The translations under genes and the position numbers were made by a program. Under the pieces are notes generated by a model. It was given only the letters and a program-made list of their open reading frames with translations, did no database searches and was not told where the DNA came from. This document shows positions 1-53,006 of a stretch of 53,006 nucleotides of DNA, in pieces. The stretch comes from an uncultured Bacteroidia bacterium (lineage in GTDB: Bacteria; Bacteroidota; Bacteroidia; JANWVE01), in assembly GCA_938028625.1 (NCBI GenBank), contig CALIZB010000047.1, positions 1-53,006 of the forward strand, written 5' to 3'. How positions within the stretch are numbered: the first letter of the stretch is position 1; each line of letters starts with the position of its first letter.

Positions 1-1
1 T

Positions 2-2140
2 TCTGTTCAGGAATTTTTCGCTCAGTTATATGCACATACATCTGTAGAAGCCGAACCCGCATCAGCAGGGCGTATGATGAACGGACATTTTGCCACACGC
101 TTGTTAGATGAATTCGGAAACTGGAAAGAACTTACCCAAAACAAACAATCCTCCGCAGATGTATCGCCTACAGGTAGTCAGATGCCAAGATTGGTAGGTT
201 TAGCTTATGCATCAAAATTATACAGAGAATTGAAAGAATTAAGCCATTTAACACAATTTTCTATCAATGGAAATGAAGTAGCTTTTGGAACTATTGGTAA
301 TGCCAGTACCTCAGAAGGTATGTTTTTTGAAGCACTCAATGCCGCAGGTGTACTCAAAATTCCTATGGTCGTTTCTATATGGGACGATGAATATGGTATC
401 TCGGTACATGCACGCCACCAGACTACCAAACAAAACCTCTCAGAAATTTTAAGCGGTTTTGCCCTTAATGAAAACGATGAAGGTTTTTTAATTTATACGG
501 TAGAAGGTTGGAACTATCCTTTGCTCTGTCAGGCTTATCAGGAGGGCGTAGCTATTACACGGGAAAAACATATTCCTGCTATTTATCATATTACTGAACT
601 TACCCAGCCGCAAGGGCATTCTACGTCAGGTAGCCATGAACGCTATAAAAGTAAAGAACGCTTAGCATGGGAACAGGAACATGACTGCATCAAAAAATTC
701 AGGGAATGGATTATTGAACAGGGATTAAGCACAGAAACCGAACTTGCACAAATAGAAAAAGAAGATGACGAATTTGTCAAAGAAGCTAAACAAAAAGCAT
801 GGGAAGCCTATCAGAAAGATATAAAAAGAGATGTATTTCTCTGTACAGACGTACTGGACGAGGTGATACCCCACAGCGAATATGCCGCACAGCTTACTCA
901 GATTAAAAATGAACTTAATAAGATAAAAGAACCTATACGCAAAGACGTGATGACAACTTTACACAAAGCTATTCGCATTACGAAGGGAAAGTATAAATCT
1001 TTTATACAACTCAAACAACAGTTTTTAAGCGAGAACCATGAACGATACAGTAGCCATTTGTATAGTGAAAGTACACAAAGTGCTTTAAGAGTAAAAGAAA
1101 TAAAACCTGTATATTCAGAAAAAAGCCCTACGGTAGATGGCAGACAAGTATTACAGGCTTGTTTTGATAACCTCTTAAACCGTTATCCGCAGGTAATAGC
1201 ATTCGGCGAAGATGTAGGTACTATCGGAGATGTAAACAAAGCCTTTGAAGGTTTGCAAGAAAAATACGGAGAATTACGGGTAAGCGATACAGGTATTCGG
1301 GAGTGTACAATATTAGGACAAGCCATAGGTGCGGCTATGCGCGGACTACGTCCTATTGCAGAAATTCAGTATTTAGATTATCTTTTGTATGCACTTCAAA
1401 TTATGTCTGATGATTTGGCAACCGTTCAGTACCGTACCAAAGGTGGACAAAAAGCACCTGTTATTGTACGTACGCGCGGGCATAGGTTAGAAGGTATATG
1501 GCATGCAGGTTCTCCTATGGGCATGATTATTCATGCACTCAGGGGTATGTATGTGCTTGTACCCCGTAATATGACCCAAGCCGCAGGATTTTACAATACG
1601 CTTATTCAATCTGATGATACAGCACTTATTGTGGAAGTGCTTAACGGATACAGGTTAAAAGAGCGCATTCCTGATAATATCGGCGAATTTACTGTACCTC
1701 TCGGAGTACCCGAAGTTTTATGTGAAGGTTCTGATGTAACTTTGGTAACTTACGGGGCTTGTTGTAGAATTGCTCTGGAAGCCGCAAATATGCTTGCTGA
1801 AACAGGTATATCTGTCGAAGTAATAGATGTACAGTCTTTACTACCGTTTGATATTCACCATAGTATAGTGCGTTCTTTACAAAAAACGAATAGAATAATA
1901 TTTTTAGATGAAGATGTACCTGGCGGCGCTACGTCCTTCATGATGCAACAAGTATTAGAAGTACAAAACGGCTACCGCTGGTTAGACGCTAAACCTCTTA
2001 CGCTTACTGCCAAAGCACATCGCCCTGCTTATGGTTCTGATGGAGATTATTTTTCCAAACCTAATGCAGAAGAAATATTTGATGCTATCTACGCCATCAT
2101 GAATGAGTATAATCCCGAACAGTATCCTAAATTATTTTAG
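2..2140 (+). CDS. 2-oxoacid (2-oxoisovalerate/pyruvate-type) dehydrogenase E1, fused alpha+beta subunits; 5' end truncated by window edge
   Basis: Frame is open from base 2 (SVQEFFAQLYAHTSVEAEPASAGRMMNGHF...), so the ATG at 74 is internal. C-terminal half has the E1-beta pattern FGEDVGTIGDVNKAFEGLQEKYGELRVSDTGIRE and the transketolase C-terminal domain. Confidence 0.9.
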   Translation, partial: SVQEFFAQLYAHTSVEAEPASAGRMMNGHFATRLLDEFGNWKELTQNKQSSADVSPTGSQMPRLVGLAYASKLYRELKELSHLTQFSINGNEVAFGTIGNASTSEGMFFEALNAAGVLKIPMVVSIWDDEYGISVHARHQTTKQNLSEILSGFALNENDEGFLIYTVEGWNYPLLCQAYQEGVAITREKHIPAIYHITELTQPQGHSTSGSHERYKSKERLAWEQEHDCIKKFREWIIEQGLSTETELAQIEKEDDEFVKEAKQKAWEAYQKDIKRDVFLCTDVLDEVIPHSEYAAQLTQIKNELNKIKEPIRKDVMTTLHKAIRITKGKYKSFIQLKQQFLSENHERYSSHLYSESTQSALRVKEIKPVYSEKSPTVDGRQVLQACFDNLLNRYPQVIAFGEDVGTIGDVNKAFEGLQEKYGELRVSDTGIRECTILGQAIGAAMRGLRPIAEIQYLDYLLYALQIMSDDLATVQYRTKGGQKAPVIVRTRGHRLEGIWHAGSPMGMIIHALRGMYVLVPRNMTQAAGFYNTLIQSDDTALIVEVLNGYRLKERIPDNIGEFTVPLGVPEVLCEGSDVTLVTYGACCRIALEAANMLAETGISVEVIDVQSLLPFDIHHSIVRSLQKTNRIIFLDEDVPGGATSFMMQQVLEVQNGYRWLDAKPLTLTAKAHRPAYGSDGDYFSKPNAEEIFDAIYAIMNEYNPEQYPKLF

Positions 2141-2181
2141 AGTCTTTAAAGGTTCATCTTAATATACCGAGTTATTTATAC

Positions 2182-4914
2182 TTACACAGTTTGCTTTAAC
2201 TTTTTGAGCAAGTTCTCTATTGCTAAATCATTAAAATCTTCTATTTGTTGTAATAGGTATTTTTTCAGTTGGGCAACCGTAGCATTCTCATCATTGAGAA
2301 ATTGTATTACCTTACTTAACTCTTCCATATTGCCTATAAGCAGACATTTTTCGGCTTCGGCAACCCATGTGTCAGGGATATGTTGCTGAACAAAGGTAAA
2401 ATCTAGTTCTTCTATATTGAAAGCAGTTTCTTCGGTTGTATCAGCCATAACATCATTTTCATACACATATTCAATGTTCAGATTTTTTGCAATAGCGTCA
2501 AAAAGTTGTGAAGCTGTGTAGGGTTTGGCAATATAATCATCTAAACCTGACTGTATAATTTCATGTTTCTGATGCTCAAAAGCATCTGCGGTTACAGCAA
2601 TAATTTTTACGTTGCTCTGAGGATATTGTGTACGAATTTCTTTGGTGGCTTCAAAACCATTGATAACAGGCATACGAATATCCATCATGATTAAGTCAGG
2701 TTTGAAAGTATAATATTTTTCAACAGCTTCTTTACCGTTATAGGCTTTTTCTGTGATAAATCCTGCGGATTGCAAAAATTCATTAGCAACCTCTACATTG
2801 ATTTGGCTGTCATCTACAATAAGAATACGGGGTTTAATCTCATTTTTAATTGCTTTTACTTTATTTGTATTTTTCTGTGCGGTCCGTACAGGAGTTTCAA
2901 TAATTTCAAGGGGAAGAGAAAAACTGAAAGTACTGCCTTTATCTAATTCGCTTTCTATATGCATAACACCACCCATAAGTTCAATATAGCTTTTAGTAAT
3001 GGCTAATCCCAATCCTGTACCGCCTTCTGTATTCTGTGCATGGTAAATTTGGGTAAAAGGCTTGGTCATTTCGCTTATTTTGTCTTTGGGTATGCCTCTG
3101 CCTGTGTCCCTTACAGCAAAACGGATATTGCCGTTAAATTCTTTGGTTACGATAAACGTAATACTACCCTTTTGAGTAAATTTTACCGCGTTGCCCATAA
3201 AATTGATGATGCATTGACGGAGTTTTCCTGTATCTGTGCGGACATGCTTGGGTAACTGTGCGTCTTTTTCTACAACAAGTTGTAGTCCTTTATTTTCACA
3301 TCTTAATTTGAATAAATCATAAATTTCTTGTACGAGTGCATGCAAGTCTGTTTCATCATAATGCAGTTCCATTTTACCTGCTTCAATTTTGCTCAAATCC
3401 AAAATATCATTGATAAGACCAAGTAAATGCTCTCCGCTTTTATTGATGATTTGTAATTTTTCCTTGTGTTTTTCGGATACAGAATTATCATTCATTAAAA
3501 TTTGAGCATAGCCCAAGATACCGTTGAGAGGTGTTCTCAATTCATGGGACATATTAGATAAAAAATCAGATTTTACTTTATTAGCTTGTTCAGCCTGTTT
3601 TTGAGCAATTTCTGCGGCTTCTTTGGCTACTACAAGTTCCTGAGTGCGTGCTTCTACCAAATCTTCTAATTTTTCGTTGAGTTCTTCCATTTCACGATTT
3701 TTTTCCTCTAAGTCCTGTTGATACAAGCGCATCTGCTCTTGTGTAGCTTGAAGTTCTTCGAGATTTTGGCGAAGTTCTTCTTCGGAAGATTGTAAAGCAT
3801 TAGTTTTTGCAATAAGCTCTTGTTCATTTTGTAAGCGAATAATTACGTTTGCAAATATCTCACCTATTGTTTTAAGGAGGTTAATTTCGTTATCTTTCCA
3901 AGTTCTATGTTCGCATTTTGTAACAGACACCATACCTATACTTTTATTTTTGAAAATCATAGGGATAGCTAACATCGCTTTGACGCCCATTTGTGCAAAG
4001 AACGTTTTTTCATTACTTGCTTGGTCATCTAGTTCTGTTAAATCTGAAAAGACGACATTTTGAGACTCTATTATAATTTTTTGTGTAAAATAAGGGAAGA
4101 AACCAGCCTGCATTTCGCGTTCTGTGTCATTTTTGAATTCTCTTATACCTTGAATAACAGACCAATCAGCAATATGACGAATAACAGTATTATTATTTTT
4201 GAGTATCATCACGTTAGCAAAGTCTGCTTGCATAAAATTTCCTATTTTTTGGAGGGTTTGTTCTAGGGCAGGGATAAGTTCCTTATTATCTATATTTACA
4301 AATAACGTTGAAGTTTCTGTAATAATCTCGTCTATACGAACTCTTTCTTGTAGGTTATGGTAAGTACTCTGTAATTGTTCTTGTGTAGTTTGGAGTTCTT
4401 CGAGATTTTGGCGAAGCTCTTCTTCGCGAGCTTGGAGTTCTCTATTTTGTTGTTCTATAAGCAAATCAGCGAGTTTTTCTTGGGTAAAGTCTCGTGCAGT
4501 ACCCAGCAGTTTAAAGGGTTTTCCTGTTTCATCAAAAATGACTTTCCCTTTTGCCATTATCCACATAATTTCTTTTTTAGCGTTGTACATACGATGTTCT
4601 ACGTCAAATATGCCTGTCTGCGTAACTGCTGTGTGAATAGCTTCATTAAGTTTTATTCTATCCTCTTCGGGGAGCATTTCCTCATTAAATTGTTTAAGAG
4701 TAAGGGGTGTGTTTACGGGTATGCCTGTATTATGATAGAGCTGGTTGCTCCATATAAGTGTATCTGTTTCAAAATAGTATTCCCATGTACCCAAACGAGC
4801 AATATTTTGTGCTTCCTCTAAACGAGCTTCGTTTTCTTCTACTCTACGGATATAGTTTTTGAGAGTGTTTATATCCAAACGTTGAATATACCCTGTGGAG
4901 AGCGTTATTACCAA
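2182..4914 (-). CDS. Hybrid sensor histidine kinase (PAS/PAC, GAF, HisKA, HATPase_c, REC); 3' part of a probably frameshifted gene
   Basis: H-box SNMSHELRTPLNGILGYAQIL, N/G boxes DTGRGIPKDK and GGTGLGLAITK, receiver ILIVDDSQINVEVANEFL...DLIMMDIRMPVINGFEATKEIR, GAF domain and coiled-coil linkers. The track starts it at a TTG inside an overlap with the upstream membrane ORF. Confidence 0.85.
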   Translation of the reverse strand: MVITLSTGYIQRLDINTLKNYIRRVEENEARLEEAQNIARLGTWEYYFETDTLIWSNQLYHNTGIPVNTPLTLKQFNEEMLPEEDRIKLNEAIHTAVTQTGIFDVEHRMYNAKKEIMWIMAKGKVIFDETGKPFKLLGTARDFTQEKLADLLIEQQNRELQAREEELRQNLEELQTTQEQLQSTYHNLQERVRIDEIITETSTLFVNIDNKELIPALEQTLQKIGNFMQADFANVMILKNNNTVIRHIADWSVIQGIREFKNDTEREMQAGFFPYFTQKIIIESQNVVFSDLTELDDQASNEKTFFAQMGVKAMLAIPMIFKNKSIGMVSVTKCEHRTWKDNEINLLKTIGEIFANVIIRLQNEQELIAKTNALQSSEEELRQNLEELQATQEQMRLYQQDLEEKNREMEELNEKLEDLVEARTQELVVAKEAAEIAQKQAEQANKVKSDFLSNMSHELRTPLNGILGYAQILMNDNSVSEKHKEKLQIINKSGEHLLGLINDILDLSKIEAGKMELHYDETDLHALVQEIYDLFKLRCENKGLQLVVEKDAQLPKHVRTDTGKLRQCIINFMGNAVKFTQKGSITFIVTKEFNGNIRFAVRDTGRGIPKDKISEMTKPFTQIYHAQNTEGGTGLGLAITKSYIELMGGVMHIESELDKGSTFSFSLPLEIIETPVRTAQKNTNKVKAIKNEIKPRILIVDDSQINVEVANEFLQSAGFITEKAYNGKEAVEKYYTFKPDLIMMDIRMPVINGFEATKEIRTQYPQSNVKIIAVTADAFEHQKHEIIQSGLDDYIAKPYTASQLFDAIAKNLNIEYVYENDVMADTTEETAFNIEELDFTFVQQHIPDTWVAEAEKCLLIGNMEELSKVIQFLNDENATVAQLKKYLLQQIEDFNDLAIENLLKKLKQTV
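3736..3786 (-). repeat. Direct repeat copy A within the kinase gene (coiled-coil linker)
   Basis: ctcttgtgtagcttgaagttcttcgagattttggcgaagttcttcttcg, near-identical to copy B; encodes EEELRQNLEELQATQEQ. Confidence 0.8.
4379..4427 (-). repeat. Direct repeat copy B within the kinase gene (coiled-coil linker)
   Basis: ttcttgtgtagtttggagttcttcgagattttggcgaagctcttcttcg; encodes EEELRQNLEELQTTQEQ. Confidence 0.8.
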
Positions 4915-5465
4915 TAAAACAATGTAAACCCTGATATACCCACTAAATAGTATTCATTGGGTTGTAGACTGGGTGCTGAGGGAAGATAAAATATACGAGA
5001 GAGAGGGATATAAGATACAAAACAAATCCATGCAAAAAGAATCCCGATTAACCTTTGCTTTTTCTGATAAGGTGCATAAAACAGCATTGGCATAATCGCA
5101 GAAAGTAGCGCTGTAGAAATAGTGAGAAAAAAATCAATGGTGGGTTGTTTACCATTAGAGGTCATAAGAGAGATAATGAGCGTGCCAATGTTAAACTCAA
5201 TAATGCCTAGTATTTTAGCTATATTAGGAGAGAGATATTTACTTACCCAAGGGGTAAGAAAAGCAGGCAGACAGATAATCCATAAAACAACTATAATAAC
5301 AAAAGGTGCATTAAAAGAGAGTAAACTTATAGTAAAAGGAATACCTATAAGCGGTCCTACAATAAGCCCTGTTTTATTAGTAAGAATAACCCTGTTTTTT
5401 TCTAATTCATCCATTTCGGGTTTTATACCGTACTCAATAATTTCTTTCCATGAAGCCATGTTCAA
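4908..5465 (-). CDS. Multi-TM N-terminal sensor region, probably the 5' part of the downstream histidine kinase
   Basis: 185 aa with several hydrophobic helices, same strand, ends in the middle of a TM segment and overlaps the kinase ORF in another frame. Confidence 0.65.
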   Translation of the reverse strand: MNMASWKEIIEYGIKPEMDELEKNRVILTNKTGLIVGPLIGIPFTISLLSFNAPFVIIVVLWIICLPAFLTPWVSKYLSPNIAKILGIIEFNIGTLIISLMTSNGKQPTIDFFLTISTALLSAIMPMLFYAPYQKKQRLIGILFAWICFVSYIPLSRIFYLPSAPSLQPNEYYLVGISGFTLFYW

Positions 5466-5940
5466 AAATACGAAAAAAGCATAGAAAACAGATTATGTTA
5501 ATCAATATGTCTGCTATTATTATGCGAGAACATCTTATCAAAGTAGCTACTATTTAGAAAATAACCCTAAAACAAAACAAATAACACAAACTATTTATCT
5601 ACTAATGACTTGAAATTAGTACCTATTTTTGATCATCTACTATTACTCCTTATGGTTATTTGAGATAGAGTTTGATTTCAGAGATGCCAAGCAACTCTTT
5701 GGACTTTCAAAAGCCATAAAAAAAATTAACTTAGTAATACCATCATACTTTGCTTTTTGCTTGTCAAATAACCACTCAAATTTTGTTATAAGAGCACAAA
5801 AAGTTATTATACAATCAAAAAAGTTTTTATTGTTGACTTAGAAATTACTAACTTAGAAACTATCATTTTTTTAGATACCTCTCTTGGTATTCATATCCAG
5901 ATTTAACACAAACTTAATTTTTTAATCAAATTTTTTTGTG

Positions 5941-5948
5941 TAAGTTTG
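5941..5948 (+). promoter_or_regulatory. Candidate Bacteroidota -7 element TAAGTTTG
   Basis: Matches TAnnTTTG 22 nt upstream of the ATG at 5971. Confidence 0.4.
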
Positions 5949-5970
5949 ATGCGTATAAATATAGAAAGTT

Positions 5971-6678
5971 ATGAAAAAGTTCATATTAGTTGTTACATTA
6001 ATGTTGTTTGTAAAAAGTCTGCTTATGGCACAAACAGCGAAAGAAGTTACTATAACTCAATGGTCTGTGAAAGAAGAAAATGGATACATAAACATAGTAG
6101 GAGAAGTAAAGAATACCTATCCAAATGCTTTAGGTTTTGTAAAAATTGAAATTGAGTACTATGACAAACAAGGCAAACCTATCAGTGTGAATAGATTTAC
6201 AGGTAAAGACGCAGGTACCATGGAAAAAGATGAAACTACGGCAGATTTAGAAGTTATTCTACCTGGTGAGACTTCACCTTTTTCAAGAACAAGAGATATT
6301 AGCAAAATTAAAGGAGAGTTTGGTTCTTGCAAACTTAAAGCTGATGGTATGCTTTTTAAGGAAAATCTCCCCTTTTCTGCAACTTTATCTAATGTAAGCG
6401 TAACCCCTGATGGTCAAAATTTTACAGTAAAAGGCACGTATAAAGCTATGGGCAGCCAAGCATGCAAAAATCCTGCAATTATTATGGTAGGATATGATGA
6501 AAACGGAAAGATAATTAAATCTGAAAAGTTTAATTTTACCGTAGGTAACGATAAATACAAGTTTGTAAATTCTCTTGAACCTAACCAGACCTACGAATTT
6601 TCTGCTAAATTTCTCACTGATAAAAAAGATAAAGTAAAACAGGTAAAAGTACTACCTTTTTATAGCGGATACTTTTAG
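5971..6678 (+). CDS. Secreted FxLYD-like domain protein
   Basis: Signal peptide MKKFILVVTLMLFVKSLLMAQ, then VGEVKNTYPNALGFVKIEIEYYDKQGKPI...LPGETSPFS, typical of FxLYD-type beta domains. Confidence 0.6.
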   Translation: MKKFILVVTLMLFVKSLLMAQTAKEVTITQWSVKEENGYINIVGEVKNTYPNALGFVKIEIEYYDKQGKPISVNRFTGKDAGTMEKDETTADLEVILPGETSPFSRTRDISKIKGEFGSCKLKADGMLFKENLPFSATLSNVSVTPDGQNFTVKGTYKAMGSQACKNPAIIMVGYDENGKIIKSEKFNFTVGNDKYKFVNSLEPNQTYEFSAKFLTDKKDKVKQVKVLPFYSGYF

Positions 6679-6742
6679 ATAAGATTGAGACCCTATGATA
6701 CAATAATTTTAGTTCCATGTTCTTAAAATAAACAAATAGAGC

Positions 6743-6782
6743 ATGCTAACTATTTACATAATGGATAGTTAGCATATTTTTT
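6743..6782 (+). terminator. Rho-independent-like terminator
   Basis: Inverted repeat atgctaactat ... atagttagcat followed by a T-rich tract, downstream of the 5971-6678 CDS. Confidence 0.75.
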
Positions 6783-6952
6783 ATTCCTAAATAGTGGTTT
6801 TACTCAATTTAAGTATAAAATTAAGTGGCTACGAGTGAATATTTAAAGCTAAAAATAAGAGAAGCTACAAGCAGACTAATAGATAATTTTTTATTGAATG
6901 AAACCGCAAGAAACAAACCTATGCTCTTAAAGTTTTTTAGTAGTTTTGCTTA

Positions 6953-8170
6953 ATGTTTTCACGTTATATAGCTCTTCGTACTGTATTTCACAAACGGGGT
7001 AAAAGTACTTTTATTATATGGATTGGTGTTGTGGGAATTGCAGTTTCTGTATGCGTGATACAAATTGCTATGGCTATTCATGGCGGATTCAAAGAGAGCA
7101 TTACAAATACGATTTTTGGCTATGAAGCACAACTTCAAGTAGGTAAATACAACGCAGAAGAGGGTATAAGTAACGAACCTCTCCATTTTACAGACAGTTT
7201 GGTACAGTTTATCCGAAAAAAACACTCTAATATTCACAAAATAAGCCATTATATTGTAATGCCTTCATTAGCACAAAGCAAATCCGATTTGGAAGGTATT
7301 ATGCTCAAAGGAGTAAGTAAAGAAAATACATTAGATTTTTTTAAGCACAATCTTGTAGCAGGAACACTTCCACATAAAGACAGTGCTTTACAAGTTATAG
7401 TAGGAAAAGTTTTAGCAAATAAACTGAAACTTAAAGTAGGCGATAAACTGAAACTGTTTTTTATGCAGAATCCTCCAAAAGCACGGGTAGTAAAAATTAC
7501 AGGCATTTTTCAGACCAATATGCACAATATTGATGAAAGCACAGTGGTAGGAAATATCGGTCTGCTACATAAAATTCTTAACTGGGAAGACAGCCAGACT
7601 ATGGGTATGGAAATATGGTTAAAAAACACCGCTCACATAGAACAGGACAAAGAACAGCTTAAAAATATTTTACATAGTGCAGGTTTATTAGAACAAGAAG
7701 TCTATACTGTATATCAATTATACCCTAATTTATTCAACTGGATTGACTTACAAGGAGGACATGTACGCATTATTATTATGCTTATGCTTATTGTAGCTAC
7801 TATAAATATGACCTGCACACTTTTAGTACTTATTCTAGAACAAACTAAGTCTGTGGGCATACTCAAAGCGGTAGGGGCTTCGGAAGGACAAATCAGAGGA
7901 ATTTTTGTATATCAAGCAGGTGTATTGATTGCTTTGGGAAGCATGGTAGGCAACCTTTTAGGTTCGGGGATTATTCTTGTACAGCAAAAATATCATTTGT
8001 TTAAACTTAATCCTGAAAGTTATTTTCTGAGCTATGTTCCCATGAAGTTCAGTCTGCAAAACCTGCTTTTGATTGATTTAGGTGTAATTTCTGTATGCAC
8101 CTTGTTTATGTTTTTCCCTGCTTTGTACAGCAAAAAAATATCTCCGATTAAGGCGCTTCGTACTGAATAA
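6953..8170 (+). CDS. ABC transporter permease, LolC/LolE/FtsX-like
   Basis: N-terminal FSRYIALRTVFHKRGKSTFIIWIGVVGIAVSV, large periplasmic MacB-like domain, C-terminal FtsX helices (ILKAVGASEGQIRGIFVYQAGVL). Confidence 0.85.
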   Translation: MFSRYIALRTVFHKRGKSTFIIWIGVVGIAVSVCVIQIAMAIHGGFKESITNTIFGYEAQLQVGKYNAEEGISNEPLHFTDSLVQFIRKKHSNIHKISHYIVMPSLAQSKSDLEGIMLKGVSKENTLDFFKHNLVAGTLPHKDSALQVIVGKVLANKLKLKVGDKLKLFFMQNPPKARVVKITGIFQTNMHNIDESTVVGNIGLLHKILNWEDSQTMGMEIWLKNTAHIEQDKEQLKNILHSAGLLEQEVYTVYQLYPNLFNWIDLQGGHVRIIIMLMLIVATINMTCTLLVLILEQTKSVGILKAVGASEGQIRGIFVYQAGVLIALGSMVGNLLGSGIILVQQKYHLFKLNPESYFLSYVPMKFSLQNLLLIDLGVISVCTLFMFFPALYSKKISPIKALRTE

Positions 8171-8196
8171 AAATAACATAAAATCACTCATATTTC

Positions 8197-9090
8197 TCAA
8201 TCTCGTAATGTTTTGCCCGTCAAATGAATAAACAAATCTTCCAGTGTAGGTTTTTGAATAGATATATCATTAAGGTTGATATGTGTTTCTGAAATAAGGT
8301 TTTGTAAAGTTGTGTTTATGTCGTGCGTTTTAAGCATATATTTTCCATCTTTTTGTGTAAAAGAGAAATTTTTTTCTAAAACATTGCTGTCCAAGGCACT
8401 TTTTTCTATTATCAAAGCTGTAGGTAATTGTGCTTGTTGAATAAGATACTGCGGCGAACCTGTACTTACAATTTTGCCGCTGTCCATAATAGCTAATCTA
8501 TCACACAAGCGTTCTGCTTCATCCATGTAATGCGTAGTAAGAACAACGGTTTTACCTTGATTTTTGAGTTTTTGAACAATGTCCCATATATTTCTGCGTG
8601 CTTGTGGGTCTAAACCTGTGGTAGGTTCATCTAAAAATACAATTTCAGGGTCATTTACTAATGCTAATGCTAATACTAAACGCTGTTTTTGACCACCCGA
8701 AAGATGTTTGGTATAAGTTCGGGCTTTCTCTTCCAAATTTACCCAGGTAAGCAAAGTATCTACATCAACAGGATTAGGATAGTAGTGCGCAAAAAGTTGT
8801 AGACATTCTCTTACTGTAATTTTATCATACAAAGATGTACTTTGAAACTGTACACCTATTTTCTGTTTAATTTCTTTTGCATGCGTTTTGATATTCATTC
8901 CTGAAATAAACACTTCACCCGAATCTGCTTTTTGAAGCATTTCTATGATTTCCAGAGTAGTAGTTTTGCCTGCGCCATTGGGACCTAATAGACCAAAAAC
9001 CTCTCCTTGTTGTACTTCAAAACTTACTTCATTTACTGCGAGTATTTGTTTAAAGCGTTTTATAATCTGAATTACTTCTATAACTGCCAT
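8197..9090 (-). CDS. ABC transporter ATP-binding protein
   Basis: Walker A GPNGAGKTT, signature LSGGQKQRL, Walker B EIVFLDEPTTGLDP, H-loop TTHYMDEAE. Confidence 0.92.
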   Translation of the reverse strand: MAVIEVIQIIKRFKQILAVNEVSFEVQQGEVFGLLGPNGAGKTTTLEIIEMLQKADSGEVFISGMNIKTHAKEIKQKIGVQFQSTSLYDKITVRECLQLFAHYYPNPVDVDTLLTWVNLEEKARTYTKHLSGGQKQRLVLALALVNDPEIVFLDEPTTGLDPQARRNIWDIVQKLKNQGKTVVLTTHYMDEAERLCDRLAIMDSGKIVSTGSPQYLIQQAQLPTALIIEKSALDSNVLEKNFSFTQKDGKYMLKTHDINTTLQNLISETHINLNDISIQKPTLEDLFIHLTGKTLRD

Positions 9091-9163
9091 GCCACAAAAT
9101 AAACAAAAATTATAGTCATAAAAAGAAGTTAATGATGTCGTTGTATAAAAACAAAAAAATATG

Positions 9164-9193
9164 TTGAAGTTTAGACTAATGTAAATATATTTG
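9164..9193 (+). promoter_or_regulatory. Candidate Bacteroidota promoter of atpA: TTG-N19-TATATTTG
   Basis: TTG at 9164-9166, TATATTTG at 9186-9193, 18 nt before the ATG at 9212. Confidence 0.55.
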
Positions 9194-9211
9194 CAAAAAT
9201 TTAAGTATATT

Positions 9212-10780
9212 ATGGCAGAAGTCAGACCAGATGAAGTATCTGCAATTCTACGCAGTCAACTTGCAGGTGTAAAAACAGACGCAGAATTAGAAGAAGTCGG
9301 CGTTGTATTACAGGTAGGCGACGGAATTGCACGCATATTCGGTTTAACCCAAGTACAAGCAGGAGAACTGATAGAATTCTCCAATGGCGTAAAAGGTATG
9401 GCACTTAACCTTGAAGAAGACAACGTAGGTGCGGTATTATTCGGTTCTTCTGAAGGTATCAAAGAAGGTGATACAGTAAAAAGGACTAAAAAAATTGCGT
9501 CTATTCCCGTAGGAGAAGGACTTTTAGGGCGTGTTATCAATCCACTTGGCGAGCCTATTGACGGCAAAGGTCCAATTACGGGTAATCTTATAGAACTTCC
9601 TTTGGAAAGAAAAGCACCTGGAGTAATCTACCGACAACCCGTAAAAGAACCACTACAAACAGGACTTAAAGCAATTGACTCTATGATACCTATTGGTAAA
9701 GGTCAGAGAGAGTTAATTATCGGAGATAGGCAAACAGGTAAAACTGCTGTGGCTATTGACACCGTTATCAACCAAAATAAACTCAATGAAGGGGTTATTA
9801 GTATTTATGTTGCCACAGGACAAAAAGGTAGTACCGTAGCTCAGATTGTACGTATTCTTGAAAAGTATGATGCTATGAAAAATACTATTATTGTAGTAGC
9901 TACCGCATCAGACCCTGCACCGCTTCAGTTTATTGCTCCTTTTGCAGGTGCTACTATTGGAGAGTACTTCCGTGATACAGGTAGACACGCACTCGCTATT
10001 TATGATGACCTTTCTAAACAAGCTGTAGCTTATCGTGAAATTTCACTTCTTCTCAAACGCCCTCCTGGACGTGAAGCCTATCCTGGTGATGTATTCTATT
10101 TGCACAGCCGTTTATTAGAACGTGCCGCAAGAATTAACGACAATATTGAGGTAGCCAGCAAAATGAATGACCTGCCCGAAGCATTAAGACCTTTGGTTAA
10201 AGGTGGTGGTTCTTTAACTGCATTACCTATAATAGAAACACAAGGCGGGGACGTTTCCGCTTATATCCCTACTAACGTAATTTCTATTACAGACGGACAG
10301 ATATTCCTTGAAAGTGGCTTATTTAACTCAGGTATTCGTCCTGCTATTAACGTAGGTATCTCTGTATCCCGTGTAGGAGGAAACGCTCAAATTAAATCCA
10401 TGAAAAAAGTAGCTGGTACACTTAAATTAGACCTTGCACAATATCGTGAGTTAGAAGCCTTTGCAAAATTTGGTTCTGACTTAGATGCTACTACTAAAAT
10501 GCGTTTAGAAAGAGGAAAACGTTCCGTAGAACTACTCAAACAACCTCAATACAGCCCACTACCCGTAGAGGAGCAAGTTGCGGTTATCTATGTAGCCACC
10601 AAAGGTTTGTTAGACAGTGTAGCCGTAGATAAAATCAAAGAGTTTGAAGCACAGTTTATCTTCCGCCTAAAAAATCAGCATGCTAACGTGTTAGAAAACC
10701 TTAAAAAAGGCAAACTTGATGATGCAGAAACCTCTGTTCTTGAATCTGTTGCCAAAGACGTAGCTAACAGTATGAAATAA
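9212..10780 (+). CDS. atpA: F0F1 ATP synthase subunit alpha
   Basis: [19 protein letters not shown]..., [18 protein letters not shown], full-length alpha subunit; ATG at 9212 preferred over the upstream TTG at 9191. Confidence 0.97.
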
Positions 10781-10801
10781 TGCCACATAATAATAAAACA
10801 C

Positions 10802-10842
10802 AAAAAAAAACGACAATTCTTACAAGATTGTCGTTTTTTTCT
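10802..10842 (+). terminator. Rho-independent terminator after atpA
   Basis: aaaaaaaaacgacaat-tcttacaag-attgtcgttttttt. Confidence 0.85.
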
Positions 10843-10967
10843 GTATCAACATTGAATTGGAAAAACTGTCTATTGAGTACAGAAACAGTGTATCCTTAAT
10901 CAATATGTAAAATTAGTAGGATTATTTTTGTGATGCATAGTTAAAATACTACAAAAACAAAGTAAAA

Positions 10968-10998
10968 TTTGTACAGCATAATATTTTTTGTATTTTTG
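10968..10998 (+). promoter_or_regulatory. Bacteroidota promoter of mdh: TTTG-N19-TATTTTTG
   Basis: TTTG at 10968-10971 and TATTTTTG at 10991-10998, 27 nt before the mdh ATG. Confidence 0.65.
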
Positions 10999-11025
10999 GC
11001 ACACATTCAAAACAAGTAAACCATT

Positions 11026-11970
11026 ATGACAAAAGTATCTATAATTGGTGCAGGAAACGTAGGTGCTACCTGTGCCAATGTTATCGCTCATAAAGAACTA
11101 TGCAATGAATTAGTATTAGTAGATATTAAAGAAGGCATTGCAGAGGGAAAAGCCTTAGATATGTGGCAACAAGCCCCTATTGATTATTATGACACGTATT
11201 CAGTAGGTTGCACGAATGATTATACTAAAACAGCTAATTCTGACGTGGTAGTAATTACTTCAGGTGTACCTCGTAAACCTGGTATGTCCCGTGATGATTT
11301 AATTTCTATCAATGCTGATGTAGTAAAAAGCGTTACAGAAAACGTAGTCAAATACTCTCCTAATGCTATTATCATTGTAGTATCTAATCCGCTTGATGTA
11401 ATGACGTATCATGCATACAAAGTATCAGGGTTTTCTTCTCAAAAGGTGCTTGGAATGGCAGGAATTTTAGATACGGCAAGATACAGAGCATTTATTGCAG
11501 AAGCCTTAAATGTAAGTCCAAAAGATATTCAAGCTATTTTAATGGGCGGACACGGTGATACTATGGTGCCTTTACCTCGTTATACTACGGTTTCAGGTAT
11601 TCCTTTAACTGAATTACTGCCCCAAGATAAAATTGATGCTATTGTAGAACGTACTAAATTTGGTGGAGGCGAACTTGTTAAATTGATGGGTACTTCTGCA
11701 TGGTATGCCCCAGGCGCTGCAGCCGCACAAATGGTAGAAGCCATTCTCCGCGACCAAAAACGTATATTCCCTTGCTGTGTACTTTTACAAGGTCAATATG
11801 GATTAAACAACATTTATGTAGGTGCTCCTGTAATTCTTGGCAAAAATGGTGTAGAAAAAATTATAGAGCTTCAACTTACAGAGAGCGAAAAAGCATTGTT
11901 AAACGCTTCCGCAAGTGCCGTAAAAGAACAGTGTGATGTGTTAGATAAATTATCTGCGGCAAAAGGCTAA
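11026..11970 (+). CDS. mdh: Malate dehydrogenase
   Basis: MTKVSIIGAGNVGATCANVIA, VVITSGVPRKPGMSRDDLI, ILMGGHGDTMVPLPRYTTVSG. Confidence 0.95.
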   Translation: MTKVSIIGAGNVGATCANVIAHKELCNELVLVDIKEGIAEGKALDMWQQAPIDYYDTYSVGCTNDYTKTANSDVVVITSGVPRKPGMSRDDLISINADVVKSVTENVVKYSPNAIIIVVSNPLDVMTYHAYKVSGFSSQKVLGMAGILDTARYRAFIAEALNVSPKDIQAILMGGHGDTMVPLPRYTTVSGIPLTELLPQDKIDAIVERTKFGGGELVKLMGTSAWYAPGAAAAQMVEAILRDQKRIFPCCVLLQGQYGLNNIYVGAPVILGKNGVEKIIELQLTESEKALLNASASAVKEQCDVLDKLSAAKG

Positions 11971-12014
11971 TTTTGTTCGTGATATCAAAAAATAGTTCAT
12001 CACTTTAAAGAAAC

Positions 12015-12050
12015 AAACCCTATAGGACTTTGAAAATCTTATAGGGTTTA
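12015..12050 (+). terminator. Terminator hairpin between convergent mdh and the A2M-like locus
   Basis: aaaccctata...tatagggttt inverted repeat. Confidence 0.7.
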
Positions 12051-12070
12051 TAGTATTTGGTTATTCAAGA

Positions 12071-13567
12071 TTACTCTTTGATGAGTATAGTATTAAATGC
12101 ACTGTATCCTCTGTATTCAGGATAATACATTAATGAAGCAATAGCAGGCGTTACATGATATCTACCAGGTATCTGTGCTTTAAGTAAGTAAGAATATTCA
12201 TAAGTTCCTGGATTAAGTTTAGTAATGGTAATAGCTAATTTGTTATCGCGGTATTCACGATGCGTGTACCATCTATTCCAGTTACGATAATTATAAGCAT
12301 AAGTATCCCAATAATTAGTAATACCATCATATTCTTTTTCAGAGGGAATAATAAATCCCTTGGTATCACGGATAAATTCACAACCTGCAGGAATAGGGTC
12401 TTCTATGAGAACAAAATCTTGTGCCGCGATATTAGATACTTTACATTTAACCAATATTTCATCTCCTGAATGTATATTTTTGAAATCTACTTTTTCTTTA
12501 TGGTAAGTTAATTTTCCTAACACATCTACCTTTTTGACCAATTTATAGTATTCTCGTTCTACGATGAATGTTTTTTCGTTATCAGTTTTTTGGTTGACAG
12601 GTTTTTGTTGTTCATTGGAAGAGTTTTCGTTATAGAAATAAGTAAGTTTTCCGCTGACCATAGCCATACCTGTACCTTCTAAACGCAGATTTATTGTATT
12701 ATTTCCCAACTGCAAATCTTTTACCTTAACAAGTGGCTGTTTTTGGTTACGATTATTTTTATCTATTTTTTGAGTATAGAGCGTTTTACCATTTTGTGTA
12801 AGAGTAAGTGTGTATTCTGCATTAACTTCCTGTTTAATAAACTCATTGACGGCATAAATGGACATTGCGGTCTGACGGGTATTGTGCCATGCTTCACCTT
12901 CCCGTTTAGACATAAGCCATCGGGTAGCCAAAGGCAGTACTTCATGATTGGGACGTACCATGTATATTGCTTTAATGGCATTGGCAGTGGTTTCTACCTG
13001 GTCATCTTGCCATGAGTAATAGAACTTTTTACCTCCCCAGTAATGTCCCATACCTGTTTTCTGTACTTTTTGCATGAGCATATCTAGTAATTTATCCTGC
13101 ATGGCTTTGTCTTTGGCTAAACTGGCTGCCTGCAACCATAAACTTAATGTATAAGCATTTTCTTTGTCTAATGGCATAGTTTTATATTTATCCCATACTT
13201 CATTGATGCCACAGTTAAGAGCTACCATCATTTGGTACGCATGAGTGGCAGGGTCATCAGATTTTTTATTAAATATCAATTCTCTCAATGCATTTCTACC
13301 ACCATTATACATGTCATCAGGTACGGGGTGTCCTGCTTTTTTAGCAAGATACAGTCCATTACATACATAAGCGGTCATAAATGGGTGTGTAGCGTCGTTT
13401 GTCCACCAGCCCCAACCGCCATCTATATGTTGCAGTTCTTTTAAGCGTTTGATACCAGCCTGAACCATTTTAGCAAGTTCAGCTTTATTTATAGATGCTG
13501 TATATTCAGAGTTACCAAGATTTTCCAAAGTATTGGATACAATCACATTAGGTAAAAATCTGCTCAT
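12071..13567 (-). CDS. C-terminal fragment of alpha-2-macroglobulin-like protein (thioester domain onward)
   Basis: RLKELQHIDGGWGWWTNDATHPFMTAYVCNGL and the CxEQ-proximal EQTMSRFLPN in frame immediately upstream of the ATG. Confidence 0.75.
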   Translation of the reverse strand: MSRFLPNVIVSNTLENLGNSEYTASINKAELAKMVQAGIKRLKELQHIDGGWGWWTNDATHPFMTAYVCNGLYLAKKAGHPVPDDMYNGGRNALRELIFNKKSDDPATHAYQMMVALNCGINEVWDKYKTMPLDKENAYTLSLWLQAASLAKDKAMQDKLLDMLMQKVQKTGMGHYWGGKKFYYSWQDDQVETTANAIKAIYMVRPNHEVLPLATRWLMSKREGEAWHNTRQTAMSIYAVNEFIKQEVNAEYTLTLTQNGKTLYTQKIDKNNRNQKQPLVKVKDLQLGNNTINLRLEGTGMAMVSGKLTYFYNENSSNEQQKPVNQKTDNEKTFIVEREYYKLVKKVDVLGKLTYHKEKVDFKNIHSGDEILVKCKVSNIAAQDFVLIEDPIPAGCEFIRDTKGFIIPSEKEYDGITNYWDTYAYNYRNWNRWYTHREYRDNKLAITITKLNPGTYEYSYLLKAQIPGRYHVTPAIASLMYYPEYRGYSAFNTILIKE

Positions 13568-13670
13568 AGTCTGTTCTAGAAGCCGTAAGGGTAGCCAATA
13601 AGGTTTTCTATGCCGTTAAGCAAAGCAGAGGTAAGAGAAGGTTCTACGGTAAGGAATAATGAGGCACTAG

Positions 13671-13922
13671 CTATATCTGTATTCTGAGGAACTGTTTGAG
13701 ATGCTGCATGAAGAAGTTTTTTGCATTTTTTATTTTGTAGGCTACTACACGAAGATTTTTTGTACTTCGGCTGTACGAATAATCATAGTATTGTATAGTA
13801 GCGGATTGTTCCGTAGTAAAGGTTTGATTAGCATAGATGTAAAAGCTACGTTGCTGAGCTTGTAATACGTATATGGGCATCAATAAAGCTAATACGCATA
13901 AAAAGATGAGGTTTGTTTTCAT
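13671..13922 (-). CDS. N-terminal fragment of alpha-2-macroglobulin-like protein
   Basis: Signal peptide MKTNLIFLCVLALLMPIYVLQAQ then RSFYIYANQTFTTEQSATIQYYDYSYSRSTKNLRVVAYKIKNAKNFF, then premature stop. Confidence 0.55.
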   Translation of the reverse strand: MKTNLIFLCVLALLMPIYVLQAQQRSFYIYANQTFTTEQSATIQYYDYSYSRSTKNLRVVAYKIKNAKNFFMQHLKQFLRIQI

Positions 13923-14041
13923 AAGATAAGAAGTACAATTTAGGCATATATTCCTGTACCTGTAACAAGGTAAATGAGATTTTGAAAAATAGTCCTGATA
14001 TCGTTTAAATAAATTATGTTAAAAACGTACTTTTGTATCCT

Positions 14042-15184
14042 ATGATATATTTGGCACGTCCGCACCTGTCAGGAAAAGAATGGGAATATGTAAAACAATG
14101 TTTAGATACGAATTGGATTTCCGTAGCAGGGGACTTTGTGCCACAATTTGAACAAAAAATAGCAGAATATACAAATGTACAACATGCAGTAGCTATGTCT
14201 TCGGGTACAGCGGCGTTGCATATTGCTTTACATACCTTAGGCATTGGGCAAAATGACGCGGTTATTGTACCTACTCTTACCTTTGTAGCTTCGGTTAATG
14301 CTATTTGTTACACACAAGCTACTCCAATTTTTGTAGATGTACATCAAGATACATGGCAATTAGATACACACATATTAGAAAATTACCTGAATATAGGGAC
14401 TTACGCATATCAGGGAAATTATTATGACAAAAAAACACATAAAAAACTAAAAGCCATTTTACCTGTCCATGTACTTGGCAATATGCCTGCTATGCACAGG
14501 ATACTTGAATTAGCAGATAAATTTAACCTCATAGTCGTAGAAGATGCCGCAGAAGCCTTAGGGAGTTTTTATCAAAATAAACATGCGGGAAGTATAGGAA
14601 AAACAGGTATTTTGAGTTTTAATGGTAATAAAATTATTACTACGGGCGGCGGAGGTATGTTGCTTACTAATGATAAACAAATTGCAAAGCACGCAAGACA
14701 TCTTATTCACCAAGCTAAAATAAACGGTAATGAATATATTCATGATGAAATTGGATTTAATTATCGCTTATTAAATATATTAGCGGCTATCGGCGTAGCA
14801 CAAATAGAACAATTACCTTATTTTCTTCAAAAAAAACAAAATATATTTCAATTTTACAAGGAGCATTTAACCCCATTAGGACTTATAACCCAAAAAATAA
14901 CCGAAAATGTACGTTCAAATTATTGGCTAAGCACATTTCTTTTACCTGACCATATAGATAAATCAGGTTTATTACAATTTTTACAGGCAAATGAAATAGA
15001 AGCACGTAGTTTTTGGAAACCTATGCATACTTTGAGTATGTTCAAAGAATTTTCTTACATCACACAAAATAACATGGCTGAACAGATTTATCAAAAAGCT
15101 ATTAGTCTACCATCAGGAACAGATATAACCGAAACAGAACTGCATACTGTTATCAATGCTATTAAAAACTACTTAAAAAAATAA
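14042..15184 (+). CDS. DegT/DnrJ/EryC1/StrS family PLP aminotransferase
   Basis: MIYLARPHLSGKEWEYVKQCLDTNWIS, ILSFNGNKIITTGGGGMLLTND (PLP-Lys region), VVEDAAEALGS. Confidence 0.92.
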   Translation: MIYLARPHLSGKEWEYVKQCLDTNWISVAGDFVPQFEQKIAEYTNVQHAVAMSSGTAALHIALHTLGIGQNDAVIVPTLTFVASVNAICYTQATPIFVDVHQDTWQLDTHILENYLNIGTYAYQGNYYDKKTHKKLKAILPVHVLGNMPAMHRILELADKFNLIVVEDAAEALGSFYQNKHAGSIGKTGILSFNGNKIITTGGGGMLLTNDKQIAKHARHLIHQAKINGNEYIHDEIGFNYRLLNILAAIGVAQIEQLPYFLQKKQNIFQFYKEHLTPLGLITQKITENVRSNYWLSTFLLPDHIDKSGLLQFLQANEIEARSFWKPMHTLSMFKEFSYITQNNMAEQIYQKAISLPSGTDITETELHTVINAIKNYLKK

Positions 15185-15213
15185 TACACAAGAATTTTAT
15201 ATAACTTTGCCCC

Positions 15214-16335
15214 ATGAAAAAAATAGGTATTATAGGGGGAGGGCAGTTAGGGTTAATGCTCATGGAAGCGGCTGTGCCTTTCAATATAAAATGTAATATT
15301 CTTGATACAGAAGATTGTAGCGCAGGATATCTAGCCCATAAACACATTATTAGTAATTTGTATGATAAAAAAGCCATTAAAAAGTTAGCTAAACATTCTG
15401 ATATACTTACCTATGAAATAGAGCATTTTGATACAGAAACTGTATTAGAACTTACCAAAAAAGATAAAATAACCTGTATTCCTTGTCCCGAGATATTACA
15501 CATCATTCAAGATAAATATAAGCAAAAATGTTTTTTTGAAGAACATCAAATTCCCACAGCACCGTTTGTATCAGTTAATAGTCCAAAAGAATGGAAAAAA
15601 GCCGCAGAACAGCTTAATACAGATACATTCGTAGCTAAATTACATAAAGGCGGTTATGACGGCAAAGGCGTGCTAATTTGTGATAAAAATAGCCTTACAC
15701 AAACTTTTGACGCACCTTGTATCATAGAAAAATTTATTCCTTGTAAGCATGAAATTGCCATTATAGTAGCAAGAGATAAACAAGGTAAAATAGCGGTTTA
15801 TCCTGCGATAGAAATGGTATTTGATGAAGAAGCTAATTTGCTTAAATACCTGCTTTGCCCTGCGCGTGTATCTGAAAAATTAGCACAACAAGCACAGAAT
15901 ATTGCTATTCAAGTGGTAGAAGCTTTAAATGGAATAGGTATTTTTGCTATTGAGATGTTTGTTACGCAAGAAGATACGGTATTAGTAAATGAAATTGCTC
16001 CCCGCCCACATAATTCAGGACATCATACTATTGAAGCCTGTTATACTTCACAATATGAACAGTTGATACGTATTTTATTAGATTTACCCTTGGGCAGTAC
16101 AGAGTTAATTAAACCTGCGGTTATGCTTAACCTTCTCGGTGAAAAAGAATATCAAGGTATACCCATGTATGTAGGTTTAGAACAAGCCTTGCAGATACAA
16201 GGAGTTTATGTGCATTTGTACAACAAAAAAGAAACCCGCCCAATGCGAAAAATGGGTCATGTAACTATTTTAGGAAATACTCTTGAAGAGGCTATGAAAA
16301 AAGCAGAACAGATACAGATAAAAGTAATTTCATAA
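15214..16335 (+). CDS. purK: 5-(carboxyamino)imidazole ribonucleotide synthase
   Basis: KIGIIGGGQLGLMLMEAA, ATP-grasp KLHKGGYDGKGV, NEIAPRPHNSGHHTIEAC. Confidence 0.95.
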   Translation: MKKIGIIGGGQLGLMLMEAAVPFNIKCNILDTEDCSAGYLAHKHIISNLYDKKAIKKLAKHSDILTYEIEHFDTETVLELTKKDKITCIPCPEILHIIQDKYKQKCFFEEHQIPTAPFVSVNSPKEWKKAAEQLNTDTFVAKLHKGGYDGKGVLICDKNSLTQTFDAPCIIEKFIPCKHEIAIIVARDKQGKIAVYPAIEMVFDEEANLLKYLLCPARVSEKLAQQAQNIAIQVVEALNGIGIFAIEMFVTQEDTVLVNEIAPRPHNSGHHTIEACYTSQYEQLIRILLDLPLGSTELIKPAVMLNLLGEKEYQGIPMYVGLEQALQIQGVYVHLYNKKETRPMRKMGHVTILGNTLEEAMKKAEQIQIKVIS

Positions 16336-16398
16336 GTTCAGTAACATACGTATTAGACTCATTATTTTTGTTAAATGTAGTTTTAGTTCGTTTATAAT

Positions 16399-17700
16399 AT
16401 GCCCAAAAAAGTTTTATTTATCACGTATTATTTTCCTCCCAGCGGAGGCTCAGGTGTGCAAAGACCCCTTAAATTCATTAAGTATCTACGTCAGTTTGAT
16501 TGGGAACCCATAGTATTTACTATTAAAAACGGTGAATATCCTGCTCTTGATGAAACGCTTTGGAAAGAAGTTCCTGAAAACACTACTGTTCTGCGTGTAC
16601 CTGCTTTTGAACCTTACAAATGGTATAAAAAATTTACCAACAAAAACAAAACTACTAAAATAGACCGAAATGTATTAGAAACCTCTTCCAAATCATGGAA
16701 GGACCGGATAGCGATATGGCTACGGGGTAATATTTTTATTCCTGACGCCCGTAGATTTTGGATACGTCCTTCTATAAAGTTTTTATCCCGTTATCTCAAA
16801 GAAAACAAAATAGATGCTGTTATCAGCACAGGACCTCCGCACAGCGCGCATCTTATTGCTTTGGCTGTAAAAGAAAAATTTGGTATCCCATGGATTGCGG
16901 ATTTCAGAGACCCATGGACAAAAATTTATTATCACCAGCACCTGCAACTCTCCAAATGGGCAGAAAAAAGACATCTTGAACTAGAAGAAAAAGTATTAAA
17001 ATATGCAGACATTGTAGTCACCATAGGTAAAACACTAGCAGAAGAATTAGCAGAAATTAGGCAATTACCTGTGGAATATATTTACAATGGTTATGATGAA
17101 TCAGACTTCGCGCCATACAGAAATCTACCTTTACACGAAAAATTTACACTTACTTACATGGGAACTCTACTTCCACATATAGAACCAACCGTTTTATGGA
17201 GTGCATTAGCCCAATGGTTGGATAAGAATCCCGAAGCTAAAACACAGTTTCAAATTCGTATGATAGGTAAAATTCCTGAGAAAGTTAAACAAAATATGCA
17301 ACAAGCAGGATTATCTGAATACACATATTATTCCCCTGACGTAGTAGAACATCATACCGCTATTGAAGAAATCTGCAAATCTCATATTTTATTTATGAGT
17401 GTAGTTTTGGATAAAAATACGGTTTCAGGCAAACTGTTTGAGTATTTGGCATCAGGCAAACCTTTTTTATGTTTTTGTAATCCCGAAGGTGATGCGGCAC
17501 AAATTATTCAACAATGTAATGCAGGAACAGTATTACCTTATGACGCAGAATACTCAAAGATTGAGGCTTTTTTAGATAAAGAATGGCAACGGTATAAAGC
17601 AAAAGATTTTACTGCTGTACCTAATGAAAAAACACAGCAACTCTCCCGAAAATATCAGACAGGACAACTAGCCCAATTACTTAACAGATGTGTAAGTTGA
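16399..17700 (+). CDS. Family 4-like glycosyltransferase
   Basis: KVLFITYYFPPSGGSGVQRPLKFIKYLRQFDWEPIVFT, IADFRDPWT, LFEYLASGKPFLCF. Confidence 0.88.
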   Translation: MPKKVLFITYYFPPSGGSGVQRPLKFIKYLRQFDWEPIVFTIKNGEYPALDETLWKEVPENTTVLRVPAFEPYKWYKKFTNKNKTTKIDRNVLETSSKSWKDRIAIWLRGNIFIPDARRFWIRPSIKFLSRYLKENKIDAVISTGPPHSAHLIALAVKEKFGIPWIADFRDPWTKIYYHQHLQLSKWAEKRHLELEEKVLKYADIVVTIGKTLAEELAEIRQLPVEYIYNGYDESDFAPYRNLPLHEKFTLTYMGTLLPHIEPTVLWSALAQWLDKNPEAKTQFQIRMIGKIPEKVKQNMQQAGLSEYTYYSPDVVEHHTAIEEICKSHILFMSVVLDKNTVSGKLFEYLASGKPFLCFCNPEGDAAQIIQQCNAGTVLPYDAEYSKIEAFLDKEWQRYKAKDFTAVPNEKTQQLSRKYQTGQLAQLLNRCVS

Positions 17701-17767
17701 AAACAACTTTTGTGAGTTTAAACAAATGATTTTTCATTGTTTTATGCAATTTTGTATCTTTGCGGAT

Positions 17768-18445
17768 ATGAGAAATTACATTGTATTACTGTTATTTTTT
17801 TGTGTGACACAACGATTTTTATGTATAGCTCAATCAGACTTAAACCGTGATTTGATTATAGGCATAACAGGCGGGGGTGGTTTAATGCTTCCTCTTACTT
17901 CTGCGGGAACTGGTTTTCCTTACCCTATTACAGGCGGAATACGCTTTGATTTAAGAATGTCTAATTACGTATATCTGCGCAGTGGTACGCTCGTACGTTA
18001 TGCAGGTGTGCGTAGTCAGCACTATGAAGCTACTACCTTCAAACCTGATTATGTTGACTATAACGTGGTTAATTTAGTTGTTCCTTTGAATATAAGAGTA
18101 AATTTAACCCCTGTATGGAGTAAAGAAAAACATTGGTATATAGCAGGCGGTTCTATGTTTTATGTGGGCGGTTATAGAATAAACAAACAAGTTTCAGGTT
18201 CAGGTATGTACACAGGGTTTCCACAAGACCCAAATAATCCTGTGTATAAAAGCAGTGAAATCCGCAGTCTTTTGTACCTGCTAAATTTTAACCTCTCACC
18301 AGGTATAGCTAAACGTATTCATAGAAAATGGATATTAGAAGCAGAATTAGAATTTGCTCGCAATTATATGCAAGGTAAAGGCAGATTAGACAATCATTGG
18401 TATATTGGTGCTAATATGGGCATTTTTTACAACAAAAGGCATTAA
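17768..18445 (+). CDS. Outer-membrane beta-barrel (PorT-like) protein
   Basis: Signal peptide MRNYIVLLLFFCVTQRFLCIAQ, alternating beta-barrel strands. ATG at 17768 preferred over 17726 because TATCTTTG (17755-17762) sits between them. Confidence 0.65.
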   Translation: MRNYIVLLLFFCVTQRFLCIAQSDLNRDLIIGITGGGGLMLPLTSAGTGFPYPITGGIRFDLRMSNYVYLRSGTLVRYAGVRSQHYEATTFKPDYVDYNVVNLVVPLNIRVNLTPVWSKEKHWYIAGGSMFYVGGYRINKQVSGSGMYTGFPQDPNNPVYKSSEIRSLLYLLNFNLSPGIAKRIHRKWILEAELEFARNYMQGKGRLDNHWYIGANMGIFYNKRH

Positions 18446-18501
18446 AAACTGATAAGTTGTGAAAATAAAAATGTAGTTTTGCAGAGTATTCTACAAGTGT
18501 A

Positions 18502-19836
18502 ATGAAAAAGATTAAAATACATAAAACTGCTCCCGAAGACAAAAAATTTGATAAGGATAAAGTTAAACAGGAAAAGTTCGGATTTAAAGAGGAAAACACT
18601 GATTCTAATTTCAAAAAGAAAACTTACAGCAAATCATTCAGTCAGTCAAAAACAGGTACATTCAAAGAAAAAAGCTTTGAACACACAGAAAAACCTAAAA
18701 AAGAATGGAATAAAGACAACCTAAAATACGACTCTGACAAAAAAAACACATGGTCAGGTACAAAAAATAAATCTTATAGCAACTCGGAAGACAGCAATTT
18801 CAAAAACAAAAAGAAGTCTTATATAAATTCAGAAAACGAACACAAAATAGACAAAAAACAATGGAATAAAGATAAAAACACGTCTATTGTAGAGAGCAAA
18901 ACTACATATACCTACAACAAAAATAAAACCTATTCAAAATCAGACGAAGGGTATCAGAAAGAAAACAAAAATTTTCCTAATCCTTACAAAAATTTCGGAG
19001 AAAAGAAAAATGTAAAGAAATTAGCTAAAAAAATGCTTAAACATCATACGGCCAATGTTACCAATCTTAAAACACAGTTACAAACCTTAAAAAAATTACA
19101 GCAACTCCCCAAAGACGAAGTAAGACTTAATCGTTATATTGCCCACTGCGGTATCTGTGCAAGACGTGATGCAGATTTGCTAATTAAATCGGGTAAAATA
19201 AAGATAAACGGTGAAGTGGTGACAGAACTTGGCAAAAAAATAAATCCTGAAAAAGATATTGTAGAGTTTGAAGGTAAAAGAATTGAACCGCAAAAATTTG
19301 TGTATATTCTCATGAACAAGCCCAAAGACTGTTTATGCACGCTCAAAGACCCCCAAGGCAGACGTACTGTATTAGATATCATTGGAGATGTTGTACCAGA
19401 TAGAGTATTTCCCGTCGGTAGATTAGACCGTAATACTATCGGATTGTTACTTTTAACCAATGACGGAGAACTTGCACAACGCCTTATGCACCCTTCTTAT
19501 GAAATTCCAAAAATCTACCAAGTAACCCTCAATGAACCTTTTCAGCGCGCTGATATGGAAGCTGTACGCAAAGGTATTACTTTGGAAGATGGTTTAGTTC
19601 AGGTAGACAACATTGAGTACGTTCCTGATACACATAAAAAACAGTTAATTATACAAATACATTCTGGCAGAAACCGCGTCATCCGCAGGATATTTGAGCA
19701 TTTAGAATATGAAGTAGAAAAATTAGACCGCATCATGTATGCAGGTTTGAATAAAAAAGCGCTTCCCCGCGGCAAATACAGGTTTCTCAATGAAGAAGAA
19801 ATACAGTCTTTGAAAAAATTGGTCAATTTGGATTAA
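18502..19836 (+). CDS. rluB: RsuA/RluB-family 23S rRNA pseudouridine synthase with long Lys/Asn/Ser-rich N-terminal extension
   Basis: S4 domain VRLNRYIAHCGICARRDADLLIKSGKIKINGEVV, catalytic VGRLDRNTIGLLLLTNDGELAQRLMHP. Confidence 0.9.
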   Translation: MKKIKIHKTAPEDKKFDKDKVKQEKFGFKEENTDSNFKKKTYSKSFSQSKTGTFKEKSFEHTEKPKKEWNKDNLKYDSDKKNTWSGTKNKSYSNSEDSNFKNKKKSYINSENEHKIDKKQWNKDKNTSIVESKTTYTYNKNKTYSKSDEGYQKENKNFPNPYKNFGEKKNVKKLAKKMLKHHTANVTNLKTQLQTLKKLQQLPKDEVRLNRYIAHCGICARRDADLLIKSGKIKINGEVVTELGKKINPEKDIVEFEGKRIEPQKFVYILMNKPKDCLCTLKDPQGRRTVLDIIGDVVPDRVFPVGRLDRNTIGLLLLTNDGELAQRLMHPSYEIPKIYQVTLNEPFQRADMEAVRKGITLEDGLVQVDNIEYVPDTHKKQLIIQIHSGRNRVIRRIFEHLEYEVEKLDRIMYAGLNKKALPRGKYRFLNEEEIQSLKKLVNLD

Positions 19837-19883
19837 AAGCCTGCTTTTCCAAAATATCCCGATAAAATTTCTATTTTTGTGGC

Positions 19884-20885
19884 ATGAAAAAGACCGTAGT
19901 CAGTGGAATACGCTCCACAGGACACCTGCATTTAGGGAATTATCTTGGTGCTGTAAAAAACTTTGTACGTATGCAGCATGAACACAACTGCTTTTTTTTT
20001 GTAGCAGATTGGCATTCGCTTACTACACACCCAACGCCTGAACGGCTTGCCGAATCTGTAAAAAACGTAATTATTGAATATCTCGCCGCAGGATTAGACC
20101 CCGAAGTATGCACCCTCTATGTACAAAGTGATATTAAAGAAATTGCAGAACTCTACCTGCTCATGAATATGAATGCCTATCTTGGTGAATTAGAACGCTG
20201 TACTTCCTTCAAAGATAAAGTCCGTGCTAATCCTGATAATGTAAATGCGGGTTTACTCACATATCCTGTACTTATGGCGGTAGATATTCTTATTCACCAC
20301 GCAGACTACGTACCCGTAGGCAAAGACCAAGAACAACACCTTGAAATGACCCGTACTTTTGCTAATCGCTTTAATTATCTTTACAAAACAGAATACTTCA
20401 AAGAACCTGTTGCCTATAATTTTGACCAAGAACTGATTAAAGTCCCAGGATTAGATGGTTCAGGTAAAATGGGAAAAAGCGAAGGAGAAGGAAATGCCAT
20501 TTTTCTTAATGACAGTCCCGAGATAATACGCAAAAAAGTAATGAAAGCCGTTTCAGGCAATACCCCCACTATACCCAATGAACCTAAATCTGAAGCCGTA
20601 GAAAATCTTTTTACTTTGATGCGTTTAGTTTCTACCCCTGATACTGTACAATACTTTGAAGAAACCTATAACAATATGACTATTCGCTACGGAGATATGA
20701 AAAAACAACTCGCAGAAGATATTATCACATTTACGAAACCTATCTATGAACGTATTCAAGAATACGAAAAAAATACAGAATATATTAAGAAAGTATTAGC
20801 CATAGGTAGAGAAAAAGCTCGTATTAGCGCACAAAAAACATTGCGAGAAGTAAGAAAAATAATTGGTTTTGAAAACATTGATTAA
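19884..20885 (+). CDS. trpS: Tryptophanyl-tRNA synthetase
   Basis: SGIRSTGHLHLGNYLGAVKNFV, GKMGKSEGEGNAIFL (KMSKS-like). Confidence 0.96.
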   Translation: MKKTVVSGIRSTGHLHLGNYLGAVKNFVRMQHEHNCFFFVADWHSLTTHPTPERLAESVKNVIIEYLAAGLDPEVCTLYVQSDIKEIAELYLLMNMNAYLGELERCTSFKDKVRANPDNVNAGLLTYPVLMAVDILIHHADYVPVGKDQEQHLEMTRTFANRFNYLYKTEYFKEPVAYNFDQELIKVPGLDGSGKMGKSEGEGNAIFLNDSPEIIRKKVMKAVSGNTPTIPNEPKSEAVENLFTLMRLVSTPDTVQYFEETYNNMTIRYGDMKKQLAEDIITFTKPIYERIQEYEKNTEYIKKVLAIGREKARISAQKTLREVRKIIGFENID

Positions 20886-20903
20886 AACCTGAAAAATCCA
20901 TTT

Positions 20904-22439
20904 ATGCAAAAAATTATCATTATAGATTTTGGTTCGCAATACACACAACTCATTGCCCGTAGAGTAAGAGAACTGCATGTATACTGCGAAATTTATCCTT
21001 ATTTTCATGCGTCCCAAGCGATAGATACAGATACAAAAGCAATCATTTTATCGGGAAGTCCCGCAAGTGTGCATCAAGAAAATGCCCCTGATGTAGAAAA
21101 CGAAGTATGGCAAGCTATATCTTATTTACCTACTTTGGCAATATGCTACGGCGCGCAGCTTATTTCTCATAAACAAGGTGGAAAGGTTGCTCGCGCAGCT
21201 ATACGCGAATATGGTAGAGCAAACCTTACCCAAATTCATGAAAAAAACTTATTTAAAAATGTAGATACAGGTACTCAAGTTTGGATGAGTCATGGAGATA
21301 CTATTTTAGAACTTCCACCCGAATACCAAAATATCGCATGTACGGAGAGTATTCCCGTAGCGGCGTTCAAACACAATCAAAAACCTATTTATGGTGTTCA
21401 GTTTCACCCCGAAGTAGTACATACCTTGCAAGGTAAAATACTTATTCAAAACTTTGTTTATGATATTGCACAATGTAGCCCCTCATGGACAGCAGAGAAC
21501 TTTATAGAAAGCACTGTTGTCCAAATTCAGCAACAGGTTGGTCAAACCGCAAATGTTATCTGCGGGCTTTCTGGCGGCGTGGATTCTTCTGTTGCCGCTA
21601 CGCTCATTCATAAAGCAATCGGCAAACGCTTGTACTGTATTTTTGTAGATAATGGATTACTTCGTAAAAATGAATACGAACAGGTATTAGAACAATATAA
21701 AGAACTCGGCTTAAATGTTATCGGTATAGATGCAAAACAACGTTTTTATGACGCACTTAAAGGTATCAGCGACCCTGAACAAAAACGTAAAACTATTGGC
21801 AGAGTATTTATTGAAGTATTTGAAAAAGAAGCCAAAAAAATTCCTAATGTGCAATTTCTTGCACAAGGCACTATTTATCCTGATGTCATAGAATCGGTTT
21901 CAGTAAAAGGACCTTCGGTAACTATAAAATCACATCATAACGTAGGCGGTTTACCTGAAAAAATGCACTTAAAATTGATAGAACCTTTGCGAAGTTTATT
22001 CAAAGACGAAGTACGCAATTTTGGTAGAGCATTAGGTTTATCAGAAACCTTGTTAGGCAGGCATCCCTTTCCAGGTCCGGGATTAGCTATTCGTATTCTG
22101 GGGTGTATTACTCCTGAGAAAGTATCGCTTTTACAGGAAATTGATGATATTTTCATTCAGAACTTAAAAAAACACAATTTGTATAATGAAGTATGGCAAG
22201 CCTTTGCGGTTTTATTACCTGTACAATCTGTGGGGGTTATGGGAGATGAAAGGACTTATGAGCAAGTAGCTTGTTTAAGAGCGGTTACCAGTGTAGACGG
22301 CATGACTGCTGATTGGGCAACTTTGCCTTATCCTTTTTTAGCAGCAGTTTCTAACCAGATTATTAATCAAGTTAAAGGTATAAACAGGGTAGTATATGAT
22401 ATAAGTTCTAAACCTCCTGCTACTATTGAGTGGGAATAA
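20904..22439 (+). CDS. guaA: GMP synthase (glutamine-hydrolysing)
   Basis: [43 protein letters not shown]-terminal KPPATIEWE. Confidence 0.97.
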
Positions 22440-22523
22440 CAAGAGTATAGTATTTATTGTCAGCATTTTGTAATATATGCAGTAAGCCACTAAAAATTTT
22501 TATCTTAACATCACAACTTTTTA

Positions 22524-22555
22524 TTTGGATTTTACAAATTTGTATTTTATTTTTG
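22524..22555 (+). promoter_or_regulatory. Candidate Bacteroidota promoter TTTG-N20-TATTTTTG
   Basis: TTTG at 22524-22527 and TATTTTTG at 22548-22555, 27 nt before the ATG at 22583. Confidence 0.55.
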
Positions 22556-22582
22556 CTACGCAAAATATAAAATCGTAAAAAA

Positions 22583-23272
22583 ATGGGAAAAACGAATAAT
22601 ACCTTTGAAGCTAAATACGAAAGAGCGCAGCTACTCTTAAACTACATCAGTAGTTTTTCCGAATACCAGCCTCCCCGCCAGTGGGAGTCTATTACTGATT
22701 TAAGCAATATGCTCAATACTATTGCAGAGATAAACGCAAAAGAAGCAAAACTCCGTGTACAGTACAGTGAGTTAGCGGCACAGCGTCAAAAGGCGTTTAG
22801 AACTGCACCCGATTCTCTTCAAAAAACCGTAACTCTTGTACTCAATGCTGTAAAAGCTCAGTATGGTAATAAATCTAATGAATACAACACCATAAATGCA
22901 ATTGCCAAAACTACCCGTGCTATTCACCGAAAAGAAGGAGAAGAGAAGATTACAGAACTCTCTTACAATAGTTTAATAGACTCTTTCCGGAACATGATAA
23001 CCGAAATAGAAAATTTTTCTGTCATGTACAATCCTACCGTAGAACAGGTCAGTACTGAGGAACTTACCAAAAAAATAGAGTATCTGGAAGAACTTCATAA
23101 AAAAGTAGAGGAAGTACTGGAAGAACTGAATGAGGTAAAAGCCCAGCGTCAGGAACTATACAATGGAAAAAATGGACTTTCTGAACGAGTAAAAAGAATA
23201 AAATCTTATATTAAAGTTCAGTATGGAATTAACTCCCCTGAATACGAGTCTATCAAAAGCATCAAAATTTAA
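22583..23272 (+). CDS. Uncharacterised alpha-helical protein with two internal repeats
   Basis: 229 aa; repeats AAQRQKAF...VKAQYGNKSNEYNTINAI and KAQRQELY...IKVQYGINSPEYESIKSI. Confidence 0.75.
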   Translation: MGKTNNTFEAKYERAQLLLNYISSFSEYQPPRQWESITDLSNMLNTIAEINAKEAKLRVQYSELAAQRQKAFRTAPDSLQKTVTLVLNAVKAQYGNKSNEYNTINAIAKTTRAIHRKEGEEKITELSYNSLIDSFRNMITEIENFSVMYNPTVEQVSTEELTKKIEYLEELHKKVEEVLEELNEVKAQRQELYNGKNGLSERVKRIKSYIKVQYGINSPEYESIKSIKI

Positions 23273-23813
23273 AGACTATGACAAATATGACACAATAAGC
23301 CTTGCCAAATATTTACTAGGCAAAATATTAGTTTCTTCGCAAAATGGACAAATTACCGCAGGCATAATCCATGAAACCGAGGCTTACCTCCATGACGACC
23401 CTGCGTGCCATGCATATATGAATAAAAAAACGTCGCGTAATGAAGCTATGTTTATGAAAGCAGGAACAGGATACGTGTATTTTATTTATGGCATGCACTA
23501 TTGTTTTAATGTTGTTAGTTATGCAGAAGGAATAGGTGAAGCAGTTTTAATACGTTCATTATTACCTGTTGCAGGTATTGAGATTATGCAACAACGTAGA
23601 AATATACAAAATATAAAACAATTATGCAATGGACCGGGTAAATTGTGCCAAGCATTAGGCATAGATATATCTTGTAATGGTATTTCTTTACTTGATGACA
23701 CACTTTACATTCTTGATTACAAAGAATTTAATGATAATGAAATTGTAAGCACAACAAGAATTGGTATCAGTAAAGGTAAAGAATTGCTGTATAGATTTTA
23801 TGTAAAGATATAA
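23223..23813 (+). CDS. 3-methyladenine DNA glycosylase (AAG/MPG family)
   Basis: LAKYLLGKILV, IIHETEAYLHDDPACHAY, GTGYVYFIYGMHYCFNVVS, GPGKLCQALGI. Confidence 0.93.
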   Translation: MELTPLNTSLSKASKFKDYDKYDTISLAKYLLGKILVSSQNGQITAGIIHETEAYLHDDPACHAYMNKKTSRNEAMFMKAGTGYVYFIYGMHYCFNVVSYAEGIGEAVLIRSLLPVAGIEIMQQRRNIQNIKQLCNGPGKLCQALGIDISCNGISLLDDTLYILDYKEFNDNEIVSTTRIGISKGKELLYRFYVKI

Positions 23814-23825
23814 AAGGTTTCTATT

Positions 23826-24203
23826 TTATTTACTTTGTCTGCTGTGATGTTCTTCCAAAGCTGTTTTCAAAAGTTCCTGTAAACTATCAGCATCAATATC
23901 TTTTTTACTCCTGAATTTTATGTGGCGTAGTCGTTTTCCTGTGCCTTGCAACAAGTTTTTGGGGTCATTCAAAACTGCCCCGTGAAAAAAACCGAGATTT
24001 ACGGAGTCTTTCAAAGGCTTAATATAGCAAATTTCACCTTTCATGTTTTTTTCTGTTCCAAATGTTATCATTTTGTCAGCATAATCTATCCATGTTTTGG
24101 TTTCAGGAAGCATTATTTTTTGAGTTATTTCAAAGATTTGTTCCGCTGTTTCAGCAACCTGTGGTGAAAATTGTTGAAAAAATTGACATATATCGTTTTG
24201 CAT
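23826..24203 (-). CDS. DUF1801-like protein
   Basis: ETKTWIDYADKMITFGTEKNMKGEICYIKPLKDSVNLGFFHGAVLNDPKNLLQGTGKRLRHIKF. Confidence 0.7.
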   Translation of the reverse strand: MQNDICQFFQQFSPQVAETAEQIFEITQKIMLPETKTWIDYADKMITFGTEKNMKGEICYIKPLKDSVNLGFFHGAVLNDPKNLLQGTGKRLRHIKFRSKKDIDADSLQELLKTALEEHHSRQSK

Positions 24204-24231
24204 AGTTTATTCTATTTATAGTTTAATTTTT

Positions 24232-24807
24232 TTAATGCCATATACTTCTATTTTTGTAAAAACGCTCAATAAAATCTCTTTTATCCGAAGCAGCATAACG
24301 AAAAGATAAAAACAAAGAAAACAAGGCAAAAATGCTTGTAAACAACATAAGATACACAGAACGCCCTGAAAATGCATAAATAAGTCCTATCCAAAAAATT
24401 CCTATTCCCAAAGGGATAAAAGCTAAACCTAAAAGCATATTCTGAAAAGGTTTAATATACTGTTTTGCTTGTTTTATCTGTGCAATAATCTCTAATCCTG
24501 CATATCCCAATAGGAGCAATAGAAAAATAACAGGAAACAACAATGTGCCTCTAACTAAAAATTGTATTGAGGGAAATATAAACAAAAAACAAAGGATATA
24601 AAACAGACCCGCTTTATAGTGTCCCATGTACCAGCGGTGCAAACCCAGAACACCTCCCAGAAAAGCAAGAAAAGCAGTGAGCCACTTGTTTTTTCCAAGC
24701 AAGTCCATTTTTTCCAGAGTTGAAAAAGAATGCAGGTCAATACTGCTTGCAAAACAGAACAAGGGTATACATACTGCCGCAACAAGCGTAAAGACCTTCA
24801 AGTTCAT
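24232..24807 (-). CDS. TM2-domain membrane protein
   Basis: KNKWLTAFLAFLGGVLGLHRWYMGHYKAGLFYILCF; 4-bp ATGA overlap with the parB stop. Confidence 0.75.
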   Translation of the reverse strand: MNLKVFTLVAAVCIPLFCFASSIDLHSFSTLEKMDLLGKNKWLTAFLAFLGGVLGLHRWYMGHYKAGLFYILCFLFIFPSIQFLVRGTLLFPVIFLLLLLGYAGLEIIAQIKQAKQYIKPFQNMLLGLAFIPLGIGIFWIGLIYAFSGRSVYLMLFTSIFALFSLFLSFRYAASDKRDFIERFYKNRSIWH

Positions 24808-25742
24808 AGTATTTCTTTGTTTTGCTGTGATTGAGTAATCTGTTCTAATATACGATTCAGTTCCTCTTCAGTTTCGTAATTGATTTTGATTTCTCCTCTG
24901 CCTAATACAGTATGGTTAAGTACAACTTTCGTTTTAAAGATAGAACTTAATCCCTCTTGAACTTTACGAATGTGTATTTCTAAGCTACTTGGGAGTTTCT
25001 CTTCTTCTTTTTTACTGATTTTTTTCTTTTCTTTTCCTCCGTCAGCACTACTTAACTCCCTTACAATTTTTTCTACGGCACGCACAGAAAGCTCTCCATC
25101 TATAATTTGTTTATAGATTTTGAGCTGTAAATCTATATTTTCCACAGTAATCAAGGCGCGGGCGTGTCCCATGCTAAGCAAATTATCTCTTAATCCTACC
25201 TGAATATCATAAGGCAGTTTGAGCAAACGGAGGTAATTGTTTACCGTAGAACGGTCTTTACCCACTTTTATACCCAGACTTTCCAAATTTAATCCGCACT
25301 CTTCAATGAGACGCTGATAGGCAAGAGCAATTTCAATAGGGTTTAAGTCCTGACGCTGAATATTCTCAATTAGAGCAAGCTCCAGCATCTGTTCGTCATT
25401 AGCTGTACGAATGTATGCAGGTATCTTAGTCAATCCTGCCATTTTTGAGGCTTGTAAGCGCCTTTCGCCTGAAATAAGTTGAAATTTATCTTCTCCTATA
25501 CGTCTTACGGTGATAGGCTGAATAATACCTTGCTCTGCAATAGAATCCGCTAGTTCTTGTAAAGCAATTTTATCAAAATTATTGCGGGGCTGAAAAGGAT
25601 TAGCTTCAATTTTATCTACATCAATTTCGCCGATAAGTTCATATTTAATTTGTTTTTGTTCTTTTTCCTCAATGAGTTCCTCCTTATTAGCATCACTTAA
25701 AATAGCCCCTAATCCTCTACCTAACGCATTTCTTTTTGCCAT
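24804..25742 (-). CDS. parB: Chromosome partitioning protein ParB
   Basis: LGRGLGAILSD, NPFQPRNNFD, ITVRRIGEDKFQLISGERRLQASKMAG, GHARALI. Confidence 0.95.
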   Translation of the reverse strand: MAKRNALGRGLGAILSDANKEELIEEKEQKQIKYELIGEIDVDKIEANPFQPRNNFDKIALQELADSIAEQGIIQPITVRRIGEDKFQLISGERRLQASKMAGLTKIPAYIRTANDEQMLELALIENIQRQDLNPIEIALAYQRLIEECGLNLESLGIKVGKDRSTVNNYLRLLKLPYDIQVGLRDNLLSMGHARALITVENIDLQLKIYKQIIDGELSVRAVEKIVRELSSADGGKEKKKISKKEEEKLPSSLEIHIRKVQEGLSSIFKTKVVLNHTVLGRGEIKINYETEEELNRILEQITQSQQNKEIL

Positions 25743-25759
25743 ACTTCATTCCTCCATGA

Positions 25760-26587
25760 TTATGATAAATTAATTTTGGATAGCTTTTCTTTAATTTCAC
25801 TCTCTTCGTCTTTTACTTCTAAATTATTTTTCTTTAACAGTTCACATGCTAAACGCATGTAGTTTTCCGTCCCTTTTGAACCTGCATCAAATAAAATAAT
25901 AGGCAGTCCAAAACTGGGGGCTTCGCTTAACTTTGTATTACGTTGAATAATCGTGTCAAAAACTAATTGCTGAAAGTGTTGTTGCATTTCTTCTACTACT
26001 TGATTAGATAACCTTAAACGACTGTCATACATAGTAAGTAAAATACCTTCTATTTCTAACTTTGGGTTTAATCTTTGCTGTACAATTTTAACCGTACTGA
26101 GCAATTTTCCCAGTCCCTCCATGGCAAAAAATTCACACTGAACAGGAATAATGACGGAATCTGCACTGGTGAGCGAGTTTATAGTAATTAAACCTAAACT
26201 GGGACTGCAATCAATAATGATAAACTCATAATTTTTTTGAATTTTGTCTAATACAGTTTTCATCACCCGCTCACGATTGGGCATATTGACCATTTCTACT
26301 TCTGCACCTACCAAATCAATATGAGAAGGGAGTAAATCTAAAAATGGAAGTTGAGTTTTAAGAATAGTAGTAGCTGGATGAATATTGCTGTCTACTATAC
26401 ATTCATAAATACTATTCTCAACTTTTTCAGGGTCAAAGCCTAAACCACTAGTTGCGTTTGCCTGAGGGTCTGTATCTACAAGCAAAGTTTTGTGTTCTAA
26501 TACTGATAAACTTGCCGCCAGATTGATTGCGGTTGTGGTTTTTCCTACTCCTCCTTTTTGATTGGCTATTGCTATAATCTTTGCCAT
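25760..26587 (-). CDS. parA: Chromosome partitioning ATPase ParA/Soj
   Basis: MAKIIAIANQKGGVGKTTTAINLAASL, DTDPQANATSGLG. Confidence 0.96.
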   Translation of the reverse strand: MAKIIAIANQKGGVGKTTTAINLAASLSVLEHKTLLVDTDPQANATSGLGFDPEKVENSIYECIVDSNIHPATTILKTQLPFLDLLPSHIDLVGAEVEMVNMPNRERVMKTVLDKIQKNYEFIIIDCSPSLGLITINSLTSADSVIIPVQCEFFAMEGLGKLLSTVKIVQQRLNPKLEIEGILLTMYDSRLRLSNQVVEEMQQHFQQLVFDTIIQRNTKLSEAPSFGLPIILFDAGSKGTENYMRLACELLKKNNLEVKDEESEIKEKLSKINLS

Positions 26588-26686
26588 ACACTAAACAATT
26601 TTTGTGTAAAGGTAGTGTAAAGTTCCACAATACAAAAATAAATTTTGGTTATTTTTTTTATCTTACTGAAAAACAACGACTCATAA

Positions 26687-26704
26687 TGTTTCACGATGTT
26701 TCAC
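26687..26704. promoter_or_regulatory. parS-like half-site direct repeat TGTTTCAC(GA)TGTTTCAC
   Basis: Two exact copies of TGTTTCAC at 26687-26694 and 26697-26704, ~100 bp upstream of parA. Confidence 0.4.
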
Positions 26705-26803
26705 AATTTACCATATTCCATAAAAATTTTGCGATTTTATTAGTGCATAAATAAATGCGGATATGTATTTTATTTGTAAAATTTGTTACTTTTGCTGTAA
26801 AGA

Positions 26804-27847
26804 ATGAAAAAATATCTTTTTATCTGTCTAATTATTCAAGTTCTGCTTTCTTACGCACAGGTAGGTGGGCGGGGGGTTTTTCAAGTATTGAACCTTGTTC
26901 CTAATGCTAGAATGTCTGCGCTGGGGGGCTATGGTATAGCACTATACGATAATGATGTAAATACTACTTATCAAAACCCTGCCCTTATCAATCCTGAAAT
27001 GAAAAATAGGCTGGGTATAAGCTATGTAAATTCTTTTGCAGATATAAATTATGGGTATACAGGTTATGCTCACGAGTTCAAAAAAATTGGGCTTGTAGCA
27101 GGTGGCGTACAATACATTAACTACGGAAAATTTACCGAAGCTAACGAATTTGGTGAAAAAACAGGTACATTTACCGCTAATGATGTAGTACTATCCGCAG
27201 GTACAGCAAGACACTATAAAGAACACTTTCATTTTGGTGCTAATCTCAAACTTATTTATTCGGGCATTGCACAATATAGTTCTACGGGGTTTGCTACGGA
27301 TTGGGCAAGTGTATATCAGAATGATAGCCTGAATATTACAGGAAGCATAGTAATTAAAAATCTCGGATTACAAATCAATCCTTATGTACCTGGAGGCGTA
27401 AGAGAAAAACTACCTTTTGAAATACAAGCAGGTTTTAGCCACAGATTAAAACATTTACCTTTACGATTTATGTTTAACTTTATTCATTTAGAAACCCCTA
27501 ATCTTGCCGCCATAGACCCTAATACTCCCAAAAAATACGATATATCAGGCAACGAAATAAAACCTAAAATTTCTCTATCAGATAAGATATTTCGCCATAT
27601 TGTGCTAGGTGGAGAATTTTATGTGGGCAAATTTGTTCAATTACGTTTTGGTTATAATCATTTACGCAGAAAAGAATTAGCCGTAGAAACAGCCAAAGGA
27701 CTTTCAGGTTTTTCTCTTGGTGCAGGAGTAAAAATTGCTATGTTTAATATTGACTACGGGTATGCTTCTTATAACGTGGCAGGTACAACCAATACTTTCT
27801 CTGTAACCGTAGATATTGCAAAATTAGCTAAAAAATCACAGCAATAA
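26804..27847 (+). CDS. porQ: PorQ-like type IX secretion system protein
   Basis: QVGGRGVFQVLNLVPNARMSALGGYGIALYDNDVNTTYQNPALINPEM; barrel-like. TACTTTTG -7 box at 26787-26794. Confidence 0.85.
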   Translation: MKKYLFICLIIQVLLSYAQVGGRGVFQVLNLVPNARMSALGGYGIALYDNDVNTTYQNPALINPEMKNRLGISYVNSFADINYGYTGYAHEFKKIGLVAGGVQYINYGKFTEANEFGEKTGTFTANDVVLSAGTARHYKEHFHFGANLKLIYSGIAQYSSTGFATDWASVYQNDSLNITGSIVIKNLGLQINPYVPGGVREKLPFEIQAGFSHRLKHLPLRFMFNFIHLETPNLAAIDPNTPKKYDISGNEIKPKISLSDKIFRHIVLGGEFYVGKFVQLRFGYNHLRRKELAVETAKGLSGFSLGAGVKIAMFNIDYGYASYNVAGTTNTFSVTVDIAKLAKKSQQ

Positions 27848-27865
27848 TAGCTTTATTTTATTCTC

Positions 27866-28744
27866 ATGCGATTTTATTTATTGTTGCACTTTGCTGTGCT
27901 TTTATGGGGATTAACGGCTATTCTGGGTAAAGTTATACAACTCTCTCCTGTACCAATGATGTGGTGGCGTACTTTTATTACCGCTTCAGGATTAGGAATT
28001 ATACTCATTTTCAAAAATAAATCTTTCAAATTACCTTTACCTATAAACCAATACTTGAAAAAAATGGCATTGATTGGTTTTTTGATAGCTGTACATTGGC
28101 TGTTGTTCTATGCTTCCATTAAAGTATCCAACGCTTCTGTGTGTCTAGCAGGTTTTGGTACAGGAACACTGTTTACGGCTTTATTAGAACCCTTAATAGA
28201 TAAAAAACAACTACAATGGCAAGAAATTGTTATTAGTATATGGGTAATGATAGCCGTATATGTTTTGGCACAGGCAGATATATCTATGTTGCTAGGGCTG
28301 ATGCTTTCTGCAAGCAGTGCCTTTTTCTCAAGTTTATTTACTATTCTCAATAAAAAATTAGCCCCTTTATACAGTCCTTTCGTGATTTCTTTTTATGAAA
28401 TGTTATTTGCTTGTCTTGTTTTAACCTTATTTCTACCTATTACCTTATGGTATGAAAAAACAAGTTTTTTACCACCTTCTCTTACAAATTGGGGTTATTT
28501 AATGATTTTAAGCCTTTTCTGTACAATTGTAGCATTTAGTATCTCTGTATTTGTAGTACGCAGATTAAGTGCATTTATGGTTACTTTAACTACTAATTTA
28601 GAACCTGTTTATGGTATTCTGATGGCATACTTTCTTTTTCCTGAAACAGAACGCATGAGTGTTCATTTTTATCTGGGTGCGGTTATGCTCATCAGTAGTG
28701 TATTGATATATACTTACCTTAAAGAACAATTTGCTTTTAAGTAA
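27866..28744 (+). CDS. EamA/DMT family transporter
   Basis: Ten hydrophobic helices, WGLTAILGKVIQLSPVPMMWWRTFI, LEPVYGILMAYFLFPE. Confidence 0.88.
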   Translation: MRFYLLLHFAVLLWGLTAILGKVIQLSPVPMMWWRTFITASGLGIILIFKNKSFKLPLPINQYLKKMALIGFLIAVHWLLFYASIKVSNASVCLAGFGTGTLFTALLEPLIDKKQLQWQEIVISIWVMIAVYVLAQADISMLLGLMLSASSAFFSSLFTILNKKLAPLYSPFVISFYEMLFACLVLTLFLPITLWYEKTSFLPPSLTNWGYLMILSLFCTIVAFSISVFVVRRLSAFMVTLTTNLEPVYGILMAYFLFPETERMSVHFYLGAVMLISSVLIYTYLKEQFAFK

Positions 28745-28822
28745 AAATAAACCTGCTTCAATAACACAGTTGCACGAAGCCACGTTTCTCATAATACCCA
28801 ACGAACTTTTTCACATATCAAT

Positions 28823-29668
28823 TCACAAATAGAAAGACAAACAAGTGAAAATGCCGTATATAACGCTTCCTATACCGTTAAGTGTAAAAAAAGCAAGATT
28901 AACTTTACTTATATCCTTCGGTGTAACCAAAACATGCTGATATACTAAAATACCTATAAAAATAACTGCACCTGTCCAATAAACTATATAATTTAATCCG
29001 TTAATGCCTGCCCAGCATACAAAAAATGCTGTAATGCAATGAATACAAATAGATAAAAGAATACTGTTTTTTCTACCTAACCATGCAGGAATGCTGTTTA
29101 ACCTATGCTGTTTGTCAAATTCTTCATCTTGTAGGGCGTAGATAATATCAAAACCTGCTACCCAAGTAAGTACCATAAAAGAAAAGTACAAAGGCAACCA
29201 ATCAAATCTACCTGTTATAGCTAAATACGCACCTATTGGAGCAAGAGATAAACCTATTCCTAATATAAAATGGCATAATGCAGTAAATCGTTTCGTTAAG
29301 GAATATCCTAATACTACTATCAGTGCCACAGGTGAAAGATAAAAACAAATAGAATTGATGAAATACGTTGTAACTATAAAGGCAACACTATTTACCATAA
29401 CAAAAATTAACGCATTTTTAGGAGAAATCACTCCTGCGGGAATCTCTCGGTTTGCAGTACGCGGATTATTTTTATCTATATCCCTGTCTGCATAACGATT
29501 GAATGCCATTGCCGCATTACGCGCAAATACCATACACAGCACTACGAGTACTAATTTTTGCCACTCAAAAGGCTGTACCTGTATTCCCAATACCAATCCT
29601 ACCACTGCAAAAGGCATGGCAAAAATAGTATGGGAGAACTTAACCAAAGACAGATATTTTTTTATCAC
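28823..29668 (-). CDS. UbiA-family prenyltransferase (4-hydroxybenzoate octaprenyltransferase / MqnP-like)
   Basis: ARNAAMAFNRYADRDIDKNNPRTANREIPAG and GFDIIYALQDEEFDKQHRLNSIPAWLG. Confidence 0.9.
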   Translation of the reverse strand: MIKKYLSLVKFSHTIFAMPFAVVGLVLGIQVQPFEWQKLVLVVLCMVFARNAAMAFNRYADRDIDKNNPRTANREIPAGVISPKNALIFVMVNSVAFIVTTYFINSICFYLSPVALIVVLGYSLTKRFTALCHFILGIGLSLAPIGAYLAITGRFDWLPLYFSFMVLTWVAGFDIIYALQDEEFDKQHRLNSIPAWLGRKNSILLSICIHCITAFFVCWAGINGLNYIVYWTGAVIFIGILVYQHVLVTPKDISKVNLAFFTLNGIGSVIYGIFTCLSFYL

Positions 29669-29762
29669 AGTGCAAAGCTAAATAATACCCTAAAACAAAA
29701 AATGTGTTTTTCAAGTTTTCTTTTTGGCAAGCAAAGGTTTTTTGTCTAATTTGCTTAACATT

Positions 29763-31901
29763 ATGACAAAAAAATCTTTTTCTGATGACAGTTTGGAACT
29801 TATCCGCAATGTACTTAAACAAGAACCCTACAAATGGCTTAACGTCAAACAGATTATGGCACGCCTACCCAAAGAAAACCCACTCACTTTTCAGGAAGTG
29901 GAGTATATTCTTGAAGAATTAGTAGAGCAAGAATTAGCCGCTTTTCAGGATTTTAAGTATCAGTATCTTAAAAATGAAGTGTTTGAAACCACTTTTGTAG
30001 CTACCAAAAGCGGACTTGCCTTTGTAAAACACCCTGAATTAGATATTGATGTAATGATAGAAGAAAAACATCAGTCTGTCGCTTTGAACGGAGATACAGT
30101 TAAAGTAAGATTATTACCCTATAAAGATGGGCGCAGACAACAAGGTAAAGTACTTAACATTATTCAGAGGGCGAGAACAGAATTTTTAGGTTATTATTTT
30201 GAAGATGATGGAGATAGCTTTGTAATGCCCGCAGATAAAAGCCTAGATATTGTATTTTACATTCCTGACCTTGAAAATCATAAAGTAGAGAATGGTTACA
30301 AAGTAATAGTACAATTATTACATTGGCAAAACCGCAGAAAAAATCCGATAGGCAAAATAACCAAAGTTTTAGGCATGCCTGGTACGCATCATACAGAGAT
30401 GCATGCTATTTTAGCCGAGTTTGGCTTTGAAACAGAATTTCCACCCGAAGTAGAAGCTGAGGCTAATGCTATCCCCAAAGAAATACCTGATGAAGAAATT
30501 CAGAAACGCAGAGATATGCGAAATACGCTTACTTTTACCATAGACCCTTTTGATGCCAAAGATTTTGATGATGCACTTTCCTTTAAACCTCTTGAAAATG
30601 GACATTTTGAGATAGGTATTCACATTGCTGATGTGAGCTATTATGTAAAACCTAATTCTTTTCTTGACCAGGAAGCCTATAAACGTGCTACTTCGGTGTA
30701 CCTTGTAGACAGAACTGTACCTATGCTTCCCGAAGCCTTATCTAATTTTTTATGTTCTCTCCGCCCAAATGAAGACAAACTCACTTTTTCTACGGTTTTA
30801 GAAATGGATTTGCAAGGTAATATCTATAAAGAATGGATAGGAAGAACTGTTATTCACTCTGATAAACGTTTTACATATGAGGAAGCCCAAGAAATATTAG
30901 AAAATCCCACAGGAGAGTATGCTTATGCGCTTACTACACTTAATACTATTGCTAAAAACCTTGCTAATCAACGATACAAAAATGGTTCTATCACTTTTGA
31001 AACTGATGAAGTAAAATTCAAATTAGATGGGAACTTTAAACCTGTGGAAGTGTACAAAAAAGTTCGTAAAGATGCTCATAAATTGATAGAAGAATTCATG
31101 TTGTTAGCAAATAAAAAAGTTACTGAATTTGTGTATAATCAACGGGAGAGTCCAAGAAATACCTTCGTATACCGCGTACATGACGCCCCTGACCCACAAA
31201 AAGTAGAAGACTTAAGTAATTTTATTCGGCTTTTTGGGTATACTGCTTTAAGTGATGAGCAAAAAACAAAAAAAGCATTTAATCTCTCTTCCAAAGCCTT
31301 ACAAAAGCTAATGGAACAAGTAGAAAACTCACCTTCACGAGATATTATCCGAAGTTATGCAGTACGGTGCATGGCAAAAGCAAGATACACCACTGAAAAT
31401 ATTGGGCATTATGGATTAGCTTTTCCTTTGTATACACATTTTACCAGTCCTATACGCCGTTATCCTGATATAATGGTGCATAGACTATTACAGCATTATT
31501 TAGATAATAAACCCAGTCCACCTGCAAGTACTTTTGAAAAACAATGTCAACATTGTTCGGCTATGGAAAAAAAAGCATCAGATGCAGAGAGAGCTTCTAT
31601 TAAATATAAACAAGCAGAATACTTGACGGAACACATTGGCAGTTTACATGAAGGTACTATTTCAGGCCTAACCGAATGGGGCATCTACGTAGAGATTGAT
31701 ACTATGCGTTGTGAAGGTATGATAAGCCTTCGTGATATGTATGATGACATTTATGAATATAATGATAAATTATTTGCCGTAGTAGGTAAAAAATCAAGTA
31801 GAAAATTTAGACTGGGAGATAAAATAAAGGTTATTGTAAAAAAAGTAAGTTTATTAGACCGAACCATTGATTTTGAATGGTATAGCAATCATAAAAAGTA
31901 A
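29763..31901 (+). CDS. rnr: Ribonuclease R
   Basis: TFTIDPFDAKDFDDALSFKPLENGHFEIGIHIADVSYYV, HFTSPIRRYPDIMVHRLL, C-terminal S1 domain; ATG at 29763 preferred. Confidence 0.94.
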   Translation: MTKKSFSDDSLELIRNVLKQEPYKWLNVKQIMARLPKENPLTFQEVEYILEELVEQELAAFQDFKYQYLKNEVFETTFVATKSGLAFVKHPELDIDVMIEEKHQSVALNGDTVKVRLLPYKDGRRQQGKVLNIIQRARTEFLGYYFEDDGDSFVMPADKSLDIVFYIPDLENHKVENGYKVIVQLLHWQNRRKNPIGKITKVLGMPGTHHTEMHAILAEFGFETEFPPEVEAEANAIPKEIPDEEIQKRRDMRNTLTFTIDPFDAKDFDDALSFKPLENGHFEIGIHIADVSYYVKPNSFLDQEAYKRATSVYLVDRTVPMLPEALSNFLCSLRPNEDKLTFSTVLEMDLQGNIYKEWIGRTVIHSDKRFTYEEAQEILENPTGEYAYALTTLNTIAKNLANQRYKNGSITFETDEVKFKLDGNFKPVEVYKKVRKDAHKLIEEFMLLANKKVTEFVYNQRESPRNTFVYRVHDAPDPQKVEDLSNFIRLFGYTALSDEQKTKKAFNLSSKALQKLMEQVENSPSRDIIRSYAVRCMAKARYTTENIGHYGLAFPLYTHFTSPIRRYPDIMVHRLLQHYLDNKPSPPASTFEKQCQHCSAMEKKASDAERASIKYKQAEYLTEHIGSLHEGTISGLTEWGIYVEIDTMRCEGMISLRDMYDDIYEYNDKLFAVVGKKSSRKFRLGDKIKVIVKKVSLLDRTIDFEWYSNHKK

Positions 31902-31999
31902 TACTGTGTTCGTAAAAAATAACACTATATTCACAAAAAATAGCTCTTTATTGAAAATAAGTTATCGTTACTTTGTAACAATTAATTATAGAATTTGTC

Positions 32000-32380
32000 A
32001 TGAATAAAATAGTGTTAATTTTAGTTTTTGCTGTTGTTACTTCTGTTTCTACCTTTGCGCAGATTAATTCTTCAGATAAACCCTATAAAGCCCCCAAGGG
32101 AGCTATAAACTTGAACAAGGTTGCAAATGGGGTTACCGTTAAAGTAGGGCAATTGATGTACTATCAATGGACTAAAACAAGCAATATGGATGGTTTTAGC
32201 ATTGGTGTATCTGGTGAGAGTATGCAAATGTTAAAAAGTACAGGTACTCATATCTACACTGATAAAAACAAAAACCAAGTACATACCTATGAGTGGAAAG
32301 CGGTAGAAGCAGGAGATGCCAAAATAGATATTATGGACCCAAGTGGAAAAGAAAGTGCTATCAACGTGAAAATACAATGA
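32000..32380 (+). CDS. Small secreted protein of unknown function
   Basis: Signal peptide MNKIVLILVFAVVTSVSTFAQ, then ~105 aa predicted beta-rich region. Confidence 0.6.
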   Translation: MNKIVLILVFAVVTSVSTFAQINSSDKPYKAPKGAINLNKVANGVTVKVGQLMYYQWTKTSNMDGFSIGVSGESMQMLKSTGTHIYTDKNKNQVHTYEWKAVEAGDAKIDIMDPSGKESAINVKIQ

Positions 32381-32548
32381 AGTAGTTCAGATAAAAATGA
32401 TTAACTTTGTCAGAAAGTATCATAGTAACCAAATACATGAGGTTCTTTTTGGTAATAACTCCATTAGAAACACATACAAAATATAGCAATGATTACCCTG
32501 TAAGAAAAGTTATTTTGCTTCTATTTGCTGATAGACCTTAATTTTACT

Positions 32549-33874
32549 TTATTTATTATACCAAAAATCTATTTTCTGCACTTTGATATTGGCAGGTAAA
32601 GTATAGCTTTGTAAAACAGTACCTGTTTCAGCCTGTATAACCTGAATATGTGTAGATGTAGCGGCATAAATAACATTGCTTAATTCTTCATACGCTAATG
32701 TTGTATAATTGCCTGTAATCCAATGCATAGTAGAAGCCGTTTTTGTAGCCAAATTTTCTTTGAGAATACCCGTATCTGTAATAATGTAGGCTTCATTATT
32801 GAATACATACCATTTTTTTGCTTTTACGTTGTAATGCCTGTTATTAGCAACTTGTACAAGATCATCTTTACGAAAATAACGAGTATAAGAATGGGTACTG
32901 TCTTTGGTTAAAACGCATATCTCTGTACCGTTAGTTGTAATATCTAACACTTTTTCAGTAAGGTTTTTAGTGTTTATTTTTGCATAGTTAGCATAAGGAT
33001 TAAATACTTCTATTTGATTGTAACTGACATTAGTGCCAGGTACAATTGCGTAAATTTTTTCACTCAATTCGCAGGCTTGTAAAGGAAAGTCTATGCTGTT
33101 AGAGTGACTTCCTATCAAGTTCCCTGATACGCCGAATATTTGAAAATAAGGTTGAGTTCGGGATAATAAAAGAATAGTTTTATCGGATAAAAATAGCATC
33201 TGCGTATAGCTATCCCAACCTGATGCATTAGCTTGATAATGCTGAAATCCCAAAGGAAAGAGTGTATCATTGAGTTTATATCCTTTGAAAGTGCTACCTA
33301 ATGCAGAACAAGCGTACAAATAATTGTGCTTAGGATAAAAACGAATATCAGTAGTTTTTCTATCCAAAGTCATTTTTGGAGTAATTTTTCCGAGCTCGTA
33401 CAAATATGAATTGTGATTGTTGATTTCATTTGTACCTACATAATATACACCGCGCAATGCCAAAGGCAATTCATCTAAATAAATTTGTACAAAAGCAGAT
33501 TTACGGTTATTGGCTATATCAATGGCTTGTACCTTAATAAAATAACTTCCTTGTGGTAAATATACATCTGTAACTTCATAAGATACAGCAAAAGATTTAG
33601 CATTTTTGTCTATGGGATATTTTACTACTCCTGACACGGTTTTGTACTGATTGTCTAGTAAACTTACCTCAACTGCCTTTAAACCTGTGTTATCACTGAT
33701 ATTACCAGAAATATTTATCGTGGGAGTGTAAGAAAAATTTTGCCCTGGTACAGGACTAATAATGCTTAATGAAGGTTCTTCTTCATCTTTCTTTTTACAT
33801 GATGAAATAACTATAAAGCAAAAAAATGTAACCCATATACAATGTAAATAAAACGATTTATACTGCATGTTCAT
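32549..33874 (-). CDS. Lipoprotein with N-terminal Ig-like domain and probable beta-propeller
   Basis: Lipobox-like FIVISSC, LSIISPVPGQNFSYTPTINISGNISDNTGLKAVEVSLLDNQ, repetitive beta-strand region. Confidence 0.65.
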   Translation of the reverse strand: MNMQYKSFYLHCIWVTFFCFIVISSCKKKDEEEPSLSIISPVPGQNFSYTPTINISGNISDNTGLKAVEVSLLDNQYKTVSGVVKYPIDKNAKSFAVSYEVTDVYLPQGSYFIKVQAIDIANNRKSAFVQIYLDELPLALRGVYYVGTNEINNHNSYLYELGKITPKMTLDRKTTDIRFYPKHNYLYACSALGSTFKGYKLNDTLFPLGFQHYQANASGWDSYTQMLFLSDKTILLLSRTQPYFQIFGVSGNLIGSHSNSIDFPLQACELSEKIYAIVPGTNVSYNQIEVFNPYANYAKINTKNLTEKVLDITTNGTEICVLTKDSTHSYTRYFRKDDLVQVANNRHYNVKAKKWYVFNNEAYIITDTGILKENLATKTASTMHWITGNYTTLAYEELSNVIYAATSTHIQVIQAETGTVLQSYTLPANIKVQKIDFWYNK

Positions 33875-34799
33875 ATTCTTTTTCTGATTTTGTCATTTTT
33901 TGGTACATTTTAATTTGATATTCTAAGTGATACGCATCTTTCAGACTTGCCATACTATAATACATCATGGTATAAAAAATAGATTTAGTGGGTACAGCTA
34001 CCATAAAAACACTTGCGGTAATTATAGTAAAAATAATGGATAATACCTGCATAACTGTTCTTACGGACATAATTTCTGCATTTAATTGCTTAAAATATGG
34101 AATAAGAATCCAGTACAAGGTAATACCTACGGTCAGATAAATAAGTAACAACAGCCCTGAAAGGATAAAAGTACCTACCGTAGCCATAGTAAAGCATAAG
34201 GTTGTTTTTTTACCAACTAAACTTCGGTTTCTTCTGAGTCGTTCTCCAAAGCTGAGTTTACGTTCTGCAATAGTAATAATTGGAAACAAAGCAGTAAGAT
34301 AGGTGTATATCCCTACAACTATCCAAAAATAAAGTAAAGAGCCTATTATGGGAACAAACATAGCAATTACTCCAAAAATACCTACTACCATAGTTACTAT
34401 AAACTGTAAGGCTTTCACAAACAGATTAGGAATAATTAAACCAATTGTTTTTATACAGGATTCCCACCAGTCCACTTCTTCCAGATGAATGCGTTTATGA
34501 GTATAATAACTGACTGCCATTTCACTCCATGCGCTGAAGAGCATCATACAGGTAGGGAATACAATTACGCTTCCTGCGGCAAATAGATCAATAAGTTTGT
34601 CATAATTTTTGGCAATAAAATAGTTACTTTCTGTGGCTATCATCATACTGACAAAAATTACTAATGGTAATGCAAACGTTACAAAACTTATCATCATATA
34701 ATCCTTAAAATGCCTGCGAAACATCCATGCGGTACGGTCTATCATACCTGCACCGTCCATATTGCCTACAATCTGTGTGTAAGGATTAGCGTATATCAT
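33858..34799 (-). CDS. Multi-pass membrane protein of unknown function
   Basis: Several hydrophobic helices; 17-bp overlap with the downstream lipoprotein ORF. Confidence 0.65.
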   Translation of the reverse strand: MIYANPYTQIVGNMDGAGMIDRTAWMFRRHFKDYMMISFVTFALPLVIFVSMMIATESNYFIAKNYDKLIDLFAAGSVIVFPTCMMLFSAWSEMAVSYYTHKRIHLEEVDWWESCIKTIGLIIPNLFVKALQFIVTMVVGIFGVIAMFVPIIGSLLYFWIVVGIYTYLTALFPIITIAERKLSFGERLRRNRSLVGKKTTLCFTMATVGTFILSGLLLLIYLTVGITLYWILIPYFKQLNAEIMSVRTVMQVLSIIFTIITASVFMVAVPTKSIFYTMMYYSMASLKDAYHLEYQIKMYQKMTKSEKEYEHAV

Positions 34800-34860
34800 A
34801 CATACAAAATTAAGAGTATTTATTCAAAAAAGCCATGTTTAGAGGAATAAATCTCAAAAC

Positions 34861-36462
34861 TTATTTTTTGTATGCTACAAAATTAAATAGCCTGCCCCAT
34901 CGCACCCTGCTAAAAAACCCTTTGTTGATAGCATGTTCTTTGTTTTTAAGCGAAAAGAAAATCATCCAGGCTTTACCTACAATATGAGTTTCAGGAACAA
35001 AGCCCCAGAATCTACTATCTAACGAATTAGAACGATTATCTCCCATCATAAAATAATAGTCATACTTAAAGGTATATTTTGTTACAGGAGTACCGTTGAT
35101 TTTTACCGTACCATTTTCATAGGTTACCTTTCCTACACCTTCAAAAAGTTCTATGGTTTTGCCATAAGCGGCAAAAGTTTGTTCATTCATAGCAATAGTA
35201 GCTCCTTTTTTAGGAATATACAAAGCGCCATAATTATCTATATTCCATGGAAAAAACTTGTTGTTACCTGGAAAAAGAGGTCTTTGTGGGTCTATAATAC
35301 CTTGTGGTTGAGTAAGTTTGCGAATACTGCTAACGGTTGCCCAGGTTTTGAGGATATTTGCCTTTTCTTCAGAGGTATGAATAAGATAGGTGCTACTATC
35401 ACCAGGATAACATTCGGTAATACCAATTTCTAATAAACTTTCATCAGGTTCGTAAATAATTTGTCCATTTATATCACGTGCATCAGAGGGTTGGGAAAGC
35501 GGAACGTTCTTGGTTTTTACTAAATAGGCATGCTGTCCATTTTTTGCAAAAGGTAAGGGCTTGTTATTGATATACACCTGACTATTTACTATTTTGATAC
35601 TATCTCCAGGTATGCCTACACAACGTTTAATGTAGTTTGTTTTTTTATCTATCGGGCGAGAGAATTCAGGGTCTTGTGGGGTAAACATATTTCCTGGATA
35701 GTTGAATACAACTACATCATTATTTTTTATTTTCTGTAATGCCGGAAGTCGGGAGTAAGGTAAAGAAACTGCATCTGAATAAGCCTTCATACCTAAAAAT
35801 TCTTGGTGTGCAAAAGGTATGGCTAACGGCGTCATAGGTACACGCGCACCATAATGAAATTTACTCACAAAAAGATAATCTCCAATAAGCAAAGACTTTT
35901 CCATAGAAGAAGTAGGAATAGTAAAAGCCTCAAACAGAAAAGAACGAATTAAAACTGCGGCGATACCTGCAAAAATAATAGCATCTGCCCATTCTCTTTG
36001 CCAAGATTTTTTTTCTTTTTTCATCTTTCCTGATTGTCCTATATATTTATATTCAGGCCTAAAAGCAAGGTAAGGCACGTATAGAAAAGGGAAAATAACT
36101 ATAAGTAACTGTTCCCATACTGTACTGCGGGGTGCAATCTCTTTTTTTACATATACTCCTTTTATTTCTTCATTAGCATATCTTACTTCATGTTTTTTGC
36201 GAAAACATTGGGTAAGTTCTAATAACATTCCCCCAAAAATCATGATATTAAAAGCAGGTAAAGGCACAAAAAGTAACCACCACCAAGGTTTGCCGATAAT
36301 TTGTAGCCACACCCACCAACCATACCCAGGTATTAAAGCATGCCACCCGCGTACTTTGCTATGTAATTCAGGTTTTTCTTTTCTTGCTTTTTCAAATAAT
36401 ACATATAAACCTGCTACGGTTAAACCGTAAAATATAAGGTTAAGAATAACAAAAAGACTCAT
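34861..36462 (-). CDS. lepB: Signal peptidase I with N-terminal DUF5684-like membrane region
   Basis: FEAFTIPTSSMEKSLLIGDYLFVSKFHYG (Ser), KKTNYIKRCVGIPGDSI (Lys), YYFMMGDNRSNSLDSRFWGFVP. Confidence 0.93.
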   Translation of the reverse strand: MSLFVILNLIFYGLTVAGLYVLFEKARKEKPELHSKVRGWHALIPGYGWWVWLQIIGKPWWWLLFVPLPAFNIMIFGGMLLELTQCFRKKHEVRYANEEIKGVYVKKEIAPRSTVWEQLLIVIFPFLYVPYLAFRPEYKYIGQSGKMKKEKKSWQREWADAIIFAGIAAVLIRSFLFEAFTIPTSSMEKSLLIGDYLFVSKFHYGARVPMTPLAIPFAHQEFLGMKAYSDAVSLPYSRLPALQKIKNNDVVVFNYPGNMFTPQDPEFSRPIDKKTNYIKRCVGIPGDSIKIVNSQVYINNKPLPFAKNGQHAYLVKTKNVPLSQPSDARDINGQIIYEPDESLLEIGITECYPGDSSTYLIHTSEEKANILKTWATVSSIRKLTQPQGIIDPQRPLFPGNNKFFPWNIDNYGALYIPKKGATIAMNEQTFAAYGKTIELFEGVGKVTYENGTVKINGTPVTKYTFKYDYYFMMGDNRSNSLDSRFWGFVPETHIVGKAWMIFFSLKNKEHAINKGFFSRVRWGRLFNFVAYKK

Positions 36463-36553
36463 GTTGTTGTTTTATCTTGCAAAGGTAATAATTCTTTGCA
36501 AAGTAAAACGTAACTGTTATGATAAACTGCTATCATAAGAGCTGAGCAGCATG

Positions 36554-37267
36554 TTAAAAATTAGGTTTAAGCATTTCTTTTTTGTAGAAATCGTCAATGT
36601 GGTCAACTACGTCTTGGGGGTCATCTAATACTTTGAATAAGTTCAGGTCTTCGGGGCTAACGTTGTTGAACTCTTCTAAAAGTGTTTTTTGTAACCAATC
36701 TACCATAGGACTCCAAAATTCTGAACCGACTAATACAATCGGAAAACGGTCTATTTTAAGGGTTTGTATAAGAGTAAGGGACTCAAAAAGCTCGTCTAAT
36801 GTACCAAAGCCGCCAGGTAAAGCAATAAATCCTTGTGCATACTTGACAAACATTACTTTGCGCACAAAAAAATAATCAAAATTGATAGATTTATCTCTAT
36901 CTACGTAAGGATTGATGTGTTGTTCAAAAGGTAATTCAATATTTAATCCCACAGATGTACCTTTGGCTTCATACGCACCTTTGTTTGCGGCTTCCATAAT
37001 ACCTGGCCCGCCACCTGTAATAATTCCATAGCCTTTTTCACTTAATAAACGAGCAATAGTAGTAGCTAATTCATAATACTTTGTACCTGGCTTTATTCTT
37101 GCAGAACCAAAAATAGATACACAAGGTCCTATCTTGGACATTTTTTCAAAGCCTTCTACAAACTCTGCAATAATTTTGAATACTTGCCATGTATCTACTA
37201 CTTTAATTTCAGTCCAATGTTTCGTAAAATGACTTCTTTTCTTAGGATTTTCGCTGTTCTCTATCAT
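36554..37267 (-). CDS. LOG family protein (TIGR00730-type, lysine decarboxylase-like motif)
   Basis: GGGPGIMEAANKGAYEA and ALPGGFGTLDELFESLTLIQT. Confidence 0.92.
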   Translation of the reverse strand: MIENSENPKKRSHFTKHWTEIKVVDTWQVFKIIAEFVEGFEKMSKIGPCVSIFGSARIKPGTKYYELATTIARLLSEKGYGIITGGGPGIMEAANKGAYEAKGTSVGLNIELPFEQHINPYVDRDKSINFDYFFVRKVMFVKYAQGFIALPGGFGTLDELFESLTLIQTLKIDRFPIVLVGSEFWSPMVDWLQKTLLEEFNNVSPEDLNLFKVLDDPQDVVDHIDDFYKKEMLKPNF

Positions 37268-37370
37268 AGAAATTGCAAAGGTATGAAAATATGCTGTTTT
37301 TTGATTATCAAAATTAAATTTTTATTAGTAATCTCTCTTTTTACATATTTTTTGTTTATATTTGCAATCT

Positions 37371-39317
37371 ATGGTTTTAATGCACTATTTTAACAAGATT
37401 GAGAATGTAATATCGCTTTTTTTCTCTGTAATAAAACAAAATACAATAGTTTTTATTTTGTTTTTGGTAGTTGTAAATCTAATGGTCAAATCGTATAATC
37501 TGTATGAAAATTCTTTGCATATAGACGAGGTATACAGAATAACTTGGGGACAATGCACTTATACAGATATACTTAAAATGTCTAAACAAGAACTTAATCC
37601 ACCTGGATATTTATTCGTACTGCATACATGGATAAAACTTAATGGGAATTATACAAATGAAGTGCATTCTCGTTATCTTTCCTTAATTTTTAGTGTACTG
37701 ACCACAATAGTTATTTTTCTCTTTGCAAAATCATATTTCAATTACACCACAGGGGTAATTGCCTCTTTAATATTCTCTTTTAATTCTATCCAGGTAGTAT
37801 ATGCACACAACATTAGTGCATATACCATGATAACTTTTTTATTTGTTTTGTCTTTGTATGTTACGCACTTATTTTTTGTTCATTTTCAATATAAACAAAG
37901 AAAATGGCTTTTATTTATTTTTCTGATACTGATAGACACTACTTTATTATACACACATTACACAATTGTATTTGGTTTATTTGCTCAATTTATTATGGCA
38001 TTTTTTGAGTATTTTAAGAACAAAAAAGCATTTTTTAAGTACATTATTACGCAAGTAATAACTATATTCCTTTTCTTACCTTGGATACCTTATATGCTTG
38101 CTAATGCCAAAGCAGGTAGCTGGATGGAAAAAGCGAATTGGCAAAACATAAAAAATTTATACATACATTTTATTGGAAGTGAATTTGTATTCTTATTATT
38201 TTTACTTTTACTTATATTCACTGTTCTTTACAATATATGGAAAAGGAAAGTAGAAACACATAAAATACTCATTCCATTATTGATAGCTATACTTCCTGTT
38301 ATAGGTTTGAGTGCAGTTTGTTTATTATATCAACCTTTTTGGGTAGAAAGATATATGTTATATCTTATACCTGGACTAATTTTACTATTTGCATATCCTA
38401 TATCTATACTTAATAACCATCTTGTAAAATCTATTATTGTTGGTATATTCTTATTTTTTTGCATAAAAAACACCGATTTTAACCCGATTGTAGATGCACA
38501 ACTTCGTCAAGTTATGCCTGCTATTGCAGAAGAAGTTAAAGAACCAGGTACTTTATTGGTCATATGTGTGGATTATATGAAATATACCTTTGCGTACTAT
38601 TTTAATCAATATAATGCGTTCATTGGACAGCAAGAGCATATCATAAAAGACCCTATAAACATGAATGCAGTTTTTATTGCCGCACCTAGTGATATAGAAA
38701 AAATAAATGATATGCTGTTTTGGAATAAAATTGTGTATGTACAATTGCACTCTCAATATGTAGACCCTCATCATAAAGTTTCTACTTGGCTAAAAAACAA
38801 TTTTGAAGTAGAAAAAATTATAGTTGCCAAAGCCGTGGGTTTTGGTGTATACAGAAGCTACAATACTTTATGGACAGATGATTATCATACTACGTTATTT
38901 ACTTCATTTGAGGATAGTAAAAAATATCAGCATATTACATCAAAAAATAAGAAAAATGGTAGTTTTAGTGCATTCAGCAATCACAAAACTGTAAAATTCA
39001 GTGAGGGTATACAAGGTAAAATTGGAAAGTTGTATGGTAAAAAAGGTAAAATAAAAGTTTCTGCCTGGTTGTACCTGGAAAAAGATACACAAGGTAACTT
39101 GGTACTCTCTTTATTTGACCGTACGGGTGAGCAGTACCTATGGCAAAGTGTTCCAATAGATTACACCAAATACGAACAATGGCAATATGTATCTATGGAA
39201 GTTCCTATTCCTGAAACCAAATCTGAAAATGATATACTAAAATCTTATTTTAATGCTTTTTCAGGAGGTACAGCCTATATAGACGACTTAGAGATACAAG
39301 CCATTTTTGAACCTTAA
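37371..39317 (+). CDS. Family 39-like membrane glycosyltransferase with C-terminal beta-sandwich domain
   Basis: HIDEVYRITWGQ, multi-TM, periplasmic C-terminus KIKVSAWLYLEKDTQGNLVLSLFD...GGTAYIDDLEI. Confidence 0.8.
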   Translation: MVLMHYFNKIENVISLFFSVIKQNTIVFILFLVVVNLMVKSYNLYENSLHIDEVYRITWGQCTYTDILKMSKQELNPPGYLFVLHTWIKLNGNYTNEVHSRYLSLIFSVLTTIVIFLFAKSYFNYTTGVIASLIFSFNSIQVVYAHNISAYTMITFLFVLSLYVTHLFFVHFQYKQRKWLLFIFLILIDTTLLYTHYTIVFGLFAQFIMAFFEYFKNKKAFFKYIITQVITIFLFLPWIPYMLANAKAGSWMEKANWQNIKNLYIHFIGSEFVFLLFLLLLIFTVLYNIWKRKVETHKILIPLLIAILPVIGLSAVCLLYQPFWVERYMLYLIPGLILLFAYPISILNNHLVKSIIVGIFLFFCIKNTDFNPIVDAQLRQVMPAIAEEVKEPGTLLVICVDYMKYTFAYYFNQYNAFIGQQEHIIKDPINMNAVFIAAPSDIEKINDMLFWNKIVYVQLHSQYVDPHHKVSTWLKNNFEVEKIIVAKAVGFGVYRSYNTLWTDDYHTTLFTSFEDSKKYQHITSKNKKNGSFSAFSNHKTVKFSEGIQGKIGKLYGKKGKIKVSAWLYLEKDTQGNLVLSLFDRTGEQYLWQSVPIDYTKYEQWQYVSMEVPIPETKSENDILKSYFNAFSGGTAYIDDLEIQAIFEP

Positions 39318-39418
39318 TTTGTTGCTTTTTATTTTTATGTTTTGAAATAGGTATATTTTTTTGTTGTTTTGTGCAAAATTGTGTGTTACACAAAAAGTAA
39401 AATTAAATAAAAAGAACA

Positions 39419-41596
39419 ATGAATGTTATTACAGAAACCATAGACATTGGTAATGGCAAGCCCATTACATTAGAAACAGGGAGATTAGCAAAACAAGCAG
39501 ACGGTGCTGTCCTTTTGCGATGCGGCGACACTGTGATTTTATCTACCGTAGTAGTTTCTAAACAAGTAAAACCAGGTACAGATTTTTTACCTTTATCCGT
39601 AGATTATCAAGAAAAATTTTCAGGAACAGGTAGGTTTCCTGGCGGTTTTATGAAACGAGAAGGCAGGTTAAGCGACCATGAAATTTTAGTTTCCCGTTTG
39701 GTAGATAGAGCTTTACGCCCTTTATTTCCTGATGATTTTCACCATGACGTACAGGTAAATGTTATTGTATTCTCAGCTGATGAAAACAATCCTCCTGAAC
39801 CTCTTGCAGGTGTAGCCGCATCTGCGGCGTTAGCTATATCAGGTATCCCATTTAATGGTCCTATGGGAGAACTACGAGTAGCTATGATAAACGATACTTT
39901 TGTACTTAATCCTTCTTTATCTGATTTAGAGCATGCTAAGCTTGAACTTGTTGTAGCAGGCAAAGACAACTCTGTACTGATGGTAGAAGGAGAAATGAAT
40001 GTAGTATCCGAAAAAACTATGCTTGGCGCTATTAAGTTTGCCGCCAGAGGAATAGAAAGTATTTGTAATAGTATAAGAAGTTTTGCACAAAAAGTGAACA
40101 AACCCATTATGGAATATGAAAGAACCATTATTGACGAGGCTTTATGGAAAGAAGTAGAAAATTTATGTGCGAGTAGAATTCAGACAATAATAGAACAGGC
40201 ATTAGGAAAAGATGAACGTAAAAAAGAATTTGGTGCTATTGAAGAGGAATGTATTGCCAAACTTACCGAAGGGCTTACCGAAGAAGAAGTACAAGAAAAA
40301 ACTCATAAAATAGAATTCTATTATCATGAAATACATAAGCGTCTCACACGTGAATATGCCTTAAACAAAGGAAAACGCCTTGATGGTAGAGGTTTAGAAG
40401 ATATTCGTCCTATTTGGTGTGAAGTAGGATTATTGCCCCGCGCACATGGTTCTGCTATCTTTACTCGTGGAGAAACTCAATCTTTAACTACTTGCACACT
40501 CGGCACAAAAGATGATGAACAAGAAATTGATGGTGCTTTGATTATAGGTTCAAAACGTTTTATTCTGCACTATAACTTTCCTGGGTACAGTACAGGTGAG
40601 GTAAAACCTAATCGCGGTCCGGGTAGGCGTGAAATTGGACACGGCAATCTTGCAGAGAGAGCTTTAAAATCTGTAGTACCTGATGGTGAAGAAGCTAATC
40701 CTTATACTATACGTATTGTATCTGATATTTTGGAGTCTAATGGTTCAAGTTCTATGGCTACGGTATGTGCAGGTACGCTTGCACTCATGGATGCAGGAGT
40801 TAAAATAAAAGCACCGGTATCTGGTATTGCTATGGGCTTGATTTCTGATGCAAACACAGGTAGATTTGCAGTATTAAGTGATATTCTCGGTGATGAAGAC
40901 CACCTTGGTGATATGGACTTTAAGGTCTGTGGTACTGCCGAAGGTATCACCGCTTGTCAAATGGACTTAAAAGTTACAGGTATATCCTTTGAAACAATGG
41001 AGAAAGCCCTTGAACAAGCTAAAAGAGGACGTATTCATATCCTTAATGAGATGCTTAAAACCCTTTCTGAACCCCGTGCAGAATACTCTAAATATGCCCC
41101 CCGCATGGAAAAACTTATCATTGAGGCTTCTGATATTGGGGCCGTGATTGGTACGGGGGGTAAAGTTATTCAGGAAATTACCAAAGTTACAGGAGCAAAA
41201 ATTACCATTGAAGAAAAAGACAATAAAGGACTGGTGTATATAGCCGCAACTAATCAAAAATCTCTTGAAGCCGCAGTAAAATGGATTAAAGATATTGTAG
41301 CTAAACCTGTAATAGGCGAAATTTATGAAGGTAAAATCGTTTCTATTGTAGATTTTGGAGCATTTGTAGAGTTTATGCCTGGTAATCAAGGACTGCTTCA
41401 TATCTCTGAAATAGACCATAAACGCTTTCCTACTATGAAAGATACAGGGTTAGAGGTTGGTGAAAAAATTACTGTAAAACTGCTTGAAATAGACCAGAAA
41501 ACAGGAAAATACAAACTCAGCAGAAAGGTTCTTTTAGAAAATACTAACCCAAATCAGAATAATTATCAAAATAAAAAACCAAAACAAGATAAATAA
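39419..41596 (+). CDS. pnp: Polyribonucleotide nucleotidyltransferase
   Basis: Two RNase PH domains, KH IIEASDIGAVIGTGGKVIQEIT, S1 domain YEGKIVSIVDFGAFVEFMPGNQGLLHISEI. Confidence 0.97.
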   Translation: MNVITETIDIGNGKPITLETGRLAKQADGAVLLRCGDTVILSTVVVSKQVKPGTDFLPLSVDYQEKFSGTGRFPGGFMKREGRLSDHEILVSRLVDRALRPLFPDDFHHDVQVNVIVFSADENNPPEPLAGVAASAALAISGIPFNGPMGELRVAMINDTFVLNPSLSDLEHAKLELVVAGKDNSVLMVEGEMNVVSEKTMLGAIKFAARGIESICNSIRSFAQKVNKPIMEYERTIIDEALWKEVENLCASRIQTIIEQALGKDERKKEFGAIEEECIAKLTEGLTEEEVQEKTHKIEFYYHEIHKRLTREYALNKGKRLDGRGLEDIRPIWCEVGLLPRAHGSAIFTRGETQSLTTCTLGTKDDEQEIDGALIIGSKRFILHYNFPGYSTGEVKPNRGPGRREIGHGNLAERALKSVVPDGEEANPYTIRIVSDILESNGSSSMATVCAGTLALMDAGVKIKAPVSGIAMGLISDANTGRFAVLSDILGDEDHLGDMDFKVCGTAEGITACQMDLKVTGISFETMEKALEQAKRGRIHILNEMLKTLSEPRAEYSKYAPRMEKLIIEASDIGAVIGTGGKVIQEITKVTGAKITIEEKDNKGLVYIAATNQKSLEAAVKWIKDIVAKPVIGEIYEGKIVSIVDFGAFVEFMPGNQGLLHISEIDHKRFPTMKDTGLEVGEKITVKLLEIDQKTGKYKLSRKVLLENTNPNQNNYQNKKPKQDK

Positions 41597-41600
41597 TACT

Positions 41601-42602
41601 ATGAAAATACTGGTAACAGGTGCCGCAGGATTTATTGGTTCTCATTTATGCGAGCTATTACTTAAAGATGAAGAAAATGAGGTTCGCGGTTTGGATAACT
41701 TTATTACAGGCAGTAAAGAAAACATGAGAGGGTTTTATAAAGTACACCCCCGTTTTTCTTTTGCCAAAGGTAGTGTAACGGAAAAAGAGTTTTTGCGTCC
41801 TCATGTAGAGTGGGCAGACCATATTTACCAACTTGCCGCACCTGTGGGCGTAAAATTTATTATGAATAATCCTGTACATACTATTTTAGATAATGTGCGA
41901 GGCATAGATAACGTATTAGAACTAGCGCATCAGTATAACAAAAAAGTTTTAGTAGCGTCTACTTCAGAAGTATATGGAAAAAGTTTAGATTTTTTAGACA
42001 GTACAGGCAAACGCAGTTTGAGTGAAGAAGACTATCGTATTGAGGGTAGTACACAAAATCACCGCTGGGCTTATGCTAATACCAAAGCATTAGATGAGTT
42101 TTTATCATTAGCTTATTACAAACAATATGGACTTAAATGTGTGATTATCCGCTTTTTTAATACGGTAGGTCCTCGTCAGAGTTCGCAGTATGGTATGGTA
42201 ATTCCTAATTTTGTCAGTCAGGCATTAAAAGGTGAAAACATTACTGTATATGGAGATGGCAGTCAGACGCGGAGTTTTTTACACGTTTTTGATGCGATAC
42301 AGGCTATTACAGAACTCATGATTACAGAGCATGCTGTTGGGCAGGTATATAATGTAGGCAATCCTTTTGAAATCAGCATAAAAGAACTTGCAGAACGCAT
42401 TATAGAAAAAACAAATTCGTCTTCAAAGGTCAGATTAGTATCTTATCAGGAGGCTTATGGTGCAGGGTTTGAAGACATGCAAAGACGTACCCCAAACATA
42501 GACAAACTCGTCAGAACCATAGGATTCAAAATACGCTATGATTTGGAAGCTATTTTAGATAGCATTATAGAATATCAGAAAATGAAATTAGGTATGGACT
42601 AA
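41601..42602 (+). CDS. NAD-dependent sugar epimerase/dehydratase
   Basis: MKILVTGAAGFIGSHLCELLL, YANTK, GDGSQTRSFLHVFDAIQAI. Confidence 0.92.
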   Translation: MKILVTGAAGFIGSHLCELLLKDEENEVRGLDNFITGSKENMRGFYKVHPRFSFAKGSVTEKEFLRPHVEWADHIYQLAAPVGVKFIMNNPVHTILDNVRGIDNVLELAHQYNKKVLVASTSEVYGKSLDFLDSTGKRSLSEEDYRIEGSTQNHRWAYANTKALDEFLSLAYYKQYGLKCVIIRFFNTVGPRQSSQYGMVIPNFVSQALKGENITVYGDGSQTRSFLHVFDAIQAITELMITEHAVGQVYNVGNPFEISIKELAERIIEKTNSSSKVRLVSYQEAYGAGFEDMQRRTPNIDKLVRTIGFKIRYDLEAILDSIIEYQKMKLGMD

Positions 42603-42627
42603 ACTCCGTGTTTTTAATGATACAGCA

Positions 42628-42663
42628 AAAACCTTAGGCAAAAATCGCCTGAGGTTTGTTTTT
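42628..42663 (+). terminator. Rho-independent terminator
   Basis: aaaccttaggc-aaaaatc-gcctgaggttt followed by gttttttt-like tract. Confidence 0.8.
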
Positions 42664-42761
42664 TACATGTGATTTTTATGATAACATATATACAAGTAGA
42701 AAACATTTTTGTACTTTTGCACATTTACTAAATCAAAAGTGCTTTTTTTTCTTTCAAAAAT

Positions 42762-44129
42762 ATGGTAAAACTATTTAATAAAATACTGATAGCCAATCGT
42801 GGAGAGATTGCTTTACGCATTATACGCACTTGTAAAGAAATGGGCATATCTACAGTTGCTGTATATTCTACTGCGGATAGGGATAGCCTTCATGTAAAAT
42901 TTGCTGATGAAGCCGTTTGTATAGGTCCTGCTATCAGTAAAGAAAGTTATCTTAACATTCCTAATATCATTGCTGCTGCTGAAATTACTAATGCAGATGC
43001 TATTCACCCTGGATACGGATTTTTAAGTGAAAATGCAGAATTTTCGCGTATCTGTGCGGAGCATAAAATTAAATTTATAGGTTCTCCCCCCGAAGTCATT
43101 ACCGCTATGGGCGACAAAGCTACTGCCAAAGATACTATGCGTGCCGCAGGTGTACCAGTTATTCCTGGTTCAGACGGATTACTGGAAAGTATCTCGGAGG
43201 CTAAAAAAATTGCCAAAAAAATAGGTTATCCTGTTATTCTTAAAGCTACCGCAGGCGGAGGAGGTAAAGGTATGCGCATTGTATGGAAAGAAGAAGACCT
43301 TGCAGAGTCATGGGATAAATGCCGTATGGAAGCCGGTGCCGCTTTTGGTAATGATGGTGTGTATATGGAAAAATACCTTGAAGAACCCCGCCATATAGAA
43401 ATTCAGGTAGTAGGTGACCAATACGGAAACGTTTCTCATCTCAGCGAAAGAGAATGTTCTATTCAGCGTAGGCACCAAAAATTACTTGAAGAGTGTCCTT
43501 CACCCTATATTTCACAAGAACTTCGTAAAAAAATGGGCGATGCCGCTGTAAAAGGTGCAAAATATGTAAAATATGAAGGTGTAGGTACAATAGAATTCCT
43601 TGTAGATAAATACAATAATTTCTATTTTATGGAAATGAATACCCGTATTCAAGTAGAACACCCCGTTACCGAAGAAGTTTTTGATTTTGACCTAATTAAA
43701 GAACAAATTCTTGTCGCCGCAGGAGAAAAAGTATCAGGAAAATTATACTATCCGCCAAAAAATCGGGTAGCTATGGAATGCCGTATCAATGCAGAAGACC
43801 CTTTTAATGATTTTAGACCCTCACCAGGTAAAATTACCACTTTTCATGTTCCTGGTGGACACGGTGTTCGCGTAGATACGCATGTATACGCAGGTTATCT
43901 AATCCCCCCTAACTACGACTCTATGATTGCTAAACTTATTGTTTCTGCTTTTACGCGTGAAGAAGCTATTGTCAAAATGGAGCGTGCTTTACAAGAGTTT
44001 ATCATAACTGGCATCAAAACTACTATACCTTTTCATCTTAAACTCATGAAAGATGAAAAATTCAGGAAGGGTGAGTTCTCTACAAAATTCCTCGAAACTT
44101 TTAACTTTAAAGAGGAAGCTAACGGATAA
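42762..44129 (+). CDS. accC: Acetyl-CoA carboxylase biotin carboxylase subunit
   Basis: [53 protein letters not shown]. Confidence 0.95.
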
Positions 44130-44648
44130 ATGTATATGATAATCAAAGCCCAAAAGGTTTTATGGTACGTATGCCTGACTGTTTTATCTATACTCTTGAC
44201 AAACTGTGGGAAATCAGGTAAAAGTAAATCAGATAATAAAAAAGACTCTACAAAAAAAGAAAACGTCGTAAAAAGACATGATGAATATAAAATAGGTTTT
44301 GACAAAGAAAAAGCACAAAAAACTGCATCAGGTATAGCATATACAATTGTTCAAGAAGGAACTGTAGCCCCTGTCAAAGGAAAAAAAGCCTATATCCATT
44401 ATACAGGCAAATTTTTAGATAATCAGGTTATTCATACTTCACAAAATAAAGAACCTTTTTGGTTCAGGTTAGGCACTAAAAATAGTGTGGTTATTCCAGG
44501 CATAGAAGAAGCCGTGATGTTGCTTAAAGAAGGGGGCAAAGGTAATTTTTTACTGCCCCCCGAACTATGTTACGGTAGTCAAGGGTATGATATTATTCCG
44601 CCTAATACTCCGTTATACTATGAGATAGAACTTGTAAAGTTACAATGA
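44130..44648 (+). CDS. FKBP-type peptidyl-prolyl isomerase, lipoprotein
   Basis: Lipobox-like ILLTNCGKS, then GKKAYIHYTGKFLDNQVIHTS...VIPGIEEAVMLLKEGGKGNFLLPPELCYG. Confidence 0.88.
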   Translation: MYMIIKAQKVLWYVCLTVLSILLTNCGKSGKSKSDNKKDSTKKENVVKRHDEYKIGFDKEKAQKTASGIAYTIVQEGTVAPVKGKKAYIHYTGKFLDNQVIHTSQNKEPFWFRLGTKNSVVIPGIEEAVMLLKEGGKGNFLLPPELCYGSQGYDIIPPNTPLYYEIELVKLQ

Positions 44649-44688
44649 AATAGTTCAATGTACTGATGTATAAAGAATACTCATAATT

Positions 44689-45540
44689 TCATATAACTTT
44701 AAGCAAATCGGAGAGAATAATTTTTACGACCATTATACATAAAAAAAGAGCAAATACATATTGTAATACATGATTTTTTATTCGGTTTGCCACCATAGTT
44801 CCAAAATATGCGGCAATGATTACCCCTATAATCATAGGAATAACTACTTGCCATACAATATACCCCGTGCAGTTACCTAAATAAATAGTGGATAACTTCT
44901 GAGGTTTTGCAAAAAGATACACTAATGTATTAGAAAACGCAGAAACTACAATAGACGAAACGGATATACTCACGGCTTTTTTGACAGGTAATTTGAATAT
45001 ATTAGAAAGCATTGGTACAATAACAATTCCTCCACCTAATCCTGTTAGCGGAGATATAATTCCTGCAAAAAATCCTGTTAGTAGGTATTTCCATGTATTA
45101 AGTTCATTTATAGTGTTTAACTCTGTATCCGATTTTTTGTTTTTTTGTGCAGTATGTAAGGTTTTCCATATTGTAAGTACCAACATTAGTGTAAATACGG
45201 CTAAAAAAGTTTGTCTATCATACCAGTTTCCTTGTTGAATTAGGTAGCTTATAGTCATAGAAACTATCGCAGATGGAATACCTACCTGCAATAAAGCTCT
45301 ACTATAAAAAGTGTTTTGCCTGATTTGCCTTAATATACTGGATATGCTCGCAAAAATAGTAGCAAAAATAGAGTTAGCTAAAATAAACCTTGTAATCTCA
45401 TATGTATCATCAATATATTTTTTGAATACATATTGTAAAATAATGATGTATATCAGTCCTCCGCCTACGCCAAGTAAACCTGCTAAAAAACCACCAATAA
45501 GTCCCAAGACAAATAAAAAAAGGTATAAAAGATAATCCAT
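44689..45540 (-). CDS. TSUP family (TauE/SafE) transporter
   Basis: GFLAGLLGVGGGLIYIIILQYVF and GFFAGIISPLTGLGGGIVIVPML duplicated motif. Confidence 0.9.
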   Translation of the reverse strand: MDYLLYLFLFVLGLIGGFLAGLLGVGGGLIYIIILQYVFKKYIDDTYEITRFILANSIFATIFASISSILRQIRQNTFYSRALLQVGIPSAIVSMTISYLIQQGNWYDRQTFLAVFTLMLVLTIWKTLHTAQKNKKSDTELNTINELNTWKYLLTGFFAGIISPLTGLGGGIVIVPMLSNIFKLPVKKAVSISVSSIVVSAFSNTLVYLFAKPQKLSTIYLGNCTGYIVWQVVIPMIIGVIIAAYFGTMVANRIKNHVLQYVFALFLCIMVVKIILSDLLKVI

Positions 45541-45552
45541 TATGTAACGTGA

Positions 45553-46335
45553 TTAACGTTTTGGTTTACAGGTAAATTCTACAATATAATCTGTAAGTAT
45601 TCTGTATAAGGCTTCGTATTCAGGAAACTCACTTTGTAACAGCCTAATATGGGATTGAATAGTGTTATAATCTTTTCTTTTAGCAGGTCCTGTCTGTACA
45701 GATAGAGGTGATACTTTTTCTGCTTTATTCAAGGTTTCCTTCAAAAGTGGATAGTAAATATTATGAGAAAGTGCTTGTTTTTCTGTAATCTGGTGAGCGA
45801 CTTCTAACAAAAAATTAGAAAAATTTTGGGCAAATACAGCACCAAGATGAATGTATGCCCGTTTTTTAGTATCTGCATACATAGGATTTGCTTGTATTTG
45901 ACGAGCTAATTCAAAAAGCAATATTTCGTTGTCTTTGTTGTAGGTTTCTATAAAAATAGGTACGTTATCTAATGAAATTATACGACCTCTGGAGAAGGTT
46001 TGTAATGGGTAAAAAACAGCTCCTTTTTGTGTACAAGATAAAAAAACATCTATTCCTATACTTCCTGACGTATGAGCAACTACTTTCAAATGGGATAAAT
46101 TATCAAAAGGTATATTCTCAACTACATCAAGGATATTACTGTCTTGAACAGCAATAATAAGAATTTCTGTTTGTTCGGGGATATAATTTATAGTCGCATT
46201 CCATAATGTTTTATAGCCTGTTAAGGTCATTATCGCTTCTATGGATTTACCACAAAGCGTTACAATATGTTGATTAGAAAGTGCAACAGCTAAATTTTCT
46301 GCTACGCCCCCCGTACCGATTAAGGTAATATTCAT
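45553..46335 (-). CDS. DUF2520/Rossmann-like NAD(P)-binding protein
   Basis: MNITLIGTGGVAENLAVALS, VAHTSGSIGIDVF, FYPLQTFSRGR. Confidence 0.85.
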   Translation of the reverse strand: MNITLIGTGGVAENLAVALSNQHIVTLCGKSIEAIMTLTGYKTLWNATINYIPEQTEILIIAVQDSNILDVVENIPFDNLSHLKVVAHTSGSIGIDVFLSCTQKGAVFYPLQTFSRGRIISLDNVPIFIETYNKDNEILLFELARQIQANPMYADTKKRAYIHLGAVFAQNFSNFLLEVAHQITEKQALSHNIYYPLLKETLNKAEKVSPLSVQTGPAKRKDYNTIQSHIRLLQSEFPEYEALYRILTDYIVEFTCKPKR

Positions 46336-46577
46336 GAGAGTACCTTCTCTACAAGAATGCTTACTTTATTATTGAGCATTTCCATCACCCCACCCTGTAC
46401 TTTATATGTAGTACTTTTACCTTTTTGGGTGATAGTAAGCTCTCCATTGGAGAGCGTAGATACAATAGGTGCGTGCTTGTCTTTTACTTCAAATCCACCT
46501 GTGGAACCGGGTAGTTTTACGCTGTCAGCTTCACCTTGAAAAATGATATTTTCAGGAGAGATAATTTCTACAAACAT
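46332..46577 (-). CDS. atpC: F0F1 ATP synthase subunit epsilon
   Basis: MFVEIISPENIIFQGEADSVKLPGSTGGFEVKDKHAPIVSTLSNGELTI; ATG at 46577. Confidence 0.9.
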   Translation of the reverse strand: MFVEIISPENIIFQGEADSVKLPGSTGGFEVKDKHAPIVSTLSNGELTITQKGKSTTYKVQGGVMEMLNNKVSILVEKVLS

Positions 46578-46581
46578 GCGA

Positions 46582-46611
46582 CAAATATACAAGTTAAATA
46601 TGTATATCAAA
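46582..46611 (-). promoter_or_regulatory. Candidate atpC promoter TTTG-N18-TATATTTG
   Basis: Minus-strand TATATTTG (46589-46582) four nt before the ATG, TTTG at 46611-46608. Confidence 0.5.
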
Positions 46612-46637
46612 ACAAGGATATAAAAAATGAGAATTAG

Positions 46638-46666
46638 TTGTACTACAATTTTATTTTGTATATTTG
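46638..46666 (+). promoter_or_regulatory. Candidate promoter TTG-N18-TATATTTG for the 46676 lipoprotein gene
   Basis: TTG at 46638-46640, TATATTTG at 46659-46666, ATG at 46676. Confidence 0.45.
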
Positions 46667-46675
46667 TAAAATAGT

Positions 46676-47146
46676 ATGAGAACGAGTTGTTTTATTCCAT
46701 TGATAACGATTATTTTTTTGTGGGCTGGTTGTGGCATATCCAATGTAAAACCAGGAGATGAAAAACCTGAAATTACTTTTGAAAGCATACAGCCAAGTAC
46801 TGTAAAAGATTTTCTTACACACGGCAAAAATGTAGTAGAAATTACCATAGGCTTCAAAGACCCTAACGGAGATTTGGGAGGAGATAGCACTCTTGTTGTA
46901 AAAGCGCTTCGTACCCCAAGTTCCCTTGACCCTACGGGAGGAATATCAAAATATTCTGTACCTGATTTAAGTCCTCGTTCTGGTTCTAAAAATATTACAG
47001 GTAAGCTAAAAGTACGCATAGATAATTTATTTATTACTACCTTGGATACTATTCAGGTATTTCCATATGAAATATACATTATTGACCAAAGCGGCAATAA
47101 AAGTAATACCATTACAACCAGCCCTGTAACGATTACACTTAACTGA
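46676..47146 (+). CDS. Lipoprotein of unknown function
   Basis: Lipobox IIFLWAGCGIS; 156 aa, predicted beta-rich. Confidence 0.65.
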   Translation: MRTSCFIPLITIIFLWAGCGISNVKPGDEKPEITFESIQPSTVKDFLTHGKNVVEITIGFKDPNGDLGGDSTLVVKALRTPSSLDPTGGISKYSVPDLSPRSGSKNITGKLKVRIDNLFITTLDTIQVFPYEIYIIDQSGNKSNTITTSPVTITLN

Positions 47147-47260
47147 CAGAAATATTCAACAACAAAATGTATGAAAAGAATATTTGTGTTGTGTCTTATC
47201 TGAATAATGTATCTTGTAAAGAGTTGTGTTTCAAGTATAATACATCAATAACATACACTT

Positions 47261-47286
47261 CAGCCGTAACTTCTACATTACGGCTG
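47261..47286. terminator. Hairpin between convergent genes
   Basis: cagccgtaa-cttctaca-ttacggctg inverted repeat; no clear T-tract on the plus strand. Confidence 0.5.
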
Positions 47287-47311
47287 AGTATATATATTAT
47301 GTATTTCACTG

Positions 47312-50300
47312 TTATATTCCGACCATTACAAAAGCGCCCCAGTATTTAGGTTGAGGATATTTATTTTTGAGTTCCAACTGTGCCTTGCGGAAAGCGGCAT
47401 GTTTTTCTATTCCGTCATTTATCCAGTATTGATAGAATAAGGTCATAAGTTCTTTGGTAGCGATATCATTTACTTTCCATAAACTCATCAGAATAGCTTT
47501 TGCTCCTGCTGCCATAAAAGAACGCTGTAATCCAAAAACGCCTTCTCCATTGCGTACTTCACCTAAGCCTGTTTCGCATGCACTCATAATCACAAGTTCT
47601 GTGTTATTCAGTTCTAAATTCATGGCTTCATAAGCCGTAAGGATACCGTTGTTGCTTTCTTGGTCTAATTCGTTGTTAATAGCAATATTTGCTCCTGCTA
47701 GCATCAGTCCTGAACGCAAAAGCGGGTGTTTAGAAGCGGCTTCGGTATTGATACCGAGTTCACGAGTTTTGTTGCTTTGAGCAAGGAAAAATCCATGTGT
47801 AGCAATATGCAGAATAGCAGGATTTTTTGCGGTTTTCTTTATCATCTCTTCGGAAGCCTCTGCGCCGAGATAGCTTTTTGCTATAATGTTTTTAGTGGCA
47901 CATACTTTAGAAACATCACTAATTTCTTCTTTTGTACCGGGCAGTTCAGAAAGTTTATAGTCCTTAAATTCGTTTGATGTTATAGTATTTTGTGCTGTGA
48001 TATTAGCATTATAGTCAGGATAACCAAAAAATGCCGCACTGTTTGAAGTTCTACCTTTATCAATTTTGCGATATTGTATAAGGTCTTTGGTATTGCTTAC
48101 AAAGCGGATATTATGGTTATCTATAACGTATTTACCATCAGGCTGAAGAAGCGTATTGAGATTGAGTTGGTGATACACACCATCAGAGGACACGTAGAGG
48201 TTCATTTTAGTGCCTATTTTTTTATCCACTTGTTCCCAGAACACACCATAGGAGTAAGGGTCATCAAGAGCATTTTTTGCAGACCTGCGGTAAGCGACTA
48301 TGTACATTTTTTCCATAGCTCTGCCATCTGTATTAAGAACATACTCTGGATTTTTCTTAGTTTTTTTATCTACAATCAAATAAGCATAGCAAACAGAATC
48401 TTTGTATTTACCATGCGAGTTTCTGAAACGAATAATTTCCACTGCGGCATCATTTTTACCTAACCTTTTTTGAACATCTTTCCATGTATAGTTTTTACGT
48501 TCGTAATTACGGGCAAACTCTTCGGAGAGTAAAGAAAGTTCTTTTTCCAAATCATCAAGTTCGTTTTCAAATTGCTGTTGATTGATACCTTCTGCCTGAA
48601 TTTTTTCTTTGCTCATATTGAGAATACGAGCAAGTTCCTCGCGTTTTTCTAACCACTGCTGATATTTTATAATCAAAGTACTATCCCCGCTGTTCATAAT
48701 TCTGCGGCGGATTTTAGTAGAGGTATTGAAAATAAGGGCTTTGGTCTGCAACTGATGATTGTATACATAACTTAACAGGTTAGGATTTCTATCTACTTGG
48801 TCGAAAGCAAAAGAAATAAATTCATCAAAATTGGTTTTGAGTTTAGTAATGTACTTAATACGTTCTATCTCGGTAAGCGAGGGGAAGTATATTTTTATCT
48901 GTTTTTGATACTGATTGATAGCGGATATAAAAGATTTTTCAGCATTTTTGAGATCATTGGTACGCCACGCGTAGCCTGCATAGCCTATTAGTGCATCTGT
49001 ATAATCAGGATGTCCTTCGGGCAGGTAGTCTTCACGAATATCCAGTACCGTTTTATACAAATCCCCTGATTCTGTGTATCTACCTTTTGAGGTATAAAAT
49101 TGGGCAAGATTAAATAATGCAGTAGCATATCTTGGATTTTTTTCTCCTACTTGGGACTTTTCTATTTCAATAGCTTTTTTATAGGTTTCTTCGGCTTGTG
49201 CATCTCGCTGTGTAATTGCATAAAGATTAGCTAAATCTGTAAGGGCTAAACTATATTCAAGTTTATTTTCTTTGACCACATTCTGCATAAGGTTAATACC
49301 TTCCGAATAGTATTTTTCTGAAATTTGAAAAGCTCTTTTTGCTTCGGTTTGACTATTTTTAGCATCAGAAGCAAGCAAATCAACACCTTGTAAATATGCT
49401 ATTTTACCTAATCTTAGAAGTGTTTTAGCATATTCCAAAGTATTTTTTCCACCCAATTGTTCATTAAGCAACAACATAGTTTTAGCTTGTTGTTCTGATT
49501 TATCATAATCTCCGATAGCTACATAAATGTCGGTTTCTATACCTAATGACTCTATATAGATTTTTTGTTTTTCTCCTACTTTTTCTTTAATAATTTTAGT
49601 AGCTTCGGTACTTATGGGTGCGGCTTCTGTATATCTGCCCATAAAATAGAGTAATTTTGCTTTGGTATTAAGTGCATTTGCGTATTCAAGACTTGTTTTG
49701 CCATTTCTTTGTGCCACAAGTTCAATGGCTTTGTTGCACAGCGGTTCTGCTTCGTCATATTTACCAAGAGAAACATACAAATCTGCCAAAGCTACCACAG
49801 AATTTGCGCCTTGTATTTGAGCATCAGATTTTTTAGAGGTTTTGAAAGATTTCATTAAAATAGCTTCTGCTTCTTTATACTTTCCTGTTTTTCGGTACAT
49901 ATCCGCAATATTTTCTAGAAATTTATTGTATGCTATAAGATTGTTGCTTACTTTATAGCTTTCAGGGTCGCCGAGAGAAGTAATAAGTTGGTTGGCTTCC
50001 TCATATTTACCCATATCCGCTTTTAAGACTGCCAAATCAGATACCGCAAGTGCATACAATAAAGATTTTTTACGTTCTATACGTAAATTTTTTATTTCCT
50101 CAAAAACGGGGAGTGCTTCAGGATATTTACCTGTACCTTGTAACAATCTTGCCAAAGCCGTAGCTGTACCGATATAACTCTCTGAAGAATGTTTTATTTC
50201 AGTGTTTTTGTACTGATACGCATTTTGTAAAAGGGTTAGAGCTTCTTTATATAAGGATAACTTTTCCGCATAAAGTCTACCGAGTTCATCTTCATACAAA

Positions 50301-51559
50301 GCATAAGCAAGATAATTTTTACCCATGTAACTGTCCATATTAGCAAGAATTTCTTTAAGAGTCTGTTCTGCACTACTATAATCTTTTATAGTGAGATAGT
50401 ATTGACAAATCTGGTTGAGAATCTGTGTGTACTCCCATGAAGTTGAGGCATACTTTTGTTTAGCGTATTTAACAGCTCTTTCAAAATGGATATTAGCACT
50501 TTTAGTATGTTTGATTTGGTATTCTGCCATTGCTATCCATAACATAGCCTGCGACCATTGCAAGGGGTCTTGATTTTTACGAGGTTTGTATTTAGCAAAC
50601 TTTTTAAAGTCATTTAGAATGGTATTATAGCGTTTTCTATCATAGTTTACTTTTGCCATCTGAATTTGAGTAGCTATGCGCTGCGTACTTTTTTTACCAA
50701 ATCTATAAGTGGCTATTTTCATAGCTTCTTCAGCACGTTTATAGGCTTTGGTATGTTCACCTTTTGCAAGATAACTATCTGACTCATACAACATAGAAGT
50801 ATAATAGGCATCAGATTTTTTGGATAAAGCACGGGTGATGTTTTTACGAGCAAGGTAAAATATGCTATCTGCACTATTAAAATCTTGTTTAAGATGTAAA
50901 ACTCTACCATATAAACTCAATCCTATACCATAACGAGCTTGCGCACCTGTTTTATTTTTTTCTAACTTGCGTTTTTTAGTAAATTTTTCATTGATTTCAC
51001 ATAATTTTTTAGCAGTTTGAGTAGCTTTTTGCAATTCTTGACGTTCTATTTGTAAGCGTAGTTGTGTTTCTAAGGCATAACTATAAGCACGGTATGTATT
51101 CGCATTTGTAATATCTATCTCAGGTTGGTTTTGCAAATTAGTTTCTAATATAGATAAACCTTCATTGAGATAATTGTCTGTTTTTTTATACTGATGTTTA
51201 GCTAGTTCAATAGCACCTAATAACGTATAAACGTATCCGTACATGTAATGTCGTACCATTCCTTTATTCTGATAGATATTTTGAGCTTGCTTTGCATATT
51301 CAGCGGCTTTATCATATTCTTTGGCTAATAAAGCATAATAAGCTGTTTTTGCCGCAACATAAGCAGTTGTAGTATCTTGAGGGTTCTTTTCAACGTATCG
51401 TTTGTGTGTTTTGACAGCACTCGCATAGGCTTTTTTAAATTGTTGTTTTTGTACATACAACTCGGGTTTAGAGAGATTAACTTTTTCTCGTTGCGCGTGG
51501 GCGTGTAAACTAATTACAACAAAGAGCAAGAGCAGTGAAAAATAATACGATATTTTCAT
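47312..51559 (-). CDS. Exported TPR-repeat CHAT-domain protein (caspase-like fold)
   Basis: Signal peptide [23 protein letters not shown], ~850 aa of TPR-like repeats, C-terminal CHAT with [11 protein letters not shown] (His) and [45 protein letters not shown] (Cys). Confidence 0.9.
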   Translation of the reverse strand: [1415 protein letters not shown]

Positions 51560-51662
51560 AATTTGGTGAGCTTTTCAAAAGCATCTAACTAATTAGCAAA
51601 AATAGTGCAAAAAAAGATTTTAATGTCATGTTATTAGTTTTTGTAATTTTGCTTTATCATCT

Positions 51663-52991
51663 ATGTGCAAAAAAATTAGCTATTATACGTTAGGTTGTAA
51701 GTTAAATTATTCTGAAACTTCTACTATAAGTAGAATATTCAGTCAAGCAGGCTTTGAAAAAGTAGATTTTGAACAAGGAGCAGATGTATATGTAATAAAT
51801 ACCTGTTCTGTAACCGAACACGCCGATAAAAAATGCCGTAAAGTAGTACAACAAGCCTTAAAATTTTCTCCTAATGCTTTTATAATTATCATAGGTTGTT
51901 ATGCACAGCTAAAACCCGAAGAAATTGTAAAAATACCAGGTGTAGATGTTGTGTTAGGTGCAGCCGAAAAATTTCAATTATTAGATATTATTCAAAATTT
52001 TGAAAAACGTACTAAACCTGAAATATATGTTTCAGATATACAACATGTAAATAGCTTTACAGATGCCTACTCCATAGGAGATAGAACCCGTTCTTTTCTT
52101 AAAATTCAAGACGGTTGTGATTATAATTGCAGTTTTTGTACTATTCCATTAGCAAGGGGAGAAAGTCGTAGTGATACGTTAGAAAACGTATTACACAATG
52201 CAAAAAAAATCATAGAACAAGGCGTAAAAGAAATTGTACTTACAGGAGTAAATATCGGAGATTATGGTAAAAATGTACCGCATACTTTTTTTGAACTTAT
52301 TCAAGCCATTGACGAATTAGACGGTAGTTTTAGAGTTCGTATTTCTTCTATTGAACCTAATTTACTCAATTCGCAAATTATTGACTTTGTAGCAAAGAGT
52401 AAGCATTTTATGCCCCATTTTCATATTCCCTTACAAAGCGGAAATAATGAAATTCTTGCACGTATGCAACGCAGATACAAGCGCGAACTTTACCAAGAAC
52501 GAGTAGAATACATTAAATCAGTTATGCCGCATGCCTGTATAGGAGTTGATGTAATTGTAGGTTTTCCTTCTGAAAGTGAAGCCCATTTTTTGGATACCTA
52601 TCAGTTTATCAATGAACTTGACGTAAGCTATCTGCACGTTTTTACCTATTCTGAAAGAGAAAATACCAAAGCACTCAACATAAAGCCTGTTGTACCTTTT
52701 GCAGAACGTAAAAAACGTAATCGTATGCTGACTATCCTCTCCGAAAAAAAACGCCGTTATTTTTATGAACAGCATTTAGACAAAACATATCATGTGCTTT
52801 TTGAACAAGAATTAGAAGGGAACAACATGGTAGGATTTACAGAGAACTATATCAAAGTAGAAGCTCCTTACGACCCACTTTGCGTTAATGAAATAATACC
52901 TGTACAATTAGAAAAAGTATTACCCGAAGGAAACGTACAAGGTAAAATGATATTGCAAGAACCTGTATATCATACAACCGTACATGAATAG
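51663..52991 (+). CDS. mtaB: tRNA t6A37 methylthiotransferase (MiaB-like, MtaB)
   Basis: YTLGCKLNYSETSTI, INTCSVTEHADKKCRKVVQ, radical-SAM DGCDYNCSFCTIPLARG. Confidence 0.93.
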   Translation: MCKKISYYTLGCKLNYSETSTISRIFSQAGFEKVDFEQGADVYVINTCSVTEHADKKCRKVVQQALKFSPNAFIIIIGCYAQLKPEEIVKIPGVDVVLGAAEKFQLLDIIQNFEKRTKPEIYVSDIQHVNSFTDAYSIGDRTRSFLKIQDGCDYNCSFCTIPLARGESRSDTLENVLHNAKKIIEQGVKEIVLTGVNIGDYGKNVPHTFFELIQAIDELDGSFRVRISSIEPNLLNSQIIDFVAKSKHFMPHFHIPLQSGNNEILARMQRRYKRELYQERVEYIKSVMPHACIGVDVIVGFPSESEAHFLDTYQFINELDVSYLHVFTYSERENTKALNIKPVVPFAERKKRNRMLTILSEKKRRYFYEQHLDKTYHVLFEQELEGNNMVGFTENYIKVEAPYDPLCVNEIIPVQLEKVLPEGNVQGKMILQEPVYHTTVHE

Positions 52992-53006
52992 CCACCACTG
53001 CTATTT

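Follow-up and report, generated by a model that had tools for sequence, protein, structure and literature searches.

The window, a stretch of 53,006 nucleotides from an uncultured Bacteroidia bacterium (contig CALIZB010000047.1), carries on its minus strand what is, with a probability of roughly 0.85, a pseudogene that arose recently from a bacterial alpha-2-macroglobulin (A2M) gene of the CxEQ (type I-like) kind, encoding about 1,700 residues. Two or more lesions inactivate the gene, which lacks about two thirds of its original length. Three collinear pieces are left in three different frames; each aligns where it should on full-length homologs, and the core of the gene is absent. The pieces and lesions are listed below.

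13710..13922, minus strand: 5' remnant in frame A, with an ATG, a signal-peptide-like start and the first macroglobulin-like stretch, to ...KIKNAKNFF, from N-terminal matches.
13693..13709, minus strand: junction of a putative out-of-frame deletion of about 1,060-1,080 codons (MG2, MG5, bait region, A2M domain), from the jump in the homolog alignment.
13582..13692, minus strand: middle remnant in frame C, just before the thioester Cys, VPQNTDIASASLFLTVEPSLTSALLNGIENLIGYPYG, with 57-62% identity to loci L015 and L041 over 37 aa.
GGC 13584-13582, TTC 13581-13579, TAG 13578-13576, minus strand: codons of the incoming frame, read from the sequence.
13576..13581, minus strand: frameshift lesion, the thioester Cys codon being one base short (incoming TTC-TAG; Cys in 43 of 44 homologous loci).
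12071..13579, minus strand: 3' remnant in frame B, LEQTMSRFLPN..., covering the remainder of the thioester domain plus the C-terminal bMG10, open for 502 codons, from Pfam, homologs and the YfhM/ECAM structures.
13567-12071, minus strand: longest ATG open reading frame (ORF) of the 3' remnant, 498 aa.

The 3' ORF contains both the thioester domain (TED; PF07678, E 9e-11) and the C-terminal MG10 domain (bMG10; PF17973, E 2e-26) that mark type I bacterial A2Ms, both above the Pfam cut-offs, and it matches the solved YfhM/ECAM and SaA2M structures with E values from 3e-11 to 4e-8. By homology search, 44 loci in public genomes match the 498-aa ORF, the closest of them sharing 50% identity along its entire length (E 8e-161). 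The motif (Y/F)PYGC(V/I/T)EQ stands at the site in 43 of them, and the only locus without it, L049, starts at its contig edge. The sequence-only reading had recognised the canonical CxEQ thioester of the A2M family at this position, and these loci together with the two Pfam domains bear it out.

The homologs are 1,550-1,741 aa long from stop to stop, with the Cys at about 1,080-1,240. Across the whole 3' part the closest relatives, L015 and L016, show 50% and 45% identity, and the tree groups the window copy with these two (100/99 support), apart from the A2M genes on contigs C89 and C115 of the same genome. The contig of L016 is labelled uncultured Thalassobius (Alphaproteobacteria) and encodes, beside the A2M gene, a PorZ-type protein that ends in a type IX secretion tail, for which reason it looks like a misassigned Bacteroidota contig. 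In a comparison with 42 homologs, the 3' part keeps all 24 invariant columns, and of the 66 columns that at least 90% of the homologs conserve it keeps 61; L015 and L016 score 62 of 69 each. Since the 3' part is as well conserved as these two relatives, the damage should be recent, or else lie in the assembly.

The site of the frameshift is the minus-strand segment 13600-13560, TATTGGCTACCCTTACGGCTTCTAGAACAGACTATGAGCAG. The incoming frame reads NGIENLIGYPYG, followed by F and a stop, and the outgoing frame runs CTA (13579-13577)-GAA-CAG, giving LEQTMSRFLPN..., and stays open to 12071. Re-reading of the minus strand thus reproduced both frames reported before, GYPYG-F-stop and LEQTMSRFLPN, the second continuing as the 498-aa ORF. 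An in-frame CxEQ is not encoded: the E-Q is kept, the Cys codon lacks one base, and the incoming frame runs into a stop. Because the five bases separating GGC from GAACAG contain no G, the most parsimonious explanation is that one base was lost within the Cys codon, as had been proposed, and placing the loss outside this codon requires one additional substitution. The description of a gene broken exactly at the thioester holds in that a base is missing there, but this is neither the sole nor the main damage, as about 1,060-1,080 upstream codons are also gone out of frame; the third frame had been overlooked, as had the loss at 13709-13693, which takes out about 3.2 kb and shifts the frame.

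Searched against a small set of 15 homologs, the middle remnant aligns with L015 (E 5e-12) and L041 (E 1e-11) as far as YPYG itself. Because both this upstream piece and the downstream ORF match homologs, the frame break at GYPYG is not a chance one. Frame A runs beyond 13710 to a stop at 13671, so that the third frame spans 13922-13671. The 5' remnant resembles the N-termini of L018, L021, L017, L022 and L024 (E values between 1e-5 and 3e-4, database of 15 sequences), its hydrophobic leader was recognised by eye, and it has no Pfam match; this modest similarity and the position of the piece suggest that it belongs to the A2M gene.

The 5' similarity stops near the FF at 13710, and the similarity on the GYPYG side starts at VPQ (13692). 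Across this junction, five homologs jump from residue about 90-135 to about 1164-1193, corresponding to 1,060-1,080 residues or about 3.2 kb. In full-length homologs about 1,080-1,240 residues (counted stop to stop) precede the thioester Cys; in the window, the 5' remnant (13922-13710) lies only about 130 bases upstream of the thioester site, and the gene start only about 340 bases upstream. The missing part comprises, in the relatives, MG2, bMG5, the bait-region domain (BRD) and the A2M domain. Neither Pfam nor the homolog alignment found bait-region or central MG domains within 13922-13579, while L015 and L016 carry them. The frame changes at the 13709-13693 junction, and even with both shifts added up the 5' and 3' ends of the gene are out of frame with each other. 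From these alignments, about 3.2 kb appears to have been lost at the junction, including everything that would sense a protease. Because the bait region and about 1,060-1,080 codons are missing out of frame, the protein would be non-functional whatever the state of the cysteine.

Emphasis on the cysteine was therefore misplaced, and this is an ordinary dead gene. Over the surviving 1.85 kb, the chance of one indel falling on the Cys codon is about 0.2%, a figure to be read with the caveat that the coincidence was selected after the fact. A mutation targeted at the cysteine was considered and is not needed, the coincidence having been picked post hoc and the bait region being gone anyway. Nothing points to a targeted or selected strike on the catalytic residue, and the indel probably landed on its codon by coincidence in an already dead gene.

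The gene might instead be intact in the organism, with sequencing or assembly artefacts accounting for the lost base, for the 3.2-kb gap or for both. We regard this as unlikely. The genome is a draft assembly of 170 contigs, and another of its A2M genes is split by a contig break, as C42 and C115 both end inside an A2M frame (open for 1,131 and 883 codons, respectively):

6627-10019 of G000:C42: A2M half-frame L077, running off the contig end.
4730-7378 of G000:C115: A2M half-frame L078, running off the contig end.

The two half-frames probably belong to a single A2M gene, about 2,000 residues long, that an assembly gap interrupts. The clean 3' half, as conserved as intact homologs, would equally be expected if the gene were intact and only locally misassembled. 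However, the one-base slip lies outside any homopolymer (GGCTTCTAG), there are two separate lesions in one gene, and most surrounding ORFs, judged by their Pfam matches, look full length. A simple misjoin would moreover tend to leave the missing core on another contig, and a whole-genome search with the L015 core found no close match elsewhere. The best matches were on C42 (32% over 155 aa), C115 (28%) and C89 (22%), whereas about 50% was expected, and they belong to two other A2M genes. Both of these keep CxEQ: the C89 gene is open for 1,846 codons with GYPHGCLEQ intact, and the C115 gene has EFPHECTEQ, its frame exiting at the contig end. As the slip is outside a homopolymer, most ORFs with Pfam matches in the window look full length and no other contig holds the core, real decay is favoured, and both lesions would be true mutations rather than assembly errors.

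Programmed frameshifting at GGC-TTC-TAG, or translation of the 498-aa ORF alone as a stand-alone TED-MG10 protein, could be imagined from the absence of a stop in the 502 codons of the 3' ORF and from its normal codon-position GC (0.45/0.33/0.29, near the values of neighbouring genes), but both are very improbable. A slip at this site gives Phe-Leu-Glu-Gln with no thioester Cys, a slippery heptamer is absent there, and the second frame change at 13709-13693 would also be required; programmed frameshifting was rejected on the missing Cys and this second frame change. Other loci read the motif in a single frame. A short product would lack the bait region, and translation from the ATG at 13567 leaves it without a signal peptide. 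With the bait and central domains gone, the Cys shifted, two slips needed and no signal peptide on the product from 13567, the locus should make no working product, from either remnant. Similarly far-fetched is the idea that the 3' ORF continues to be expressed and, as a TED-MG10 fragment that has neither thioester nor bait region, is reused for a role other than protease trapping.

The pseudogene is flanked by malate dehydrogenase (mdh) and a DegT-type aminotransferase, and the adjoining genes are housekeeping by Pfam. A linked pbpC (PBP1c) is frequent, though not universal, at type I bacterial A2M genes; here pbpC is not adjacent, and the sole BiPBP_C match of the genome is on contig C52. 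In two sister genomes of the genus (91% and 97% complete), the locus was not found at the protein or DNA level, an absence that is likely but, at this completeness, not certain. Malate dehydrogenase and the DegT-type aminotransferase lie in other neighbourhoods there, and the contig of one sister ends just after malate dehydrogenase. The two sister genomes thus neither date the lesions nor tell loss from gain.

Other features were seen in passing. A sister contig, L062, has at 7267-7478 a terminal G/C homopolymer run that looks like an assembly or sequencing artefact. In the window, a hybrid histidine kinase ORF (PAS, GAF, HisKA, receiver) at 2182-5465 on the minus strand begins at a TTG within the end of a 185-aa, membrane-looking ORF in another frame, and is possibly a second split gene; no clear ortholog was found in the sister genomes. 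At 47312-51559, also on the minus strand, a 1,415-aa protein has a leader, many TPR repeats and a C-terminal CHAT (caspase-like) domain.

In annotation, the proper label for the locus is A2M pseudogene; it should be entered neither as a 498-aa hypothetical protein nor as a catalytic cysteine knocked out by a single base, and beyond annotation it matters little. It would place in this lineage a CxEQ A2M subfamily that is patchy in its occurrence and common in Ignavibacteria; the subfamily would now be disappearing here, with two other A2M genes remaining.

Intact type I proteins are cut in their bait region by a protease, whereupon the Cys-Gln thioester becomes exposed and bonds the attacker, a protease-trapping mechanism established for ECAM of E. 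coli and SaA2M of Salmonella (PMC4498604, PMC5764988). By homology, the ancestor of the window copy would have been an exported protease trap of this kind, with bait cleavage exposing the Cys-Gln thioester to bond the attacking protease. The copy left in the window cannot do this: an out-of-frame deletion of about 3.2 kb has probably taken both the bait region and the macroglobulin core, and the frame is shifted at the thioester cysteine, where one base is missing.

With type I A2Ms (E. coli ECAM/YfhM, PDB 4rtd, 4ziu and 5a42; Salmonella SaA2M, 4u48), the window copy has in common the YPYG-C-x-EQ context, which in ECAM comprises Tyr1183, Tyr1185, Cys1187 and Gln1190 (PMC4498604), and the order of TED followed by the C-terminal MG domain (E 3e-11). 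Unlike them, it has a frameshifted Cys codon, no bait region or central MG domains and no adjacent pbpC. A literature search found no yfaS pseudogenes. The type II A2M MagD of Pseudomonas aeruginosa is naturally without a thioester (PMC5764988), and like it the window copy encodes no in-frame thioester Cys. However, type II proteins have their full length and their bait region and lie in a mag operon, whereas the window copy has lost the bait region and adjoins housekeeping genes, and type II membership was rejected on these grounds; the close relatives, unlike MagD, all have CxEQ. These relatives are the unclassified CVEQ A2M homologs of 1,550-1,740 residues from Ignavibacteria and Bacteroidia (L015, L016, L017-L058). 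Where they are readable whole, they have a single open frame and an intact Cys, in contrast to the three frames and shifted Cys codon of the window copy.
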